Shown here: in pieces, positions 1 through 64,000 of the stretch
Layout: every line of letters starts with the position of its first letter
Position numbering within the stretch: position 1 is the stretch's first letter
Assembly (NCBI RefSeq): GCF_004762095.1
Contig: NZ_SIJH01000012.1
Location: 1-64,000 of the forward strand
Direction of reading: 5' to 3'
Source: Tabrizicola caldifontis
GTDB taxonomy: Bacteria; Pseudomonadota; Alphaproteobacteria; Rhodobacterales; Rhodobacteraceae
DNA: 64,000 bases
Translations under genes and position numbers: made by a program
The notes under the pieces: model-generated
Told to the model about the DNA's origin: nothing
The model's input: only the letters and a program-made list of their open reading frames with translations
The model's database searches: none

Positions 1-61
1 TGGGAAAGAAGGGCTTCAGCCGCGCCATCTGCGCGTCGGTCAGCCAGAAAAGGTTGCTCAT
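1..61 (-). CDS. IS5-family transposase, N-terminal fragment (cut by window edge)
   Basis: Reading down from the ATG at 61, the 20 visible codons give MSNLFWLTDAQMARLKPFFP, the typical opening of IS5-family (IS427-group) DDE transposases. These enzymes cut and join the element ends during transposition. The catalytic domain lies outside the window, so I cannot tell whether the gene is intact. The family call rests only on this short N-terminus, which is strongly characteristic. The gene reads away from sspB, so the element's upstream end faces the chromosomal genes. Confidence 0.75.
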   Translation of the reverse strand, partial: MSNLFWLTDAQMARLKPFFP

Positions 62-111
62 GCTCCAGTCTCCTTTCGGAGATTGAATCAGGCCAAGTCT
101 ACAAAATCAAT

Positions 112-123
112 GGGTCCTGACCC
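112..123. mobile_element. Probable terminal end of the IS5-type element
   Basis: An imperfect palindrome, GGGTCCTGACCC, lies about 50 bases upstream of the transposase start and is followed directly by CTAG (123-126). A short non-coding spacer and then a terminal inverted repeat is the usual layout upstream of an IS5 transposase. The other end is off the window, so the exact boundary and the target duplication are inferred. Confidence 0.4.
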
Positions 124-221
124 TAGCGGCGCTTTTGTGATTGCCCATTGGCAATCCGCCCGCCGCCCCTTTCCTTGTTCCCCGAATCCCCTATGCTGCA
201 TCCAATGGGAAAGGACGGGAC

Positions 222-686
222 ATGGCGCGTTCGATCGACTACGGAACCCTAATGCACCGGGCCATGCGCGGTCTGATCCAGACCGTGCTTGCGGATGTGG
301 CACGAAACGGGTTACCCGGCGCGCATCACTTCTTCATCACCTTTGACACCACGCATCCCGACGTGGCCATGGCCGACTGGCTCCGCGAACGCTATCCGTC
401 CGAGATGACGGTCGTCCTGCAGCACTGGTTCGAGAACCTCGAGGTCGGCGACGACAGCTTTAGCGTGACGTTGAATTTCGGCAACCAGCCCGAGCCGATG
501 GTGATTCCCTTCGATGCCATCCGCACCTTCGTGGACCCGTCGGTTGAATTCGGGCTGCGATTCGAGACCCAGCCCACCGACGATGATGACGAGGACGACA
601 ACGAGGAAGAGGACATCGAGGCCGAGGACGAGACCCCCCGGAAGGATGCCGAAGTGGTCTCACTCGACAAGTTCCGAAAGACCTGA
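222..686 (+). CDS. sspB: SspB-type ClpXP adaptor protein (alphaproteobacterial)
   Basis: 154-residue protein of the alphaproteobacterial SspB family, which tethers ssrA-tagged and other substrates to ClpX for degradation in the cytoplasm. Seen: a folded N-terminal part (about residues 1-120) with the family's HHFFITFDT and GNQPE segments, then a very acidic linker, then a short basic/hydrophobic tail near the C-terminus that in this family docks on ClpX. I chose the ATG at 222 because it follows a purine-rich ribosome site (AAGGACGGGA) and gives the family's usual MARSIDY start; an in-frame ATG at 141 would add an unrelated leader. The next gene starts 3 bases after its stop. Confidence 0.9.
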   Translation: MARSIDYGTLMHRAMRGLIQTVLADVARNGLPGAHHFFITFDTTHPDVAMADWLRERYPSEMTVVLQHWFENLEVGDDSFSVTLNFGNQPEPMVIPFDAIRTFVDPSVEFGLRFETQPTDDDDEDDNEEEDIEAEDETPRKDAEVVSLDKFRKT

Positions 687-689
687 ACC

Positions 690-1244
690 GTGACCTCTGA
701 CCTTGCATTGTTCCGCCGACGCCTGCTGCGGAACCCGAGGCAGGTTTCCGCCATCACCCCTTCGTCGCGCACGCTGGCCCGGGCAATGACCCTGGGACTT
801 GGGCCGCACAGCGGTCGCGTGGTCGAGTTCGGACCCGGAACCGGACGGTTCACCGAGGCGATCCTGGCCCGCGGCGTGCGCCCTGAAGACCTGACCCTTT
901 TCGAACTTGACGAGGAGTTCGTCGAACATCTGCGCGAAAGGTTCCCGGGCGTCACGGTCCACCGCCTGCCCGCGCAAGAGGCCCCACGGCTGATCGAGCC
1001 CGGCGTATCGACCGTGATCTCGGGCCTGCCGCTTCTGTCGATGCCGTCCGAGGTGCGCGAGGGTATCGTCGATGCCGCATTCCGCATTCTTGCCCCGCGC
1101 GGCCGCTATGTGCAGTTCACCTATGGCCCCCGGCCGCCCCTGTCGCCCGAAACGATCGCAAGCCTGGGCTTGACGGTGGACAAGGGGCACAAGGTCTGGG
1201 CAAACCTTCCCCCCGCAACCGTCTACCGCTTTCACCGGAACTGA
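690..1244 (+). CDS. Class I SAM-dependent methyltransferase, PmtA-like (phospholipid N-methyltransferase family)
   Basis: 184-residue protein that begins at a GTG 3 bases after the sspB stop, so the pair is probably co-translated. The N-terminal NPRQVSAITPSS segment and the SAM-binding loop VVEFGPGTGRFT (about residues 46-57) match the COG3963 family. Its characterised members (Rhodobacter PmtA) methylate phosphatidylethanolamine to phosphatidylcholine at the membrane. The length fits. Family membership is clear, but the lipid substrate is inferred: related proteins also include rRNA adenine methylase-like enzymes, and no membrane segment is seen. Confidence 0.65.
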   Translation: MTSDLALFRRRLLRNPRQVSAITPSSRTLARAMTLGLGPHSGRVVEFGPGTGRFTEAILARGVRPEDLTLFELDEEFVEHLRERFPGVTVHRLPAQEAPRLIEPGVSTVISGLPLLSMPSEVREGIVDAAFRILAPRGRYVQFTYGPRPPLSPETIASLGLTVDKGHKVWANLPPATVYRFHRN

Positions 1245-1356
1245 GGCAGGCGTCGGGCAATCCCGTTGAAGGGCGCGACGGTATGCGACGGTATGCCAAT
1301 TGATTTCACCGCCCCCCGGCGCTATGCGGGACACGAGAGTTTGCGAGGAGATTCCG

Positions 1357-2751
1357 ATGACCGCGACCCGTACCGAGACCGACAGCTTCGGCCCGCTCGA
1401 GGTTCCCGCCGACAAGTACTGGGGCGCACAGACCCAGCGGTCGATCATCAACTTCCCCATCGGCTGGGAACGCCAGCCTGTCCCGATCATCCGCGCGCTC
1501 GGGGTCATCAAGAAGGCCTGCGCGCTGGTAAACATGGCGCAGGGTGACCTGGACCCGACGCTGGGCAAGGCCATCGTGGCGGCAGCAGAGGAAGTGATCG
1601 AGGGCAAGTTCGACGACAACTTCCCTCTGGTCGTGTGGCAGACGGGCTCCGGCACCCAGTCGAACATGAATGCCAACGAGGTGATCAGCAATCGCGCCAT
1701 CGAGATGCTGGGCGGCGTCATGGGCTCGAAGAAGCCCGTGCATCCGAACGACCATGTGAACATGGGCCAGTCCTCTAACGACACTTTCCCCACCGCAATG
1801 CATGTGGCCATCGGCATGCACACGCGCGACGTTCTGCTGCCGGGGCTGGAAAAGCTGGCGAAGGCCCTGTGGGCGAAGTCCGAGGAATTCAAGGACATCA
1901 TCAAGATCGGCCGGACGCATACGCAGGACGCGACGCCGCTGACGCTGGGCCAGGAATTCTCGGGCTATGCCACCCAGGTGGACCGGGGGATCGAGCGGGT
2001 GAAGCTCTGCCTGCCTCATATCTACGAACTTGCACAGGGCGGGACGGCGGTGGGCACGGGGCTGAACACCCGCGTGGGCTTTGACAAACGCGTCGCGGCC
2101 GAGATTGCCACGATCACCGGCCTGCCCTTCGTCACCGCGCCGAACAAGTTCGAGGCTCTGGCTGCCCATGACGCGATGGTGATGTTCTCGGGCGCACTGA
2201 AGACGGTGGCCGGAAGCCTGTTCAAGATCGCCAACGACCTGCGGCTTCTCGGCTCGGGTCCGCGGTCGGGCCTGGGAGAGCTGATCCTGCCGGAGAACGA
2301 GCCGGGATCCAGCATCATGCCGGGCAAGGTGAACCCGACCCAGGCAGAGGCGCTGACCATGGTCTGCGCCCATGTCATGGGCAATGATGCGGCGGTGGGC
2401 TTTGCCGGCAGCCAGGGCCATTTCGAGCTGAACGTCTACAACCCGATGATGGCCTACAACGTGCTGCAGTCGATCCAGCTTCTGGGCGATGCCGCCGCAA
2501 GCTTCACCGACAACATGGTGGTCGGGATCCAGGCAAACCGGACGCGGATCGAGAAGCTCATGAAGGAAAGCCTGATGCTGGTCACGGCCCTGGCGCCGAC
2601 CATCGGCTACGACAACGCGACCAAGGTCGCCAAGACCGCGCACAAGAACGGCACGACCCTGCGCGAAGAGGCCATCGCCCTCGGCTTCGTCGATGGCGAG
2701 ACCTTCGACCGTATCGTGCGGCCCGAAGACATGATCGGCCCGAAGGGCTGA
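1357..2751 (+). CDS. fumC: Class II fumarate hydratase
   Basis: 464-residue class II fumarase, which hydrates fumarate to L-malate in the TCA cycle. It is oxygen-stable, lacks an iron-sulfur cluster and is normally a homotetramer. The fumarase/aspartase signature [11 protein letters not shown] lies near residue 317 and carries the flexible active-site loop. The N-terminal [14 protein letters not shown] start and full length match FumC. The ATG at 1357 was chosen because GCGAGGAG lies just upstream; an upstream in-frame ATG at 1300 lacks a ribosome site. The stop overlaps the start of the small DUF4169 gene by one base. Confidence 0.96.
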
Positions 2752-2930
2752 TGGCCGAAGTCGTCAACCTCCGCACCGCACGCAAGCAGGCGGCCCGCAA
2801 GGCCGCCCGCGCCGCGGCGGATGCGAATGCAGCGAAGCACGGTCGCACCAAGGCCGAGCGTGCGCTTCAGAAGGCAGAGGCCGAGAAGGCCGCAAGAACC
2901 CTCGAAGCACATCGGCGCGAGAGCGAGTAA
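2751..2930 (+). CDS. Small basic DUF4169-family protein
   Basis: 59-residue protein whose ATG overlaps the fumC stop (TGATG), so it is translationally coupled to fumC. It is almost entirely Ala, Arg, Lys and Glu, begins [13 protein letters not shown], and should form one long charged helix. These features match DUF4169, a small family found beside fumC in Rhodobacteraceae. No function is known. No membrane segment or cysteine is present. Confidence 0.8.
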   Translation: MAEVVNLRTARKQAARKAARAAADANAAKHGRTKAERALQKAEAEKAARTLEAHRRESE

Positions 2931-3206
2931 CCGGGCGTTGACCCGGCTATGACAGGCTGTCGGCAGGAAGGCGCCCGATGCCACACCCGCCTTTGCCGGT
3001 CACGTCGCAGGAATGGATGGGCCAGATGTTGTCCAGCCGGACGGCACCCGACGGAGGCTTGGTCGAGAATGCGGGGCATCTCGTGGCGTTCTGCAAATCC
3101 CGAGAGGTTCTGATCCGCCTTTTACCCCGGGTTTCCTTTGCAAGAAACGTGGCAAGATCCTTGCTTGGGGATTTTGCACCACCGCTGCATCCGCTAGCCT
3201 TCCATC

Positions 3207-3425
3207 ATGACCAGCCGCCCTGCCAAGCATTCGCTCACCCTTCGCGGCCACCGCACCTCGGTCTCGCTCGAGCCCGAGTTCTGGGAGGCCTTCCGCGCCA
3301 TTGCCGCCGAACGGCAGACCCCTCTTAACCTCCTTGCCGCCGAGATCGACGCCGCCCGGCGCGGCGACGAGGGGCTGGCCTCTGCAATCCGCGTCTTCTG
3401 CCTGAACCATTACCGAGGATCCTGA
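3207..3425 (+). CDS. Ribbon-helix-helix domain protein (COG4321 type)
   Basis: 72-residue protein with the RHH_4 pattern: a beta-strand (HRTSVSLEPEFW) followed by two helices, ending in a conserved CLNHY segment. Such proteins are small dimeric DNA binders, though targets for this family are unknown. The stop overlaps the next gene's ATG (TGATG), linking it to the alcohol dehydrogenase. About 276 bases separate it from DUF4169, with no convincing gene between, so it may have its own promoter. Confidence 0.8.
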   Translation: MTSRPAKHSLTLRGHRTSVSLEPEFWEAFRAIAAERQTPLNLLAAEIDAARRGDEGLASAIRVFCLNHYRGS

Positions 3426-4462
3426 TGCGCGCCGCCGTCCTTCGCGCCTACCGCGAGCCGTTGAGTCTCGAAACTGTCGCCGACCCTGTCTGCGAGCCGG
3501 ATGGCGTGGTGGTGCGAACCCTCGCCTGCGGCATCTGCCGCAGCGACTGGCACGGTTGGGTCGGCGAACACCCCAAGGTGAAACCTGGCGACATCCCCGG
3601 CCACGAATACTGTGGCGAGGTGGTCGAAGCCGGCCCGCTGGCGACGTGGCGCAAGGGCGACCGTGTGATCGCCCCCTTCATCCTCGCCTGCGGCGCCTGT
3701 CCAGAATGTCGGTCCGGTCAGACAACCACCTGCCGCAGCCAACGCGTCCCGGGCTTCGGCGACCGCGGAGCCTATGCCGAATATGTCTCGGTTCCGCATG
3801 CACATAACCTGACCCGTCTGCCCGAAAGCCTTTCACCCGACCTTGCAGCTGGCCTCGGCTGCCGCGTAACCACAGCCTTCCATGCCCTGACCGGGCGCGC
3901 TGCGCTGCAGGCCGGGGAATGGCTTGCCGTCCACGGGACGGGTGGGATCGGCCTTTCCTGCCTGCTTGTCGGCAGGGCGCTCGGGGCAAGGGTAATCGTG
4001 GTCGATGTGGTGCCCGACAAGCTGGCCCATGCCCTCGGCCTTGGCGCCGAAGTGGCCCTGGATGCCCGCGAGGGCGATGTTGCCGCGCGAATCGTCGAAG
4101 CCACGCAGGGCGGTGCCCATGTCAGCGTTGAGGCACTGGGGATCGAGGCAACGGCCAATGCCTCGCTGAGCTGCCTGCGCCCGCTTGGCCGTCATGTCCA
4201 GATCGGCCTTCCTGTCGGGCACACCGCCAGCATGCAGATCGACATGAACACGCTTTACATGCGCCAGCTGTCGATGTTCGGCACGCGCGGCATGCCAGCC
4301 TGGCGCTACCCCACCCTGCTTTCGCTGATCGAGTCCGGCCGCATCGACGTGCGCCCGATTGTCGCCCGCAGAGTGCCGCTGTCACAGGCGACAACGGAAT
4401 TGCAGGCCTTCGACGGCCCCACCGCGCCCGGTGTCGCGGTCATCACCGATTTTTCAACCTAG
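3425..4462 (+). CDS. Zinc-dependent alcohol dehydrogenase (MDR superfamily)
   Basis: 345-residue cytosolic medium-chain dehydrogenase/reductase. Seen: catalytic-zinc cysteine and histidine in CGICRSDWHG and GHEYCGEV, the structural-zinc cysteines CGACPECRSG plus a following Cys, and the nucleotide loop GTGGIG near residue 176. It should oxidise an alcohol to an aldehyde or ketone with NAD(P); substrate cannot be told from sequence. It overlaps the RHH gene by one base, so that small regulator may act on this gene. Its TAG stop shares the tetranucleotide CTAG with the stop of the convergent DUF1638 gene. Confidence 0.88.
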   Translation: MRAAVLRAYREPLSLETVADPVCEPDGVVVRTLACGICRSDWHGWVGEHPKVKPGDIPGHEYCGEVVEAGPLATWRKGDRVIAPFILACGACPECRSGQTTTCRSQRVPGFGDRGAYAEYVSVPHAHNLTRLPESLSPDLAAGLGCRVTTAFHALTGRAALQAGEWLAVHGTGGIGLSCLLVGRALGARVIVVDVVPDKLAHALGLGAEVALDAREGDVAARIVEATQGGAHVSVEALGIEATANASLSCLRPLGRHVQIGLPVGHTASMQIDMNTLYMRQLSMFGTRGMPAWRYPTLLSLIESGRIDVRPIVARRVPLSQATTELQAFDGPTAPGVAVITDFST

Positions 4463-5091
4463 CTGGCAACACGCGCCAGCGTCCTTGCCAGGTCGCCATA
4501 ACCGGTCAAGCGCCGCTCGTAGGCCAGCCCCAGCCGTGCGGCACAGTCCTGCGCCTTTGCATCCAGCGCGGGGTCATCAAGCTGCGCCAGATAGACCAGT
4601 TTGCGGTAATTTCCGAAATACATGTCCCGCAGTTCGGGGTGGCGGTCCAGACCCATGGGCTTCCAGACAAAGGCATCGAACTGGCGCACCAGAAAATCCG
4701 TAAGATAGAAGGCATCGAATTCGGTTTCGGCACGGGCGGCAAAGGCGGCATTGCCCTCGAAGAAGGCATAGCAGTGCGGGCCTTCTACCATACCGACCCC
4801 CAGCCGGTCGCAGGCCGCCTTCAGCAGACCACCCGTCCCGCAATCGGCATAGACGACGAAGATCGTCTCATAGCGCCCCTGCGCCGCAATGACCGCCGCC
4901 TCGACGGCTGGGATGATCCGCTCCGGCCACAGGTGCAGCTTGGCGGGCAGGCATTGCAGATCGATATGCTCCCAGCCGTTCGCTGCCTTGAGGGCCAGGA
5001 TCTCGTGCGCAAGGGCACCGCACGCCACCAGAAGGATGCGCCCCGTTTGGTTGGGCGCAAGACCGGTCTCGGAAAGGGTCAGATCATCCAT
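4459..5091 (-). CDS. DUF1638 family protein, downstream of a corrinoid protein
   Basis: 210-residue protein matching DUF1638: an N-terminal GRILLVACGALAHEI segment, conserved cysteines in the QCLPAKLH and YADCGTGG regions, and GPHCYAFFEG. The Cys/His pattern suggests a metal or cofactor site, but no activity is established. It is last in a reverse run after the corrinoid protein and a tiny membrane protein. DUF1638 genes commonly accompany B12-dependent methyltransferases, so a role in handling the corrinoid or methyl group is inferred. The ATG at 5091 follows a GAAGGT ribosome site. Confidence 0.8.
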   Translation of the reverse strand: MDDLTLSETGLAPNQTGRILLVACGALAHEILALKAANGWEHIDLQCLPAKLHLWPERIIPAVEAAVIAAQGRYETIFVVYADCGTGGLLKAACDRLGVGMVEGPHCYAFFEGNAAFAARAETEFDAFYLTDFLVRQFDAFVWKPMGLDRHPELRDMYFGNYRKLVYLAQLDDPALDAKAQDCAARLGLAYERRLTGYGDLARTLARVAS

Positions 5092-5121
5092 CGGGCACCT
5101 TCATCGGCGCCGGGGGGCGCC

Positions 5122-5280
5122 CTAACGGCTGACCCGGGTCCAGGTCAGGATCACACTTGCCGACAGAGCCGCGAACATCAGCGCCACCAACGGCAGACCA
5201 GAGCCAAAGGCAAGCCATAGCGTCAGACCCGCCGCAACCAGCACCAGTGCAATCAGCCCAAGAAAATGCGTCAACGGCAT
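5122..5280 (-). CDS. Short two-helix membrane protein of unknown function
   Basis: 52-codon gene reading MPLTHFLGLIALVLVAAG onward. It has two hydrophobic stretches (about residues 6-24 and 29-46) separated by a short loop, ending in a basic WTRVSR tail, so it should be a two-pass inner-membrane hairpin. A clear ribosome site (CAGGGGGA) precedes the ATG at a normal distance. It lies between the corrinoid-protein and DUF1638 genes on the same strand with short gaps. I do not recognise a family. Coding is supported by the ribosome site, the membrane pattern and operon position. Confidence 0.6.
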   Translation of the reverse strand: MPLTHFLGLIALVLVAAGLTLWLAFGSGLPLVALMFAALSASVILTWTRVSR

Positions 5281-5355
5281 GGCTTGTCCCCCTGCGCATC
5301 AATCTGCGCCCTGCTGGGGCTTTGTGCAAGCCCCGGCAGGATCACGGAGCCGTGC

Positions 5356-6051
5356 TCAGGCGTTCAGCTGGTTGTGCTTGCGCGCAACGAACTGCTTGGC
5401 GGTCTCGACCGCAACCGCAGCGTCGCGGCAATAGGCATCCGCGCCGATGGCCTTGCCGAATTCCTCGTTCAGGGGAGCACCGCCCACCAGCACGATATAA
5501 TCGTCGCGCAGGCCCTTTTCCTTCATCGTGTCGATGACGACCTTCATGTAGGGCATGGTCGTGGTCAAGAGCGCCGACATGCCCAGGATGTCGGGCTTTT
5601 CGGTCTCCAGCGCCTCGATGTATTTCTCGACCGCGTTGTTGATGCCCAAGTCCACCACCTCGAAGCCGGCGCCTTCCATCATCATCGCCACCAGGTTCTT
5701 GCCGATGTCGTGGATGTCGCCCTTCACCGTGCCGATCACCATCTTGCCCATGCGCGGCGCGCCGGTTTCGACCAGCAGGGGCTTCAGGATCGCCATCCCC
5801 GCCTTCATCGCGTTCGCGGCAAGCAGCACCTCGGGCACGAAGAGGATACCGTCACGGAAGTCGGCACCAACGATGGTCATCCCCGCCACCAGCGCCTTGG
5901 TCAGCACGTCATAGGGCGCCCAGCCGCGCTCGATCAGGATACGCACGCCCTCCTCGATCTCTTCCTTGAGACCGTCATAGAGGTCGTCGTGCATCTGAAG
6001 CACAAGCTCGTCGTCCGAAAGTTCGGAGAGGATGATTTCGTCGTCGGCCAT
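5356..6051 (-). CDS. Free-standing corrinoid (B12-binding) methyl-carrier protein
   Basis: 231-residue protein with the two-part build of MtbC/MetH corrinoid modules: a helical cap (about residues 10-95) and a Rossmann-like B12 domain. The D-x-H-x-x-G motif is GDIHDIG, placing the cobalt-ligating His at residue 114; SALLTTT and VGGAP form the rest of the nucleotide-tail pocket. It carries a methyl group on cobalt between two partner methyltransferases. The ATG at 6051 has GGAG upstream; an earlier in-frame ATG adds an unrelated leader. With the homocysteine methyltransferase at 7330-8343 it would be part of a split methionine synthase. Confidence 0.88.
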   Translation of the reverse strand: MADDEIILSELSDDELVLQMHDDLYDGLKEEIEEGVRILIERGWAPYDVLTKALVAGMTIVGADFRDGILFVPEVLLAANAMKAGMAILKPLLVETGAPRMGKMVIGTVKGDIHDIGKNLVAMMMEGAGFEVVDLGINNAVEKYIEALETEKPDILGMSALLTTTMPYMKVVIDTMKEKGLRDDYIVLVGGAPLNEEFGKAIGADAYCRDAAVAVETAKQFVARKHNQLNA

Positions 6052-6208
6052 TGCGGGCGCTCCAAGCGGAAGTGTCTGCCTCGTGCATGGTCGCAAAGCG
6101 ACCGCATCACTATTCGGCAAGCGACATACACCGGATGAAAGCCGACAGAAAGCCGTCGCGGGCAGGAAAGTTGTGGCGCCTGTTCCGCATATGTTCTAGT
6201 TTCGTCAC

Positions 6209-7288
6209 ATGAGCAACAGCATCCTTCCTGGCCACCGTCTGCGCGGTCGCGGCGCAGACAGCAATCTCGCCGGCCGGTTCGAGGCGACCCGGCGCGTCGC
6301 CTTCGACGACGGCTGGGACATCGCCGAGGAAGAACGGACCGTTCGCACCGAACTGCGAGAAGAGCGCCCGCGTTCGGCCATCACCTGGCAGAAGTCGCCT
6401 GACCTGCCCTTCGACCGGTCGATCAATCCCTACCGCGGCTGCGAACACGGCTGCATCTACTGTTACGCGCGGCCGTCGCATGCATGGCTGAACCTGTCAC
6501 CGGGGCTCGATTTCGAGACGCGCCTCATTGCGCGGCCCGGCATCGCTGCCGTGCTGGAGGACGAGCTGCGCAAGCCCGACTACCGTGTGCAGCCGCTGGC
6601 CATCGGCACCAACACCGACCCCTATCAGCCGGTGGAACAGGACAGCCGCATCATGCGGCAGATTCTGGGGGTGCTGGCCGCCTTCCGCCACCCGGTCTGG
6701 ATCACCACGCGCGGCACGACCGTCGAACGCGACATCGACCTTCTGGCCCCGATGGCGGCCGATGGTCTGGCGGCGGTGTCGATCAGCGTCACCACGCTTG
6801 ACCCCGATCTTGCCCGCCGGATGGAACCGCGGGCACCCGCCCCAAAGCGGAGGTTGCAGATGATCGAGCGGCTGGCCGGCGCGGGCATTCCGGTGCGCAT
6901 CCAGGTCTCGCCCCTGATCCCGGCGCTGACCGATCACGAACTTGAGGCAGTGATGCAGGCCGGACGCGACGCGGGCGCGCGCTTTGCCAATTCGATTCCC
7001 CTGCGTCTGCCACTGGAGGTGGCCAATCTCTTCCGCCGCTGGATCCAGACGACCTTTCCCGACCGCGCGGCGCGCGTCATGGGCAGGGTGCGCGAATTGC
7101 ACGGGGGCAAGGACTACGACCCTGCCTTCGGCACCAGGATGCGCGGTCAGGGCCTATGGGCCGATCTCATACACCGCCGCGCTGAACTTGCGCGCAGGCG
7201 GCTCGGGCTGGGCAGCGGGCTTCCGCCCCTGCGCACCGACCTTTTTGCCCCGCCCCCCAGGGCCGGCGACCAGCTTGCGCTGTTCTGA
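6209..7288 (+). CDS. PA0069-type radical SAM protein (SplB-like)
   Basis: 359-residue protein with the cluster motif C-x3-C-x2-C at Cys78, Cys82 and Cys85 (RGCEHGCIYCYAR), which would bind a 4Fe-4S cluster and SAM. The PFDRSINPYRGCEHGC context matches the PA0069/Rv2578c group, related to spore photoproduct lyase. The reaction of this group is not established; DNA repair has been suggested. It stands alone, divergent from the corrinoid gene and convergent with the homocysteine methyltransferase. No clear ribosome site precedes the ATG. Confidence 0.85.
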   Translation: MSNSILPGHRLRGRGADSNLAGRFEATRRVAFDDGWDIAEEERTVRTELREERPRSAITWQKSPDLPFDRSINPYRGCEHGCIYCYARPSHAWLNLSPGLDFETRLIARPGIAAVLEDELRKPDYRVQPLAIGTNTDPYQPVEQDSRIMRQILGVLAAFRHPVWITTRGTTVERDIDLLAPMAADGLAAVSISVTTLDPDLARRMEPRAPAPKRRLQMIERLAGAGIPVRIQVSPLIPALTDHELEAVMQAGRDAGARFANSIPLRLPLEVANLFRRWIQTTFPDRAARVMGRVRELHGGKDYDPAFGTRMRGQGLWADLIHRRAELARRRLGLGSGLPPLRTDLFAPPPRAGDQLALF

Positions 7289-7329
7289 ACAATCCGGCCT
7301 GACGCAGCCTTATCGGATCTATCCAGGCC

Positions 7330-8343
7330 CTAACCCCTCCGTCCGCGCCGTTCGCGGCGGGGTTCGCCCGAGGTATCGCCCGTCCCGTCCGAGGCCGAGG
7401 AGAATGCACCCAGTTTCGCCGAGATGTCTTCCAGCGTCGGGCGCGGCCCCTTCGGCCGGGTTTCAAGGGCATGACGCATGGCCTTCAGATGCTCGGGCAT
7501 CGTGCCGCAGCATCCGCCGATGATCCGGGCCCCGGCATCGCGGGCAAGCACGGCATATTCCGCCATAAGTTCGGGTGTGCCATCATAGTGAATGTGGCCA
7601 TCGTGATACTTGGGAATACCTGCATTGCCCTTGGCGATCACCGGCCGCTGCGTTCCGGTTGACAGAAAGCCCAACACAGTCCGCATCAGGTCAGAAGCAC
7701 CCACACCGCAGTTGGCACCGAAGGCAATCGGCGGGTTCGGCAGTTTCTCGACCAGATCCACCAGCGCGGCCGATGTCACACCCATCATTGTGCGGCCCGC
7801 CGTGTCGAAGCTCATCGTGCCGCACCATGGCATGCCGGCCCGCGCCGCCGCCTCGGCTGCGGCGCGGAATTCCTCGGGGGCGCTGATCGTCTCGACCCAC
7901 AGGACATCGACCCCGCCCTCCTTTAGACCCTCTGCCTGTTCGTGGAAGATCTCGACCGCCGTCGCGTGGGTCAGTGTGCCCATCGGCTCGAAGATCTCGC
8001 CCGTTGGGCCCATCGACCCGGCCACCACCACAGGTCGCCCCGCCTGGTCGGCGATCTCGCGGCCAAGCTCGGCGCCGATCCGGTTCAGCTCCCGCACCCG
8101 GTCCTGCGCATTGTGCAGCTTCAGACGCGCGGCATTGCCGCCGAAGGTGTTGGTCAGGAACAGGTCCGACCCTGCCTCGACCGAGCCACGATAAAGCCTG
8201 CGGATGTTATCGGGGCGGTCGGTATTCCACAGTTCGGGCGGCTCGCCAGAGGAGAGGCCCATGTTGAACAGGTTCGTTCCGGTCGCGCCATCGGCCATCA
8301 GCCAGTCGCGTTCGCCAAGCAGGCGCGAAAGCAGGTCGGTCAT
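7330..8343 (-). CDS. Homocysteine S-methyltransferase domain protein (split MetH / BmtB-like)
   Basis: 337-residue protein equivalent to the N-terminal homocysteine-binding barrel of MetH or to betaine-homocysteine methyltransferases. Seen: DGATGTNL near the N-terminus, then the zinc ligands GANCGVG and GGCCGT that activate the homocysteine thiol. No folate, B12 or reactivation domain is present, while a free corrinoid protein is encoded 1.3 kb away, so a split methionine synthase is the best reading. Direct use of betaine cannot be excluded. The last 25 residues are a basic, low-complexity tail. Translation probably starts at MTDLLSR (8343). Confidence 0.85.
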   Translation of the reverse strand: MTDLLSRLLGERDWLMADGATGTNLFNMGLSSGEPPELWNTDRPDNIRRLYRGSVEAGSDLFLTNTFGGNAARLKLHNAQDRVRELNRIGAELGREIADQAGRPVVVAGSMGPTGEIFEPMGTLTHATAVEIFHEQAEGLKEGGVDVLWVETISAPEEFRAAAEAAARAGMPWCGTMSFDTAGRTMMGVTSAALVDLVEKLPNPPIAFGANCGVGASDLMRTVLGFLSTGTQRPVIAKGNAGIPKYHDGHIHYDGTPELMAEYAVLARDAGARIIGGCCGTMPEHLKAMRHALETRPKGPRPTLEDISAKLGAFSSASDGTGDTSGEPRRERRGRRG

Positions 8344-8429
8344 GGAAAGGGTCCTTCGGTTGGCCGGGTTCAGCCCCCAATGCCATGCACCCGGACCCGA
8401 CGCAAATTCATATTGCGCATGAAATGATG

Positions 8430-8460
8430 GCGCCCGCCTCAAGTTGCACGGGGCGGGCGC
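8430..8460 (-). terminator. Stem-loop terminator after the ATPase inhibitor gene
   Basis: A perfect 9-bp GC stem (GCGCCCGCC / GGCGGGCGC) with a 13-base loop starts 8 bases past the stop of the zeta gene. On the minus strand it is followed by CATCATTTCAT. The T-run is weak, but position and stability fit an intrinsic terminator that separates this gene from the homocysteine methyltransferase. Confidence 0.65.
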
Positions 8461-8468
8461 AGAGGGGG

Positions 8469-8783
8469 TCAGATCTCGCTCAGCAGCTGGGCCTTGGCCA
8501 CGGGCATCAGCTCCTTCAGCTTAGCGCGCACCTCGTCGGCGCTGGCCTTGCCGGCCAGATCGGCGACGACCTTGCGCACCACGTCCTCATCGCCGGCTTC
8601 CTCGAAATCGGCTTCGACGACCTGCATGGCGTAGGCCGTGGCTTCGTCGCCGGTCTTGCCCATCAGTTCCGCTGCCCAAAGTCCGACCAGCTTGTTGCGC
8701 CGCGCCTCGGCACGGAACTGCATTTCGCTGTCATGGGCGAACTTGGCCTCGAAGGCATGCTCGCGTTCGTCGAAGGTGGTCAT
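8469..8783 (-). CDS. F1-ATPase inhibitor subunit zeta (DUF1476)
   Basis: 104-residue, highly charged helical protein matching DUF1476, the alphaproteobacterial ATP synthase inhibitor zeta described in Paracoccus denitrificans. It binds F1 and blocks ATP hydrolysis, its N-terminal segment entering the catalytic interface. The N-terminal TTFDEREHAFEAKFAHD and the RRNKLVGLWAAE stretch are hallmarks. It is a single gene, divergent from purC, closed by a stem-loop. The ATG at 8783 follows GGGGGAG. Confidence 0.9.
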   Translation of the reverse strand: MTTFDEREHAFEAKFAHDSEMQFRAEARRNKLVGLWAAELMGKTGDEATAYAMQVVEADFEEAGDEDVVRKVVADLAGKASADEVRAKLKELMPVAKAQLLSEI

Positions 8784-8865
8784 GGGCTCCCCCGGGCATG
8801 GACTGTTTGTCCCTCATATGCCCCTCGACCGGCCCTGCCGCAAGCCCCCTTCTCCCCCTCGCGCC

Positions 8866-8894
8866 TTGCGACAGGGCGACCCATGGACTATAGG
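8866..8894 (+). promoter_or_regulatory. Predicted sigma70-type promoter of purC
   Basis: TTGCGA (8866-8871) and TATAGG (8889-8894) are separated by exactly 17 bases and lie about 60 bases upstream of the purC start. Both boxes keep the most conserved positions. The reading is by eye only. Confidence 0.5.
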
Positions 8895-8914
8895 CCAAGG
8901 GAACACCCCCCACG

Positions 8915-8940
8915 GGGTCCCCTACCCTTTTGCGGGACCC
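8915..8940 (+). promoter_or_regulatory. Hairpin in the purC leader
   Basis: GGGTCCC (8915-8921) pairs perfectly with GGGACCC (8934-8940) around a 12-base loop, between the predicted promoter and the purC ribosome site (ACGGAG). It ends only 15 bases before the ATG, close enough to affect ribosome access. It matches no purine riboswitch I know, and there is no T-run to make it a terminator. Confidence 0.35.
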
Positions 8941-8955
8941 TGAAACGGAGACGGC

Positions 8956-9708
8956 ATGGCACGGCGCAAGAAGGTTTACGAAGGCAAGGCCAAGATCCTT
9001 TACGAAGGCCCGGAACCTGGCACGCTGATTCAGTATTTCAAGGACGACAGCGCCCCCACCGTAGCAGCCCCGGCCACGCTGGAGGGCAAGGGGGTGCTGA
9101 ACAACCGCCTGTCGGAATTCTTCATGTCCGGTCTGAACCAGATCGGGGTACCCACGCATTTCATCCGCCGGCTGAACATGCGTGAACAGCTGGTGCGGAT
9201 GGCCGAGATCATTCCGCTGGAAGTCATCGTGCGCAACTTTGCCGCAGGACCGATGACCGCGCGGCTGGGCATCCCGGAAGGCACGCAGCTGCCCCGCCCG
9301 ATCGTGGAATACTACTATAAGGATCCACGGCTGAACTCTCCGATGGTCGCAGAAGAGCATATCGTTGCCTTTGGCTGGGCCAGCCAGCAGGATCTTGACG
9401 ACATCGTGGCGCTGGCCTTGCGGGTGAATGACTTCCTTTCCGGCGTGATGATGGGCGTCGGCATTCGCCTGGCAGACTTCAAGATCGAGGTCGGCCGCAT
9501 CTGGGAAGGCGATTTCATGCGTCTGATCGTCGCCGACGAGATCAGCCCCGATAGCTGCCGGCTGTGGGACATGCGCCTTCCCGAGCGCCCTGACGGAACA
9601 GTGCCAGACCCGCAGCCACTGGCTGATGTCTATACCGAACTAGCGCGTCGCCTGGGTGTGCTGCCCTCGAACGTCACGCATACGACAAAGCCCACCCTGA
9701 TCAACTGA
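8956..9708 (+). CDS. purC: SAICAR synthetase (phosphoribosylaminoimidazole-succinocarboxamide synthase)
   Basis: 250-residue cytosolic enzyme of purine synthesis that joins aspartate to CAIR with ATP to make SAICAR. Seen: the N-terminal [12 protein letters not shown] nucleotide-binding segment, [10 protein letters not shown], and the signatures DFKIEVGR and [13 protein letters not shown] in the second half. Length is normal. The ATG has a GGAG ribosome site. An MFS transporter gene follows on the same strand and then purS. Confidence 0.96.
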
Positions 9709-9804
9709 GGGCGCAGACCGAAATCGCGTTTTCGGGCATCAGGGCCTTGTCCCCGTGCGGACCGGGCCAGGATCTGCGGCGTCAAAATACCGGAAAGCCC
9801 CGGA

Positions 9805-11061
9805 ATGACCGACTATATCGCCTTCCTCCGCCAGAACCTGCGCTGGCTGATGGCCGGCTTCCTGCTGACCTGGGCCTCGAGCTTCGGCCAGACCTTCTTC
9901 ATCTCGGTCTTTGCCGGAGAGATTCGCGCGGCCTTCGACCTGTCACACGGGGCTTGGGGCGCGCTTTATGCCGGGGCCACGATGGCCTCGGCGGCGGTGA
10001 TGATCTACTCGGGCGGGCTGACCGACCGGTTCCGGGTGCGGCACATCTCGCTGGTGATCCTTTGCGGGCTGGCGGCTTCGTCGCTGCTGATGGCCACGGC
10101 GCCGGCGGTCTGGATGCTTTGGGTCGCGGTGTTCCTGATGCGGCTGACGGGTCAGGGCATGATGGGCCATACAGCCATGGTCGCCATGTCGCGCTGGTTC
10201 GCGGCAAGTCGCGGGCGGGCAGTCGCCTTTGCCGGGCTTGGCGTTGCAGCGGGAGAGGCGCTTTTGCCGATCACCGCCGCCAGCCTGATGTTGCTGATCG
10301 ACTGGCGCAGCCTGTGGCTTCTGGCGGGGCTGGTGCCGATCGTGCTGATGCCGGTGCTTCACGTGCTGCTGCGGCAGGAACGAACGCCACAAAGCTTTGC
10401 CGCCGAACAGCATTCGACCGGCATGGGCGGGCGGCACTGGACGCGGGGCGAGGTCCTGCGCCACTGGCTGTTCTGGCTGCTGGTTCCGGCAATCCTGGGG
10501 CCGCCGGCATGGATCACCGCCTTCTTCTTCCACCAGGTTCACCTGGCCGAGGTGAAGGGCTGGGCCCATGTCACGCTTGTCGCGCTCTTCCCTGTGTTCA
10601 CCATTTCGGGCATTGCCAGCATGCTGGCCACCGGATGGGCTGTGGACCGCTTTGGCGCGGCCCGGCTGGTGCCGGTCTATCTTTTGCCGCTGGCCCTGGG
10701 GTATCTGGCCATCGCCCATGCGACGACACCGGGCGCGGCCGCCGCAGCGATGGTGCTTATGGGGCTCTCGGTCGGGGCGAATGCAACGCTTTCCACTGCG
10801 ATCTGGGCCGAGTTCTTCGGCAACGCCCATCTGGGCCGGATCCGGGCGATGACGGGCGCAGTCATGGTGCTGGGCAGCGCGATCGGACCCGGCGTGACCG
10901 GCCTGCTGATCGATGCGGGGCACGACCTGCCCGAACAGGCAGGCTGGATCGCGGGATATTTCCTGCTTGCGGCAGTGCTGGCCGGCAGCGGTGCCCTTGT
11001 CGCGCAGCGGTTGCTTCTGGCGGATGACGCGGGTCTTGCCCCCTGCGCGCCCCTTCGCTAA
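9805..11061 (+). CDS. Major facilitator superfamily transporter
   Basis: 418-residue protein with about 12 hydrophobic segments in two halves joined by a polar loop near residues 190-215. The MFS loop 2-3 motif appears as GGLTDRFRVRH (about residues 70-80), and a related GWAVDRFGAARL is repeated in the second half, as expected from the internal duplication. The substrate cannot be told. It lies between purC and purS on their strand, 31 bases before purS, so co-transcription is likely. A role in purine or nucleoside movement is only a guess from position. Confidence 0.85.
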   Translation: MTDYIAFLRQNLRWLMAGFLLTWASSFGQTFFISVFAGEIRAAFDLSHGAWGALYAGATMASAAVMIYSGGLTDRFRVRHISLVILCGLAASSLLMATAPAVWMLWVAVFLMRLTGQGMMGHTAMVAMSRWFAASRGRAVAFAGLGVAAGEALLPITAASLMLLIDWRSLWLLAGLVPIVLMPVLHVLLRQERTPQSFAAEQHSTGMGGRHWTRGEVLRHWLFWLLVPAILGPPAWITAFFFHQVHLAEVKGWAHVTLVALFPVFTISGIASMLATGWAVDRFGAARLVPVYLLPLALGYLAIAHATTPGAAAAAMVLMGLSVGANATLSTAIWAEFFGNAHLGRIRAMTGAVMVLGSAIGPGVTGLLIDAGHDLPEQAGWIAGYFLLAAVLAGSGALVAQRLLLADDAGLAPCAPLR

Positions 11062-11092
11062 GGACGAGCAACCCACTGCGCCGGAGGCCCCG

Positions 11093-11332
11093 ATGAAAGC
11101 TCGTGTCACCGTCATGCTGAAGAACGGCGTCCTTGACCCGCAGGGCGAGGCCGTGCGCCATGCGCTGGGGTCTCTGGGGTTCCAAGGCGTGACCGGCGTC
11201 CGCCAAGGCAAGGTGATCGAACTCGACCTGGCCGAGACCGACGTTGCGAAGGCCGAAGCCGAGGTAAAGGCGATGTGCGAGAAGCTGCTCGCCAATACCG
11301 TGATCGAAAGCTACCGGATCGAGCTGCTCTGA
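11093..11332 (+). CDS. purS: FGAM synthase subunit PurS
   Basis: 79-residue small subunit of phosphoribosylformylglycinamidine synthase. With PurL and the glutaminase PurQ it forms the complex for the fourth step of purine synthesis, PurS bridging the two. The MKARVTVMLKNGVLDPQGEAV start and the CEKLLANTVIE C-terminal segment are typical. GGAG lies upstream of the ATG at 11093. Unusually, purQ is not adjacent but about 10 kb away on the other strand. Confidence 0.93.
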   Translation: MKARVTVMLKNGVLDPQGEAVRHALGSLGFQGVTGVRQGKVIELDLAETDVAKAEAEVKAMCEKLLANTVIESYRIELL

Positions 11333-11346
11333 CCGCAGCCGCCCTG

Positions 11347-12702
11347 TCAGGGCATCAGATCGGCGTCGTCCCGACGCGTGACCCGCAACCAGATCCCGTC
11401 TTGCGCCCGAACCGTAAGATGTGCCACCGGCACCGGAACCCGGTCGGGCAGCGCCTGGAAGTGATAGGCGCGGATCAGATGTGCCAGCATCAGCGTGCCT
11501 TCCAGCATCGCGAAACCTGCGCCGGGGCAGACGCGCGGGCCGCGCGAAAATGGCAGATAGCCATCCCGTGCCGCATCGCGTGTCTCGCCTGACCAACGGT
11601 CGGGATCGAAATCGTCCGGCCGGTCCCAGATGCGTTCGTGCCGATGCAGATGCCAGGGGCTGATGACAACCTGCGCCCCGGATTTCACCAGCCTGCCGCG
11701 GAAATCCTCTTCCGCCACCGTTTCGCGCACCATCATCGGCACGGGGGGATAAAGGCGCAGCGCCTCGCGAAATACATCGCGCGTGTAGCGCAGTTGCCCC
11801 AACGTGCCGAATTCTGGCCGCAGGGCCGCCGCCTCTGATGCGACCCGCGCCTGAGCCTCGGGATGCGTGGCCAGAAGATACAGCGCCCAAGCCAGAGCAG
11901 AGGCGCTGGTCTCGTGTCCGGCAAGAAAGAAGATCGCCACCTGGTCGACCATTTCCGCGGTTGCAAAGGGCGCCCCGGTCACCGGATCGGGCGTGGTCAT
12001 GATTCTCGTCGCCAGATCCACGGGTGCGGTTCCTGCCGCAATCGCTGCCGCACGTTCGGCCGTCAGCGCGGAAATCAGCTCCCGGATCACCCGGGCCGAG
12101 CGCAGCGTCGCCCGCCGGTGCAGCCGCGGCATCCAGCGCGGCAGGGGCAGGAAGGCGCCCAGGTTCAGGATCGGGGCGCTGCGCTGATAGGCGCGGAATT
12201 CGTGAAACACGGCCTGTGCCACCCGGTCCTCAATCGGGATCGAGAAAAGCGTGCGGAAGATCACATCCGCTGCCGCATGGCTGGCATGAAGCTCAACCTC
12301 GACCTCGCCCTCGGTCATGCGTGCGACGGCGGCCTCGCTGGCCGCCCAGATCGCAGGAAAAGCCTCCTTCAGCCGGCCGCCCTCGAAGGCCGGGTCGATG
12401 ATCCGGCGCTGGTGAAGCCATTCATCGCCATTGGTGACGAAGACCGACCGGCCGAGCAGCGGGCGCAGCCCTTCGGTCACCCGGTCCGATTTCGGAAAGT
12501 CGGCGGGCCGGTCATCCAGCACGCGCCGCACCAGCGCCGGGTCGTTGCACAGATAGCTGCGGAAGAACGGCGTGCGGAATTCGGCCATCCACGCCCGGTA
12601 TAGCCGCGCCGGCTGAGCCGACAGGATGTCGCGGCGGAAAAGCCGCAGATAGTCCCAGAGCGGGACGCGATCCTTGCGCGGTTCCGGCTTGGGCGGCCTC
12701 AA
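11347..12702 (-). CDS. Cytochrome P450
   Basis: 451-residue heme monooxygenase. Seen: the I-helix oxygen-activation motif AGHETSAS, the K-helix ExxR as EALR followed by LYPPVP, and the heme loop FSRGPRVCPG with the iron-ligating thiolate at Cys392. No N-terminal anchor is visible, so it is probably soluble and needs a separate ferredoxin or reductase, none of which is nearby. Substrate unknown; the pattern is closer to fatty-acid and alkane-type P450s than to camphor-type. Its ATG overlaps the stop of the membrane hydrolase gene by 4 bases, so the two are coupled. Confidence 0.92.
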   Translation of the reverse strand: MRPPKPEPRKDRVPLWDYLRLFRRDILSAQPARLYRAWMAEFRTPFFRSYLCNDPALVRRVLDDRPADFPKSDRVTEGLRPLLGRSVFVTNGDEWLHQRRIIDPAFEGGRLKEAFPAIWAASEAAVARMTEGEVEVELHASHAAADVIFRTLFSIPIEDRVAQAVFHEFRAYQRSAPILNLGAFLPLPRWMPRLHRRATLRSARVIRELISALTAERAAAIAAGTAPVDLATRIMTTPDPVTGAPFATAEMVDQVAIFFLAGHETSASALAWALYLLATHPEAQARVASEAAALRPEFGTLGQLRYTRDVFREALRLYPPVPMMVRETVAEEDFRGRLVKSGAQVVISPWHLHRHERIWDRPDDFDPDRWSGETRDAARDGYLPFSRGPRVCPGAGFAMLEGTLMLAHLIRAYHFQALPDRVPVPVAHLTVRAQDGIWLRVTRRDDADLMP

Positions 12703-13940
12703 GCCATGTCCCTGTATGGGCTGCAGGCCTGCGCGACCCGTCCGGGCGAGGGTCTGCGCCCCGCGTAGCGTTCGGCCAGTGTCAGGGGCCCGGCGGTGAT
12801 GCGAAAATAGTCGTAGTCGCCGGGCTGGTCAAAGGCACAGAGATACTGGAAATGCAGCCGGAAGAAGCGCCGCTTCAAGTGTTGCCAGCGTTCGGGGCTC
12901 AGCGTCTGGCTGAAGGCGGCCGAGATCACCAGCGGCCAGCGCTGACCTTTAGTCGCCATGCCGCTGACCGCGACCGGATCGCACAATGCGAAACAGCAGC
13001 CATCCCCGGGCGCAGAGACATCGACCCAGGTCAGTTCCTGGCGCTGCGACAGGAAAAGCAGATCGCCCCGCAACTTCCGCGCTTCGGGCAGGAAGGACGC
13101 CATCGGCACCACCTGGCCAAGCGACAGGAACCCCAGCGACGGGCCCGGCGGCACGCCTTCGCGGATCAGGTCGGCCAGCACGCTGACCGCCAGATGCACG
13201 CCCGAGGAATGGCCTACGACCAGAACCTCGTCCACCCCGCTTTCCATGGCAGCGCGAACGCGCCCGCGAAACTGCGCCAGCCTGTCAGCCAGTGCCGCCG
13301 GATAGGCCCCACGGGCAACCGCCGTATAGGCATAATCGTGCATGAGGTAATAGACGAAAAGCCTGCGGTCGATCCGGCGAAAGCCTTCCAGCACCGCAAA
13401 TCCCACGGCAAGGGCCAGCCCCAGGCCTGCCCAGCCACCTCCGGCAAGCCGCGCCACGATCCACCCCGCCAGCATCGCAACCAGTGCCTGCCCCGCCAGC
13501 AGCACCGCGGGATAGAGCGCAGCGATCATCGGCCCCTTGCGCAGCCTGAGCAGGCGCCACAGCGCCCCCGATGCCCCATAGACCCATGCCGTCCGAAAGA
13601 ACAGCAGGTAGGTGCCAAGCACCCCCCTCTCCATCGAGGACTTCACCAGATCGGACCAGACCAGAACCTCCATCTCGGCCTCGGCAGCCTGTTCCATGCA
13701 GCTGGTCACGCACCAACCGCCGGCAGTGCCCGGTCGCGCCCGGATCGCAAGCTCGTATCCCGAAATCGCGGCCTGTGCCGCGCCCTCCTTGCGGTACAGT
13801 TCGCGATATCTGCGCGGAGGAAAGGGGTCATAGCCGGGCACATAAAGGACATGGCGCCGGAAGACACCCGTTCCTTCGCCGATCCCGTTGCCCGACTTCA
13901 CGCCCGACCTGCCCCGTCTGCCATGCCCCAGCTTACCCAT
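12699..13940 (-). CDS. Membrane-associated alpha/beta-hydrolase-like protein
   Basis: 413-residue protein. After a basic N-terminus, VLYVPGYDPFPPRRY resembles the first strand and oxyanion region of lipases. Two hydrophobic segments (about residues 138-160 and 168-186) could anchor it in the membrane. The nucleophile elbow is GHSSG with Ser245, preceded by EVLVVGHSSG. I do not recognise a named family; an esterase or lipase acting at the membrane is inferred. It lies between ccdA and P450, ending in a 4-base overlap with the P450 start, and starts 20 bases after the ccdA stop. The start at 13940 has only a weak ribosome site. Confidence 0.65.
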   Translation of the reverse strand: MGKLGHGRRGRSGVKSGNGIGEGTGVFRRHVLYVPGYDPFPPRRYRELYRKEGAAQAAISGYELAIRARPGTAGGWCVTSCMEQAAEAEMEVLVWSDLVKSSMERGVLGTYLLFFRTAWVYGASGALWRLLRLRKGPMIAALYPAVLLAGQALVAMLAGWIVARLAGGGWAGLGLALAVGFAVLEGFRRIDRRLFVYYLMHDYAYTAVARGAYPAALADRLAQFRGRVRAAMESGVDEVLVVGHSSGVHLAVSVLADLIREGVPPGPSLGFLSLGQVVPMASFLPEARKLRGDLLFLSQRQELTWVDVSAPGDGCCFALCDPVAVSGMATKGQRWPLVISAAFSQTLSPERWQHLKRRFFRLHFQYLCAFDQPGDYDYFRITAGPLTLAERYAGRRPSPGRVAQACSPYRDMA

Positions 13941-13960
13941 CGGCGGGCGCCAAGGAAGCC

Positions 13961-14719
13961 TCAGCCGGGCAGAGGCAGACCCAGATATTCATAGGTTTCC
14001 AGCATCCAGTAGCTGAAATCGGTGAAGGCCCCGGTCACCAGCGCCAGACCGACGCCGATCAGCAGGGCGCCCATAAGCCGCTCGATCAGCTTCATGTGCC
14101 GCTTCAGCCTTGCCAGCAGGGACATCGATCGCTCGATGAAGATCGCCGCCAGAAGAAATGGCAGACCCAGGCCCAAGGCATAGACGCCCAGCAACAGGGT
14201 TCCGCGTTCCATGCTGCCCTCCTGCGCGGCCAGAGACAGGATCGCCCCCAGTTGCGGGCCGATGCAGGGCGTCCAGCCGAAGGCGAAGGCCAGGCCCAGC
14301 ACATAGGCACCAAGGGCAGATCCGCCCCGGTCGCCTGCATCCAGCCGCATCTCACGGTCGAGGATCCCGATGCGGAACAGGCCCAGGAAATGCAGACCGA
14401 AAACGATGATGACAATACCCGAGATCCGCGCCAGCAGCAGCTGGTTCTGCAGCACGAAACTGCCGAAAGCCGAAGCGGTGAACCCCAGAAGCAGGAAGAT
14501 CGTGGACAGGCCGAGAACGAAGAACAGCGCCGGCAGGATCACCCGGCGCCGTGCGGCACCCTGCACGGTCATCTCGCCCATGCTGATCCCGCCCATGTAG
14601 GCCAGATAGGGCGGCACGATCGGCAGGACGCAGGGGCTGAGGAACGACAGGACACCGGCCGCAAGCGCAACCAGCATCGCGGGCAGAAGGGCAGCGTCGA
14701 TGATCTCGATTCCAAACAT
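13961..14719 (-). CDS. ccdA: CcdA-family cytochrome c biogenesis / thiol-disulfide transmembrane protein
   Basis: About 252 residues with six hydrophobic segments. CcdA passes electrons from cytoplasmic thioredoxin through a membrane Cys pair to periplasmic acceptors, reducing apocytochrome c or other targets. The two key cysteines sit in LSPCVLP (first helix) and GWTPCIGP (fourth helix). I chose the ATG at 14719 (MFGIEI), preceded by GAAGAA, over an upstream ATG at 14761 with no ribosome site. It is the first gene of a reverse operon with the membrane hydrolase and P450, not beside other cytochrome c maturation genes. Confidence 0.88.
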   Translation of the reverse strand: MFGIEIIDAALLPAMLVALAAGVLSFLSPCVLPIVPPYLAYMGGISMGEMTVQGAARRRVILPALFFVLGLSTIFLLLGFTASAFGSFVLQNQLLLARISGIVIIVFGLHFLGLFRIGILDREMRLDAGDRGGSALGAYVLGLAFAFGWTPCIGPQLGAILSLAAQEGSMERGTLLLGVYALGLGLPFLLAAIFIERSMSLLARLKRHMKLIERLMGALLIGVGLALVTGAFTDFSYWMLETYEYLGLPLPG

Positions 14720-14830
14720 GTTCTTCGCGAAATAGCGGCTTTGCAGCCCCGCGTCACGCATTCAGGGCGTCACATCCCCGTGGCCCGGCTGAAACCTTGC
14801 CGCGAGGCCCTTCCCCGGCTAAACGGCCGC

Positions 14831-15061
14831 ATGGCCGATTGGGACGAACTTCTGGATTGCGAGGGGCTGCTTTGCCCCCTGCCCGTTCTGCGCGCACGCA
14901 AGCGGCTTGCGGCCTTGGCGTCCGGCACCGTCTTGTGCGTTCGCACAACCGATGCGATGGCCAGGATCGACATGCCCCATTTCTGCGCCGAGGCCGGCCA
15001 CTGCTATCTGGAAACCAGGGATGAAGGGGCCGTCACCCTGCATCTGATCCGTCGCGGATGA
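14831..15061 (+). CDS. TusA-family sulfur carrier
   Basis: 76-residue protein with the TusA signature LDCEGLLCPLPVLRARK. The catalytic Cys15 in the CPxP motif accepts persulfide sulfur. Family members pass sulfur to tRNA thiolation, molybdenum cofactor or sulfur oxidation pathways; which one cannot be told here. Two helices and a small sheet are expected in the cytosol. It is divergent from ccdA by about 110 bases and convergent with rne. Its ribosome site is weak. Confidence 0.85.
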   Translation: MADWDELLDCEGLLCPLPVLRARKRLAALASGTVLCVRTTDAMARIDMPHFCAEAGHCYLETRDEGAVTLHLIRRG

Positions 15062-15068
15062 TCCGATC

Positions 15069-15114
15069 GGACTTCGCCCTCCTGCCGGAAGACCCGGGCA
15101 GGAAGACGAAGTCC
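15069..15114. terminator. Nested inverted repeat between tusA and rne (bidirectional terminator)
   Basis: GGACTTCG (15069-15076) pairs with CGAAGTCC (15107-15114), and inside it CCTGCC (15081-15086) pairs with GGCAGG (15097-15102). The small internal loops are CCCT and AAGA. It fills most of the 73-base gap between two convergent stops, so it can terminate both transcripts. No long T-run is present. Confidence 0.7.
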
Positions 15115-15134
15115 ATGGAAAGTAAGGTCAGGAC

Positions 15135-17894
15135 TCAGCGGCCCAGCGACCACCAGCCCTTGCGCTTGGGTTTTGCGGCTTCCTCTGCCGGCGCGGTTTC
15201 TTCCGCCGACGCGGACCGAGCCTCGCCAGGATCGGCCACCATACCCTCTGCCGCAGGTTCCATGCCCGGATCAGGCGCCAGCGCCGGCAGGTCAGGCGTT
15301 GCGGCCTCGGGTGCGGGGGCTTCTGCTGCCGGCATCTCGGTCGCCACGACCTCGGGCGTCGGCGCTGCTGCTTCCGTGGCCTCGGCGGCCGGAGCCTCAG
15401 CCGCCGCATTCGACCTGGTTGTGCGGCTGCGGGGTGCCTTCGACTTTGCCGCGGTCGTTTCTGCCGCGCTCTCTGTCTCGGGTTTCGGTTCGGCCCTGGT
15501 CCGACTTGCCCGGCGTTTCGGTGCCGGCTTTTCCGCGGTCGCGGGTTCGGACGTCTCGGATTCCTGCGAAACCGTCCCGGTCACCGGCCCCTCGGAAGAA
15601 TCAGCATCGGCGGAAGCCGATGCCTCGGCCGTTTCCCCACGCGGCTTGCGCGTGCGCCTGGGCTTTTCCGGCGGTGCAGTCGGTTCGACCTCGGGTTCAA
15701 CGGCCACGGGCGGCGCAGCCTCGATCGTCTCCGCAGGCTCTTCGGCGGATTCTTCGTCGTCGGCCTCTGCACCAGCGCCTTCCGCCGCGCCGTTCTCGGC
15801 AACCGAACCTTCGCGCTGGCCGCCACGCCGCCGGCGCCGCCGGCGCCGCTTCTTCTTGCCGGGCTGACCCTCGCCTTCTGCGGGTTGGGGCTGCGCTTCC
15901 GCTGCCTCGGCATCGACCGCCTGTTCCTCTTCGGCGCTTTCCTCGACGATATCGTGGTCCTGCTCATCGACGGGCGCGCCCATCAGGCCCGCATGACCCG
16001 AAACGACCGGGGTCTCGGGGACGACCCTTGTCGCAGTCTTGAACTTCTCGATCGTGTAATCGGGGCTGACCAGCATCGGGTCTGCCTCGATGCGAACGCT
16101 CATGCCGTAGCGAGCCTCGATCAGTGCGATGTGCTCGCGCTTGTGGTTGATCAGGTAGTTCACGATCCCGATCGGCGCCTTCAGCAGCACTTCGCGCGAC
16201 CGCTTCCGCGTGCCCTCTTCCTCAAGCGCGCGCAGCACGGTCAGCGCCATGGAATCATCCGACCGGATAAGACCCGTGCCGTGACAATGCGGGCAGGGCT
16301 GGGTGGTCGATTCCAGCATGCCCGGGCGCAGCCGCTGGCGGCTCATCTCCAGAAGACCGAATCCGCTGATCCGGCCGACCTGGATTCGCGCACGGTCGGT
16401 CTTGAGCTTTTCCTTCAGGCGCTTCTCGACAGCGGCGTTGTTCTTGCGCTCTTCCATGTCGATGAAGTCGATGACGATCAGACCCGCCAGGTCGCGCAAG
16501 CGCAGCTGGCGTGCGATTTCTTCGGCCGCCTCGAGGTTGGTCTTCAGCGCGGTTTCCTCGATCGAGCCTTCCTTGGTCGCCCGGCCGGAGTTCACGTCGA
16601 TCGCCACCAGCGCCTCGGTCACCCCGATCACGATGTAACCGCCGGATTTCAGCTGGACGACCGGGTTGAACATGCCCGCAAGGTAGCCTTCCACCTGATA
16701 CTTGGCGAACAACGGAGTCGGCTCGTTGTAGCGGATCACCTGCTTGGCATGGCTGGGCATGATCATCCGCATGAAGTCCTTGGCGGTGCGATAGCCCGCC
16801 TCACCCTCGACCAGCACCTCGTCGATCTCGCGGCTGTAAAGATCGCGGATCGACCGCTTGATCAGGTCGCCTTCCTCGTAGATCTTGGCTGGCGCGATCG
16901 ACTTCAGCGTCAGTTCGCGGATCTGTTCCCAAAGCCGCATCAGATATTCGTAATCGCGCTTGATCTCGGGCTTGGTCCGCTTGGCCCCTGCCGTGCGGAT
17001 GATCAGCCCCGCACCTTCGGGCACCTCGATTTCCGACGCGATCTCCTTGAGCCGCTTGCGGTCTGCGGCCTGGGTGATCTTGCGGGAAATTCCGCCACCG
17101 CGCGCCGTATTCGGCATCAGCACGCAATAGCGGCCGGCCAGCGACAGATAGGTTGTCAGCGCCGCGCCCTTGTTGCCGCGCTCTTCCTTGACGACCTGGA
17201 CCAGCATGATCTGCCGGACCTTGATCACCTCCTGTATCTTGTAGCGGCGCGCGCGCGGGCGACGCGGCGGGGCGATTTCCTCGGCCAGGTCTTCTTCGGC
17301 AATCGATTCGATTTCGTCGTCGGTCTCGCTGGCGTGGTCCACGGCGCGATAGGGCGCCTCGCCCTCGCCGTTCTCGCCACCTTCGGCCTTGGCGGAAGCC
17401 TCACCGTCAGGGCTAGGCGTGGCATCGACCAGCTCGGTCTCGCCGGCATCGATCAGGTCGGAATCGTCATCTTCAAGATCGACTACCGCCATGCCTTCCG
17501 GGCCCTCGGCAACGGCGTCATCCGCTTTTGCGGCTTCGGTCACGGGCGCAGGGCGGGCGGGGCGGCGGCGCGACCGACGGTTTTCCTCTTCCTCCTCGGC
17601 GCGGGCCATCGCCCGCTCTTCCTCGATCAGAGCTTTCCGGTCAGCGACCGGGATCTGATAATAGTCAGGGTGGATTTCGGCAAAGGCCAGGAAACCATGG
17701 CGGTTGCCGCCGTACTCGACAAAAGCCGCCTGGAGCGAAGGCTCCACCCGCGTCACCTTGGCGAGATATATGTTTCCGGTAATCTGGCGTTTGTTGACGG
17801 TCTCGAAGTCGAACTCTTCAACCTTGTTTCCGTCCATCACCACGACCCGAGTCTCCTCGGGATGGGTGGCATCGATAAGCATCTTCTTGGCCAT
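15135..17894 (-). CDS. rne: Ribonuclease E
   Basis: 919-residue endoribonuclease that starts mRNA decay and matures rRNA and tRNA, and scaffolds the degradosome. Seen: N-terminal AKKMLIDATHPEETRV, an S1 domain split by a long acidic Glu/Asp/Ala insertion (roughly residues 75-205), the 5'-sensor and DNase I-like parts with the metal-binding DFIDMEERKNN, and the zinc-link CPHCHG that joins subunits. The last 300 residues are low-complexity acidic and Pro/Ala-rich with a basic run (KKKRRRRRR), ending KRKGWWSLGR; in this order such tails bind RNA and partner proteins. The ATG at 17894 follows GGA; an upstream ATG would add an unrelated leader. Confidence 0.95.
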   Translation of the reverse strand: MAKKMLIDATHPEETRVVVMDGNKVEEFDFETVNKRQITGNIYLAKVTRVEPSLQAAFVEYGGNRHGFLAFAEIHPDYYQIPVADRKALIEEERAMARAEEEEENRRSRRRPARPAPVTEAAKADDAVAEGPEGMAVVDLEDDDSDLIDAGETELVDATPSPDGEASAKAEGGENGEGEAPYRAVDHASETDDEIESIAEEDLAEEIAPPRRPRARRYKIQEVIKVRQIMLVQVVKEERGNKGAALTTYLSLAGRYCVLMPNTARGGGISRKITQAADRKRLKEIASEIEVPEGAGLIIRTAGAKRTKPEIKRDYEYLMRLWEQIRELTLKSIAPAKIYEEGDLIKRSIRDLYSREIDEVLVEGEAGYRTAKDFMRMIMPSHAKQVIRYNEPTPLFAKYQVEGYLAGMFNPVVQLKSGGYIVIGVTEALVAIDVNSGRATKEGSIEETALKTNLEAAEEIARQLRLRDLAGLIVIDFIDMEERKNNAAVEKRLKEKLKTDRARIQVGRISGFGLLEMSRQRLRPGMLESTTQPCPHCHGTGLIRSDDSMALTVLRALEEEGTRKRSREVLLKAPIGIVNYLINHKREHIALIEARYGMSVRIEADPMLVSPDYTIEKFKTATRVVPETPVVSGHAGLMGAPVDEQDHDIVEESAEEEQAVDAEAAEAQPQPAEGEGQPGKKKRRRRRRRRGGQREGSVAENGAAEGAGAEADDEESAEEPAETIEAAPPVAVEPEVEPTAPPEKPRRTRKPRGETAEASASADADSSEGPVTGTVSQESETSEPATAEKPAPKRRASRTRAEPKPETESAAETTAAKSKAPRSRTTRSNAAAEAPAAEATEAAAPTPEVVATEMPAAEAPAPEAATPDLPALAPDPGMEPAAEGMVADPGEARSASAEETAPAEEAAKPKRKGWWSLGR

Positions 17895-18442
17895 GATGTT
17901 CCAATGCGCCCGGCCTGCCAGAAGCCCGCCCCGGGGAAGCCCCGGGTGGATGGCTGACAGGGAAAAGGCGGCTTGTTCGGGCGATGGCGCGGACAGCAAT
18001 GCGGCGGACCGTGCCCGGTGGGCACCCCTCGTCCTGACTTGCGACTGTCGCACACATCATCGCGTTTCACTTCGGGAAGCCACGTGGCGACCCACCTGTT
18101 CACCCCGCATCGTCAATGACTTGGCGGGAAATTCCGGCCTTGCGGCCTATCCGACTGCCCGACAGGCGGCACGCTTCGGGCGCCAGTCCTGCCGGACAGA
18201 GAATTCCTGCGCGAAAGCATCGCCTTCGCGTCACGCGACCCTAACGGGAATTCTGCCGGAAACACAATGGGCATTCTTCGCCCGGCACAGCGGGATCTGC
18301 CCCGCGCCCGCGGGCAAGACCTGATGCGCAGATATGCCACGCACGGACCGGGACGGCGACGCCCTGTCACATGCCAACGCGCCGCAGACAGCCGAAGCCG
18401 TTTCGGGGCTGCCCGCAGGAAACCCCGAAACGCGCAGCAAGT
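17895..18442. other. Intergenic region upstream of rne
   Basis: 548 bases between the rne start and the stop of the DctD-like gene, both on the minus strand. No convincing gene was found on either strand. It probably holds the rne promoter and a long 5' untranslated leader, which in other bacteria mediates RNase E self-control. I could not pick out a reliable promoter or a recognised structured RNA. Confidence 0.5.
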
Positions 18443-19771
18443 TCAGACATAATCCGACCGGCTGAGCCCGTATTTGGCCATCTTCTCGTTCAAAGTCCGG
18501 CGCGGCAGGCAGAGTTCTTCCATTACGGCGACGATCGACCCCTTGTGCCGCCGCATCGTGTTGTCGATCAGCATCCGCTCGAAAGCCTCCACATAGTCTT
18601 TCAGCGGCTTGCCTTCCGTGGTCAGCACCGGACCGGCGGCTTCGTTGTCGGCCATCAGCAGGCTGGCGATCGACCCTGATCCGCGCCGGTTCTGCAGGAC
18701 TGCGCGTTCGGCAATGTTCACCAGCTGACGCACGTTCCCCGGCCAGGGCGCCTGCAAAAGCTGCGCGGCCTCCTGCGCGGTGACCTGGGGGGCCTCGCAG
18801 CCGTATTCCTCGGCGAACTGTTCGCTGAGTCGGTTGAACAGCGTCAGTATGTCCTCTCCACGGGTGCGCAGGGGCGGCAACACGATGGTCATCGCCCCCA
18901 GCCGATAATAAAGGTCGGGCCGCAGAACCTGTTCCAGCGTCGTATCCGGCGCGTGCTGGTTGCAGATCGCGATGATCCGGGTTTCCGGCGGGGTGCCCTG
19001 GTCATTGATGAAGGTCAGCAGACGTGCCTGCAACGCATTCGGCAGGGCTTCGATGTCCTCAAGGCAAAGCGTCCCGCCCCGCGCCTCTTCCACCAGCGGA
19101 AGGGTGCCATCCTCGGCCGGGCCGAAAAGACGTGCAGCAAGCTGCTCCTCACCCCACGCGGCGCAGGAGATCGCCACGAACTTCTTCGACGCCCGCGGCC
19201 CCACGGCATGCAACGCATGGGCAACCAGCGTCTTGCCGGTGCCCGTCTCGCCGTCGATCAGCACATGGCTGTCGGCCTGGCCAAGATCGAGGATGTCCTC
19301 GCGCAGCCGCTCCATTGCCGGGCTGGTGCCGATCAGCTTCTTCATGATGGTCGAGCCGTCGGACAACTCCTTGCGCAGCGCGCGGCTGTCCAGCGTCATC
19401 CGCCTCGCCTGGGTGGCCTTCTTGGCCAGTTCGGTCATCCGGTCAGGGTTGAACGGCTTTTCCAGGAAATCGAATGCACCGACGCGCATCGCTTCGACCG
19501 CCATCGGCACGTCGCCATGGCCGGTGATCATGATGACCGGCAGGCCCGAATCCTGCCCCATCAGCCGCTTGAGGAATGTCATGCCATCCATGCCCGGCAT
19601 CTTGATGTCGCTGACGACGACGCCCTGGAAATCCGGGCCGATCGCCTTCAGCGCATCCTCGGCACTGGCATAGGTTTCGGTGTCGAATCCCGACAGCGCC
19701 AGCCACTGGCTGATTGACTGCCGCATGTCCGCCTCGTCATCGACGATTGCCACCTTCATTACGCGGGCCAT
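18443..19771 (-). CDS. DctD/NtrC-type response regulator lacking the GAFTGA loop
   Basis: 442-residue regulator: receiver (residues 5-115, phospho-acceptor Asp55 in VVVSDIKMPGMDG), AAA+ domain (about 145-370) and a Fis-type DNA-binding end (GSIVAVMEELCLPRRTLNEK). Walker A is intact (GETGTGKT, 174-181), as is RPDLYYRL near the arginine finger. The segment that should carry GAFTGA, the sigma54-contact loop, is missing: LFGPAEDGTLPLVEEARGG runs straight on, about 7 residues short. The Walker B acidic pair reads LEDIE instead of LDEIE. It is probably a sigma70-dependent activator, as known for Rhodobacter capsulatus NtrC. It follows its kinase by 16 bases; GAAGAGGT precedes the ATG. Confidence 0.88.
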   Translation of the reverse strand: MARVMKVAIVDDEADMRQSISQWLALSGFDTETYASAEDALKAIGPDFQGVVVSDIKMPGMDGMTFLKRLMGQDSGLPVIMITGHGDVPMAVEAMRVGAFDFLEKPFNPDRMTELAKKATQARRMTLDSRALRKELSDGSTIMKKLIGTSPAMERLREDILDLGQADSHVLIDGETGTGKTLVAHALHAVGPRASKKFVAISCAAWGEEQLAARLFGPAEDGTLPLVEEARGGTLCLEDIEALPNALQARLLTFINDQGTPPETRIIAICNQHAPDTTLEQVLRPDLYYRLGAMTIVLPPLRTRGEDILTLFNRLSEQFAEEYGCEAPQVTAQEAAQLLQAPWPGNVRQLVNIAERAVLQNRRGSGSIASLLMADNEAAGPVLTTEGKPLKDYVEAFERMLIDNTMRRHKGSIVAVMEELCLPRRTLNEKMAKYGLSRSDYV

Positions 19772-19787
19772 GGGGACCTCTTCATTG

Positions 19788-21545
19788 TCATTCTGCTGCT
19801 TCCTGTCTGTTGCCCAGGATCGGCAACTGCATTTCGAAAACCGCCCCGCCACCCTCGGCGTTCCGCGCCGTCAGGCGGCCGCCCAGATCGGTCACGATCC
19901 CGGACGAGATGGCAAGACCCAGTCCGACGCCCTCGCCCGGTTTCTTGGTGGTGTAGAAGGGCTCGAACAGGTTCTCGAGATCGCTGATCCCGTGTCCGTT
20001 GTCACGCACGGTCAACGTCGCCGTCTCGCCGGCCGACAAAAGGATGTCAATCTGAGGATCGCGGATGTCCTTCGTCGCGTCCAGAGCATTGCGCAAAAGA
20101 TTGATGATCACCTGCTCCAGCCGAATACGGTCGGCCATCACCATCACCGGCTGGCGCGGCAAGCCGCGGGTGATCTTGACCACCCGCGCCTTGAGCTGCG
20201 GCTCCATCATCGCCAGTGCTGAAGACACACAAGCACGAAGATCAACTTCCTCAAAGGCTTCTCCGCCCTTCCTCGCGTAAGACTTCAATTGGCGGGTGAT
20301 CGCACCCATCCGTTCGATCAGGTCGTCGATGCGCTGGAACGAGGACAAAGCCTCGTCCGGGCGCTTGCGCTGCAGCAACAGCCGCGCGCCGGCCAGATAG
20401 GTCTTCATCGCCGCCAGCGGCTGATTCAGTTCGTGGCTGACAGCAGCCGACATTTCACCCAGTGCGGCCAGTTTCGAGGATTGCGCTAGTGTCAGCTCTG
20501 CGACCTCAAGATCCTTCTGCACCTTCTCGCGTTCGGCGATTTCGCGTTGCAGCCGAGCGTTCAGCGCGCGCAGTTCGGCCGACTCCCGCTGGAACGTCAG
20601 CGAACGCGACCAAGCCCGACGCGACAGCATGTAGAAGGTGAACGCCATGAGAATGGCAAAGCCCATGATCTGCAGTGCCAGAATGCCGTTCACCTGCTCG
20701 CGCACCGAACCGTAGGCGGTGAAGGTCTGCAACTTCCAACCACGGAAGGGGATGCGCGCCTCGGTCTTCATCACCGCTTCGCCCCGGACATAGGCATCCG
20801 GTGGGGTCTGCGCCCAGTCGGCCGTGGCACGCAGCGCGCGCGAGATCGCCGAGGGCGGGTCGCGCAGTGCCAGCGCCTCGGCCACCGGCTGGCCGCGCCA
20901 GACCGTCTCGGTCGCAAGGATCACGATTCCTTCGCTGTCGGTCACCAGCACCGCATCCTGCAAACCCGCCCAGGCGCGTTCGAATTTCATCAGATCGACC
21001 GAGACGACGATGACACCGATGACCTTGGAGTCCGACAGCAGCGCGCGCGAGTAGACGAAATCGAAACCGCCCGCCTCGCGTTTCACTGCGCTGAAGATGG
21101 TATCCTTCGTGCGTTGCGCATCTACGAAATACGGGGCGTTCCGGTTGTTCGTGCCAAGGATGTTGCGATTCGTCGCACCCACGACCCGCCCGTCCCGGTC
21201 GAGCAGCCTGATCGAGGCCACGCCGATCTGGGATTGCAGCGCGATCAACTTTGCCGAGGTCGAGGAGTAGTTGCCGTCACGCAGCGCCTGGACGAGTTCT
21301 GGGTCGCGCGACAGAAGCAACGGGACGACCGAGGTCCGCTGCAATTCCGCCATCAGGTTGCCGGTGTAAAGCGCAAGTCGGACTTCGGCACGGCTGCGCG
21401 TGTCGTTCGTATAGCGTTCGGTCAACAGGCGGTTCGAGACCAGAACGATCGCGACGGCAAGCATGATAAGCAGGCCCACCACAAGCTTGACGCGCCAGGA
21501 CATGCCCTGATCGGACTGTGCAAGCTGAGGGGTTTTTGCTGCCAT
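19788..21545 (-). CDS. DctB-type sensor histidine kinase
   Basis: 585-residue membrane kinase. An N-terminal helix (about residues 20-40), a periplasmic PDC/dCache sensor of about 260 residues (with LLDRDGRVVGATNRN and NAPYFVDA), a second helix near residue 300, a coiled linker, then HisKA with SHELNQPLAAM and an ATPase domain with DNGHGIS and GVGLGLAIS. The architecture and the SHELNQPL box match DctB, which senses C4-dicarboxylates; the ligand here is inferred. It should phosphorylate the regulator encoded just downstream. It starts 46 bases after the purQ stop on the same strand. The start is uncertain: a second ATG at codon 15 is equally possible. Confidence 0.85.
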   Translation of the reverse strand: MAAKTPQLAQSDQGMSWRVKLVVGLLIMLAVAIVLVSNRLLTERYTNDTRSRAEVRLALYTGNLMAELQRTSVVPLLLSRDPELVQALRDGNYSSTSAKLIALQSQIGVASIRLLDRDGRVVGATNRNILGTNNRNAPYFVDAQRTKDTIFSAVKREAGGFDFVYSRALLSDSKVIGVIVVSVDLMKFERAWAGLQDAVLVTDSEGIVILATETVWRGQPVAEALALRDPPSAISRALRATADWAQTPPDAYVRGEAVMKTEARIPFRGWKLQTFTAYGSVREQVNGILALQIMGFAILMAFTFYMLSRRAWSRSLTFQRESAELRALNARLQREIAEREKVQKDLEVAELTLAQSSKLAALGEMSAAVSHELNQPLAAMKTYLAGARLLLQRKRPDEALSSFQRIDDLIERMGAITRQLKSYARKGGEAFEEVDLRACVSSALAMMEPQLKARVVKITRGLPRQPVMVMADRIRLEQVIINLLRNALDATKDIRDPQIDILLSAGETATLTVRDNGHGISDLENLFEPFYTTKKPGEGVGLGLAISSGIVTDLGGRLTARNAEGGGAVFEMQLPILGNRQEAAE

Positions 21546-21557
21546 GCACGAAGATTA

Positions 21558-21576
21558 GGGCCGGGCCCGGCGGCCC
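21558..21576 (-). terminator. Possible hairpin between purQ and the kinase gene
   Basis: GGGCCG and CGGCCC pair around a 7-base loop, followed on the minus strand by TAATCTT. It lies in the 46-base gap after purQ and might limit read-through into the two-component genes. The stem is short and the T-run poor. Confidence 0.3.
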
Positions 21577-21591
21577 TCAAGCGGAAGGCGG

Positions 21592-22260
21592 TCAGGCCAG
21601 CGCCATCCCGCCCATGATCGACGAAAAAAGTGCCCGCCCGTCTTCCGAACCCAGCGCTGCCTCGGTCGCGCGTTCGGGATGCGGCATCATCCCCAGCACG
21701 CGGCGGTTCTCCGACAGGACGCCGGCAATGTCTGCCATGCTGCCGTTGGGGTTGTCGCAGTAGGTAAAGGCTATGCGATCATCGCCCTTCAACCGCGCCA
21801 GGCCCTCGGCGTCGATGGTATAGTTGCCGTCGTGGTGGGCGACGGGAATGCGGATCGTCTGGCCAAGGACATAACCTGAGGTATAGGCGCTGTCGGTCGT
21901 ACCAACCCGAAGCGTGACCATCCGGCAGACGAACTTCAGCCCGGCATTGCGCATCAGCGCACCGGGCAGCAGGCCCATTTCGGTCAGGACCTGAAAGCCG
22001 TTGCAGATCCCCAGGACATAGCCGCCCCGTTCGGCATGGGCCCGGATCGCACCGCTGATCGGCGACTGTGCGGCGATCGCGCCGCAGCGCAGGTAGTCGC
22101 CGAAGCTGAAGCCGCCAGGCACCCCCACCACATCGACGCCCTTCGGCAGCGAGGTGTCCTTGTGCCAGACCCGCGCCACCTCGAACCCTGCCCCTTCAAA
22201 GGCTACGGCAAGATCGCGGTCGCAGTTCGATCCGGGGAAGGTGACGACGGCGGCTTTCAT
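21592..22260 (-). CDS. purQ: FGAM synthase glutaminase subunit PurQ
   Basis: 222-residue class I glutamine amidotransferase that supplies ammonia to PurL in purine synthesis. Seen: [16 protein letters not shown] start, [15 protein letters not shown], the nucleophile elbow GICNGFQ with the catalytic Cys near residue 86, and the C-terminal His/Glu in [10 protein letters not shown]. The ATG at 22260 gives the exact family N-terminus. It is separated from purS by some 10 kb. It heads a reverse run with the DctB/DctD-like genes and is divergent from a FAD-linked oxidase. Confidence 0.95.
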
Positions 22261-22357
22261 GGGCGATTCCCCTGCGGCTGAATGCGCGCGGTGATACCGC
22301 ATGGCGCAGCGAAGGGCCAGAGCTTGCGCCCTGCCTGAAAGGTCGTAGGCTTGTACG

Positions 22358-23728
22358 ATGCTGACGACGCTGGCACTGTCCGACCTTCGCGACCTTTTCG
22401 GTGACAGGTTTTCCGTGTCGCCGTCGGTTCTGGCAGAGCATGGGCAAAGCGAAAGCCTGGTGATGGCCGGGCTGCCCGACGCCGTTGTCTTCCCCCGCGC
22501 CACGGAAGAGGTTGCCGCACTGGCCCGCTGGTCCGCCACCCACCGTGTGCCGCTGATTGGCTGGGGTGCGGGCACCTCGCTGGAAGGCCATGCCCTGGCC
22601 CTGGCGGGGGGCGTGGTGGTGGACTTCCGCGACATGGCCAGGGTTCTGGAGGTGCGGCCCGAGGACAGGCTGGCGCGGGTACAACCCGGCATCACACGTG
22701 AGGCGCTGAACCGCGAATTGCGGACGACGGGTCTGATGTTCCCGGTCGATCCGGGGGCAAATGCCAGCCTGGGCGGCATGGCATCGACGCGCGCCTCGGG
22801 CACGACAGCAGTTCGCTACGGAACGATGCGCAGCAATATCATGGGGTTGGAGGTCGTCCTTTCGGATGGACGGGTAATCCGAACCGGCAGCCTGGCCCCG
22901 AAGACCGCCGCTGGCTACGACCTGACTGCGCTTTTTGTGGGGGCCGAGGGGACGCTTGGCCTGATCACAGAGCTTGTGCTGCGCCTGCACGGTCAGCCCG
23001 AAGCGGTCATGACCACGGTTGCAGCCTTTCCTTCGGTCGCGGCTGCAGTGGACTGCGTGATCGCCACGATGCAGATGGGCCTGACGCCGGCACGTATCGA
23101 GTTTCTGGATGCCGAAACGGTTGCGGCCTGCAATGCCTTCTCGGGCCTGTCGCTGCCGGTCCAGCCGCAGCTTCTGGCCGATTTTCATGGCCACGCCGAG
23201 GGTCTGACCGAGGATGTGCGCCGGTTCCGGAACCTTGCGGCCGACTTCCGGGCAGAGGGGCTTGCCTGGGCCGAACGGCAGGAGGACCGCAGCCGCCTCT
23301 GGGCGGCGCGGCATGCGGCCTACCGGGCAATCCTGGCCTCACGGCCGGGAGCAAAGGCAGTGGTGACAGATCTCTGCGTGCCGATCTCGGCCTTGGCCGA
23401 AGCGGTAGAGGAGACCCGGGCCGACATTGCCGCGTCAGGGCTTCCCGGGCCGATCCTGGGCCATGTGGGAGACGGGAATTTCCACGCGATCCTGATGGTT
23501 TACCCCGACCGTCCCGAAGAAATGGCCACAGCAAGAACGTTGGCCCGGCGAATGGCGGAACGCGCCTTGCGGCTTGGTGGCACGATCACGGGCGAACATG
23601 GGGTGGGCTTTGGCAAGCTGGCCTACATGGCGGCCGAACACGGAGCGGGCTGGCAGGTCATGGGCGCGGTCAAGCGCGCGCTTGACCCCATGAACCTGAT
23701 GAACCCCGGCAAGGTCGTGCCGGGGTGA
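22358..23728 (+). CDS. FAD-binding oxidoreductase, D-lactate dehydrogenase (Dld/GlcD) type
   Basis: 456-residue flavoprotein of the vanillyl-alcohol-oxidase fold. The FAD half shows [33 protein letters not shown] and [21 protein letters not shown]; the cap half ends [13 protein letters not shown] and [10 protein letters not shown]. This matches D-lactate dehydrogenase (cytochrome) or glycolate oxidase subunit D. As GlcE and GlcF are absent, a stand-alone D-2-hydroxyacid dehydrogenase feeding the respiratory chain is likelier. A distant relative lies at 43276-44685. It is convergent with the DUF3563-like gene, 4 bases apart. Confidence 0.87.
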
Positions 23729-23732
23729 GGCG

Positions 23733-23894
23733 TCACATGTAGGGGTGAGGATGGCGGAAAAGGCCGCGGTCGATCTCGCGCTCGCGCCGTTCCAGGTCAT
23801 AGAGCGACACGGCGGCATTCAGATAGGCACGCTCGCGGTCGGACAAGGCCGCAGGATCGCGGGAACAGATCAGTGATTTAAGCAGGTTCAGCAT
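23733..23894 (-). CDS. Small protein, DUF3563-like
   Basis: 53-residue protein beginning MLNLLKSLICSRDPAALSD and containing the helix AYLNAAVSLYDLERREREID, which resembles DUF3563. The function is unknown. The ATG at 23894 follows a good ribosome site (GAAAGGAT), which decides against a longer upstream start at 23945. No membrane segment is seen. It is monocistronic, with a 418-base non-coding region upstream. Confidence 0.7.
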   Translation of the reverse strand: MLNLLKSLICSRDPAALSDRERAYLNAAVSLYDLERREREIDRGLFRHPHPYM

Positions 23895-24312
23895 CGTTTC
23901 GATCCTTTCATCTTGCCGCAAACATAGGACGCCGCAGCGCAGCATTGCAGAGCCGGAACGGAAGGCCCGTCATGCGCCTGCTGCATGGCTCTTCCATTTC
24001 CGCCTCGGCTTTGATCATTAACGCCGGTTGCGGAAAGGTTTGCCCAACAGCGGAAGGACTTGATGTGCCACGGAAGGATCTGTCTACAAAATTCTGAAAG
24101 ACCTATAATATCAGAAATTCACAAAAAAGATCGCGCCTTCCGGCTGCCCATGCCAAGGCATTCCCCCGCCGCCGCGCCCGCGGGATCTGATACGTTCAAC
24201 CATCCGCATCAAAGCCACCCTGCACGACTTGCTCGCGCACCACTTCGTCGTGGACTGGCGACGGCACATGGCGACCAGAAGTCTAGCCCGCCCGGGAAGC
24301 GTTAGCCTCGCA
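23895..24312. other. Intergenic region between recN and the DUF3563-like gene
   Basis: 418 bases with no convincing gene. The stretch around 24060-24140 is visibly richer in A and T than its surroundings and may hold the promoter of the downstream minus-strand gene. An 81-codon open frame on the plus strand (24060-24305) lacks a ribosome site and protein-like composition and was not called. Confidence 0.45.
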
Positions 24313-25956
24313 CTAGCCGGCCAACAGCGCCCGCGCGGCAGCCCTTGCGGCTTCGGTCACGGTATCGCCAGCCAGCATCCGGGCAATTTCCTCGACCCGT
24401 TCCTCTTCTGGCAGAGCGGTTACGCTGGACAGGGTCTGGTCCCCCGCCACACGCTTTTCCACCCGCCAGTGCCGGGTGCCGAAAGCGGCGACCTGGGGGC
24501 TGTGGGTCACGACCAGAACCTGGGCACCTGCAGCAAGCGCCTTCAGCCGCCGCCCCACTGCATCGGCGGTTGCCCCCCCCACGCCCCGGTCAATCTCGTC
24601 GAAAATCAGGGTCTGGCCGGGGGTGTCGCCGGTTAGGCAGACTTTCAGCGCCAGCAGAAAGCGGCTGAGTTCCCCGCCCGAGGCGATGCGGTTGAGCGGC
24701 CCGGCCGGCGCGCCAGGGTTGGTAGCGACGGTGAATGTCACGGCATCCACGCCCTCTGGTCCTGGCTCGCCCGCGGCAATTTCAGTGCGAAAGGTCGCAC
24801 GTTCCATCTTGAGGGGCGCCAGTTCGGCAGCCATCGCAGCGTCGAGCCGGACGGCCGCCGCGCGCCGGGCGGCCGTCACCCGTGCGGCTTCGGCCGCATA
24901 GGCTGCCTCGGCCTCGCGCGCGGTGCGTTCCAGCCGGGCAATGCCTGACGCTCCGCCGTCGATCGCGGCCAATCGCCTGCGCAGGTCTTCCGCGAAAGTA
25001 CCCAGATCGTCAGGCAGCACGCCATGCTTGCGTGCCAGCGCCCGGATGGCAAAAAGACGTTCTTCGACACGCTCCAGCTCTCCGGGATCGAAATCCAGCG
25101 CCTCAAGCGCGTTTTCGACGCCGGCCTGAGCCTCGCCCAGTTCGATGAGCGCGCGGTTCAGCGCCTCCATCGCCGCGTCGAGGCGGCCCTCTGCCTTGTC
25201 AGCGGCGCCATCCAGCCAGCGCAGCGCATCGCGCATCCGGCCCTCGGCGCCCTCTTCGGACAGCGCCACCAGCGCCCTGGCCACATCCTCGCGGATACGG
25301 GCAGCGCCCTGCATCAGGCGGCGGCGGGCGTCAAGCCCGGCTTCTTCGCCCGGTTCGGGGTTCAGGCGGTCAAGCTCGGCCACCGCATGGCGCAGGAAAT
25401 CCTCGTCCGCAGCGGCACGGGCCATGGCGGCTTCGCCCTCGGCCAGGGCGGCACGAGCCTCGCGCTGAGCTGCCCAGGCCGCCCGCAGGGGGGCAAGATC
25501 AAGGCCCGCGAAGGCATCAAGCAGCGCGCGATGGCCGCGTGGGTTCAAAAGGCCCCGATCGTCGTGCTGGCCGTGCAGCTCTACCAGATGGTCGGAAAGG
25601 TCGCGCAATACCTCGCCAGAAACGCGGCGGTCGTTGATCCAGGCGGTCTTGCGTCCGTCGGCGGTGTTCACGCGGCGCAAAATCAGTTCATCGTCCACGT
25701 CGATGCCGGCTTCATTCAGCACGGCGTGGGCGGCGTGGCCGGGCGCGAGATCGAACACGGCGGTGACCTCGCCCTGCGTGGCCCCGGCACGCACCAGTTC
25801 GGCGCGGCCGCGCCAGCCAAGGACGAAGCCCAGCGCGTCCAGCAGAATCGACTTGCCCGCCCCGGTCTCGCCGGTCAGCACGTTCAGGCCCGGGCCAAGA
25901 TCAAGGCTGAGCCGGTCGATGATCAGCACATCGCGGATCTCAAGAGCGCGCAGCAT
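24313..25956 (-). CDS. recN: DNA repair protein RecN
   Basis: 547-residue SMC-like ATPase for double-strand break repair. Seen: Walker A GETGAGKS at residues 29-36, a long Ala/Arg/Glu-rich coiled-coil centre (about 150-360), the signature IASGGELSRFLLALK, Walker B LIFDEIDRGVGG and VVTHSPQVAAF. Length is normal. It starts 36 bases after bamD on the same strand, the conserved order bamD-recN in Rhodobacteraceae. Confidence 0.95.
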   Translation of the reverse strand: MLRALEIRDVLIIDRLSLDLGPGLNVLTGETGAGKSILLDALGFVLGWRGRAELVRAGATQGEVTAVFDLAPGHAAHAVLNEAGIDVDDELILRRVNTADGRKTAWINDRRVSGEVLRDLSDHLVELHGQHDDRGLLNPRGHRALLDAFAGLDLAPLRAAWAAQREARAALAEGEAAMARAAADEDFLRHAVAELDRLNPEPGEEAGLDARRRLMQGAARIREDVARALVALSEEGAEGRMRDALRWLDGAADKAEGRLDAAMEALNRALIELGEAQAGVENALEALDFDPGELERVEERLFAIRALARKHGVLPDDLGTFAEDLRRRLAAIDGGASGIARLERTAREAEAAYAAEAARVTAARRAAAVRLDAAMAAELAPLKMERATFRTEIAAGEPGPEGVDAVTFTVATNPGAPAGPLNRIASGGELSRFLLALKVCLTGDTPGQTLIFDEIDRGVGGATADAVGRRLKALAAGAQVLVVTHSPQVAAFGTRHWRVEKRVAGDQTLSSVTALPEEERVEEIARMLAGDTVTEAARAAARALLAG

Positions 25957-25992
25957 GGTCGCCCTCGCAGGGTGCGCTACAGCGCACCATGA

Positions 25993-26835
25993 CTACAACC
26001 ACTCGCCCTTCACCATCTGGCGATAGACCGTGCGCAGCCAGCTATCGCCCTTTGCCTCGGGTGCCAGGCCCTTCCCCTTCAGAAGCCGGAAGCTGTCCTC
26101 GTAGAAGGGCGAGGACTGGTAGTTGTAGCCAAGGATCGCGGCTGCTGTCTGTGCCTCATCGTTCAGGCCCAGCGCAACATAGCATTCCACCAGACGGTGC
26201 AGTGCCTCGGCGGTGTGGGTGGTGGTCTGGAAATCCTGGACCACGACCCGGAAGCGGTTGATCGCAGCGGTGTAGTGGCGGCGCTTCAGATAGTAGCGCC
26301 CGACTTCCATTTCCTTGGCGGCGAGCTGATCGAAAGCAAGATCGAACTTCAGAATCGCCGAGCGGGCATATTCGCTGTCGGGATAGGTCTCGATCACGTC
26401 GCGCATGCCCTTCAGCGCCTGGAAGGTGACCCCCTGGTCGCGCCCGACATCATCAATCTGATCGTAATAGCTGAGCGCCATGAGATACATGGCGTAGGGG
26501 GCATCTTCATCGCCGGGGTAGAAATCGAGGAAGCGTTGCGCCGCATCGCGCGCCTCTGGATATTTCTTCGCCTTGTGCAGGGTATAGGCCTGCATGATCA
26601 GCGCGCGCTTGGCGAATTCGGTATAGGGATAAAGCCGCTCGACCTCCTGGAAGTAGATCAGCGCACTGTCGGGCTTGCGGCTGGTTTCCAGCTCAAGCTC
26701 ACCCTTCTTGAAGATTTCCTCTGCGGTGTAGCTTTCAAGCGGCCGTTCGTTGCTGCCGCCGCCGGAACAGCCGGAGAGCAAGGCCACCACAATCGCTGCC
26801 GTAAGAAGCCCCGCGCCGGGCCGTCTGCCTGCCAT
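25993..26835 (-). CDS. bamD: Outer-membrane assembly lipoprotein BamD
   Basis: About 280 residues. A lipoprotein signal peptide ends in the lipobox LLSGC (Cys near residue 24), followed by a Gly/Ser linker. The rest is a five-repeat TPR array (ALIYFQEVERLYPYTEFAKRA is typical). BamD joins BamA to insert beta-barrel proteins in the outer membrane and is essential in many Gram-negatives. I prefer the ATG at 26835, preceded by CAGGCGGA, to one 51 bases upstream that would put an odd basic leader before the signal. It sits between lpxC and recN. Confidence 0.93.
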   Translation of the reverse strand: MAGRRPGAGLLTAAIVVALLSGCSGGGSNERPLESYTAEEIFKKGELELETSRKPDSALIYFQEVERLYPYTEFAKRALIMQAYTLHKAKKYPEARDAAQRFLDFYPGDEDAPYAMYLMALSYYDQIDDVGRDQGVTFQALKGMRDVIETYPDSEYARSAILKFDLAFDQLAAKEMEVGRYYLKRRHYTAAINRFRVVVQDFQTTTHTAEALHRLVECYVALGLNDEAQTAAAILGYNYQSSPFYEDSFRLLKGKGLAPEAKGDSWLRTVYRQMVKGEWL

Positions 26836-26997
26836 AGTCCGCCTGTTCAAACCTGCCGCCCCAGCGCCTTTGCCACGACCCGGCATACCCGTTGGATCCT
26901 ACCAACCGGGCGATCCGGCCCGGTGTTGCCTTGTCCTAGCACAGAAAAATCGGCGGCGCAAAACGCCTTTCGTGACTTTCGCCTCGCTGATCTTCTG

Positions 26998-27912
26998 TCA
27001 GACCCGCGCAGGCAGGTCACCGACATGGACGCCAACCCCCGGCAGCTTGCCGAAGGTGCGCGGCCCGCACGCAACAAAGGCATGGGCTGCGGGATCGGCA
27101 AACAGCGCGCGAAGTAAGCGGTTGGTCAAGGCATGACCCGCGCGGCTGCCGGTGTATCGACCGAGAATCGGCCCGCCCGCCAGGGCCAGATCGCCCATTG
27201 CATCCAGCATCTTGTGCCGCACGGGTTCGTCCGCGTAGCGCAGGCCGCCGGGCGACAAAACCCGGTCACCATCAAAGACCACGGCATTTTCCAGCGTTCC
27301 GCCCAGCGCCAGGCCCCGTTCTCGCATCACATCGACATCGGCCTGACGACAGAAGGTGCGGCTGTCAGAAAGTTCACGCACGAAGGCGCCGTTTGCAAGG
27401 TTCAGACTGCGGGATTGTGTCCCGATGGCCGCATCCTCGAAATCGATGCTGAAGTCGATTTCCAGCATCTCGGCCGGCTCCAGACGCGCGACCGCCTCGC
27501 CTTCGCGCACTTCAATCGGCTTCAGGACGCGGATCGCCCTGACCGCGGCGTCCTGCCCCGCGATCCCGGCCTGCAGGAACGCGGCGACAAAGGGCGCAGC
27601 CGAGCCGTCAAGGATCGGAACCTCGGGACCGTCGATGTCTATAAGGCCGTTGTGGATGCCGCAACCGGCCAGTGCAGCCATCACATGTTCGATGGTCGAG
27701 ACCGCAACCCCGTCCGCGTTCTGGATCACGGTGCACAGCCGCGATGGCGCGACCGCATCCCAGCGCGCGGGAATCAGGGCACCGCCCAGATCCGTGCGAC
27801 GAAACCAGATGCCGTGATCCGCCGGCGCAGGGCGAACGGTCATGCGCACCGCTACGCCCGTGTGCAGGCCAGACCCGATGAAGGTAGCGGGAGATTTCAG
27901 CGTGTTCTGCAC
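26998..27912 (-). CDS. lpxC: UDP-3-O-acyl-N-acetylglucosamine deacetylase
   Basis: Zinc deacetylase for the first committed step of lipid A synthesis. Seen: GLHTGVAVRMTVRPAPADHG, the zinc and active-site segments TIEHVMAALAGCGIHN, the SRTFC loop and HKMLDAMGDLALAG. I prefer a GTG start at 27912, giving MQNTLKSP and 304 residues, the usual length, with an AGAGG site upstream. In-frame ATGs at 27945 and 27981 would add 11 or 23 residues with no family counterpart. It follows ftsZ beyond a strong terminator, so it probably has its own promoter. Confidence 0.93.
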   Translation of the reverse strand: MQNTLKSPATFIGSGLHTGVAVRMTVRPAPADHGIWFRRTDLGGALIPARWDAVAPSRLCTVIQNADGVAVSTIEHVMAALAGCGIHNGLIDIDGPEVPILDGSAAPFVAAFLQAGIAGQDAAVRAIRVLKPIEVREGEAVARLEPAEMLEIDFSIDFEDAAIGTQSRSLNLANGAFVRELSDSRTFCRQADVDVMRERGLALGGTLENAVVFDGDRVLSPGGLRYADEPVRHKMLDAMGDLALAGGPILGRYTGSRAGHALTNRLLRALFADPAAHAFVACGPRTFGKLPGVGVHVGDLPARV

Positions 27913-28056
27913 GTCTTGCCCAACCTCTTGTGGTGCCGGGGTCATAGCCCGCCACCGATTGACCGTTAAGTAATCTTGCATGCCGACAAGCTCAACTCAC
28001 TCTTTGTGACGGTATGTGTCAGGCCTGAAACATGCGGCAAGCCTTTGAAAAACAAA

Positions 28057-28085
28057 GGAAAGGCCCGGAAGATCCGGGCCTTTCC
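28057..28085 (-). terminator. Strong intrinsic terminator after ftsZ
   Basis: A perfect 12-bp stem (GGAAAGGCCCGG / CCGGGCCTTTCC) with a 5-base loop lies 22 bases past the ftsZ stop. On the minus strand it runs on into TTTGTTTTTC. Stem and T-rich tail both fit Rho-independent termination, ending the dcw transcript before lpxC. Confidence 0.88.
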
Positions 28086-28107
28086 GCAGGGTCACCTTCG
28101 GGCCTTT

Positions 28108-29727
28108 TCAGTTCGCCTGACGGCGCAGGAAGGCCGGAATCTCGATCCGGTCGCGGTCGCTATCGGCCTCCTGGTCATCGTCATAGGCGGTGACCGGAGG
28201 CTGCTGCCGGCTGACCGGGGCGGCGGCAGGGCTTGCCTGCTCCAAGTGCCCGGCCATGCGGTTGATCAGGGATCCGATACCGAAACGGGGCTTCGCGGCC
28301 GCGGCCGATGCCGCCCCCGGAGCAGGACGCGACCCCACGGCGGATGCGGTCGGTGCCGGGCGGCTGACCGCCGCCTGCAACCTGGCAATCGCCTCGGGCG
28401 AGGGCTGGCCGGCTGCGCTGCGCGGGCGCGGCGCGACGAACACAGCGGGATCGTTCTCGATCGCGGAAGGGGTAGAACGGATCAGGGTTGGCTGAGGTGC
28501 GGGCTGCGGGCGATAGGCCGGAGGCGGCAGGTCGTCAACCGGGGCATCATCCTCGGCGGCGATTTCGGCCTGCGAGGCAGCGGCATCGAAAAGCTGGCGA
28601 TCCACCTCATCCTCGAACTCGGGCTTCGGGTCGGCGACGGATGGGCTTACGGAAACCGGCTGCGGTGCGGCGCGCGGAGCTTCGGGGGCCTGGTGCGACA
28701 TCGTCAGCGGCGCCGCCATGCCCCGGCGCGCCACCGGCACGTCGCTCCGGCTTGCGGCGGATACGTCGATGCCGGTCGCCACGACTGACACACGGATTCG
28801 GCCTTCCATTTCGGTATCCAGCGTCGAGCCGACGATGATGTTGGCGTCGGGATCCACCTTCTCGCGGATGATGTTCGCGGCTTCGTCCAGCTCGAACAGG
28901 GTCAGGTCATGTCCGCCGGTGATGTTGATCAGCACACCCTTGGCACCATGCAGGCTGATCTCGTCGAGAAGCGGGTTGGCGATCGCCTTTTCCGCCGCCT
29001 GGATCGCGCGATCGTCGCCGGTCGCCTCGCCGGTGCCCATCATCGCCTTGCCCATCTCGTCCATCACCGCACGCACGTCGGCGAAGTCAAGGTTGATCAG
29101 GCCCGGCCGCACCATCAGGTCGGTCACACCCTTGACGCCCTGATACAGCACGTCATCGGCCATTGCGAAAGCCTCGGTGAAGGTCGTTCGCTCGTTCGCC
29201 AACCGGAACAGGTTCTGGTTGGGGATGACGATCAGCGTATCGACGACCTTCTGCAGCGCCTCGATGCCCTCCTCGGCCTGGCGCATGCGCTTGGCCCCTT
29301 CGAACTGGAAGGGCTTGGTCACAACACCCACGGTCAGCACACCCAGCTCGCGCGCGGCCTGGGCGATGATGGGGGCAGCACCGGTCCCGGTGCCGCCACC
29401 CATCCCGGCGGTGATGAAGCACATGTGCGCCCCAGCCAGGTGATCGACGATCTCCTCGATGGTCTCCTCTGCAGCGGCGGCACCGACGCTGGGCTTGGCC
29501 CCCGCACCCAGCCCCTCGGTCGCCTTCACGCCCATCTGGATACGTGCATGCGCCTTGGACTGCTGCAGCGCCTGGGCATCGGTGTTGGCCACGACGAATT
29601 CGACGCCTTCCAGCGCCTTGTCGATCATGTTGTTCACCGCGTTGCCGCCCGCCCCGCCGACACCGAAGACGGTGATGCGGGGTTTCAGCTCTTCACGCTC
29701 CGGAGTCATCGTCAGATTGAGTGCCAT
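28108..29727 (-). CDS. ftsZ: Cell division GTPase FtsZ
   Basis: 539-residue tubulin-like GTPase that forms the division ring. Seen: [14 protein letters not shown] near residue 21, the G-box [10 protein letters not shown] at 109-118, NFADVR-type and T7-loop regions ([11 protein letters not shown]), a long Pro/Ala-rich linker typical of alphaproteobacteria, and the C-terminal peptide [12 protein letters not shown] that binds FtsA and other partners. The ATG at 29727 gives the usual MALNLTM start. About 200 A/T-richer bases separate it from ftsA and may hold an extra promoter. Confidence 0.97.
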
Positions 29728-29930
29728 GGGTTTGCCCGTCCGTTTCTTGTCCGCCGCCTGTTCTTTTTCCGGCGCATCGCGCACCTGTCCTGCGCACAAA
29801 CCGCCGATTTATTCGCAATTCTATCCACAACCCGGAAAAACGTCACGCAAAAAACACTGCGCCAGCGCAAAATATGGGGGATTCCCCCCTGATTTCAGCG
29901 GTATTTCGCCGGAAAGACAGGATGTTGTGG

Positions 29931-31265
29931 TCACCAGTTGTCCTTGAACCATTTGACGGCCCGCCGCAACGAACGCGCAGGGTAACGTTCGGCCGGGATC
30001 TCGAAATCCCACCATTCATCCTGGGGATGTGCGGCAAACAGGCAAAGGCCAACTGCGCTGGCGAAGGCCGCACCGGTAGCCGCCTGCGGCAGGCCCTGCA
30101 CACGCAGGGGCCGGCCAAGGCGCACGCGCTGACCCAGGATGCGCGTCGCAAGACCGTCGAGCCCCGGGATCTGGCTGCCGCCGCCAGTCAGCACAATCTG
30201 TTGGCTGGGCAGGCTGTCGAAGCCGGCCGCATCCAGCGTGGCGCGGACTTCCTCGAGGATCTCTTCCACCCTCGGGCGCATGATGCCGATGAGTTCGGTC
30301 CGGCTGATCTGGCGGCGATCCTTTTCCCAGTCGCCGCTGTCGCCGCCGATGTCGATCAGTTCGCGGTCATCCATTCCGGTGGCATAAAGCCCGCCGTGGC
30401 GCGTCTTGATCCGTTCGGCAACCGACAGGGGAATCTGAAGGCCCTTTGAAATATCCGAGGTCACATGGTCGCCGCCCATGCGCACACTGTCGGCATAGAT
30501 CATGTGCTTCTTGATGAAGATCGAGATGCCGGTCGCACCGCCGCCCATGTCGATGCAGGCGGCACCCAGTTCCTGTTCGTCCTCGACCAGGGCAGCGATA
30601 CCCGAGACATAGGCCGACGACGCGATGCCGGCGAGTTCCAGGTCGCACCGCTTTATACAGTAAAGCAGATTCTGGATCACCGAGCCATCAACCGAAAGAA
30701 GGTGCATGTCCACCGCCAGCCGGTGCCCGATCTGGCCGCGCGGATCGGCAAGGCCCGAGCGGTGGTCAAGCGCAAAGTTCACCGGCTGTGCGTGCAGCAC
30801 CTCGCGCCCGGGGCCCAGGTCGGGCACGTCGCAGGCTGCGAGCACACGACTTACGTCCTGTTCGGTGACGACACTGTCGTGCAGGTCGAGCTCGCCCGCC
30901 AGGCCATAGCTTCGCGGCTCGGCGCCCGAGAAGCAGGCGATGACGTGATCGACCCGCACATTGGCCATCTTCTGCGCCGCCTGCACCGCGGTGCGGATCG
31001 CGCGTTCCGTCTCGTTCATCACGGCGATCTCGCCGAAGCGCACCCCGCGCGACCGGGTGGTTGCCGCGCCGATCACGCGGAACTGGCTTTGACCGGCCAT
31101 CGGCCCCACCCCATCCTGTTCGCGCAGGCGCTCGGGCCCGTCAAAACGCAGGATCAGGCAGGCGATTTTCGAGGTGCCCACGTCAAGAATGGCAATCACG
31201 CCGCGCTGCATGGCGGCCCGACGCATGTTCCGCATGGCGCGTTGCGAAGTATAGAGATCGGTCAC
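29931..31265 (-). CDS. ftsA: Cell division protein FtsA
   Basis: 444-residue actin-like ATPase tethering FtsZ to the membrane. Seen: phosphate-1 motif AILDVGTSKIACLI, CIDMGGGATGISIF (phosphate 2), the adenosine motif VLTGGGSQIPG, and a C-terminal amphipathic helix (RRAVKWFKDNW) for membrane binding. The ATG overlaps the ftsQ stop by 4 bases. The N-terminus is basic and extended by about 20 residues before the actin fold. Confidence 0.96.
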   Translation of the reverse strand: MTDLYTSQRAMRNMRRAAMQRGVIAILDVGTSKIACLILRFDGPERLREQDGVGPMAGQSQFRVIGAATTRSRGVRFGEIAVMNETERAIRTAVQAAQKMANVRVDHVIACFSGAEPRSYGLAGELDLHDSVVTEQDVSRVLAACDVPDLGPGREVLHAQPVNFALDHRSGLADPRGQIGHRLAVDMHLLSVDGSVIQNLLYCIKRCDLELAGIASSAYVSGIAALVEDEQELGAACIDMGGGATGISIFIKKHMIYADSVRMGGDHVTSDISKGLQIPLSVAERIKTRHGGLYATGMDDRELIDIGGDSGDWEKDRRQISRTELIGIMRPRVEEILEEVRATLDAAGFDSLPSQQIVLTGGGSQIPGLDGLATRILGQRVRLGRPLRVQGLPQAATGAAFASAVGLCLFAAHPQDEWWDFEIPAERYPARSLRRAVKWFKDNW

Positions 31266-32158
31266 AGTTCGTTCTCCATGGTTTCGATGCCTTGCGCGCG
31301 GCGCAGCTCGGCAAGGGCGTTTGGGGTCAGGCGCAGGGTCGGGCGATGGTCCGACCGCAGGTCCACGGTCAGGATGTCGCGGTTCATGATGTCCTGGACA
31401 TGATCCAGAGCCAGCAGGCGTTCCAGCGCCTGAACAGGGTTTCTTTCGGGCAGCAGCACCCGCTGGTTACGGTCGAGCACCACGTCCCAGCGGCGTTCGC
31501 CCACACGGACAAGCCCGCGGATGCGGGGCAGCAGCGGCCCCGCGGCGTCAAAAAGGGCCAGCGCCTCGGGCATGGCACGGTCGGCCCCCTCGCCTGCGAC
31601 CAGGGGCAGGTCGGGCCGGTCGCTGCGCGACAGAAGTCCCGCAACACGGTGGCCGGTCTCGTCAACCAGCGTCAGCCCCGCCTCGGTGCGCCAGACGGCG
31701 ACGGGCACGCGTTCGGTGATCGTGATCTGAAGCACGCCCCCCGCCCGCACCCGAAGATCGGCGCGCAGCACGGCATCCAAAGCCTCGATCCGGGCACGCG
31801 CGGCTTCCAGGTCGATGTGAAAGGACGAAATCGGCAGTTGCAGCCCCAGCCGGTCGCGCACTGCCTCTGCCAGTTCGGGAGAGGCACCTTCGATCCGGGC
31901 AAGAGAGACGCGGAATTCCGGACGGGATTCGAATTCCTGACGCAGATGGGTCAACTGGGTGACCAGCGCCGTGCGGTTCGGCTCGTGGCTTAGCCAGGCC
32001 GCCCCGGCGCCAACCACTACCAGAAGCGGAAGACCGGTGCGCAGGAAGCTGCGCACGTAAGGGGTCAACATCCAACGCTGCGCGCGATAGGCCCATTTCG
32101 ACGGCGCCGGGTCGCGGCGCACAATGGCCTGCGCGCGGCGGGCGATCAGCGATCGCAT
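31262..32158 (-). CDS. ftsQ: Cell division protein FtsQ
   Basis: 298-residue single-pass protein: a basic cytoplasmic N-terminus of about 40 residues, one membrane helix ([14 protein letters not shown]), then a periplasmic POTRA domain (about 75-150) and the beta domain. FtsQ links early and late division proteins. It overlaps ddl by 13 bases upstream and ftsA by 4 bases downstream, in the order ddl-ftsQ-ftsA-ftsZ. Confidence 0.93.
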
Positions 32159-33066
32159 GAGGCGTCCCTCACCATCCAGGCGCAGAAATCGGGGAAGCTG
32201 ATCCCCTGCATCGCCGCCTGCTCCGGGGCAAGCGAGGTGGGGGTCATGCCGGGCTGGGTGTTCGTCTCCAGCAGGATCAGGCCCGCAAGGCCGCGCGCCT
32301 CATCCCAGCGGAAATCGGTGCGGCTGACCCCGCGGCAGCCCAGTGCGCGGTGCGCGCGCAGTGCATAGTCCAGGCAGGCAGCCTCGATCTCGGTCGGGAT
32401 CTTCGCTGGGCATTCGTGGCGGCTGCCGCCGGGCTTGTATTTCGCGTCGTAGTCATACCAGCCGTCGGTGATGATGTCAGTAACCCCAAGCGCCCGGTCG
32501 CCCATCACCGTGGTCGTCAGCTCGCGACCCGGCGCGTAGGTTTCCACCATCACCATCTGCGGCATCGAAGTCGACAGTCTGGGGGCGTTCGAGCCTTCGC
32601 GGACGATGTAGACGCCGACAGAAGAACCCTCGTTGTTCGGCTTCACTACATAGGGAGGCGGCAGGACATGCCCGGCCTCGACAGCGTCGCGGCTGGCCAG
32701 AACGCTTTTCACCACGGGCAGGCCAGCGGCGGCATAGACCTGCTTGGTTCGCGCCTTGTCCATGGCCATCGCCGAGGCCAGCACACCGGAATGGGTATAG
32801 GGGATCCGCAGCCATTCCAGCAGGCCCTGGACGCAGCCATCCTCGCCCCAGCGGCCATGCAGTGCGTTGAAGCAGACGTCCGGCCGGATCTCGGCAAGTC
32901 GCAGGGGCAGATCGGGGCCGCAATCGACCTCGACCACCTCATATCCGGCCACCCGAAGCGCCGCGGCGCATTCGCGCCCGGAGACAAGGGACACCTCCCG
33001 CTCGGCGGAAGGGCCACCCATCAACACTGCCACCCGGGGGGCCACCTTGCTCGATGCGCCCGCCAT
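32146..33066 (-). CDS. ddl: D-alanine--D-alanine ligase
   Basis: 306-residue ATP-grasp enzyme that makes the D-Ala-D-Ala ends of peptidoglycan precursors. Seen: [28 protein letters not shown], the ATP-grasp segment [15 protein letters not shown], and the metal-binding [15 protein letters not shown] near the C-terminus. The ATG at 33066 follows GAGGCAGAG. It overlaps ftsQ by 13 bases and begins 38 bases after murB. Confidence 0.96.
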
Positions 33067-33104
33067 CTCTGCCTCATCCAGGTCTTTTGTGACCCGTGAT
33101 CTTG

Positions 33105-34031
33105 TTAGTCCAGCGGGTGTTCTCCGACCCGCATGATTTCCCACTCTAGCGTGATGCCGCTTGATTGGAAAACCTTTTTTCGCACTTCCTCGCCCAGATT
33201 TTCCAGATCGGCCGCTGTGGCGCCACCGGCGTTGATCAGGAAATTCGAATGCATTTCGGACATCTGCGCCCCGCCCAGGCGCGCGCCACGCATGCCCGCC
33301 TCGTCGATCACCTTCCAGGCCTTCAGCTCGTGCGTGTCGTCGGCGCGCCCGGTCGAGCTGAAGCCGGCCGGATTGCGGAAGGTCGATCCGGCGCTGCGTT
33401 CCTTCGTGGGCTGGCTCGCGTCGCGTTTCGCGATCTGTTCGGCCATGCGGGCCTGCAACGCCTGCGGGTCTTGCCGGCCGGCGCGGAAGGTGGCCGAGAC
33501 GATGACGGCGCCCTCGGGCAGGTCGCTTTGCCGGTAGCGCAGGTTCAACGCGCTGGCAGGAACGGTTTCCGTTCGCCCGTCGCGGGTGATGATGCGGACT
33601 TCTTCCAGAACATCTGCCACATAGCTGCCGTAGCACCCGGCATTCATCCGCACTGCGCCGCCGATACTGCCGGGTATGGTGCGCAGGAAGGTCAGGTCCA
33701 GCCCCGCCTCGGCCGCGCGGCGGGCCACATGCGAATCCAGCGCGGCGGCGCCTGCGGTCACACGGTCGCCCTCTATGGCGATACCGTTGAAGCCGCGCCC
33801 CAGACGGATCACCACTGCGCGAATGCCACCGTCACGTACGATGAGATTCGAGCCTGCGCCCATCGGAAAGACCTGGACCGAGGGAGCAAGTGCGGCGAGG
33901 AAGGCAGCCAGATCGGCTTCGTCTGCCGGCTGGAACAGCCAGTCGGCCGGTCCCCCGACACGCAGCCAGGTCAGGTCGGAAAGCGGGCGGTTCGCCGTCA
34001 GGGTGCCGCGGGGGGTAGGAAGCAAGGTCAT
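33105..34031 (-). CDS. murB: UDP-N-acetylenolpyruvoylglucosamine reductase
   Basis: 308-residue FAD enzyme that reduces UDP-GlcNAc-enolpyruvate to UDP-MurNAc with NADPH. Seen: [13 protein letters not shown], the FAD loops [12 protein letters not shown] and [18 protein letters not shown], and the catalytic Ser region [13 protein letters not shown]. The C-terminal [10 protein letters not shown] is typical of the type IIa enzymes. The start at 34031 (MTLLPTPRG) has no strong ribosome site but matches the family length. Confidence 0.95.
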
Positions 34032-34132
34032 GAAGGGGTGGTATCCGGGATCGGGGCCGCCCCGCAAGGTCCGGTTTCGGGCTGATCCGGCAGGCGCGCA
34101 GGGCGTTGCCGAGAGCGCCCGCCGGGGCTTCG

Positions 34133-34510
34133 TCACTCCTCGCCGGGTCCGGCCTGACGAGGCGACAACACCTGACAGGACGGGTCATCTTCGGGCGCCA
34201 CCTGTCTGATGGCCCTGGCGGGATGGCGTTGGGCAAGGGCAGACAGTCCCAGCCCCAGTAGCGCCCCGGCGACTGCGGGGCCGGCAAAGACCATGGCAAA
34301 GGCGATGGTCTGCGTCGCCTGCCCTGCGTCCAGCCCCTGCCCCCGAAGAGCCAGAACCGCCACCGCGACCAAAGCCAGAACCGGCACGACAAGGGCACGC
34401 CTGCGTCCATAGCGCCAGGCGGCAACCCAGGTAAGCAACGCGGACAGAAATGTCATGCCCAGCCCGAGCGCGAATACGAGGCGCAGAAGCTCGTCCTCGC
34501 GCCCGAACAC
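34133..34510 (-). CDS. Small three-helix membrane protein in the dcw cluster
   Basis: 125-residue protein starting at a GTG 4 bases after the DUF2484 stop ([16 protein letters not shown]). Three hydrophobic segments lie near residues 9-32, 38-52 and 66-90, followed by a polar Pro/Gln-rich tail. I recognise no named family; it seems a Rhodobacteraceae-specific membrane protein between murC and murB. It cannot be given a function, but its fixed place among cell-wall genes suggests envelope work. An alternative start further upstream would overlap the DUF2484 gene. Confidence 0.6.
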
Positions 34511-34514
34511 CGGG

Positions 34515-34757
34515 CTAGCCCTGCTGGCGGCGCAGCCAGCGCCACAGATGAACGACAGGCCAACGCAGGATCGAGGCGCCCGCGGCAAGCAAAACCATGC
34601 CCACGATCGGCCCGTGAACATAGGTCACCCAGCCCAGAAGCGGCACGCCGATGGCGATAAGCACATAGGCCGCACGCCAGTGGTAATCGCGCGAGGGGAA
34701 CATGGCGATCACGTTTGCCGCGATCAGCCAGACAAGGCAAAGGGCCAGCGGAAGCAT
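34515..34757 (-). CDS. DUF2484 membrane protein (second copy)
   Basis: 80-residue protein, MLPLALCLVWLIAANVIAMFP, with two or three hydrophobic helices and a basic end (LWRWLRRQQG). It matches DUF2484, a small membrane family of Rhodobacterales found between murC and murB. GGAAAAG precedes the ATG, which overlaps the stop of the other DUF2484 gene (ATGA). Function unknown. The paired copies share the N-terminal L-WxIAAxxxAMxP pattern. Confidence 0.75.
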   Translation of the reverse strand: MLPLALCLVWLIAANVIAMFPSRDYHWRAAYVLIAIGVPLLGWVTYVHGPIVGMVLLAAGASILRWPVVHLWRWLRRQQG

Positions 34758-35023
34758 CACTTTTCCGGCCCCTTCGGCACAGGCGCAGGGCGGCCCAGCG
34801 CGCGGCGCATGAAATGCAGCAGCGGATTGCGGAACATCGGCAGGAAAGCCAGAAGCCCCAGCGCCAGCCACGGCCAGCCATGGGTGCGGGCAATCCATGC
34901 CAGAAGCACCGGTGCCGCCAGAAGAAGCGCCAGACCGGGAACCGTCTGCCGCCGCATCGGCAGCATGGCGGTCAGGGCCGCAGCAATGACCCAGAGGGCG
35001 CCGAGGATCAGCGGCGCACTCAT
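34757..35023 (-). CDS. DUF2484 membrane protein (first copy)
   Basis: 88-residue protein beginning MSAPLILGALWVIAAALTAMLP, with two to three membrane helices and a conserved FRNPLLHFMRRALG motif before a polar C-terminus. It belongs to DUF2484 and is coupled to the next copy by a 1-base-shifted ATGA overlap. A strong G-rich ribosome site lies upstream. It is the first gene after murC, 79 bases away; a possible promoter lies in that gap. Confidence 0.75.
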   Translation of the reverse strand: MSAPLILGALWVIAAALTAMLPMRRQTVPGLALLLAAPVLLAWIARTHGWPWLALGLLAFLPMFRNPLLHFMRRALGRPAPVPKGPEK

Positions 35024-35047
35024 GCGCCTTGCCCCCCGGTCATCAAG

Positions 35048-35076
35048 AGGTATGATTCCTTCAAAGGAACTTGCAA
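35048..35076 (-). promoter_or_regulatory. Possible promoter with a palindrome in its spacer
   Basis: On the minus strand TTGCAA (35076-35071) and ATACCT (35053-35048) are 17 bases apart, about 25 bases before the first DUF2484 gene. The spacer contains a perfect palindrome, TTCCTT-CA-AAGGAA (35056-35069), a plausible operator. The local A/T content is above that of the flanking genes. Confidence 0.35.
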
Positions 35077-35102
35077 GATCTTCAGAAAAGTCCTGCGCCC
35101 CG

Positions 35103-36512
35103 TCATGCGGCCTGTTCCAGCAGTCTGGCGGGCAGCGCATTGGCCCAGGCACTGATCGTGCCCGCGCCCAGGCAGACCACCATGTCACCCGGCCGCGCCT
35201 GTTCCTTGACCAGCCGCGCAAGGTCGGCCTCGTCCAGCAGCGCGCGGGCGTGGCGGTGGCCGTGAGCGATGAGGCCCGCCACCAGATCATCGCGGGAGGC
35301 ACCCGGGATCAGATCCTCGCCCGCGGCATAGACCTCGGCGATAGCCACCACGTCGGCCTCGTTGAAGCAGGTGCAGAAGTCCTCGAACAGGTTCGACAGG
35401 CGGGTATAACGGTGCGGCTGATGGATCGCGATGATCCGCCCCTTGGTCGCCTGCCGCGCGGCCTTCAGCACGGCGGCGATCTCGACCGGATGGTGGCCGT
35501 AGTCGTCGATGATGGTGACGCCGTTCACCTCGCCGACCCTGGTGAAGCGGCGGTTGACGCCCGCAAAGCCCGCCAGAGCCTCGCGGATCTCGTCCTTCTT
35601 CATCCCCAGATGCCGCGCGACTGCCACCGCCGCCAGCGCATTGCTGACGTTGTGGTCGCCCGGCATCGGCAGGGTGCAGCCCTCGATCATCCCGCCCTCG
35701 GCCTGAAGTGCGATGTCGAAATGCGCCGTGCCGTTTTCATAGCGCAGGTTGACCGCGCGCACATCGGCCTGGGCGTTGAAGCCGAAGGTCACGACCCGAC
35801 GGTCGGTCACACGGCCGACCAGCGCCTGCACCTCGGGGTGATCCGTGCAGCAGACCGCCAGCCCGTAGAACGGGATGTTCGAGACGAAATCCAGGAACCC
35901 CTTGCGCAGATTGTCGAAGGTCCCCCAGTGCTCCATGTGCTCGGGGTCGATGTTGGTCACGATAGCGATGGTTGCGGGCAGGCGGTTGAAGCTGCCGTCG
36001 CTCTCGTCCGCCTCGACGACCATCCACTCCCCTGCCCCGGCCCGCGCGTTCGAGCCATAGGCATGGATCACCCCGCCGTTGATGACCGTCGGATCGAACC
36101 CGCCCCGGTCCAGAAGCGTCGCCACCATCGTCGTCGTCGTCGTCTTGCCATGCGTCCCGGCGATGGCGATGTTCGACTTCAACCGCATCAGTTCCGCCAG
36201 CATCTCGGCCCGGCGCACCACCGGCAGCTTGCGGCGGCGGGCTTCCTCCAGTTCGGGGTTGCCCTTCTTGATCGCCGACGAGATCACCACCACCGCCACA
36301 TCGTCGCCGATGTTCTCGGCCCGCTGGCCCTCGAAGAAGGTCGCGCCCAGCGTCACCAGCCGGTCGGTGATCTTCGAGGCCTTCGCATCCGACCCCTGCA
36401 CCCGGTAGCCCAGCGTCATCAGAACCTCGGCGATGCCCGACATGCCGATGCCGCCGATGCCGACGAAATGGATGGGGCCAAGCTCCAGCGGCAGTTTGGT
36501 CGCTGCATTCAT
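35103..36512 (-). CDS. murC: UDP-N-acetylmuramate--L-alanine ligase
   Basis: 469-residue Mur ligase that adds L-Ala to UDP-MurNAc with ATP. Seen: the N-terminal [16 protein letters not shown], the P-loop [13 protein letters not shown] near residue 114, [10 protein letters not shown] and the C-terminal [10 protein letters not shown]. It overlaps the murG stop by 4 bases (ATGA), showing tight coupling. No terminator was seen before the DUF2484 genes. Confidence 0.97.
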
Positions 36513-37603
36513 CGGGTCTCTCCGCCTAAGTCTTCGACCAGCGCCACCAGCCTGGCCGTGGCATCTGGCCGGGCCACGGCCAGCGCGGCCTGCGCCATGC
36601 TTTCGGCGCGGGCCGGGTCTTCCAGGATCGCGGCGATGTGGCCCGCAAGCGTGCTGGCGTCAAGTGCCTTTTCCGCTATCATCACGGCGGCGCTGGCCTC
36701 GACCAGCCCCTTGGCATTGGCTGTCTGGTGGTCGCCGGTGGCAGCTGCAAAGGGGATCAGGATCGCCGGACGCCCGATCACCGAGATGTCGGCCACCGAC
36801 GATGCACCCGAACGGCTGATGACCAGCTGCGCCTCGGACAGCCGGCGGGCGATGTCTGGAAAGAAGGGCGCGATCTCGGCGCGCACGCCGGCGGCTTCGT
36901 AGCCTTGGGCCGCACGGGCGGCATCCTCGTCGCGGGCCTGATGGGCGATACGCAGGTTCGCACGCAGGGGTTCGGGCAGCGCCGCCACGGCGGCGGGCAC
37001 CACATCGGACAGGATGCGCGCACCCTGGCTGCCGCCGATCACCAAGAGCGACATGGGATAGTCGCCCGGTGGGATATAGGGCGCAGCAGCCCGTTCAAGC
37101 ACGGCCTGGCGCACCGGGTTGCCGGTGGGCTCGCCCGTCACGCCCGCCGGCAGTGCGGTGGGCCAGGTGCCGCAGGCGACCTTCTGAACGCGGCGGGCAA
37201 AGATCTGGTTCACACGCCCCAGCACACCGTTCTGTTCGTGGATCATGCGGGGCCGGCGCAGCAGCCAGGCTGCCGACAACGCGGGGATCGAGGGGTAGCC
37301 GCCAAAGCCCACCACGACCGAGGGCCGGTCTCGCAGCTGAGACCATAGCGCACCCAGGATACCGCCGGCGATGCGGAAGGGCACCAGCAGTTTCGCCGCT
37401 GCTCCGCCACGGGCGAAGGTTGCAGAGGCCACGCGTTCGATCCTGACATCCTTGGGAAAACCGCCGGCGTAACGCGCGCCGCGGTCGTCGGTGGACAGTT
37501 TCACCCGCCAGCCGCGCGCCAGCATCGCCTCTGCCAGGGCCTGGGCAGGGAACATGTGCCCGCCCGTTCCGCCTGCGGCGATCAGAAGAAGCGGGGCGCT
37601 CAT
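36509..37603 (-). CDS. murG: Peptidoglycan glycosyltransferase MurG
   Basis: 364-residue peripheral membrane enzyme that transfers GlcNAc to lipid I, making lipid II. Seen: the G-loop [33 protein letters not shown] and the donor-binding [11 protein letters not shown] with [10 protein letters not shown]. The ATG at 37603 ([12 protein letters not shown]) was chosen over one 21 bases upstream because it fits the family N-terminus. It lies between ftsW and murC. Confidence 0.96.
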
Positions 37604-37647
37604 CTCGGCGCCTCGTGCAGACAAGTGCCGAAGCCCCCACAGCCCAT

Positions 37648-37671
37648 CCCTCCCCCAGGGAGAGGGGAGGG
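37648..37671. repeat. Palindromic CCCTCCCC/GGGGAGGG element between ftsW and murG
   Basis: CCCTCCCC and GGGGAGGG form an 8-bp stem with an 8-base loop in the 154-base gap between murG and ftsW. It resembles the purine/pyrimidine-biased palindromes scattered between genes in this family. It may be a REP-like element or an RNA-stability hairpin. Only one copy is seen in this window. Confidence 0.4.
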
Positions 37672-37757
37672 AGGCGCACCGTTCCTTCCCCGTTTGCCCG
37701 GTGCCGCAACCAGGGATGCGGGCGCAGGGAACCGGTTGCTTGATGCCCTGGACCGCA

Positions 37758-38921
37758 TCAGCGCCCCCGCCGGAACACGTCTTCGATCTGGCCGCGCGGG
37801 CGCTGGCGGGTCAGCGCCAAAAGCATGCCCATGGTGATGCCGGCCGCGATGACAGAGGATCCGCCGTAGCTGACAAAGGGCAAGGTCATACCCTTTGCAG
37901 GCAGCAGACGCACCGCGACGCCCATGTTGATCATGGCCTGGACACCGAAGATGCAGGCCAGCCCCGCCCCTGCCAGCCTGGCGAAGGGGTCGCGCTCATG
38001 CCGCATCCGCAGCAGCGAGCGCACAACGATCACCCCGTAGAGCGCCAGAATGAACAGGACGAGGATAAGCCCGTATTCCTCGGCCGCCACCGCGATGATG
38101 AAGTCTGTATGGGCATCGGGCAGCGACCACTTCACCTGACCGCCGCCGACACCGACGCCGAAGAAACCGCCTTCCTGGATTGCGTTCGCGGCATAGCCGA
38201 GCTGGGTGCGCGGATCGACCTCTGGCGAAAGGAAGCCGTCGATCCGGCGCGCAAAATGTTCCGAGGATTCATAGAAGACCAGCCCAGCCAGGCCGACGAT
38301 GCCGCCCACCACGGCAATCAGCGTCATCGGCGCGCCGCCGACGAAATAGACCACGCCCCAGGAAAAGAGGATCAACGCCGACTGGCCGAAGTCAGGCTGC
38401 ATGGCGAGGAAGGCCACGACGACCAGGGTCAACGCCAATGAGATCGATCTGCCCGGCGGACCGTTCAGATCTTGCGCCGCAGCGATCAGCCAGGCGGTGA
38501 CGATGACGAAACCGGGCTTCAGGAACTCGGACGGCTGCACGCTGGCGAAGCCGAACGAGAACCAGCGCACGGCGCCCTTGCCGAAATCGGTGCCGAACAG
38601 CGGCAGCAGCATCAGCGCGACCAGCGAGACGGCGAACCCCAGCACTCCCAGACGCCGGACCATCGCGGGCGACATCATCGAGATGGCGATCATCACCACC
38701 AGCGCGATCCCGCCGAAGAAGGCCTGGCGCTGGACATAGTAGAACGGTTCCAACCCGTTGCGGGTGGCCAGCGGGACCGAGGCGGCAAGGGCCAGAAGCA
38801 AGCCGATTCCGAACAGGACGAAGACCGAAGTCAGCGTCCATATGTCGATCGTCCGCCACCAGCGCGGAAGGACCGGTTCGGTCACCCGCACGGGATTGGA
38901 GCCATAGACCATCTCAGTCAT
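37758..38921 (-). CDS. ftsW: Septal peptidoglycan polymerase FtsW
   Basis: 387-residue SEDS-family membrane glycosyltransferase that polymerises lipid II at the septum with FtsI. About ten hydrophobic segments are visible. Conserved parts: [44 protein letters not shown] and [13 protein letters not shown]. Usually murD lies just upstream, but here a 211-base gap leads to an amidohydrolase gene, so this is the upstream edge of the local dcw block. Confidence 0.95.
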
Positions 38922-39132
38922 GGGAACCCGCCTGTCACGTCTGCTCTGCCTGAAGCCCGGATGTAGCCCCCGGGTCTTTCTGTCAGAGTAGCGAAGAACG
39001 CCCGCCCTGACCAGCCGGAAAGATCGGCAGCGCGTGACCTGGCGGCGCGCTCGTCGATGGCTTCGTCATTCTTGGCGGCTGTCACCCGAACAAGGGGGCG
39101 CAGCCGCCAAGGGGGGCAAGCGAGGCACCGTC

Positions 39133-39981
39133 CTAGACACCATAGACGCGCCGGGCCGTGCCCTGTGCGATGGCGTATTGCTCGGCCTCGCTGAGACCGG
39201 ACAGCAGTTCCCGCGTCATGTCGATCCAGCCGGGCAGGCCGGCGCCCAGGTTCACCACCGGCCAGTCCCCGCCCCAGAGCATGCGGTCGGGGCCGAAGGC
39301 TTCCAGCAGGTAATCGACATAGGGACGGATCAGCGCGACCGAAGCCGTGCCGGGCGCGCAGTAGGTCGTGATGCCCGACAGCTTGACCACCACGTTCGGA
39401 AAGGCAGCGAAGGCGTCGATGCCGGCCTTCCAGACCTCCCAGTCGCCGGCGGCCACGTCCGGCACCCCGCAATGGTCCAGTGTATAGGGCTGGTCGGGGC
39501 AAGCCTTCAGCAGCGGCACCCCGATCGGGATCAGTTGCCGCGACAGGAAGTTCAGGTCGAAATTGTAGCCGGCTCGACCGATCTTGCGCAGGTTTCTTCG
39601 GAAGGTCTCGGCAAGCGACACATCGTCAGGAACCACATGCAGGATACGCCGGAAACCTACAACGCCCAGGCCCTGCGCCTCTTCCAGCCAGGCGTCGAAA
39701 CCATCATCCCATTCCGGGCGGATCGAGGCGATCTGGCCCAGCATGGGCACGCCACCGACACTGGTGCCGATCATGTCGGCCACCATGCGCGCCTCGGCCT
39801 GGTAGTCGGCGTCATCGACACCCGTTTCCATGAAGATCGTGGCCCCCACGCCCTTGCCGGCGACCAGTCCTGCATAGTCCTCGCGCGTGAAGTCTCCCGC
39901 AAGGATCGGGAATTCCCCGGTCCAGGCATAGCCGATGCGGTCGCGCAGGATTAGGTGCTGGTGCGTGTCGATCAGGTCCAT
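39133..39981 (-). CDS. Amidohydrolase family protein (COG3618, lactonase-like)
   Basis: 282-residue TIM-barrel hydrolase. Seen: the metal-binding HQH start (MDLIDTHQHLILRD), the conserved FRRILH strand, YTLDHCGVPD and the C-terminal MLWGGDWPVVNL with the catalytic Asp. This is the Amidohydro_2 family, whose characterised members hydrolyse sugar lactones such as fuconolactone; the substrate here is unknown. It starts 12 bases after the P-loop kinase gene, so a two-gene sugar or nucleoside module is possible. Confidence 0.8.
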   Translation of the reverse strand: MDLIDTHQHLILRDRIGYAWTGEFPILAGDFTREDYAGLVAGKGVGATIFMETGVDDADYQAEARMVADMIGTSVGGVPMLGQIASIRPEWDDGFDAWLEEAQGLGVVGFRRILHVVPDDVSLAETFRRNLRKIGRAGYNFDLNFLSRQLIPIGVPLLKACPDQPYTLDHCGVPDVAAGDWEVWKAGIDAFAAFPNVVVKLSGITTYCAPGTASVALIRPYVDYLLEAFGPDRMLWGGDWPVVNLGAGLPGWIDMTRELLSGLSEAEQYAIAQGTARRVYGV

Positions 39982-39993
39982 CTTGCCCCTCCT

Positions 39994-40632
39994 TCAGCCG
40001 TTCTCGATCCGCCAGTCGGCCGCGAGCGAGCCCTGGCGCACAAGGCGCGCATTCGGCAGGTCATTCTCTTCCAGTTTGGCGCGGATCTCGGGTTCTGACA
40101 GCCCCAGCCGCTCCCAACGACCGCGCAGACGGGACCGCAGGACGTGTTCGGGCACATCGACCATCACGGTGATGTCGAAGAGGGGGCGCAGGCGGTCCCA
40201 AGGGGACTGGTCCAGCAGCAGCCAGTTCCCTTCCACAACGATCACGGCGACCTCGGCCGGGATCAGCCGGGCGCCTGCACGCGCGATCTCGATGTTGCGA
40301 TCGAACACCGGGACGGCGACGGTCGCCTCGTCACGGGCGCGCAGCCTGGTCAATGTGTGGTAAAGCCCGCCCACGTCAAAGGTGTGCGGCGCCCCCTTGC
40401 GCGGGCGCAGACCGGCGGGCACCAGATAGAGGTCGTCATAGTGATAGCCATCCATCGGCAGCACCATGGCCAGCCCCGGCTGCCGAGCGTTCAGCTTGCC
40501 GGCAAGCTTTTCGGCCAGGGTGGATTTGCCCGATCCGGGCGCCCCGGCCATGGCCAGGATGACCCGCCCGCCGCCTTTCGCCCTTGCCTCGGCCTCATCG
40601 GCCAGCCGCGTCAGATCGGTCGTGTCAGCCAT
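39994..40632 (-). CDS. P-loop nucleoside/sugar kinase-like protein
   Basis: 212-residue protein with Walker A GAPGSGKST near residue 30 and the MDGYHYDD segment typical of the uridine kinase/panC-type (COG1072) group, which in related enzymes holds the substrate. It probably phosphorylates a small hydroxyl substrate (nucleoside, pantothenate or sugar), which I cannot specify. The ATG at 40632 follows a strong GGGGGGAA site. It is first in a pair with the amidohydrolase and divergent from mtnP. Confidence 0.75.
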   Translation of the reverse strand: MADTTDLTRLADEAEARAKGGGRVILAMAGAPGSGKSTLAEKLAGKLNARQPGLAMVLPMDGYHYDDLYLVPAGLRPRKGAPHTFDVGGLYHTLTRLRARDEATVAVPVFDRNIEIARAGARLIPAEVAVIVVEGNWLLLDQSPWDRLRPLFDITVMVDVPEHVLRSRLRGRWERLGLSEPEIRAKLEENDLPNARLVRQGSLAADWRIENG

Positions 40633-40812
40633 GTTCCCCCCGTCGCTGTGGATGCGAGAATGACCCGGACTGCCAATCCCTTGCAAGCCCGCAGGCATGA
40701 CCGCAAGCCTGACGCTGGCACAGGGCGGGTCTCTCTTGCCCGGCGCCGATGCGGGCTTCCCCCCCTGCCCCGGCCCGTCTATCCTTGCCGCGCAGCGGCA
40801 AGGAGGCCCTTC

Positions 40813-41679
40813 ATGCAGACCATGCTCGGCGTCATCGGCGGATCAGGGGTCTATCAGATCGACGGGCTGGAGGGGGCAAGCTGGGTCAGGGTTAAATCTC
40901 CCTGGGGCAAGCCCTCGGACGAGGTGCTGGTCGGGCGGCTTGGGGGAATGCCGGTAGCCTTCCTGCCCCGTCACGGACGGGGGCATGTGCATGATCCGGC
41001 AAGCGTCCCCTATCGCGCGAACATCGACGCTCTGAAGCGGCTGGGCTGCACCGACGTATTGGCGGTATCGGCCGTCGGCTCGCTGCGCGAAGACTTCGTC
41101 CCCGGCGATTTCGTCATCGTGGACCAGTTCATCGACCGCACCCGCAGCCGACCGACGAGCTTTTTCGGCCCCGGTTGCGTGGCCCATGTCAGCCTAGCCG
41201 ACCCGACCTGCCCGCGGCTGTCGGCGCTGGCGGTCGAGGCTGCGACGGCAGAGGGGCTGACCGTTCATCGCGGCGCAACCTATATCGCGATGGAGGGGCC
41301 GCAGTTTTCCACCCGCGCGGAAAGTCGACTTTATCGCAGCTGGGGCGCGGACGTCATCGGGATGACCGGCCTCAGCGAAGCCCGACTCGCGCGCGAGGCA
41401 GAACTTTGCTATGCCTCGGTCGCAATGGTGACCGACTATGACTGCTGGCACGAAGGGCACGGCGCGGTGGACGTGGCCCAGGTGGTTGCCGTTGTCCAGG
41501 CCAATGCCGCCGCCGCGCGCGGCCTGGTCGCGCGGCTGCCCGGCCTCATGCCACCGGACCGCGCGCCCTGCCCGCATGGTTGTGACCGGGCACTCGACCA
41601 TGCGATCATGACCGCACCGGACCGGCGCGACCCCGATCTTCTTGCGAAACTTGACGTCGTTGCGGGCCGGGTGCTCTAG
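40813..41679 (+). CDS. mtnP: S-methyl-5'-thioadenosine phosphorylase
   Basis: 288-residue enzyme that splits methylthioadenosine, a by-product of polyamine and acyl-homoserine-lactone synthesis, into adenine and methylthioribose 1-phosphate. Seen: GVIGGSGVY at the N-terminus, RHGRGH, SAVGSL, and the substrate segment [15 protein letters not shown] followed by [18 protein letters not shown] precedes the ATG at 40813. It is followed within 9 bases by a DUF2927 gene and then apt, whose product recycles the adenine formed. Confidence 0.93.
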
Positions 41680-41688
41680 GGTGGCGCC

Positions 41689-42384
41689 ATGCAGAAAGCC
41701 CTTGTCGTCCTTCTGTGCCTAGCCGCACCGCCGGTTCTGGCCGACATGCCGGAGTCGGATGGCATCGCGGTGCAGGGCCTGCTGAGCGATGCCGACTTCT
41801 ATCGTCTGGTGACCTGCGGCGCACCGCCAGGGGGCGCGTGCCGTGCGGCCAGCCTGCGCTGGACCAAGCCCAGCCTGACCCTTGCCATCGCACCTGCCGC
41901 CAACGCGGAACCTCCGGGCTTCCGGGCCAGGCTCGTCGCTGCCGCGCAGAACGCAATCGACGAGGTGAATGCCATCGGCGCCGGGATCCGGATCGACCTC
42001 ATCCCTGCCGGTCCAGCCGACATAACCATTCGTCCGACAGCCCTGACCGAGGGGGCAATCCTCAGCGAGACACCCGGGTTTTCCGGTGCGGGTGTGATGG
42101 GGGTTGGGTACATGACCGTATGGTCGAATGCCGAGAACCGCATCACCGAGGCGGTGATCCTGATCTCCACGTCGATCAGCGACGCAGACCTGACCTCGGT
42201 GATGCTGGAAGAGGTCACCCAGTCGCTGGGGTTCCTGTTCGACATCGAAGGGCCAGCCTACGAGGGGGTCTCGATCCTGTCGCAGACCTCGAACGCCACG
42301 ACGCGGCTGACCGGGCAGGACGCCATGCTGCTGCGCCGGCACTATCCGCCGAACCGACCCGACCCTGCACAGGACCAACCATGA
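41689..42384 (+). CDS. Secreted DUF2927 protein
   Basis: 231-residue protein with a cleavable signal peptide ([21 protein letters not shown]). The central segment [16 protein letters not shown] resembles the zinc-protease helix HExxH but with both histidines missing, as is typical of DUF2927. Two cysteines (CGAPPGGAC) could form a disulfide. It is probably periplasmic with no known activity. It starts 9 bases after mtnP and overlaps apt by 4 bases, so the three are co-translated. Confidence 0.82.
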
Positions 42385-42920
42385 CCCCCAGAAAGACCGT
42401 CAAGGACTATATCCGCACCATCGTGGACTTCCCGCACGAGGGCATCCTGTTTCGCGATGTGACCACGCTGTTCGCCGATCCGCGCGGGTTCCGGATGTGC
42501 GTGGACCAGCTGCTTGCACCCTATGCAGGCCAGCGGATCGACAAGGTCGTGGGGCTTGAGGCGCGCGGCTTCATCCTGGGCGGTGCGGTGGCGCATCAGC
42601 TGTCTACCGGTTTCGTGCCCATCCGCAAGAAGGGCAAGCTGCCCGGCCGCACAATCGCACAGGACTACAAGCTGGAATACGGCGAGGCCGTGGTCGAGGT
42701 GCATGACGATGCGATGCTTCCGGGGGAAAAGGTGCTGCTCGTGGATGACCTTCTGGCAACCGGCGGTACGGCGGAAGCGGGAATCAAGCTGATCGAGCGG
42801 CTCGGGGCCGAGGTGGTGGGTTGCGCCTTCGTGGTGGACCTGCCCGACCTGGGCGGCCGGGGCAGGCTGGAGGCGATGGGCATGGATGTCCATACGCTTT
42901 GCGCCTTCGAGGGGCTCTGA
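42381..42920 (+). CDS. apt: Adenine phosphoribosyltransferase
   Basis: 179-residue salvage enzyme that turns adenine and PRPP into AMP. Seen: [42 protein letters not shown] and the PRPP loop [14 protein letters not shown] near residue 120. The ATG at 42381 overlaps the DUF2927 stop. Its place after mtnP fits recovery of adenine released from methylthioadenosine. Confidence 0.95.
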
Positions 42921-43275
42921 CGGGGCGGTCTTTGTCTTGCCTCTGCTCGGTCGTCCCAAGGGCAGGTGCACACAGCCACCGAAGCGCGGCGATGTGCGTG
43001 CGTGCAGATCGGGCGGCGTTAACCTTGTTGAAAGGGAATCACCCTAGAACCAGCCCTGTCGGGCCTACCCAGCCCGCCAGCGCTGCCACCCGCGGCGCGC
43101 CCCCACACCCCCGAAGCACCCCGTCGCAGGTTTCCTGCGGCGGGGACGTCTGTTCCGGGCAGGCTGCATCGCAAACATGGCACGGCCAACGGCCGTTCGC
43201 GCCGCATGGTTCGACTGTGTCTCCTCGTCATTGCCCCCTGCGCGAAGTGTCCGAAGGGCAATGACAAGCCGCCCC
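42921..43275. other. Intergenic region between apt and a convergent FAD oxidase
   Basis: 355 bases with no convincing gene. A 10-bp inverted repeat, GTCATTGCCC / GGGCAATGAC (43227-43236 and 43256-43265), lies just past the stop of the minus-strand oxidase and may end its transcript. The rest is GC-rich with no clear signals. Confidence 0.5.
43227..43265 (-). terminator. Possible terminator stem-loop of the FAD oxidase gene
   Basis: A perfect 10-bp stem (GTCATTGCCC / GGGCAATGAC) with a 19-base loop starts 11 bases beyond the stop at 43276. The large loop and lack of T-run make it a modest candidate. Confidence 0.4.
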
Positions 43276-44685
43276 CTAACCCAGTACGGCACCCGGGTTC
43301 ATGATGCCACGCGGGTCCAGCGCCGCCTTGATCGCCCGCATCGCCGCCAGTTTCCCGGGGTCGCCGTAACGGGACAGGTCGGCCACCTTCAGCCGCCCCA
43401 CCCCGTGCTCTGCCGCAATCGAGCCGCCCAGTTCATGCACGAGGTCATGCACCCGGGTCTTCACCGTCTCGCGCACACCCACATGGTCGTTGCGGCTGCG
43501 CCCCCGCGCCGGAAAGACGTTCCAGTGCAGGTTTCCGTCCCCCAGATGCCCGAAGCAGTTGATGCGAAAGTCGCCCAGTCCCGCCAGCTCCGCCGGCGCG
43601 CGGGCGATGAAGCCGGGGATCGCCGAAAGCGGCAGCGAGATGTCATGGCTGGATACCGCGCCCACCCGCCGGTTCGCCTCTGGAATAGTCTCGCGCAGAT
43701 GCCAGAGGGCCGCGGCCTGCGCGTCTGAAGTGGCGATCACCCCGTCCGCGACCAGCCCCCGATCGGCGGCGGCGGCGTAAAGGCCTGCCATGACGACCTC
43801 GGGCTCGATCCCTGCAGCCAGGCCCAGTTCAAGCAGCACCATCCAGTCGGGCAGCGGATCAAGAGGCGCACGCAGCTCAAGCCCGGTCTCCTCCATGAAA
43901 TCGAAACCGGTGCGGTGGATCAGCTCGAACGCCGAAACCATGCCCGCAAGGCGGTCCTGCGCCAGGCAAAGAAGATCAAGTGCGGTCTGCGGAGAGGGCA
44001 CCGCCAGCAGCGCCACGACAGTCGCCGCGGGAACCGGGAACAGCCGCAGGCTGGCGGCAGTGATCACGCCCAGTGTTCCCTCGGAACCGATCAGCAGGTG
44101 GCGCAGGTCATAGCCGGCATTGTCCTTGCGCAGCCGGGTCAGCCCGTCGAATACCGTGCCATCCGGCAAGACCGCCTCCAGCCCAAGGCAAAGGTCGCGC
44201 GTGTTGCCGTAACGCAGGACATGCACGCCGCCGGCATTCGCCGCCAGATTGCCGCCGATCCTGGCTGACCCCTGGCTGGCCAGGGTCAGCGGAAAGAAGC
44301 GCCCCACCCGTGCGGCCTCGGCCTGCACATCGGCCAGGATCATTCCTGCCTCGACCACCAGCGCGTTTTCCAGCGGATAGGCGCCACGCAGGCGCGCCAT
44401 CCGTTCAAGCGACAGAATCAGCGGGGCCGGACCATCGGTCATCAATTGCCCGCCCACCAGCCCCGTGCCCCCGCCCCAGGGCACCACGCCCACCCGCGCA
44501 TCATGGCAGGCGGCAAGGATCGCCGCGACCTCGGCCGTCGCCTCGGGCCGCGCCACGGCGCCCGCAACGCCGTGCCAGCGTCCCCGCGGCTCCTCAAGAT
44601 GCCGGGGCTCGGGCGCGGTCAGGCGGCCTTCCGGCAAAAGGCCCCGCAGGCGGGCCAGAAAGGACTCGTCGCAAGGGTTCAGCAT
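43276..44685 (-). CDS. FAD-binding oxidase, D-2-hydroxyglutarate / D-lactate dehydrogenase type
   Basis: 469-residue VAO-fold flavoprotein. Seen: VVPWGGGTGLVGGQL, ASQGSARIGGNLAANAGGVH, AGYDLRHLLIGSEGTLGVIT, and the cap-domain FGHLGDGNLHWNVFP and AAEHGVGRLK. The GGGTGLVGGQ loop and the IGGNLAANAGG segment fit the D-2-hydroxyglutarate/D-lactate dehydrogenase branch more than the enzyme at 22358-23728. Electron acceptor and substrate are inferred. It follows the metallo-beta-lactamase-fold gene by 53 bases on the same strand. Confidence 0.87.
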   Translation of the reverse strand: MLNPCDESFLARLRGLLPEGRLTAPEPRHLEEPRGRWHGVAGAVARPEATAEVAAILAACHDARVGVVPWGGGTGLVGGQLMTDGPAPLILSLERMARLRGAYPLENALVVEAGMILADVQAEAARVGRFFPLTLASQGSARIGGNLAANAGGVHVLRYGNTRDLCLGLEAVLPDGTVFDGLTRLRKDNAGYDLRHLLIGSEGTLGVITAASLRLFPVPAATVVALLAVPSPQTALDLLCLAQDRLAGMVSAFELIHRTGFDFMEETGLELRAPLDPLPDWMVLLELGLAAGIEPEVVMAGLYAAAADRGLVADGVIATSDAQAAALWHLRETIPEANRRVGAVSSHDISLPLSAIPGFIARAPAELAGLGDFRINCFGHLGDGNLHWNVFPARGRSRNDHVGVRETVKTRVHDLVHELGGSIAAEHGVGRLKVADLSRYGDPGKLAAMRAIKAALDPRGIMNPGAVLG

Positions 44686-44738
44686 CGCGGCACCTCTTGC
44701 GCCCTACCTAGCGCCGGTCGGTGACGGGCGCCAGACGC

Positions 44739-45539
44739 TCAGTCCAGAAAGGCCGGCTCCAGCACCAGGATCGTCGGCTGCGAAGGCAGGTCGCGCAGGG
44801 AAAGCGCGATCTGCGCCCCGCCCGTCTCGACCACGGCGAATTCCGAAGACATCTCGGCCAGGAAGGCGTTCAGCGAGCCGCGGCTGAACCAGTGCATCGG
44901 GATCACGACCGACGACCGGAACCGTCGCACCACGCCCGCCATGTCCTGAAGCCGCAGCGTGTAGCCGCCATCGACCGGCACCATCACGATGTCCAGCCGC
45001 CCGATCGCCGCGTATTGCTCTGGCGTGGGGATCTGGTGCAGGTGGCCCAGATGGCCGATGCACAGACCGCCGGCCTCGAAGATGAAGATCGAGTTCCCGT
45101 CCCGGCGCGCACCTTCGCCAAAGGGCCCGCGCGTATCGGTGGTAACGTTGCGCACCAGCATCGGGCCCAGGTCCAGCCGGTGATCGGCAGCCGCTGCGCC
45201 CTCGCCCCAGCCCTTCAGCACATGCGGGATCCGCGGATCGGGGTTGGCGGTCCAGTGCGTGGAATGAGCGTTGTTCATCGTCACCACATCAGGCACCAGG
45301 TCCGCAGTCCCAAGATAGCCGGTATAATCGGTGACCGCGACCGTGCCATCGGGCGTGACGATGGCAAAGCTCGCATGGTCGATATAACGGATGAGAACCT
45401 GGTTCGCCTCCAGCCCGTCATGCAGCGCCGCGGGCATCACCTGCGGCTCGGCCCCGGCCAGCGCGATGCAGTGCGATGGGATCCGGTCCTGCGCCGAGGC
45501 GGGCACGGCAAGCATGGCAAGGGCAATGATCAGACGCAT
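44739..45539 (-). CDS. Secreted metallo-beta-lactamase-fold protein with a degenerate metal site
   Basis: 266-residue protein with a signal peptide (MRLIIALAMLAVPASAQ). The fold is recognisable from IRYIDHASFAIVTPDG, VVTMNNAHSTHW, CIGHLGHLHQ and VDIVMVPVDGGYT-type strands. The usual HxHxDH metal motif is replaced by NAHSTH, so one or more ligands are missing. A substrate cannot be assigned; it resembles UlaG-like lactonases. The ATG at 45539 follows GGGAGGT, excluding a longer start. Confidence 0.75.
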   Translation of the reverse strand: MRLIIALAMLAVPASAQDRIPSHCIALAGAEPQVMPAALHDGLEANQVLIRYIDHASFAIVTPDGTVAVTDYTGYLGTADLVPDVVTMNNAHSTHWTANPDPRIPHVLKGWGEGAAAADHRLDLGPMLVRNVTTDTRGPFGEGARRDGNSIFIFEAGGLCIGHLGHLHQIPTPEQYAAIGRLDIVMVPVDGGYTLRLQDMAGVVRRFRSSVVIPMHWFSRGSLNAFLAEMSSEFAVVETGGAQIALSLRDLPSQPTILVLEPAFLD

Positions 45540-45692
45540 CGGACCTCCCGATAGTTTGCCAAGGGTAACCCGGATTGGCGGCAGGTCACCCGGCAGCCGC
45601 ATCACGGATGCGCGAGGTCAGAACCATACCGCCCCAAGACGGCATGGCTCCACGCCCATTGCGGACAAGTCGTTCTTCCTCTCTGCCCAAAT

Positions 45693-45743
45693 ATCCCGGC
45701 CGGAGGCCCGGCGAGCGTCCTTGCGTCCTTCACGCAAGGACGC
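45693..45743 (-). terminator. Two adjacent stem-loops after the GNAT gene
   Basis: A perfect 12-bp stem, GCGTCCTTGCGT / ACGCAAGGACGC (45715-45726 and 45732-45743), is followed on the minus strand by a second GC hairpin (CCGGGCC / GGCCGG) and then ATATTTGGGCAGAGAG. A GC hairpin followed by A-TATTTGG plus purines is a common gene-end pattern in Rhodobacteraceae, so termination of the cox-thrC-M16-GNAT transcript is likely. Confidence 0.6.
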
Positions 45744-45796
45744 GAGGTGAAAGGCATGCGCCCGCAATGGCGCTCGATTCCCCCGGTGACCGGGCC

Positions 45797-46384
45797 TCAG
45801 CCCACGTCGGTTCGCCCGCGCCGATCTCCGCGCAGGTTGGCGTAAAGCACATGGTTGCGCCAGCGCCCGTTGATCTGCAGATAGCTCTGCGCAACGCCTT
45901 CATACTTGAAGCCGCACTTTTCAAGCACCCCGCGCGAGGCAACGTTTTCCGGCAGGCAGGCGGCTTCCAGCCGCGACAGGTCCATCCGGGTGAAGGCATG
46001 GTGGGTCAGGGCCAGGATCGCCTCGCGCATGTAACCCTGCCGGGCGAAGGGTTCCCCGATCCAGTAGCCGAAGGTTCCGGTCTGGGCCGGGCCGCGGCGG
46101 ATATTGTCCAGCGTCAGCGCGCCGAGAAGCTGGTTATCATCGCGGCGGATCAGCAGCATCGGCAGCGCCGTGCCCTGGGCTTCAGCCCGCTGCGCCCAAT
46201 AGACCCGATTGGTGAAAGCCCGGCGCGACAGGTGGTCGGTTGACCAGACGGGTTCCCATCTGGCCAGGAACTCGGCCGAAGCGGCGCGCAGTTCGGCCCA
46301 TTGGCGCCAGTCGGCATGTTCGGGCAGGCGCAGCGTCATGCGCTCGGTTTCAACCCGGACGCGCCGCTTCAGCCCCAGCAGCAT
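45797..46384 (-). CDS. GNAT-family N-acetyltransferase (RimJ/RimL type)
   Basis: 195-residue acetyltransferase. Seen: ETERMTLRLPEHADW at the N-terminus, GYWIGEPFARQGYMREA (acetyl-CoA pyrophosphate loop) and LEAACLPENVASRGVLEKCGF, all typical of the RimJ/RimL group that acetylates protein N-termini, though many members have other targets. Its ATG overlaps the M16 peptidase stop by one base. It is the last gene of the long minus-strand run starting at coxB. Confidence 0.85.
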   Translation of the reverse strand: MLLGLKRRVRVETERMTLRLPEHADWRQWAELRAASAEFLARWEPVWSTDHLSRRAFTNRVYWAQRAEAQGTALPMLLIRRDDNQLLGALTLDNIRRGPAQTGTFGYWIGEPFARQGYMREAILALTHHAFTRMDLSRLEAACLPENVASRGVLEKCGFKYEGVAQSYLQINGRWRNHVLYANLRGDRRGRTDVG

Positions 46385-47643
46385 CAGGCGGCAAGCCCCT
46401 TCCGAATCGCCTCGATCCCCGGAGCCTGCGCCACAGGGCCGTAGATCGCCAACGCCGATTTCGCAGCCGTCAGCCCCTCGGCATAGCTGCGGACGGCCGC
46501 TGTATCGACCGCATCGATCTTGGCGACGGTTTCTGCCAGGGGCGGCACCCGGCCCCAAATCGACAACAGCCGCGCATTGCGCTCGGCCCTGGACGAGGGG
46601 CTTTCCAGCCCCATCAGAAGCCCCGCACGCAGCTGGGCGCGGGCACGGGCGACTTCTGCCTCGGTCATGTCCTCGGCAGCGCGCCTCAGCTCGTCAACGG
46701 TCAACCGCGTCAGTTCGCCGATCTCCTGTTCCGATGTGCCGGCATAGATCGTGATGTGACCGGTGTCCTCGTAGGCGGAAGCCTGGGCGTGGATCGAATA
46801 GCACAGGCCCCGGTCTTCGCGGATCTTCTGGAACAGCCGGCTGGACATGCCCCCACCCATCGCGGTCGCATAGACCTGCGCGGCATAGACCGCATCGTCG
46901 CGGTAGCCCGGGCCTTCGAAGGACAGGGCGAAATGGACCTGTTCCAGATCCTTCACCTCGCGTCGCTCGCCGCCCTCGAACCGCGCCGGCTCGACCGCGG
47001 GGCGCCCGACGGGCCTGAGGCGGCCGAAGATGTGCTCGGCTGCCGCCACGATGGCCGCATGGTCCACCCCGCCCGCAGCCGAGAGAATCATCTGGTCGGG
47101 GCTGTAATGCGCACCGGTGAAGGCCTCGAAATCGGCCTTGCGGAAGGCGGCGACGCGTTCCTCCGGGCCCAGGATCGTGCGGCCGAAGGGCTGGTTCGGA
47201 TAGCTCACCTCATGCAGCCAGTCGAAGATGATGTCGTCGGGCGTGTCCAGCGCCTGGCCGATCTCCTGCAGGATCACATGCCGTTCCGTCTCGATATCCG
47301 CCTTGCGGAAAAGCGGGTGAAGCACGATGTCCGCGATCACATCCAGCGCCATCACGACATCCTGCGACAGTACGCGGGCATAATAGGCCGTCATCTCGCG
47401 GCTGGTATAGGCGTTGATGTAACCGCCCACGTCCTCGATTTCCTCGGCGATGCGCAGTGCAGAGCGGCGCCGGGTTCCCTTGAAGGCCATGTGCTCCAGG
47501 AAATGCGCGATGCCGTTCTGTTCGGGCTGTTCGTGGCGGCCGCCGGCCTCCACCCACAGGCCTATGCTGGCCGATTGCAGGCCCGGCATGTCCTCGGTGA
47601 CGATGCGGAAGCCGTTGGCAAGCGTATGCAGTTGAAGCGTCAA
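46384..47643 (-). CDS. M16-family zinc peptidase (processing-peptidase type)
   Basis: 419-residue protein with the inverted zinc motif HxxEH in AHFLEHMAFKG near residue 48 and the distal Glu in EEIEDVGGYINAYTSRE. Length and the GGGMSSRLFQKIREDRGL segment match the mitochondrial processing peptidase beta/PqqL group. The natural substrate is unknown. It follows thrC by 137 bases and is coupled to the GNAT gene. Confidence 0.92.
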   Translation of the reverse strand: MTLQLHTLANGFRIVTEDMPGLQSASIGLWVEAGGRHEQPEQNGIAHFLEHMAFKGTRRRSALRIAEEIEDVGGYINAYTSREMTAYYARVLSQDVVMALDVIADIVLHPLFRKADIETERHVILQEIGQALDTPDDIIFDWLHEVSYPNQPFGRTILGPEERVAAFRKADFEAFTGAHYSPDQMILSAAGGVDHAAIVAAAEHIFGRLRPVGRPAVEPARFEGGERREVKDLEQVHFALSFEGPGYRDDAVYAAQVYATAMGGGMSSRLFQKIREDRGLCYSIHAQASAYEDTGHITIYAGTSEQEIGELTRLTVDELRRAAEDMTEAEVARARAQLRAGLLMGLESPSSRAERNARLLSIWGRVPPLAETVAKIDAVDTAAVRSYAEGLTAAKSALAIYGPVAQAPGIEAIRKGLAA

Positions 47644-47780
47644 GGTCCGGTCCCGGCGTTCAGGCGTGTCGCCTGCTCATACAGCCGCGGCGCCGCAAGC
47701 GAAAGAGGCGAGGTCGCCCCCCTCCTCGTGCGACTTTGTCTTCCCGCCGGGCGGCACCGCCGCCGCGAGGAGAGACGATC

Positions 47781-49169
47781 TCATCGACGCGCGATCCTCT
47801 CGTACACCAGCGCCTGCAAGGCGGAGAGGTCGTTCGGCACCCGTGTCACCCGCTCTGGCCGGTCGAAAAGGTCCGCCATATGCGGCGGAAGGCCGGGGCG
47901 AACGCCGGTCGCGCACTCCACGGCATCGGGAAACTTCGCCGGGTGCGCGGTTGCCAGCGTGACCATGGGGGCAAGCCCGACATGTTCCTCGGCTACCTTC
48001 ACGCCCACTGCCGTATGCGGGCAAAGCAGTTCCCCCGTCGTCTTCCAGTGTCTTGCGATCACCGCCAGCGTCTCGTCCTCGTCGCAGCGGCCCGAGGCGA
48101 ATGTGGCCCGCAGCATCTCGATGGCACCCTTCGACAGGGTGAAGCCCCCCGTCTTCAGTTCCGCCATCAGCGAAGCCACGGCAGCCCCGTCCCGACCATA
48201 GGCATCGAAGAGCACCCGCTCGAAGTTCGAGGAGACCTGGATGTCCATCGACGGGCTGATCGAGGGTTTGACACCGTGCATACGATAGTCGCCGGTGCGC
48301 AGCACCCGGTCGAGAATGTCGTTCTGGTTCGTGGCGATCACCAGTCGGTCGATCGGCAATCCCATCTGCCTGGCGATGTAGCCGGCGAAGATGTCGCCGA
48401 AATTGCCGGTGGGCACAGTGAAGCTGACCGCGCGGTGCGGCGCCCCAAGCGCGGTGGCGGCGTAGAAATAATAGACCACCTGCGCCAGCACCCGCGCCCA
48501 ATTGATGCTGTTCACGCCCGCCAGCCGGACGCGATCGCGGAAGGCGAAGTCGTTGAACATGTCCTTCACCCGGGCCTGGGCGTCGTCGAATGTGCCGTCG
48601 ATTGCCAGCGCATGGACGTTCGGCTCGGACGGCGTCGTCATCTGGCGCCGCTGCACCTCCGAAACACGGCCATGCGGGAAGAGGATGAACACGTCCACAT
48701 TGGGCAGCCCCCGGAACGCCTCCATCGCCGCCGATCCGGTGTCGCCCGAGGTCGCGCCGACGATGGTGATCCGTTCCCCCGTCCGGGCCAGCGCCGCCTG
48801 CATCATCTGGCCGATGAGGCTCATGGCAAAGTCCTTGAAGGCCAGCGTCGGGCCGTGGAACAGTTCCAGCAGGAAATGGTTAGACCCAAGCTGCACAAGG
48901 GGCGCGCGCGCAGCGTGGTGGAAGCCCTTGTAGGCATTCGCGATCAGACTGCGGAATTCGTCGTCCGTAAAGAACCCGCCCAGAAAGGGCCGCATCACGC
49001 GAAAGGCGACGTCCTCGTATGGCAGGCCAGCCAGCGCCGCGATTTCGGCAGTCATCATGGTCGGCACGGTATCGGGCACATACAGACCGCCATCGCGGGC
49101 AAGGCCGGTCATCATCGCCTCGCCGAAGCCAAGGACGGGGGCGGCACCACGGGTCGAGATGTACTGCAT
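47781..49169 (-). CDS. thrC: Threonine synthase
   Basis: 462-residue PLP enzyme that converts O-phosphohomoserine to threonine. Seen: MQYISTRGAAPVLGFGEAMMTGLARDGGLYVP start, the PLP lysine in TLAFKDFAMSL, the phosphate-binding GATSGDTGSAA and PTGNFGDIFAGY. It is the long (type 2) form. The ATG at 49169 follows GAAGGCAAGAG, 11 bases after the SURF1 stop. Confidence 0.96.
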   Translation of the reverse strand: MQYISTRGAAPVLGFGEAMMTGLARDGGLYVPDTVPTMMTAEIAALAGLPYEDVAFRVMRPFLGGFFTDDEFRSLIANAYKGFHHAARAPLVQLGSNHFLLELFHGPTLAFKDFAMSLIGQMMQAALARTGERITIVGATSGDTGSAAMEAFRGLPNVDVFILFPHGRVSEVQRRQMTTPSEPNVHALAIDGTFDDAQARVKDMFNDFAFRDRVRLAGVNSINWARVLAQVVYYFYAATALGAPHRAVSFTVPTGNFGDIFAGYIARQMGLPIDRLVIATNQNDILDRVLRTGDYRMHGVKPSISPSMDIQVSSNFERVLFDAYGRDGAAVASLMAELKTGGFTLSKGAIEMLRATFASGRCDEDETLAVIARHWKTTGELLCPHTAVGVKVAEEHVGLAPMVTLATAHPAKFPDAVECATGVRPGLPPHMADLFDRPERVTRVPNDLSALQALVYERIARR

Positions 49170-49180
49170 CGCTCTTGCCT

Positions 49181-49849
49181 TCACACCTTCCGCATCCTGA
49201 TACGCCAGAGCAGGAACAGAGTCATCCCCGCCCAGGTCGCGGCCAGCAGAAACCACTGGATCGCATAGCCCCAATGGTCGTTGGGTATACCAGAGGTATC
49301 CACGGGCACCGGCTCGATCCCGTCACCGGTTGGCCTGGCCGCGACAATCAGTGTCGGCTCTGTCTTCAGCGCCGCCGCCATGGCGGGCACATCGCGGGCA
49401 AACCACAGCCCGGTCTTCCGGTCGGGTGGCGGGGTGAAGGCGTTGGTATCCTGCGGCCAGTGCAGATGACCCTCGACACGCGCCTCGGTCACCGTGCGGG
49501 GGGCATTGCGGGCCTCTTCGGGCAGAAAGCCGCGCTGGACCATGATGCGGCGCCCATCCGGCAGGACGAAGGCCTCGATCAGAAGGACACCCGGGCTTGC
49601 CCCGCGCTGACCGGCCAGCACCTCGATCGTCTCTCCGGTGAAGCGGCCCTCGGCGTAAACGGGCTTGAACTTGTCGCGCAACTCTTCCGGCTGGTCGGGA
49701 AGAGGCACAGGGATATCCCCGATCCGGGCCTCGATCGCGTCAAGATATACCCGCTTTTCCTCCATCCGGCGCAATTGCCAGAAACCCAGGTTCATCAGGA
49801 TCGCCACTCCCACGAGGCCGAGGATGGCGGGAAACAGATAGCGGCGCAT
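49181..49849 (-). CDS. SURF1 family cytochrome oxidase assembly protein
   Basis: 222-residue protein with membrane helices at both ends (residues 5-24 and about 195-215) around a periplasmic domain, as in SURF1/Shy1. Seen: NLGFWQLRRMEEKR, VQRGFLPEE, and NDHWGYAIQWFLLA near the C-terminus, the site that holds heme a. It supports heme a insertion in subunit I of the aa3 oxidase. It follows coxC beyond a weak terminator. Confidence 0.92.
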   Translation of the reverse strand: MRRYLFPAILGLVGVAILMNLGFWQLRRMEEKRVYLDAIEARIGDIPVPLPDQPEELRDKFKPVYAEGRFTGETIEVLAGQRGASPGVLLIEAFVLPDGRRIMVQRGFLPEEARNAPRTVTEARVEGHLHWPQDTNAFTPPPDRKTGLWFARDVPAMAAALKTEPTLIVAARPTGDGIEPVPVDTSGIPNDHWGYAIQWFLLAATWAGMTLFLLWRIRMRKV

Positions 49850-49868
49850 GGCTTACCCCGGAAATGAA

Positions 49869-49894
49869 AAGCGCAGGCCCGAAGGCCCGCGCTT
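49869..49894 (-). terminator. Terminator/attenuator between coxC and SURF1
   Basis: AAGCGC-A-GGCC and GGCC-C-GCGCTT pair around a CGAA loop (one mismatch). On the minus strand it is followed by TTTCATTT. It is positioned between co-directional genes, so it may reduce rather than stop transcription into SURF1 and thrC. Confidence 0.65.
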
Positions 49895-49920
49895 GAACGG
49901 TTGTAGGGCTTGACCGTGGC

Positions 49921-50724
49921 TCAGCCCTGCCCCCAGACATAGACAGCGGCAAAGAGGAACAGCCAGACCACGTCCACGAAGTGCCAGTACCAGATGGCAG
50001 CTTCGAAGCCGACATGCTTTTCGGGCGTGAAATGTCCCTTCAGCACACGGATCAGGCAGACGGTCAGGAAGATCGTGCCGATGATCACATGAAAACCGTG
50101 GAAGCCCGTCGCCATGAAGAACGTGGCGCCGTAGATGTTGCCGGCAAAGCCGAAGGCCGCGTGGCTGTATTCATAGGCCTGCATGAAGGTGAAGATCACA
50201 CCAAGAACGATGGCGATGATCAGACCGTTCACCACGTCCTTGCGATTGTTTTCGTGCACCAGCGCATGGTGAGCCCAGGTCGCAGCGCAGCCCGACAAGA
50301 GCAGGATCAGCGTGTTGATGAAGGGCAGATGCCAAGGGTCGAAGGTCTCGATCCCCGGCGGCGGCCACACACCATCCACCGCCGGCGACTGCGGCCCCAT
50401 CGGATACATGCGGTGCTTGAAGAAGGTCCAGAACCAGGCCACGAAGAACATGACCTCGGACATGATGAACAGGATGAAGCCATACTTCAGGCCCAGCCGC
50501 ACGACCGGCGTATGGTCACCTGCCTGGCTTTCCTGCACGACCTCGGACCACCAGGCGAACATGACGTAGAGCACGCCAGCAAGGCCGATCAGCGCCAGCC
50601 AAGGGGCCGAGCCGTGCATCCACAGCACCGCGCCAAACAGCATGACGAATGCCGCGATCGAGCCGAGCAGCGGCCAGATCGACGGAGGCAGGACGTGGTA
50701 ATCGTGGTTCTTTGCGTGGGCCAT
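49921..50724 (-). CDS. ctaE: Cytochrome c oxidase subunit III
   Basis: 267-residue inner-membrane subunit with seven hydrophobic segments. Seen: [34 protein letters not shown] with the Glu/His region, the lipid-cleft HxxxE area and [11 protein letters not shown] and [19 protein letters not shown]. It stabilises the aa3 oxidase and supports proton uptake. Order ctaC-ctaB-small ORF-ctaG-ctaE is that of Paracoccus. It follows ctaG by 27 bases. Confidence 0.96.
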
Positions 50725-50751
50725 GGCCGACGGTTCCCTCGTTTCTTGTCT

Positions 50752-51345
50752 TCAGTTCACCGCGGCTGCGTCGGCCGCGGCGGGTTCGCTGAGCACTGCC
50801 TGATCCTGAGGCAGCGGCGTTTCATGGAAAGTGTAGCTGAGGACGATTTCCTGCACAAACCGGCCCTCGGGATCGTCGACCATCGCGGGATCGACGTAGA
50901 AGCTGACCGGCAGCTGCACCGTTTCGCCGGGCTGCAACACCTGTTCGGTAAAGCAGAAACAGGCAATCTTGGTGAAATAACCGCCCGCCGCATAGGGATA
51001 GACGTTGAAGCTGGCGGTCCCGGCAACGGGGCGCGAGGTCGGGTTGTGCGCCTCGTAGAAGGCAAGGCCGGTCTCGCCGATGCGGATTTCCATCGAAGGG
51101 ACGGCGGGCTTGAAGGTCCAGGGCATGCCCTGTTCCAGCGATGCGTCAAAGCGCACCTTCACCGTGCGATCCAGAACGACATCAGACCCGGCCTCTGCCA
51201 CGCTGGTCGTGCCACCGAAGCCGGTGACGCGGCAGAACCAGTCGTAGAAGGGCACTGCCGCGAAGGACAGCGAGGCCATGGTGATGACGACGCCGACCAG
51301 CTTGACGAGTGTACGGTTCGGTCCCTGAAGGCGCGGGAAGATCAT
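50752..51345 (-). CDS. ctaG: Cytochrome c oxidase assembly protein CtaG (Cox11)
   Basis: 197-residue protein with one N-terminal membrane helix (about residues 14-31) and a periplasmic immunoglobulin-like domain. Hallmarks: VPFYDWFCRVTGFGGTT and the copper-binding CFCF (KIACFCFTEQ). It delivers copper to the CuB site of subunit I. Its ATG overlaps the stop of the small gene upstream by 4 bases. Confidence 0.96.
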   Translation of the reverse strand: MIFPRLQGPNRTLVKLVGVVITMASLSFAAVPFYDWFCRVTGFGGTTSVAEAGSDVVLDRTVKVRFDASLEQGMPWTFKPAVPSMEIRIGETGLAFYEAHNPTSRPVAGTASFNVYPYAAGGYFTKIACFCFTEQVLQPGETVQLPVSFYVDPAMVDDPEGRFVQEIVLSYTFHETPLPQDQAVLSEPAAADAAAVN

Positions 51346-51548
51346 TGGCCAGCCTCCCGAGGTGTGGTCTGGGAGGGCACCATCTCGGGCCGCACGACAT
51401 GGTCGAAGGCCTGCATTGGCTCGCCGCGGCGGATCTTGACCACGGTCAGCGCGAAGACCAGTGCGACGAAGGCCGCCAGCGTCAGGCCAAGCCCGAGGTT
51501 GCGGCTGAAGCGGCGCCTGTGCAGTTCGTGGGTAGCCCGGATGGCCAT
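51342..51548 (-). CDS. Small single-helix protein of the cox operon
   Basis: 68-residue protein: basic N-terminus (MAIRATHELHRRRFSRN), one membrane helix (about residues 19-38), and a short polar C-terminus. It takes the place of the small ORF between ctaB and ctaG in Paracoccus and Rhodobacter (CoxF-like). A role in oxidase assembly is inferred from position alone. It lies 1 base after ctaB and overlaps ctaG by 4 bases, so translation is coupled. Confidence 0.75.
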   Translation of the reverse strand: MAIRATHELHRRRFSRNLGLGLTLAAFVALVFALTVVKIRRGEPMQAFDHVVRPEMVPSQTTPREAGQ

Positions 51549-51549
51549 G

Positions 51550-52494
51550 TTACCAGCCCCCCAGCCCGTAGGGCTTCAATGCGGCTTCCACCAGGAAAGC
51601 GGCGAAGTGCAGGAAAAGATACATGAGCGAGAAGCGGAAGAAGGCCTTTTCTACGGCGTAACCGTCAGCTTCGGCCATGGCCTCATCGCGCCGCCGGATG
51701 CGCAGGGCGCCGACCACGAACCAAAGGTTCAGCACCACGGCCACCGCCAGCGTCAGCGGACCGCCGATCGAGGTCAGCGCCGCACCGACCGCAACGGGCA
51801 CCAGAAGCAGGGTATAGGCCAGGATATGCGCCCGCGTCACCTTGCGGCCATGGGTCACGGTCAGCATCGGCACACCGGCCTTGTGGTAGTCTTCCTTCAT
51901 GAACAGCGCCAGCGCCCAGAAATGCGGCGGCGTCCACATGAAGATCAGCGAAAACATCAGCAGGGCTTCCACGCTGACCGAGCCTGTCGCGGCCGCCCAG
52001 CCGATCATGGGCGGAAAGGCCCCGGCCGCACCGCCGATCACGATATTCTGCGGGGTAGAGCGCTTCAGCCAGATGGAATAGATCACGGCATAGAAGAAGA
52101 TCGTGAATGCCAGCAGGGCCGCTGCAGCCCAGTTCGTCGCCAGCCAAAGCATGACGACGCTGATGCCGGAAAGCGCAAGGCCCACGGCCAGCGCCTCGCC
52201 TGCCGCGACCCGACCTGCGGGCACCGGGCGGCGCGCAGTCCGCCTCATCACGGCATCGATATCGGCATCCCACCACATGTTAAGGGCACCGCTCGCCCCC
52301 GCGCCCAGAGCGATGAACAGGATCGCGGCGAAGGCTTCTACCGGGTGCAGCGCGACCGGCGCGACCAGCAGACCCACCAGCGCCGTAAAGACGACCAGCG
52401 ACATCACGCGCGGTTTCAGAAGCTGCACATAATCGCCGAAGCCGGGCTCATGGCCGGCACCGGTCGTCGTCTGATAGGCGTGAATATCGCTCAT
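51550..52494 (-). CDS. ctaB: Protoheme IX farnesyltransferase
   Basis: 314-residue polytopic enzyme that makes heme O from heme B and farnesyl diphosphate, the precursor of heme A. Seen: [16 protein letters not shown], the prenyl-diphosphate motif [15 protein letters not shown] (DxxxD), and the second loop [17 protein letters not shown] with [11 protein letters not shown]. The ATG at 52494 follows GGAG. It follows coxB by 64 bases in the reverse operon. Confidence 0.96.
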
Positions 52495-52558
52495 CCCGGC
52501 TCCGTTCTGGCTGGGGCGCCTGACCTCGCAGGCGCCCGGCACGTCGCATCAGGCGGGC

Positions 52559-53470
52559 TCAGTTGCCCGACGCCAACTGCACCGGCTGGGCCGTCGCTGC
52601 CTGAGACAGCACCACGTTGCCAGCCTTGGCCTGTTCCAGCCACTGGGCGTAGGCGGCTTCCGAAACCACCTTCACGGTGATCGGCATGTAGGCATGCATC
52701 TGACCGCACAGCTCCGAGCATTGTCCGAAATAGATGCCTTCCTTCTCGGGCTTGAACCACAGCGCTGCCAGACGACCGGGCACTGCGTCCTGCATCACGC
52801 CGAAGGCAGGCACCTTCCAGGAATGGATCACGTCAGCCGCCGTCACCTGCACCACCACGGTCTTGCCCACCGGCACCACCAGCGCCGTATCGGTTGCCAG
52901 CAGGAACTGATCCTTCGTGTAACCCAGCGCGGCAAGCTCGGCCTCGACCTCGGGGGTCAGCATGTTCGCGCCGCCGGCGGCGGGCGAGCCGACCATGTAG
53001 CTGTCGAAGCTGATGCCCTCATCGACATACTCGTAGCCCCAGTACCATTGGTAGCCGGTTGCCTTGATCGTCACGTCGCCGACCGGGATTTCCTGCTGCT
53101 TGAACAGGATAGGCAGCGAGAAGGCCCCGATGAACACCAGGATCACGATCGGGATCACCGTCCATGCCACCTCAAGCGGCGAGTTGTGGGTGAACCGCGC
53201 GGGCGTCGGGTTCGACCTGGAATTGTAACGGATCATCACATAGATCAGCAGTGCCGTGACGAAGATCACGATCGCGGTGATGATGTACAGGATCATGTGG
53301 TCCAGCCAGTGGATATCGTCGGCGAGCGACGTGCCCGCAGGCTGGAACCCCATGGCGCCGTTGACCGGCTGTCCAATGATTTCAAGGGCTTGCTGGGCAA
53401 TGGCGCTGCCCGCCACCATGCTTGCAGAGGCGGCCGCGGCAATGCCGGTCATTGCAGTCGAAAGGCGCAT
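52559..53470 (-). CDS. ctaC: Cytochrome c oxidase subunit II
   Basis: 303-residue subunit with an N-terminal signal, two membrane helices (about residues 55-80 and 100-120) and the periplasmic CuA domain. The CuA ligands are in HSWKVPAF and the [13 protein letters not shown] motif. It takes electrons from cytochrome c. Subunit I (ctaD) is not in this window, as usual in these bacteria where it is encoded elsewhere. It is the first gene of the operon, divergent from the hydrolase pseudogene. Confidence 0.96.
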
Positions 53471-53489
53471 GTCTTTTTCCCGTTCGTGC

Positions 53490-53504
53490 GGCGGCTTTGC
53501 CGCC
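53490..53504 (-). promoter_or_regulatory. Leader hairpin upstream of ctaC
   Basis: GGCGGC and GCCGCC pair around a 3-base loop about 20 bases before the ctaC ATG. On the plus strand it is followed by TTATTG. It may be an mRNA-stabilising hairpin for the oxidase transcript. Short, and judged by eye. Confidence 0.3.
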
Positions 53505-53559
53505 TTATTGTCAGGTCTGCCGTCGAGGACAGAATCCCGTTGAATCCCGCTTGCTTCAA

Positions 53560-53589
53560 ATCATAATGCCGCGGGCGGGACAAGTGAAA
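53560..53589 (-). promoter_or_regulatory. Possible ctaC promoter
   Basis: On the minus strand TTTCAC (53589-53584) and TATGAT (53565-53560) are 18 bases apart, about 90 bases before the ctaC start. The -10 box is good and the -35 box weak. Confidence 0.3.
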
Positions 53590-53607
53590 CCGTTGCGACA
53601 TAGCAGC

Positions 53608-53629
53608 GCCCCGGACACAGATCCGGGGC
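53608..53629. repeat. Short palindrome GCCCCGGA/TCCGGGGC
   Basis: A perfect 8-bp stem with a 6-base loop (CACAGA) lies just before the hydrolase pseudogene. Similar CCCCGGA...TCCGGGG palindromes occur between genes in this bacterial group. Role unknown. Confidence 0.35.
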
Positions 53630-53666
53630 CCACAGCCGGGAAAGGGCGCACGCTCCAGACCTTCTG

Positions 53667-54464
53667 GGCGAGATCCTTGCGGGCTTCGGCCTCGTCCATG
53701 CGGCAGCGCTGTCGGGTCTGTTCCTTGCCCAGCGCGACCTGCAATGTTTCCCCACCCGCCGTGATCCCGCGCCAGAGCATCTGGGCCTGACCGGGGTGGA
53801 GCGGGTGGTCCTGCCGGGTGCAGACGGCGCCGCGGCGGCCCTGTGGTGGTCGGCACCGGCGCCCGGCCGTCCGGCGATCCTGTTTCTGCACGGTAATGCC
53901 GGAAAGATCGCCGACCGGGCAGATCGGCTGGCCTTCTACTAGGGGCGTGGTTACGGGGCAGCCTTCCTGTCATACCGCGGCTATGGCGGCTCGACCGGGC
54001 GGCCGAGTGAGGCGGGGCTGATCAGTGATGCCAGAGCCGCCCATGAATTCGTGGCCGCACGGGGCATTCCCCCGCAACGGATTGCGCTGGTGGGCGAATC
54101 CCTTGGTGCGGCCGTTGCCGTGCAACTGGCTGCACGGGCTCCGGTCGGCGCCGTGGTGCTGGAGTCACCTTTCACCGCCGCGGTCGATCTTGCAGCCGAG
54201 TTCTACCCCTGGGCACCGGTGCAGCTGCTGATGCGCGACCGGTTCCGCAGCCGCGACCTCATGGCCGCCATCGATGCACCGCTGCTTGTCCTGCACGGGG
54301 AACGGGATAAAGTCATCTCCTACCTGCACGGCCGCGCGCTGTTCCGGCTTGCACGCGAACCGAAGACCTTCCTTTCGTTGGGCCCTGTGGGGCACGAGGC
54401 CCTGTCCGAACCTGCCACCTGGACGGCCGGCGCCGATTTTCTGGACGGGCTGTTCCCGCCTTGA
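53667..54464 (+). pseudogene. Alpha/beta hydrolase (COG1073 type) interrupted by an amber stop
   Basis: In one frame the sequence reads a hydrophobic N-terminus (ILAGFGLVHAAALSGLFLAQ), PEHLGLTGVERVVLPG, then ILFLHGNAGKIADRADRL, AFY, a TAG at 53940-53942, and then GRGYGAAFLSYRGYGGSTG, the nucleophile motif GESLGAA and HGERDKVI with the catalytic Asp, ending at 54464. The TAG falls where homologues have a sense codon in the strand before RGYG. No start codon with a ribosome site was found upstream. So the gene is broken, although an ATG at 54051 could express the C-terminal 137 residues with the Ser/Asp/His motifs but without the HGN strand. Confidence 0.8.
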
Positions 54465-54515
54465 CCCTGCCTGCTGCCCGGCCCATCTCTGACGCCTGCA
54501 TCCGACGAGGCCGCC

Positions 54516-55937
54516 ATGAACGACGCTCCCTTCCGACCTTTCGACACCCACCTGGACGAGGCCGCTGCGCTGGCCATCCTGCGCGAGGCGACCGCCGGGG
54601 CCGACGATGGCGAGCTGTTTCTGGAACGCCGCCGAGCCGAGGCGATCGTGCTGGACGATGGGCGCATCAGGCAGGCCACCTATGACGCGAGCCAGGGCTT
54701 CGGCTTGCGCGCGGTCCGTGGCGAGGTCGCGGGCTACGCCCATTCGACCGAGATCAGCGAAACCGCGCTGCGCCGCGCTGCCGAGACGGCCAGGCTGGCG
54801 GTGGGTGCCGGCGGTGGCACGCTGGCCGAGCCGCCGCGCGGCACCAACACGCAGCTTTACCGCGCCGACGACCCGATGGCCGATGCGACCTTCCCGGTGA
54901 AGATTGACCTTCTGCGCGAAATCGACGCCCACGCCCGCAGCCTTGACCCGCGGGTGGTGCAGGTCTCGGCCACCCTGTCCGCCAGCCTGCAAGAGGTGGA
55001 GATCCTGCGCCCCGAGGGCACCCGGCTGGCCGACATCCGCCCGATGGCGCGGCTGAACGTCAGCGTCATCCTGGAAGAAAACGGCCGGCGCGAGACCGGC
55101 GGCATGGGCAAGGGCGGGCGGCACGGGCTGGCGCAACTGATGTCGCCCGACACCTGGAAGCCGATGATCGAGGAGGCCCTGCGCATCGCCCGTGTCAACC
55201 TTGGCGCCGTCGAGGCACCCGCTGGCGTGATGGACGTGGTGCTCGGCCCTGGCTGGCCGGGGATCCTTCTGCACGAGGCCATCGGCCACGGGCTGGAGGG
55301 CGACTTCAACCGCAAGGAAACCTCGGCCTTTGCCGGACTGATGGGGAAACAGATCGCCTCGAAGGGCGTGACTGTCCTGGATGACGGAACAATCCCGGAC
55401 CGCCGCGGCTCGATCACCATCGACGACGAAGGCACGCCCTCGGGCAGGAACGTGCTGATCGAGGACGGGGTGCTGGTGGGCTACATGCAGGACCGGCAGA
55501 ATGCGCGGCTGATGGGGGTGGCCCCCACCGGCAACGGCCGGCGCGAAAGCTTCGCGCATATCCCGATGCCGCGGATGACGAACACCTACATGCTGGCCGG
55601 CAAGGACGACCCGGCCGGCATCCTCGCAAGCCTGAAGGACGGCATCTACGCCGTGGGCTTCGGCGGCGGGCAGGTGGACATCACCTCCGGCAAGTTCGTG
55701 TTCAGCTGCACCGAGGCCTACCGGGTCAGGAACGGCGTGGTGGGCGAGGCGGTGAAGGGCGCGACGCTGATCGGCGACGGGGCCACCGCCCTGAAGGGCA
55801 TCCGCGCCATCGGCAACGACCTGCAGCTCGATCCCGGCATCGGCAACTGCGGCAAGGCCGGGCAATGGGTGCCGGTGGGCGTGGGCCAGCCGACGCTGCT
55901 GATCCAGGGCCTGACGGTCGGCGGCGCGGCGGCCTGA
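54516..55937 (+). CDS. tldD: Metalloprotease TldD
   Basis: 473-residue protein of the TldD/PmbA family, which with TldE cuts small modified peptides and helps degrade antitoxins. Seen: the zinc helix HEAIGHGLEGDF near residue 257 (HExxxH), the C-terminal GFGGGQVDITSGKFVFSCTEAY and KGATLIGDG. No partner tldE is in the window. It begins 51 bases after the pseudogene stop. Confidence 0.94.
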   Translation: MNDAPFRPFDTHLDEAAALAILREATAGADDGELFLERRRAEAIVLDDGRIRQATYDASQGFGLRAVRGEVAGYAHSTEISETALRRAAETARLAVGAGGGTLAEPPRGTNTQLYRADDPMADATFPVKIDLLREIDAHARSLDPRVVQVSATLSASLQEVEILRPEGTRLADIRPMARLNVSVILEENGRRETGGMGKGGRHGLAQLMSPDTWKPMIEEALRIARVNLGAVEAPAGVMDVVLGPGWPGILLHEAIGHGLEGDFNRKETSAFAGLMGKQIASKGVTVLDDGTIPDRRGSITIDDEGTPSGRNVLIEDGVLVGYMQDRQNARLMGVAPTGNGRRESFAHIPMPRMTNTYMLAGKDDPAGILASLKDGIYAVGFGGGQVDITSGKFVFSCTEAYRVRNGVVGEAVKGATLIGDGATALKGIRAIGNDLQLDPGIGNCGKAGQWVPVGVGQPTLLIQGLTVGGAAA

Positions 55938-55955
55938 CCGGCAGGGACGACCCGC

Positions 55956-56783
55956 TCAGGCCAACTGCCGCGCCTTGCGGAAATGGGCCCTTGCCCAGCG
56001 CAGGAACGGGGCGATGCGCGGATGGGTCGCCTCGTCCCGGTCGGCCAGCAGCCAGACCGGCGTCGCCTCGGGCACCGGCAGATCCAGCCGCTGCACCCGC
56101 CCGTCCGCCAGCCTTTCCGGCAAAAGCGCCACCCCCTGCCCGCGCGCGCAGGCCTCCAGCATCGCCAGCGGGCTTGAGGACATCAGCGCCACCGTCCCGC
56201 CCTGCGCGGCAAGCCAGGCATAGACCGGCACCCGCGCCAGCGAGCCCGAGGCGACGATCACCCGATGCCCGGCCAGGGTCCCGACCACCGGGTGCCGGCG
56301 AAGATAGTCCGGCGCGGCGAACAGCGCACAGTCGAGCTGGCCGATCCGCTCTCCCGCCGTGCCTTCGGGCGGGGTCTCGAAGGGCGAGACAAGGACGTCA
56401 TAGCTCGACCGCGGCAGGGTGAAGAGATCGTCATGCACCGAATGGTCTGCCGGCTGGCCCTGCGCTGCGGACCATTCCGGCAGGGCATCGGCCAGGAACA
56501 GCCGCGCCGTCACCTCGCAACTGGCGATCCGCAAGGGCGCGGGCAGCGCCTCGGTCCGGGCGAAGGCGCGGGCCATCTGGCGGGCGGCGGCCACCAGCGC
56601 CGCGCCGCGCGGGGTGAGGCCACCGTCGGGGCCGAACACCGGCCGCCCCCCGGCCTCAACCGCCGCGATCCGGCGCGACATGGTGGACTGGCTGACCCCC
56701 AACACCCGCGCCGCCGCCGAGAGGCTGCCGGCTTCGTGCACCGCCAGCACCCAGCGCGCCTGGTTCCAGTCGGGGTCGGACAT
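55956..56783 (-). CDS. LysR-family transcriptional regulator
   Basis: 275-residue regulator: N-terminal winged helix-turn-helix (AARVLGVSQSTMSRRIAAVE, about residues 20-45) and a substrate-binding domain of about 180 residues. The ATG at 56783 (MSDPDWNQARWVLAV) gives the family start. It is divergent from the arylamine N-acetyltransferase gene by 103 bases, the usual arrangement for a LysR protein and its target, so it probably controls that gene. The effector is unknown. Confidence 0.85.
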   Translation of the reverse strand: MSDPDWNQARWVLAVHEAGSLSAAARVLGVSQSTMSRRIAAVEAGGRPVFGPDGGLTPRGAALVAAARQMARAFARTEALPAPLRIASCEVTARLFLADALPEWSAAQGQPADHSVHDDLFTLPRSSYDVLVSPFETPPEGTAGERIGQLDCALFAAPDYLRRHPVVGTLAGHRVIVASGSLARVPVYAWLAAQGGTVALMSSSPLAMLEACARGQGVALLPERLADGRVQRLDLPVPEATPVWLLADRDEATHPRIAPFLRWARAHFRKARQLA

Positions 56784-56886
56784 CGCGGCCAAGCCATGCG
56801 AAAACGGATGGACCCCTGCACTATCGCGGATGGACCCTTGACCGTCGATCCGGCATCCCGCCGCCGTCCAATCCACGGAGCCCGAC

Positions 56887-57693
56887 ATGTTCGACCTTGA
56901 CGCCTATCTCTCCCGCATCGGCCACCGCGCCGCGGCCCCGGGCCTTGCCGCCCTGGCCGCCCTGCAACGCGCGCAAATGGCCGCCATTCCCTTCGAGAAC
57001 ACCGACCCCTTCCTCGGCCGCCTGCCCGACCTTGCGCCGGATGCGCTGTGGCGGAAGCTGGTGCTCGACCGTCGCGGCGGCTACTGCCTGGAACTCAACG
57101 CGCTGTTCGGCGCGGCACTGGCGGCGCTGGGCTACACGGCGCAGCCGATCCTCGGCCGGGTGCGCATGGGTGCCCCGGTCGACGGGCCGCGGGCGCATCT
57201 GGCCTGGCTCGTGCGGCTGGACGGGGCGGATTATCTGGCCGACACCGGTTTTGGCGGCCCCGGTCCCGACCAACCCCTGCGGCTGCACCGGGCCGAACGG
57301 GTGGAAACCGCGCTTGGCGCCTTCCGGCTGCGGCCCGAGCCCGGCTCGGGCGAATGGGTGCTGGAACGCGAGACCGACTCCGGCTGGTTCGCGCTTTACG
57401 GCTTCGACCGCCAGCCCCCGGCCAAGGGCGAGATCGAGGCCGCCAACCGGATCTGCGCCCTGTCGGACCGCTCGCCCTTCCCGGCCAACCTGATGCTGTT
57501 CCGCATCGCAGATGGCGCGCGGGCCGGGCTGATGAACCTGCGCCTGACCCAGGGCGACAGCGCGCGCCGGATCGAGGGCTACGAGGATTTCCGCCAGGTC
57601 CTGACCCGGACCTTCGCCCTGCCCGAGGCGCCCGACCAGATGCGCGCGCTATGGGACCGGCTGGTCACGCTGCCCGAGCCGGCCGAGGCCTAG
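56887..57693 (+). CDS. Arylamine N-acetyltransferase
   Basis: 268-residue enzyme that moves acetyl from acetyl-CoA to arylamines or hydrazines. The catalytic triad is visible: Cys67 in [10 protein letters not shown], His104 in [10 protein letters not shown] and Asp119 in [20 protein letters not shown] at the N-terminus is also typical. Its TAG stop shares CTAG with the stop of the convergent tex gene. Possible natural substrates include anthranilate-type arylamines, in view of the nearby aminobenzoate-CoA ligase, but that is speculative. Confidence 0.92.
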
Positions 57694-59990
57694 CGGCCGA
57701 ACTTGCCCTTCAGCGCCTCGGCAAAGGCGTTGCCCCCGCCCTGCGGCCCGGCCTGCATCGGCCCCCGCGCGGGTTTGCCTGGGGCCGGGCCGCGCTCGCG
57801 CGACTGGTCGCGGGCCGAGGCGCCGCCGTCCGACTTCATCGACAGGCCGATCCGCTTGCGCGGCACATCGACCTCGACCACCCGGACGCGCACCACATCG
57901 CCCGCCTTCACCACGGCATGGGGATCCTTCACGAAGCTGTCGGACAACTGGCTGACATGGACAAGGCCGTCCTGATGCACACCGATGTCCACGAAGGCGC
58001 CGAAGGCCGCGACGTTGGTGACGGTGCCTTCCAGCACCATGCCGGGTTTGAGGTCGGTGATCTCGTTCACCCCTTCGCTGAAGGTCGCCGTCCTGAAACT
58101 GGGCCGGGGGTCGCGGCCCGGCTTTTCCAGTTCGGCCAGGATGTCCTTCACCGTCGGCAGGCCGAAGCGGTCGTCCACGAAGTCCGCCGGGTTCAGCCGC
58201 TTCAGCGCCGCGCCGTCGCCCATAAGGCTGCGGATGTCGCGCCCGCAGGCGGCGACGATCTTCCGGGCCACGTCATAGGCTTCCGGATGGACAGAGGAGG
58301 CATCCAGCGGCTCGGCCCCGTCACGGATCCGTAGGAAGCCTGCCGCCTGTTCGAAGGCCTTCGGCCCGAGCCGCGGCACCTTGAGCAGATCCTTCCGCGT
58401 CGCGAAGGGTCCGTTCTGGTCGCGGTGCGCGACGATGGCCTCGGCCAGGCCCGGTCCGACGCCAGAAACCCGCGCCAGAAGGGGGGCAGAGGCGGTGTTG
58501 AGGTCCACCCCCACCGCGTTCACCGCGTCCTCGACCACCGCATCCAGCACCTTCGCCAGCCGGTGCTGGTCCACGTCGTGCTGATATTGGCCGACGCCGA
58601 TCGCCTTGGGTTCGATCTTCACCAGTTCGGCCAGCGGGTCCTGCAGGCGCCGGGCAATCGAGACCGCGCCGCGCAGGGACACGTCCAAGTCGGGGAACTC
58701 GCGCGCAGCCAGTTCCGAAGCGGAATAGACCGAGGCCCCGGCCTCCGAGACCACCACCTTGACCGGCTTCTCCGCACCCGCGGGCAGCAGCGCCAGAAGG
58801 TCCGCCACCAGCTTTTCCGTCTCGCGGCTGGCAGTGCCGTTGCCGATGGCGATGAGTTTGACGCCATGCGCGCCGATCAGCCGGGCAAGCGTCATCTGCG
58901 CGCCCTTCACGTCGAGCTTCGGCTGGAAGGGGTAGATCGTGTCGGTCGCCACCAGCTTGCCGGTGGCATCGACCACCGCGACCTTGACACCGGTGCGGAT
59001 GCCGGGGTCGAGGCCCATCGTCGCCTTGCCCCCGGCCGGGGCCGCCAGCAGCAAGTCCTTCAGGTTGCGCGCGAAAACCCGGATCGCCTCGGCCTCGGCC
59101 GCCTCGCGCAACTCGGCCATCAGGTCCAGCGTCAGCGAGGTGCGGATCTTCACCCGCCAGGCCCACGCGGCCGCCTCGCGCAGCCAGCGGTCCCCCGGCC
59201 CGTTGCCACCGGCCCCCACCGCAGCACCGCAGGCCCGTTCCGCCGGGCTTTCGCCGCGCGGGCTGTCGGCATCCACATCAAGGTCCAGCGTCAGAACCTC
59301 TTCGTTGCGGCCGCGGAACATGGCCAGCGCACGGTGGCTGGGCACGCGCGAGAAGTCCTCGGAATGGGCGAAGTAATCGGCGAACTTCGTACCCGCGGCC
59401 TCTTTCCCCGGCACGACCTTCGCCGAAAGCTTGCCCACCTTGCGCATGTGGTCGCGCAGCCGGCCAAGCAGCCCCGCATCCTCGGCCAGGCCTTCCGCCA
59501 GGATGTCGCGCGCACCTTCCAGCGCCGACTTGGCGTCGGGAAAGCCTTCCGAAAGGAAGCCAGAGGCCAGCGCCACCGGATCAGCGGCGCGGTCGGCGAG
59601 GATAGCGTCCAGCAGACCCTGCAAGCCGGCCTCGCGCGCGATCATCGCCTTGGTGCGGCGCTTGGGCTTGTAAGGCAGGTAGATGTCCTCAAGCTCGGCC
59701 TTGGTCGCCGCCCCGGCAATCGCGCGCGCCAGGTCGTCGGTCATCTTGCCTTGCCCGGTAATGGACTCGGCAATCGCCGCCCGCCGCGCCTCGAGCTCGC
59801 GCAGATAGCCCAGCCGTTCCTCCAGCCGGCGCAGCTGGCTGTCGTCGAGGCCCCCCGTCACCTCCTTGCGGTAGCGCGCGACGAAGGGGACCGTGGCGCC
59901 GCCATCCAGAAGCTCGATTGCCGCGGTCACCTGCTGGGGCGTGGCCCCGATCTCGGCGGCGATCAGGCTGGGGATGCGGGTCAGGCTCAT
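57690..59990 (-). CDS. tex: Tex-type RNA-binding transcription accessory protein
   Basis: 766-residue protein: N-terminal Tex helices ([17 protein letters not shown]), a YqgF-like domain ([17 protein letters not shown] near residue 320), helix-hairpin-helix motifs ([18 protein letters not shown]), and a C-terminal S1 RNA-binding domain ([29 protein letters not shown]). A basic low-complexity tail follows. Tex acts in transcription and RNA processing. It is convergent with the NAT gene, with overlapping stops, and lies 81 bases beyond the CoA ligase. Confidence 0.95.
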
Positions 59991-60071
59991 GGGATTCCTC
60001 TTCGGTCAGGGGAGCGCACCTTAGACGCGGCCCCTTGCCGGGTGAAGCCCGCCAGGCAGGGAACCGCGCAA

Positions 60072-61697
60072 TCAGCCTGCCGCCCCCTGCCGCAGCCGGA
60101 AGCGCTGGATCTTTCCAGTCTGGGTCTTGGGCAGGGCGTCGGCAAAGACCACGCGGCGAGGATACTTGTAGGGCGCGATGACCTTCTTCACATGGTCCTG
60201 CAACAGCTTGACCATCAGCGCGTCGCCCGTAGCGCCCGGCGCAAGCACGACATGCGCCTCGACAATCATGCCTCTTTCCTCATCCGGGGCGCCGATCACC
60301 GCGCATTCCGCGACCTGGGGATGCGACAGCAGCGCCGCCTCCACCTCTGGCCCGGCGATGTTGTAGCCGGCGCTGACGATCATGTCGTCCGATCGGGCGG
60401 CAAAGTGGAAGCGGCCCTCGTCGTCCTGCCAGAAGCTGTCGCCGGTCAGGTTCCAGCCGTCCTGCACATACTTGGCCTGCCGCGCGTCGGCCATGTAGCG
60501 GCATCCGGTGGGGCCGCGCACGGCCAGTCGCCCGACCTCTCCACTTGGCAGTTCTGCCATGTCGGGGCCGACGATTCGTGCCTGATAGCCGGTTACCGGG
60601 CGGCCGGTGCAGGCAGGGCGGTGATCGTCGAAACGGTTGGTGATGAAGATGTGCAGCATCTCGGTCGCCCCGATCCCGTCCAGCATCGGCTTGCCGGTTC
60701 GGGGCATCCATTCCTCATAGACCGGCGCGGGCAGGGTCTCGCCCGCACTGACGGCGGCGCGCAACGACGACAGATCGGCACCGTCCTCCATCGCCTTCAG
60801 CATCGCGCGATAGGCGGTTGGGGCGGTGAAACAGACCGTGGCACGATGGGTCTGGATGATCTCGACCATGTTGGCGGGGCTGGCCTGTTCCAGAAGTGCC
60901 GCCGCTGCCCCGAAGCGCAGGGGAAAGATCGCAAGACCGCCAAGGCCGAAGGTAAAGGCAAGGGGAGGGCTGCCCACAAACACATCCTCGGGCGTGACAC
61001 CCAGCACTTCCTTTGCATAACCGTCTGCAATGATCAGAAGATCGCGGTGGAAATGCATCGTCGCCTTGGGCTCGCCCGTTGTGCCGCTGGTGAAACCCAG
61101 AAGCGCCACGTCGTCGCGCCCCGTGGGCGGCGGCGTGAAGCGGACAGGTTTCGACAGGGCGGCGCGGTCAAGTTCCGCGTCATGGTTCGCCGTGCCGTCC
61201 AAGCCCACCACGGTCTTCAGGAACCGCGAGGTCTTGGCGCAAGAGACCAACTCCTCCATCAGCCGCGTGTCGCAAAGCGCAAGCGCGATTTCCGCCTTGT
61301 CCACTATGGCCGACAGTTCACCCGCACGCAGCATCGGCATGGTGTTGACGACAACCGCCCCGGCCTTAGTCGCCGCGAGCCAGCAGGCGACCATCGCCGG
61401 GTTGTTGGCCGACCTGATCAGCACCCGGTTGCCCGGCTTCACGCCGTAGTCGCTGACCAGCGCATGGGCGATGCGGTTGGTCCAGTCGGTCAGTTCCTTG
61501 TAGGTCCGCTGACGGCCGTTGCCGATCAGCGCCACATGGTCGCCGAAGCCGCGCTCCACCATGCGGTCGGTCAGTTCGACCGCCGCATTCAGCCAGTCGG
61601 GATAGGAAAACCCGTTCAGAAGCAGATCGGGCCACTGGTCGGCCGGCGGCAGCCGGTCGCGGGTAAAGCCGTCCGTGTGCCCCGAAGGTCCAAGCAT
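60072..61697 (-). CDS. Aromatic acid-CoA ligase, 2-aminobenzoate-CoA ligase type
   Basis: 541-residue AMP-forming acyl-CoA synthetase. Seen: the P-loop-like motif LGFTSGTTGEPKATMHFH, FTAPTAYRAM, GATEMLHIF, the hinge RSDDMIVSAGYNIAGPEVE and the catalytic Lys in KTQTGKIQRF. Family similarity is to benzoate/2-aminobenzoate-CoA ligases. Its neighbour is tryptophan 2,3-dioxygenase, which starts the route from tryptophan to anthranilate, so activation of anthranilate to anthranilyl-CoA is likely. GGGAGG precedes the ATG at 61697. Confidence 0.83.
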   Translation of the reverse strand: MLGPSGHTDGFTRDRLPPADQWPDLLLNGFSYPDWLNAAVELTDRMVERGFGDHVALIGNGRQRTYKELTDWTNRIAHALVSDYGVKPGNRVLIRSANNPAMVACWLAATKAGAVVVNTMPMLRAGELSAIVDKAEIALALCDTRLMEELVSCAKTSRFLKTVVGLDGTANHDAELDRAALSKPVRFTPPPTGRDDVALLGFTSGTTGEPKATMHFHRDLLIIADGYAKEVLGVTPEDVFVGSPPLAFTFGLGGLAIFPLRFGAAAALLEQASPANMVEIIQTHRATVCFTAPTAYRAMLKAMEDGADLSSLRAAVSAGETLPAPVYEEWMPRTGKPMLDGIGATEMLHIFITNRFDDHRPACTGRPVTGYQARIVGPDMAELPSGEVGRLAVRGPTGCRYMADARQAKYVQDGWNLTGDSFWQDDEGRFHFAARSDDMIVSAGYNIAGPEVEAALLSHPQVAECAVIGAPDEERGMIVEAHVVLAPGATGDALMVKLLQDHVKKVIAPYKYPRRVVFADALPKTQTGKIQRFRLRQGAAG

Positions 61698-61734
61698 GTC
61701 GTCCTCCCTTGTCGCCGGGTCGCCCCGGCCCTGT

Positions 61735-62565
61735 TCACAGCGCCGTGCGGACGCGCCAAAGCTCCGGGAACAGTTCGACCTCCAGCATCCGCCGCAGATA
61801 GCTGATGCCCGCCGTCCCACCCGTGCCACGCTTGAAGCCGATCACCCGTTCGACCGTGGTGACGTGATTGAAGCGCCAGCGGCGGAAGTAATCCTCGAAA
61901 TCCACCAGCTTCTCGGCCATCTCGTAGGCTTCCCAATGGGCGGCGGGGTCGCGATAGACGATCTCCCATAGGGCGGTCACTTGCGGATCAGCCTCCCAGG
62001 GCTGGCGGACATCCCGGGTCAGGACATGCGCCGGGACCGGCAGGCCCAAGCGCGCCAGCCGCCGCAGCACCTCGTCGTACAGCGTGGGGCGAGCGAGTTC
62101 CGCCTCCAGCTTCTCCAGGATGTCGGGCCGGTGCGCATGGGGCTTCAGCATCGCCGCGTTCCGGTTGCCCACCGCATATTCAATCAGCCGGTATTGCCAG
62201 GACTGGAAGCCCGAGCTTTGCCCCAGATCGTCGCGGAAGCGCGTATATTCCGAGGGCGTCATCGTGCGCAGCACGTCCCAGGCGGAATTGAGCTGTTCGA
62301 AGATCCGGGCAATGCGGGCCAGCATCTTCGACGCCTCGGCCATGCGGTCGGCGGCAATGGCGCGGCGGGCCGCGTCCATTTCGTAAAGCGCCAGCTTCAT
62401 CCAGAGTTCCGAGGTCTGGTGCTGGATGATGAACAGCATCTCGTCATGCGCGGGCGACAGCGGATGCTGCGCGGTCAGGATCTGGTCGATCCCTAGATAG
62501 TCGCCATAGGACATGCGCCGCCGGAAATCGGTTTCCGCGCCGTCGGTGGAAGGGTTGTAGGTCAT
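61735..62565 (-). CDS. kynA: Tryptophan 2,3-dioxygenase
   Basis: 276-residue heme dioxygenase that opens the indole ring of L-tryptophan to N-formylkynurenine. Seen: [27 protein letters not shown] with a substrate-site His, [15 protein letters not shown], and the heme-His region [26 protein letters not shown]. It lies 37 bases before the CoA ligase on the same strand. kynB and kynU, needed to reach anthranilate, are not within the window. Confidence 0.95.
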
Positions 62566-62812
62566 GGGTTGCCTCGGTCGCTGAAGAAAGTTTCAGACGC
62601 GGGCGGCACCCTTCCGGGATAGAACCGACAGCATCCCCATCTTGCGCCAGACCGCGACCCAGCCCGCATGGCGGCAGACCACCGGCAAGGCACGAGCCTC
62701 GCGCCGGGTCTGTACGTTCCTCTGTGGCGCGGGCTTCAGCATGGCACCCCGGGGGTTGATGGTCAGCAGGCTAACCGCTGGCCGATGAATTTCAAGTTCG
62801 AAATACCGCCGA

Positions 62813-63217
62813 TCAAGGGATCACGGCGGTGGCCTCGATCTCCACCTTCGCCCTGTCCTCGACCAGCGCCACAACCTGCACCAGCGCCATGGCCGGGTAA
62901 TGCCGCCCGATCACCGACTTGTATATGCGCCCAAGCTCTTTCAGGTTGGCCAGGTATTCCCGCTTGTCGGTGACATACCAGGTCAGCCGGACAAGGTGTT
63001 CCGGCCCCGCCCCGGCGCAGGCCAGCACCTCGACGATGCTTTTCAGCGCCTGTTCCACCTGGCCCGCGAAATCGTCGGTCTCGAAGACCTGGTCCGCGTT
63101 CCAGCCGATGATGCCGCCGGTAAACACCATCCGACCGGTGGCGGCGACGCCGTTGGAATAGCCGATGGCGGGTTTCCAGTGCGCGGGATGCAGGAACTGG
63201 TGGGGGCTCTGGGTCAT
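62813..63217 (-). CDS. RidA/YjgF/YER057c-family protein
   Basis: 134-residue protein of the RidA fold. Seen: PAIGYSNGVAATGRMVFTGGIIGWN, VRLTWYVTDKREY and VQVVALVEDRAKVEIEATAV. RidA proteins hydrolyse reactive imines or enamines; many pathway-specific members act in aromatic catabolism, and a role on an imine-like intermediate of anthranilyl-CoA breakdown is inferred. Its ATG overlaps the stop of the thioesterase gene. Confidence 0.88.
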   Translation of the reverse strand: MTQSPHQFLHPAHWKPAIGYSNGVAATGRMVFTGGIIGWNADQVFETDDFAGQVEQALKSIVEVLACAGAGPEHLVRLTWYVTDKREYLANLKELGRIYKSVIGRHYPAMALVQVVALVEDRAKVEIEATAVIP

Positions 63218-63621
63218 GCGTCCTCCAGATGGGCGGCAAGGGTGGTGCGGATGGCGTCCGGCCAGCGGCCGGGGCGGTGGTCGGGGCCAAGCCAGACCAG
63301 GGTCAGCCGGGCAGTCAGACGATGCTGCCCGGCGCAGCGGGCCTCCAGCCGAAAGGTGGCAGAAGAGGCGCCCAGCCGTTCCGCATCCAGCGTCCAGTCC
63401 AGCACCTCGCCCAGCCGCGAGGGCGCCTTGAAATCGGTTTCCACCCGGGCGGTCGGCACGCCGATGCCGTCGGCCATCATCGCGTGGTAGGAATAGCCGA
63501 CCACCTCGCGGAAGAAGTTCTCCATGACCGAGTTGGTCATCTCGAAATAGCGCGGGTAGAAGACGATCCCGGCCGGGTCGCAATGGTTGAACTCGATGCG
63601 GATCTGGCGACGGTAGGTCAT
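63214..63621 (-). CDS. 4-hydroxybenzoyl-CoA-type thioesterase (hotdog fold)
   Basis: 135-residue hotdog-fold thioesterase. Seen: the active-site segment [19 protein letters not shown], where the Asp is catalytic in the 4-hydroxybenzoyl-CoA thioesterase class. It would free a CoA ester in the aromatic pathway. It overlaps both neighbours by 4 bases: the acyl-CoA dehydrogenase upstream and RidA downstream, so the three are co-translated. Confidence 0.9.
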
Positions 63622-64000
63622 GCCAGCACGCTGCGGGCGATGACGACGCGCTGCACGTCCGAGGCGCCCTCGTAGATGCGCAGCGCCCGGATCTCGCGAT
63701 ACAGGCTTTCGACGACCGAGCCATATCGGACCCCATCGCCGCCATGCAGCTGCACGGCCATGTCGATCACTTCCTGCGCGGCCTCGGTGGCGTAAAGCTT
63801 CGCCATCGCCGCCTCGCGCGTGACGCGGGCCGCGCCCATGTCCTTCACCCAGGCCGCGCGATAGACCAGAAGCGCGGCCGCGTCGATCTTCAGCGCCATG
63901 TCGGCAAGATGGCCCTGTACCATCTGCAGCTCGGCCAGCGCCTGCCCCTGGATGCGCCGCGCCCTGACGCGCGCCAGCGCCTCGTCCAGCGCGCGGCGGG
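63618..64000 (-). CDS. Acyl-CoA dehydrogenase, C-terminal part (cut by window edge)
   Basis: About 127 residues are visible, running off the right edge. Typical C-terminal helices are present: [45 protein letters not shown] with the conserved QLHGGDG, and [16 protein letters not shown] with the flavin-site Gly/Ser. It should oxidise an acyl-CoA with FAD. Its stop overlaps the thioesterase start. The true start lies outside the window. Confidence 0.9.

Follow-up and report, generated by a model that had tools for sequence, protein, structure and literature searches.

In PspF, the L2 loop positions the L1 loop and tunes ATP hydrolysis (PMC2745333), and both L1 Thr86 and the tip of L2 are required for engaging and remodelling the sigma54 closed complex (PMC2745333, PMC4132715). 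Transcription through sigma70 has been demonstrated for TyrR, DhaR and HupR (PMC3162934). The GAFTGA-less NtrC of R. capsulatus uses sigma70 for activation and depends on the binding of ATP, not on its hydrolysis, as summarised in PMC10274813. Here, we analyzed a DctD-type regulator encoded in the window, the whole stretch of 64,000 nucleotides from Tabrizicola caldifontis contig NZ_SIJH01000012.1, and compared it with these systems.

Gene layout and lineage of the regulator

The gene and its terminal domains are located as follows:

18443..19771, minus strand: gene of the DctD-type response regulator (REC, AAA+, lid and Fis-type HTH; 442 aa; ATG at 19771, stop at 18443)
19427..19753, minus strand: receiver domain, residues 7-115, with D55, T83 and K105 invariant; D55 is the phospho-acceptor
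18470..18592, minus strand: Fis-type HTH, residues 394-434, based on Pfam and on conservation across orthologues

Pfam matches above cut-off comprised Response_reg (7-115), Sigma54_activat (146-296), AAA_lid_14 (302-363) and HTH_8 (394-434). The receiver domain strongly matches that of DctD (structure 1qkk, E 1.5e-39), and the best full-length PDB match is NtrX (5m7n/5m7p). An NtrX/NtrC1 fold was also recovered by AlphaFold and Foldseek; because the model is of modest confidence (its pLDDT averages 67.6, with higher values over most of the AAA+ core), it served as fold support only and carries no claim. The best NCBIfam match, PgtA, reached 280.8 bits, below the cut-off of 650, and the 414 positions of this profile hint at a similar shortening in PgtA.

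In a tree of 85 rows (quick IQ-TREE, SH-aLRT support only), the orthologues form one side of a branch with support of 100 within the GAFTGA-bearing DctD clade, apart from NtrX and NtrC. These separate clades rule out NtrC or NtrX orthology, and the NtrX and NtrC of T. caldifontis are other genes (L002 and L005). The best matches outside Rhodobacterales share about 44% identity and have GAFTGA and LDE. Since the orthologues nest among GAFTGA DctDs and not with NtrC or NtrX, GAFTGA was lost independently in this lineage, in line with the suggestion of the first-pass annotation that the loss parallels that in R. capsulatus NtrC.

Several other proteins with an altered motif were also observed. 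Further GAFTGA losses in DctD-like proteins occur in L131/L158, L141/L146 and L167, of which the L131 and L158 pair retains an intact LDE and represents a separate loss. Three DctD-like regulators (L181, L183 and L132) have GAFPGA, and regulators of this type in S. meliloti and Paracoccus adjoin peptide ABC or tripartite tricarboxylate transporters. T. caldifontis itself encodes a HupR-like protein (L003, C2:104362-104844) with a degenerate GAFTGA (GVLPGG), Walker A GTGRG, Walker B E-G and an intact L2, as well as a REC-AAA-HTH protein (L009, C23:122691) whose AAA+ domain is strongly shrunken and in which VVIGI stands in place of a recognisable Walker B acidic pair.

Loss of the L1 and L2 loops

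Two segments of the AAA+ domain are shortened:

19073..19129, minus strand: L1 region, residues 215-233 (LFGPAEDGTLPLVEEARGG), GAFTGA removed by a 7-residue deletion
18956..19033, minus strand: pre-sensor I / L2 region, residues 247-272, 26 aa with a 9-residue deletion (35 aa in GAFTGA proteins)

The S. meliloti DctD used as reference was retrieved together with its neighbours, a symporter and a sensor kinase gene. Aligned with it, the regulator reads RLFG-------PAEDGTLPLVEEARGG, a clean 7-residue gap spanning GAFTGA, exactly where the motif had been described as gone and about 7 residues short. The regulator has no GAFTGA at any other place, and the alignment rules out a displaced motif. The same comparison revealed a second loss, absent from the first-pass annotation, of 9 residues in the pre-sensor I/L2 loop, where ITPLGTNLTRPVDIR of DctD corresponds to PP-ETR.

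When Rhodobacterales relatives were aligned to see if the deletion is common to them, GAFTGA was present in 0 of 122 orthologue rows, which include a few duplicate fetches of one gene, the window's own among them. The L1 segment measures 18-21 aa in 121 rows versus 26 in GAFTGA proteins, and the sole outlier, with 31 aa, is still without GAFTGA. For L2, 26 aa were observed in 119 rows and 27 in one, with 30 and 32 aa in the divergent rows L124 and L126; every GAFTGA protein compared has 35.

ATP site and active-site residues

The nucleotide-binding motifs are located at:

19229..19252, minus strand: Walker A GETGTGKT, residues 174-181, with K180 invariant
19055..19060, minus strand: acidic pair of Walker B, E238-D239, where DctD, NtrC and almost all NtrX rows have D-E
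18902..18922, minus strand: RxDxxxR arginine-finger motif, residues 284-290 (function from PMC3419264)

Walker A and the arginine-finger region had been called intact, which is borne out by the invariance of K180, R284, D286 and R290, together with D55, across the 122 orthologue rows. The sensor II Arg is kept in 120 of them, the other two rows having gaps. The earlier reading of the Walker B pair as E-D instead of D-E also holds (LCLE238-D239-I): LED[IV] occurs in 119 rows, and the remaining three have LEGI, LENI and LENF once each, so that the first Glu (E238) is invariant, unlike the residue after it. Given GAFTGA in none of the 122 rows and LED[IV] in 119, these features are due neither to chance nor to sequencing error; a sequencing or frame error as the cause of the missing GAFTGA is ruled out by a trait common to all 122 rows. 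In addition, the Glu that typically follows the Walker A GK in enhancer-binding proteins (bEBPs) is replaced by Thr or Ser in every row, and at the sequence level the bEBP-type 'GKE' is reverted to 'GKT' in this regulator.

We also matched these positions by motif to PspF; the matching is consistent with the residue names in PspF papers. Equivalents of K42, R162, D164 and R168 are kept in all 122 rows. The equivalent of E43 is Thr or Ser (122 rows) and that of N64 mostly Ser, D107 corresponds to Glu (122 rows), E108 to Asp (119 rows), R122 to Thr/Ser or other residues, and E125 to Asn (117 rows). The E125 and E118 positions are not diagnostic, because GAFTGA DctDs have Gln or Glu at E125 and do not conserve E118. 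A single change at E43, N64, D107 or R122 of PspF brings Vmax down to 0.2-1.5 per min, compared with about 40 per min otherwise (PMC3419264), and D107A is nearly dead (PMC3419264, PMC4132715). E108D was wild-type-like in a duplex-DNA transcription assay, though its ATPase was reported as reduced (PMC4132715), and no data on D107E were found in the literature searched. From the residues present, we infer that the regulator binds ATP and hydrolyses it weakly. That the E-D swap lowers ATPase activity, by analogy with PspF, is plausible. Some role for hydrolysis may nevertheless persist, as the invariance of the arginine-finger motif suggests.

Conservation and co-occurrence with RpoN

We examined 292 Rhodobacterales genomes, each at least 95% complete, and an orthologue match at E<=2.4e-147 was detected in 289. 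A search of the genome collection gave 80 loci with 79-96% identity over full or near-full length. Within the AAA+ domain, dN is 0.03-0.12 versus a dS of 0.67-1.02, and dN/dS is low in every domain; purifying selection maintains the regulator whether or not a genome has RpoN. Conservation of the gene order purQ-dctB-dctD-rne is widespread among relatives. The loop losses and the E-D pair are thus a property of an entire clade within Rhodobacteraceae and not of one strain. In one genome (L127/L133, G182:C1:1372291-1373618), the orthologue is split into two overlapping frames near residue 300, reflecting a frameshift or a sequencing error.

RpoN was scored by its DNA-binding (DBD) and core-binding (CBD) domains, and its absence was judged from assemblies. 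Strong DBD matches were found in 70 of the 292 genomes, with nine more showing only a short match of about 20-24 bits, and CBD matches in 70. The union of strong DBD or CBD matches comprises 71 genomes, leaving 221 with neither domain, all of which carry the orthologue, as do 68 of the 71 RpoN-bearing genomes. The three genomes missing it (G110, G227 and G141) each have RpoN, and the nearest relative in G110 and G227 is an ordinary GAFTGA/LDE DctD. RpoN is patchily distributed in Rhodobacterales: three quarters of the sampled genomes match neither domain, and G094 has as many as four matches.

T. caldifontis has one RpoN, and the only G[AS]FTGA protein among its PF00158 matches is a LuxO-like regulator (L001); thus, the sigma54 role is left to another regulator. 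In C. sphaeroides, where an AprX activator has been described, the bona fide GAFTGA/GSFTGA bEBPs that include a DNA-binding domain number four (PMC11999139), and our guess is that L001 corresponds to this activator. Of the features of a sigma54-dependent bEBP, the regulator retains the AAA+ core, including Walker A and RxDxxxR, and lacks GAFTGA, the L2 insertion and co-occurrence with RpoN. Sigma54 independence, as proposed at first pass, is well supported by the clade-wide deletion and by the orthologues in the 221 genomes without RpoN.

Partner kinase and promoter

Two further features lie upstream of the regulator gene:

19788..21545, minus strand: DctB-like partner histidine kinase (dCache/double PDC sensor, HisKA, HATPase_c)
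21552..21580, minus strand: conserved sigma70-type promoter TTGAGG-N17-TAATCT, with its -10 element stopping 6 nt short of the dctB ATG (21543-21580 with the start codon)

The double PDC sensor of the kinase resembles those of V. cholerae and S. meliloti DctB. The Arg of WRPYF/FRDYF and the Lys of VKMDL/AKLEF, common to the solved DctB sensors 3by9 and 3e4o and taken here to be DctB ligand-binding residues, are replaced by Ala and Ser, respectively. With these residues replaced and the sensor region less conserved than any other part of the kinase, C4-dicarboxylate sensing is doubtful. No transporter gene lies beside the regulator in the conserved gene order. Thus, the original description as a DctB/DctD-type system is right by descent, as the tree indicates, and a role in dicarboxylate response does not follow from it, given the two replaced sensor residues.

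The pattern TTGAG-N17-TAnnnT is present in 54 of 77 related loci versus 0.3 expected in shuffles, and its most frequent position is 6 nt upstream of the ATG; the spacer is 17 in 53 loci. A generic sigma70 consensus scan returned nothing, and the promoter is visible by cross-locus comparison only. The dctBD mRNA is probably leaderless, and the promoter sequence is consistent with housekeeping transcription.

Proposed mode of action

We consider it likely, with a probability of roughly 0.7, that the protein is a phosphorylation-switched, ATP-binding, sigma54-independent regulator of DctD type (group I enhancer-binding protein) and that, like R. capsulatus NtrC, it targets the housekeeping polymerase. 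Sequence comparison shows the NtrC-type combination of a lost GAFTGA and a kept ATP-binding site, and use of sigma70 is what we infer from this analogy. The analogy is incomplete, because Rhodobacterales NtrC keeps the Walker B D-E. A DctD-type ancestor would have given up sigma54 before most Rhodobacteraceae radiated. The DctB-like kinase would phosphorylate D55, and ATP binding, with slow or no hydrolysis, would stabilise an oligomer of the regulator on upstream DNA. This oligomer may then act on the sigma70 (RpoD) polymerase by contact and not by remodelling, in the manner reported for R. capsulatus NtrC. A more ambitious reading is offered only tentatively: a DctD activator would have been rebuilt into an ATP-binding switch (both pore loops removed, Walker B re-set to E-D, GKE returned to GKT) and become a core regulator that is near-universal in Rhodobacteraceae. 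The switch would drive the housekeeping polymerase with no need for ATP hydrolysis, and the NtrC of the same family would have changed in parallel, after sigma54 became dispensable.

Alternatively, the sigma54-independent regulator, switched by phosphorylation and ATP, might chiefly repress or serve as an architectural DNA-binding protein rather than activate sigma70 polymerase. GAFTGA-less relatives can repress; at sigma70 promoters, a competition between Caulobacter NtrC and CtrA is possible (PMC10274813). However, the same paper describes activation by the Caulobacter and R. capsulatus NtrC proteins too, and an ATP site and an arginine-finger motif that are both invariant exceed the needs of simple dimeric repression, which makes such a role unlikely, with a probability of about one in four. 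Far less probable is activation of sigma54 promoters via another surface wherever RpoN is present. T. caldifontis does have RpoN, and nearly all RpoN-bearing genomes carry the orthologue, but every orthologue row has lost both loops, whether its genome has RpoN or not. Moreover, the corresponding L1 Thr86 and L2 tip are required on the closed complex in PspF (PMC2745333, PMC4132715), and the gene is kept where sigma54 is missing altogether. Replacement of multiple catalytic positions could also point to a degenerating relic with no regulatory function; it is the least credible possibility, given a near-universal gene with high identity across the 80 loci, low dN/dS in every domain and conserved synteny with its kinase.

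The preferred reading of a sigma54-independent regulator bears on annotation. The orthologue in CP038202 is annotated as 'sigma-54-dependent Fis family transcriptional regulator'. Since both sigma54-engaging loops are lost, the gene is near-universal and most host genomes are without sigma54, this label is almost certainly wrong for the orthologue clade. Relabelling would leave one false regulator fewer in reconstructions of sigma54 networks and expose a conserved two-component system in a bacterial family that is abundant. The regulator and NtrC represent two parallel conversions, within one family, of an AAA+ remodeller into a sigma54-independent regulator, so that the conversion steps (L1, L2, Walker A Glu and Walker B) are testable.

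Comparison with known systems

No paper on a DctD of Rhodobacterales was found in the literature searched, and the main text of the R. sphaeroides transposon-data papers offers nothing on the orthologous gene. The S. meliloti DctD shares the REC-AAA+-Fis HTH layout, the clade and an adjoining DctB-like kinase; it has GAFTGA, a full L2, GKE and LDE, whereas the present regulator has lost both loops and has GKT and LED. Its operon also adjoins a dicarboxylate symporter gene, unlike the locus described here.

The NtrC rows of Rhodobacterales (L005 and L148) resemble the regulator in the loss of L1 and L2, the change of GKE to GKS and the kept phosphorylation site, but they belong to another lineage, have an L1 segment of 8 versus 18-21 aa and keep the Walker B D-E intact. 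Caulobacter NtrC has an 8-residue L1 deletion and is reported to work at sigma70 promoters; it is of the NtrC lineage, and its authors predict use of ATP hydrolysis (PMC10274813). In NtrX, GAFTGA is naturally missing, whereas its clade is separate, its L2 is intact (35 aa) and its Walker B is D-E. HupR, TyrR, DhaR and VpsR are likewise PF00158-related proteins with no functional GAFTGA (PMC3162934), but they are of different lineages, and the HupR-like row L003 does not combine a double loop loss with an E-D Walker B (L2 intact, E-G).
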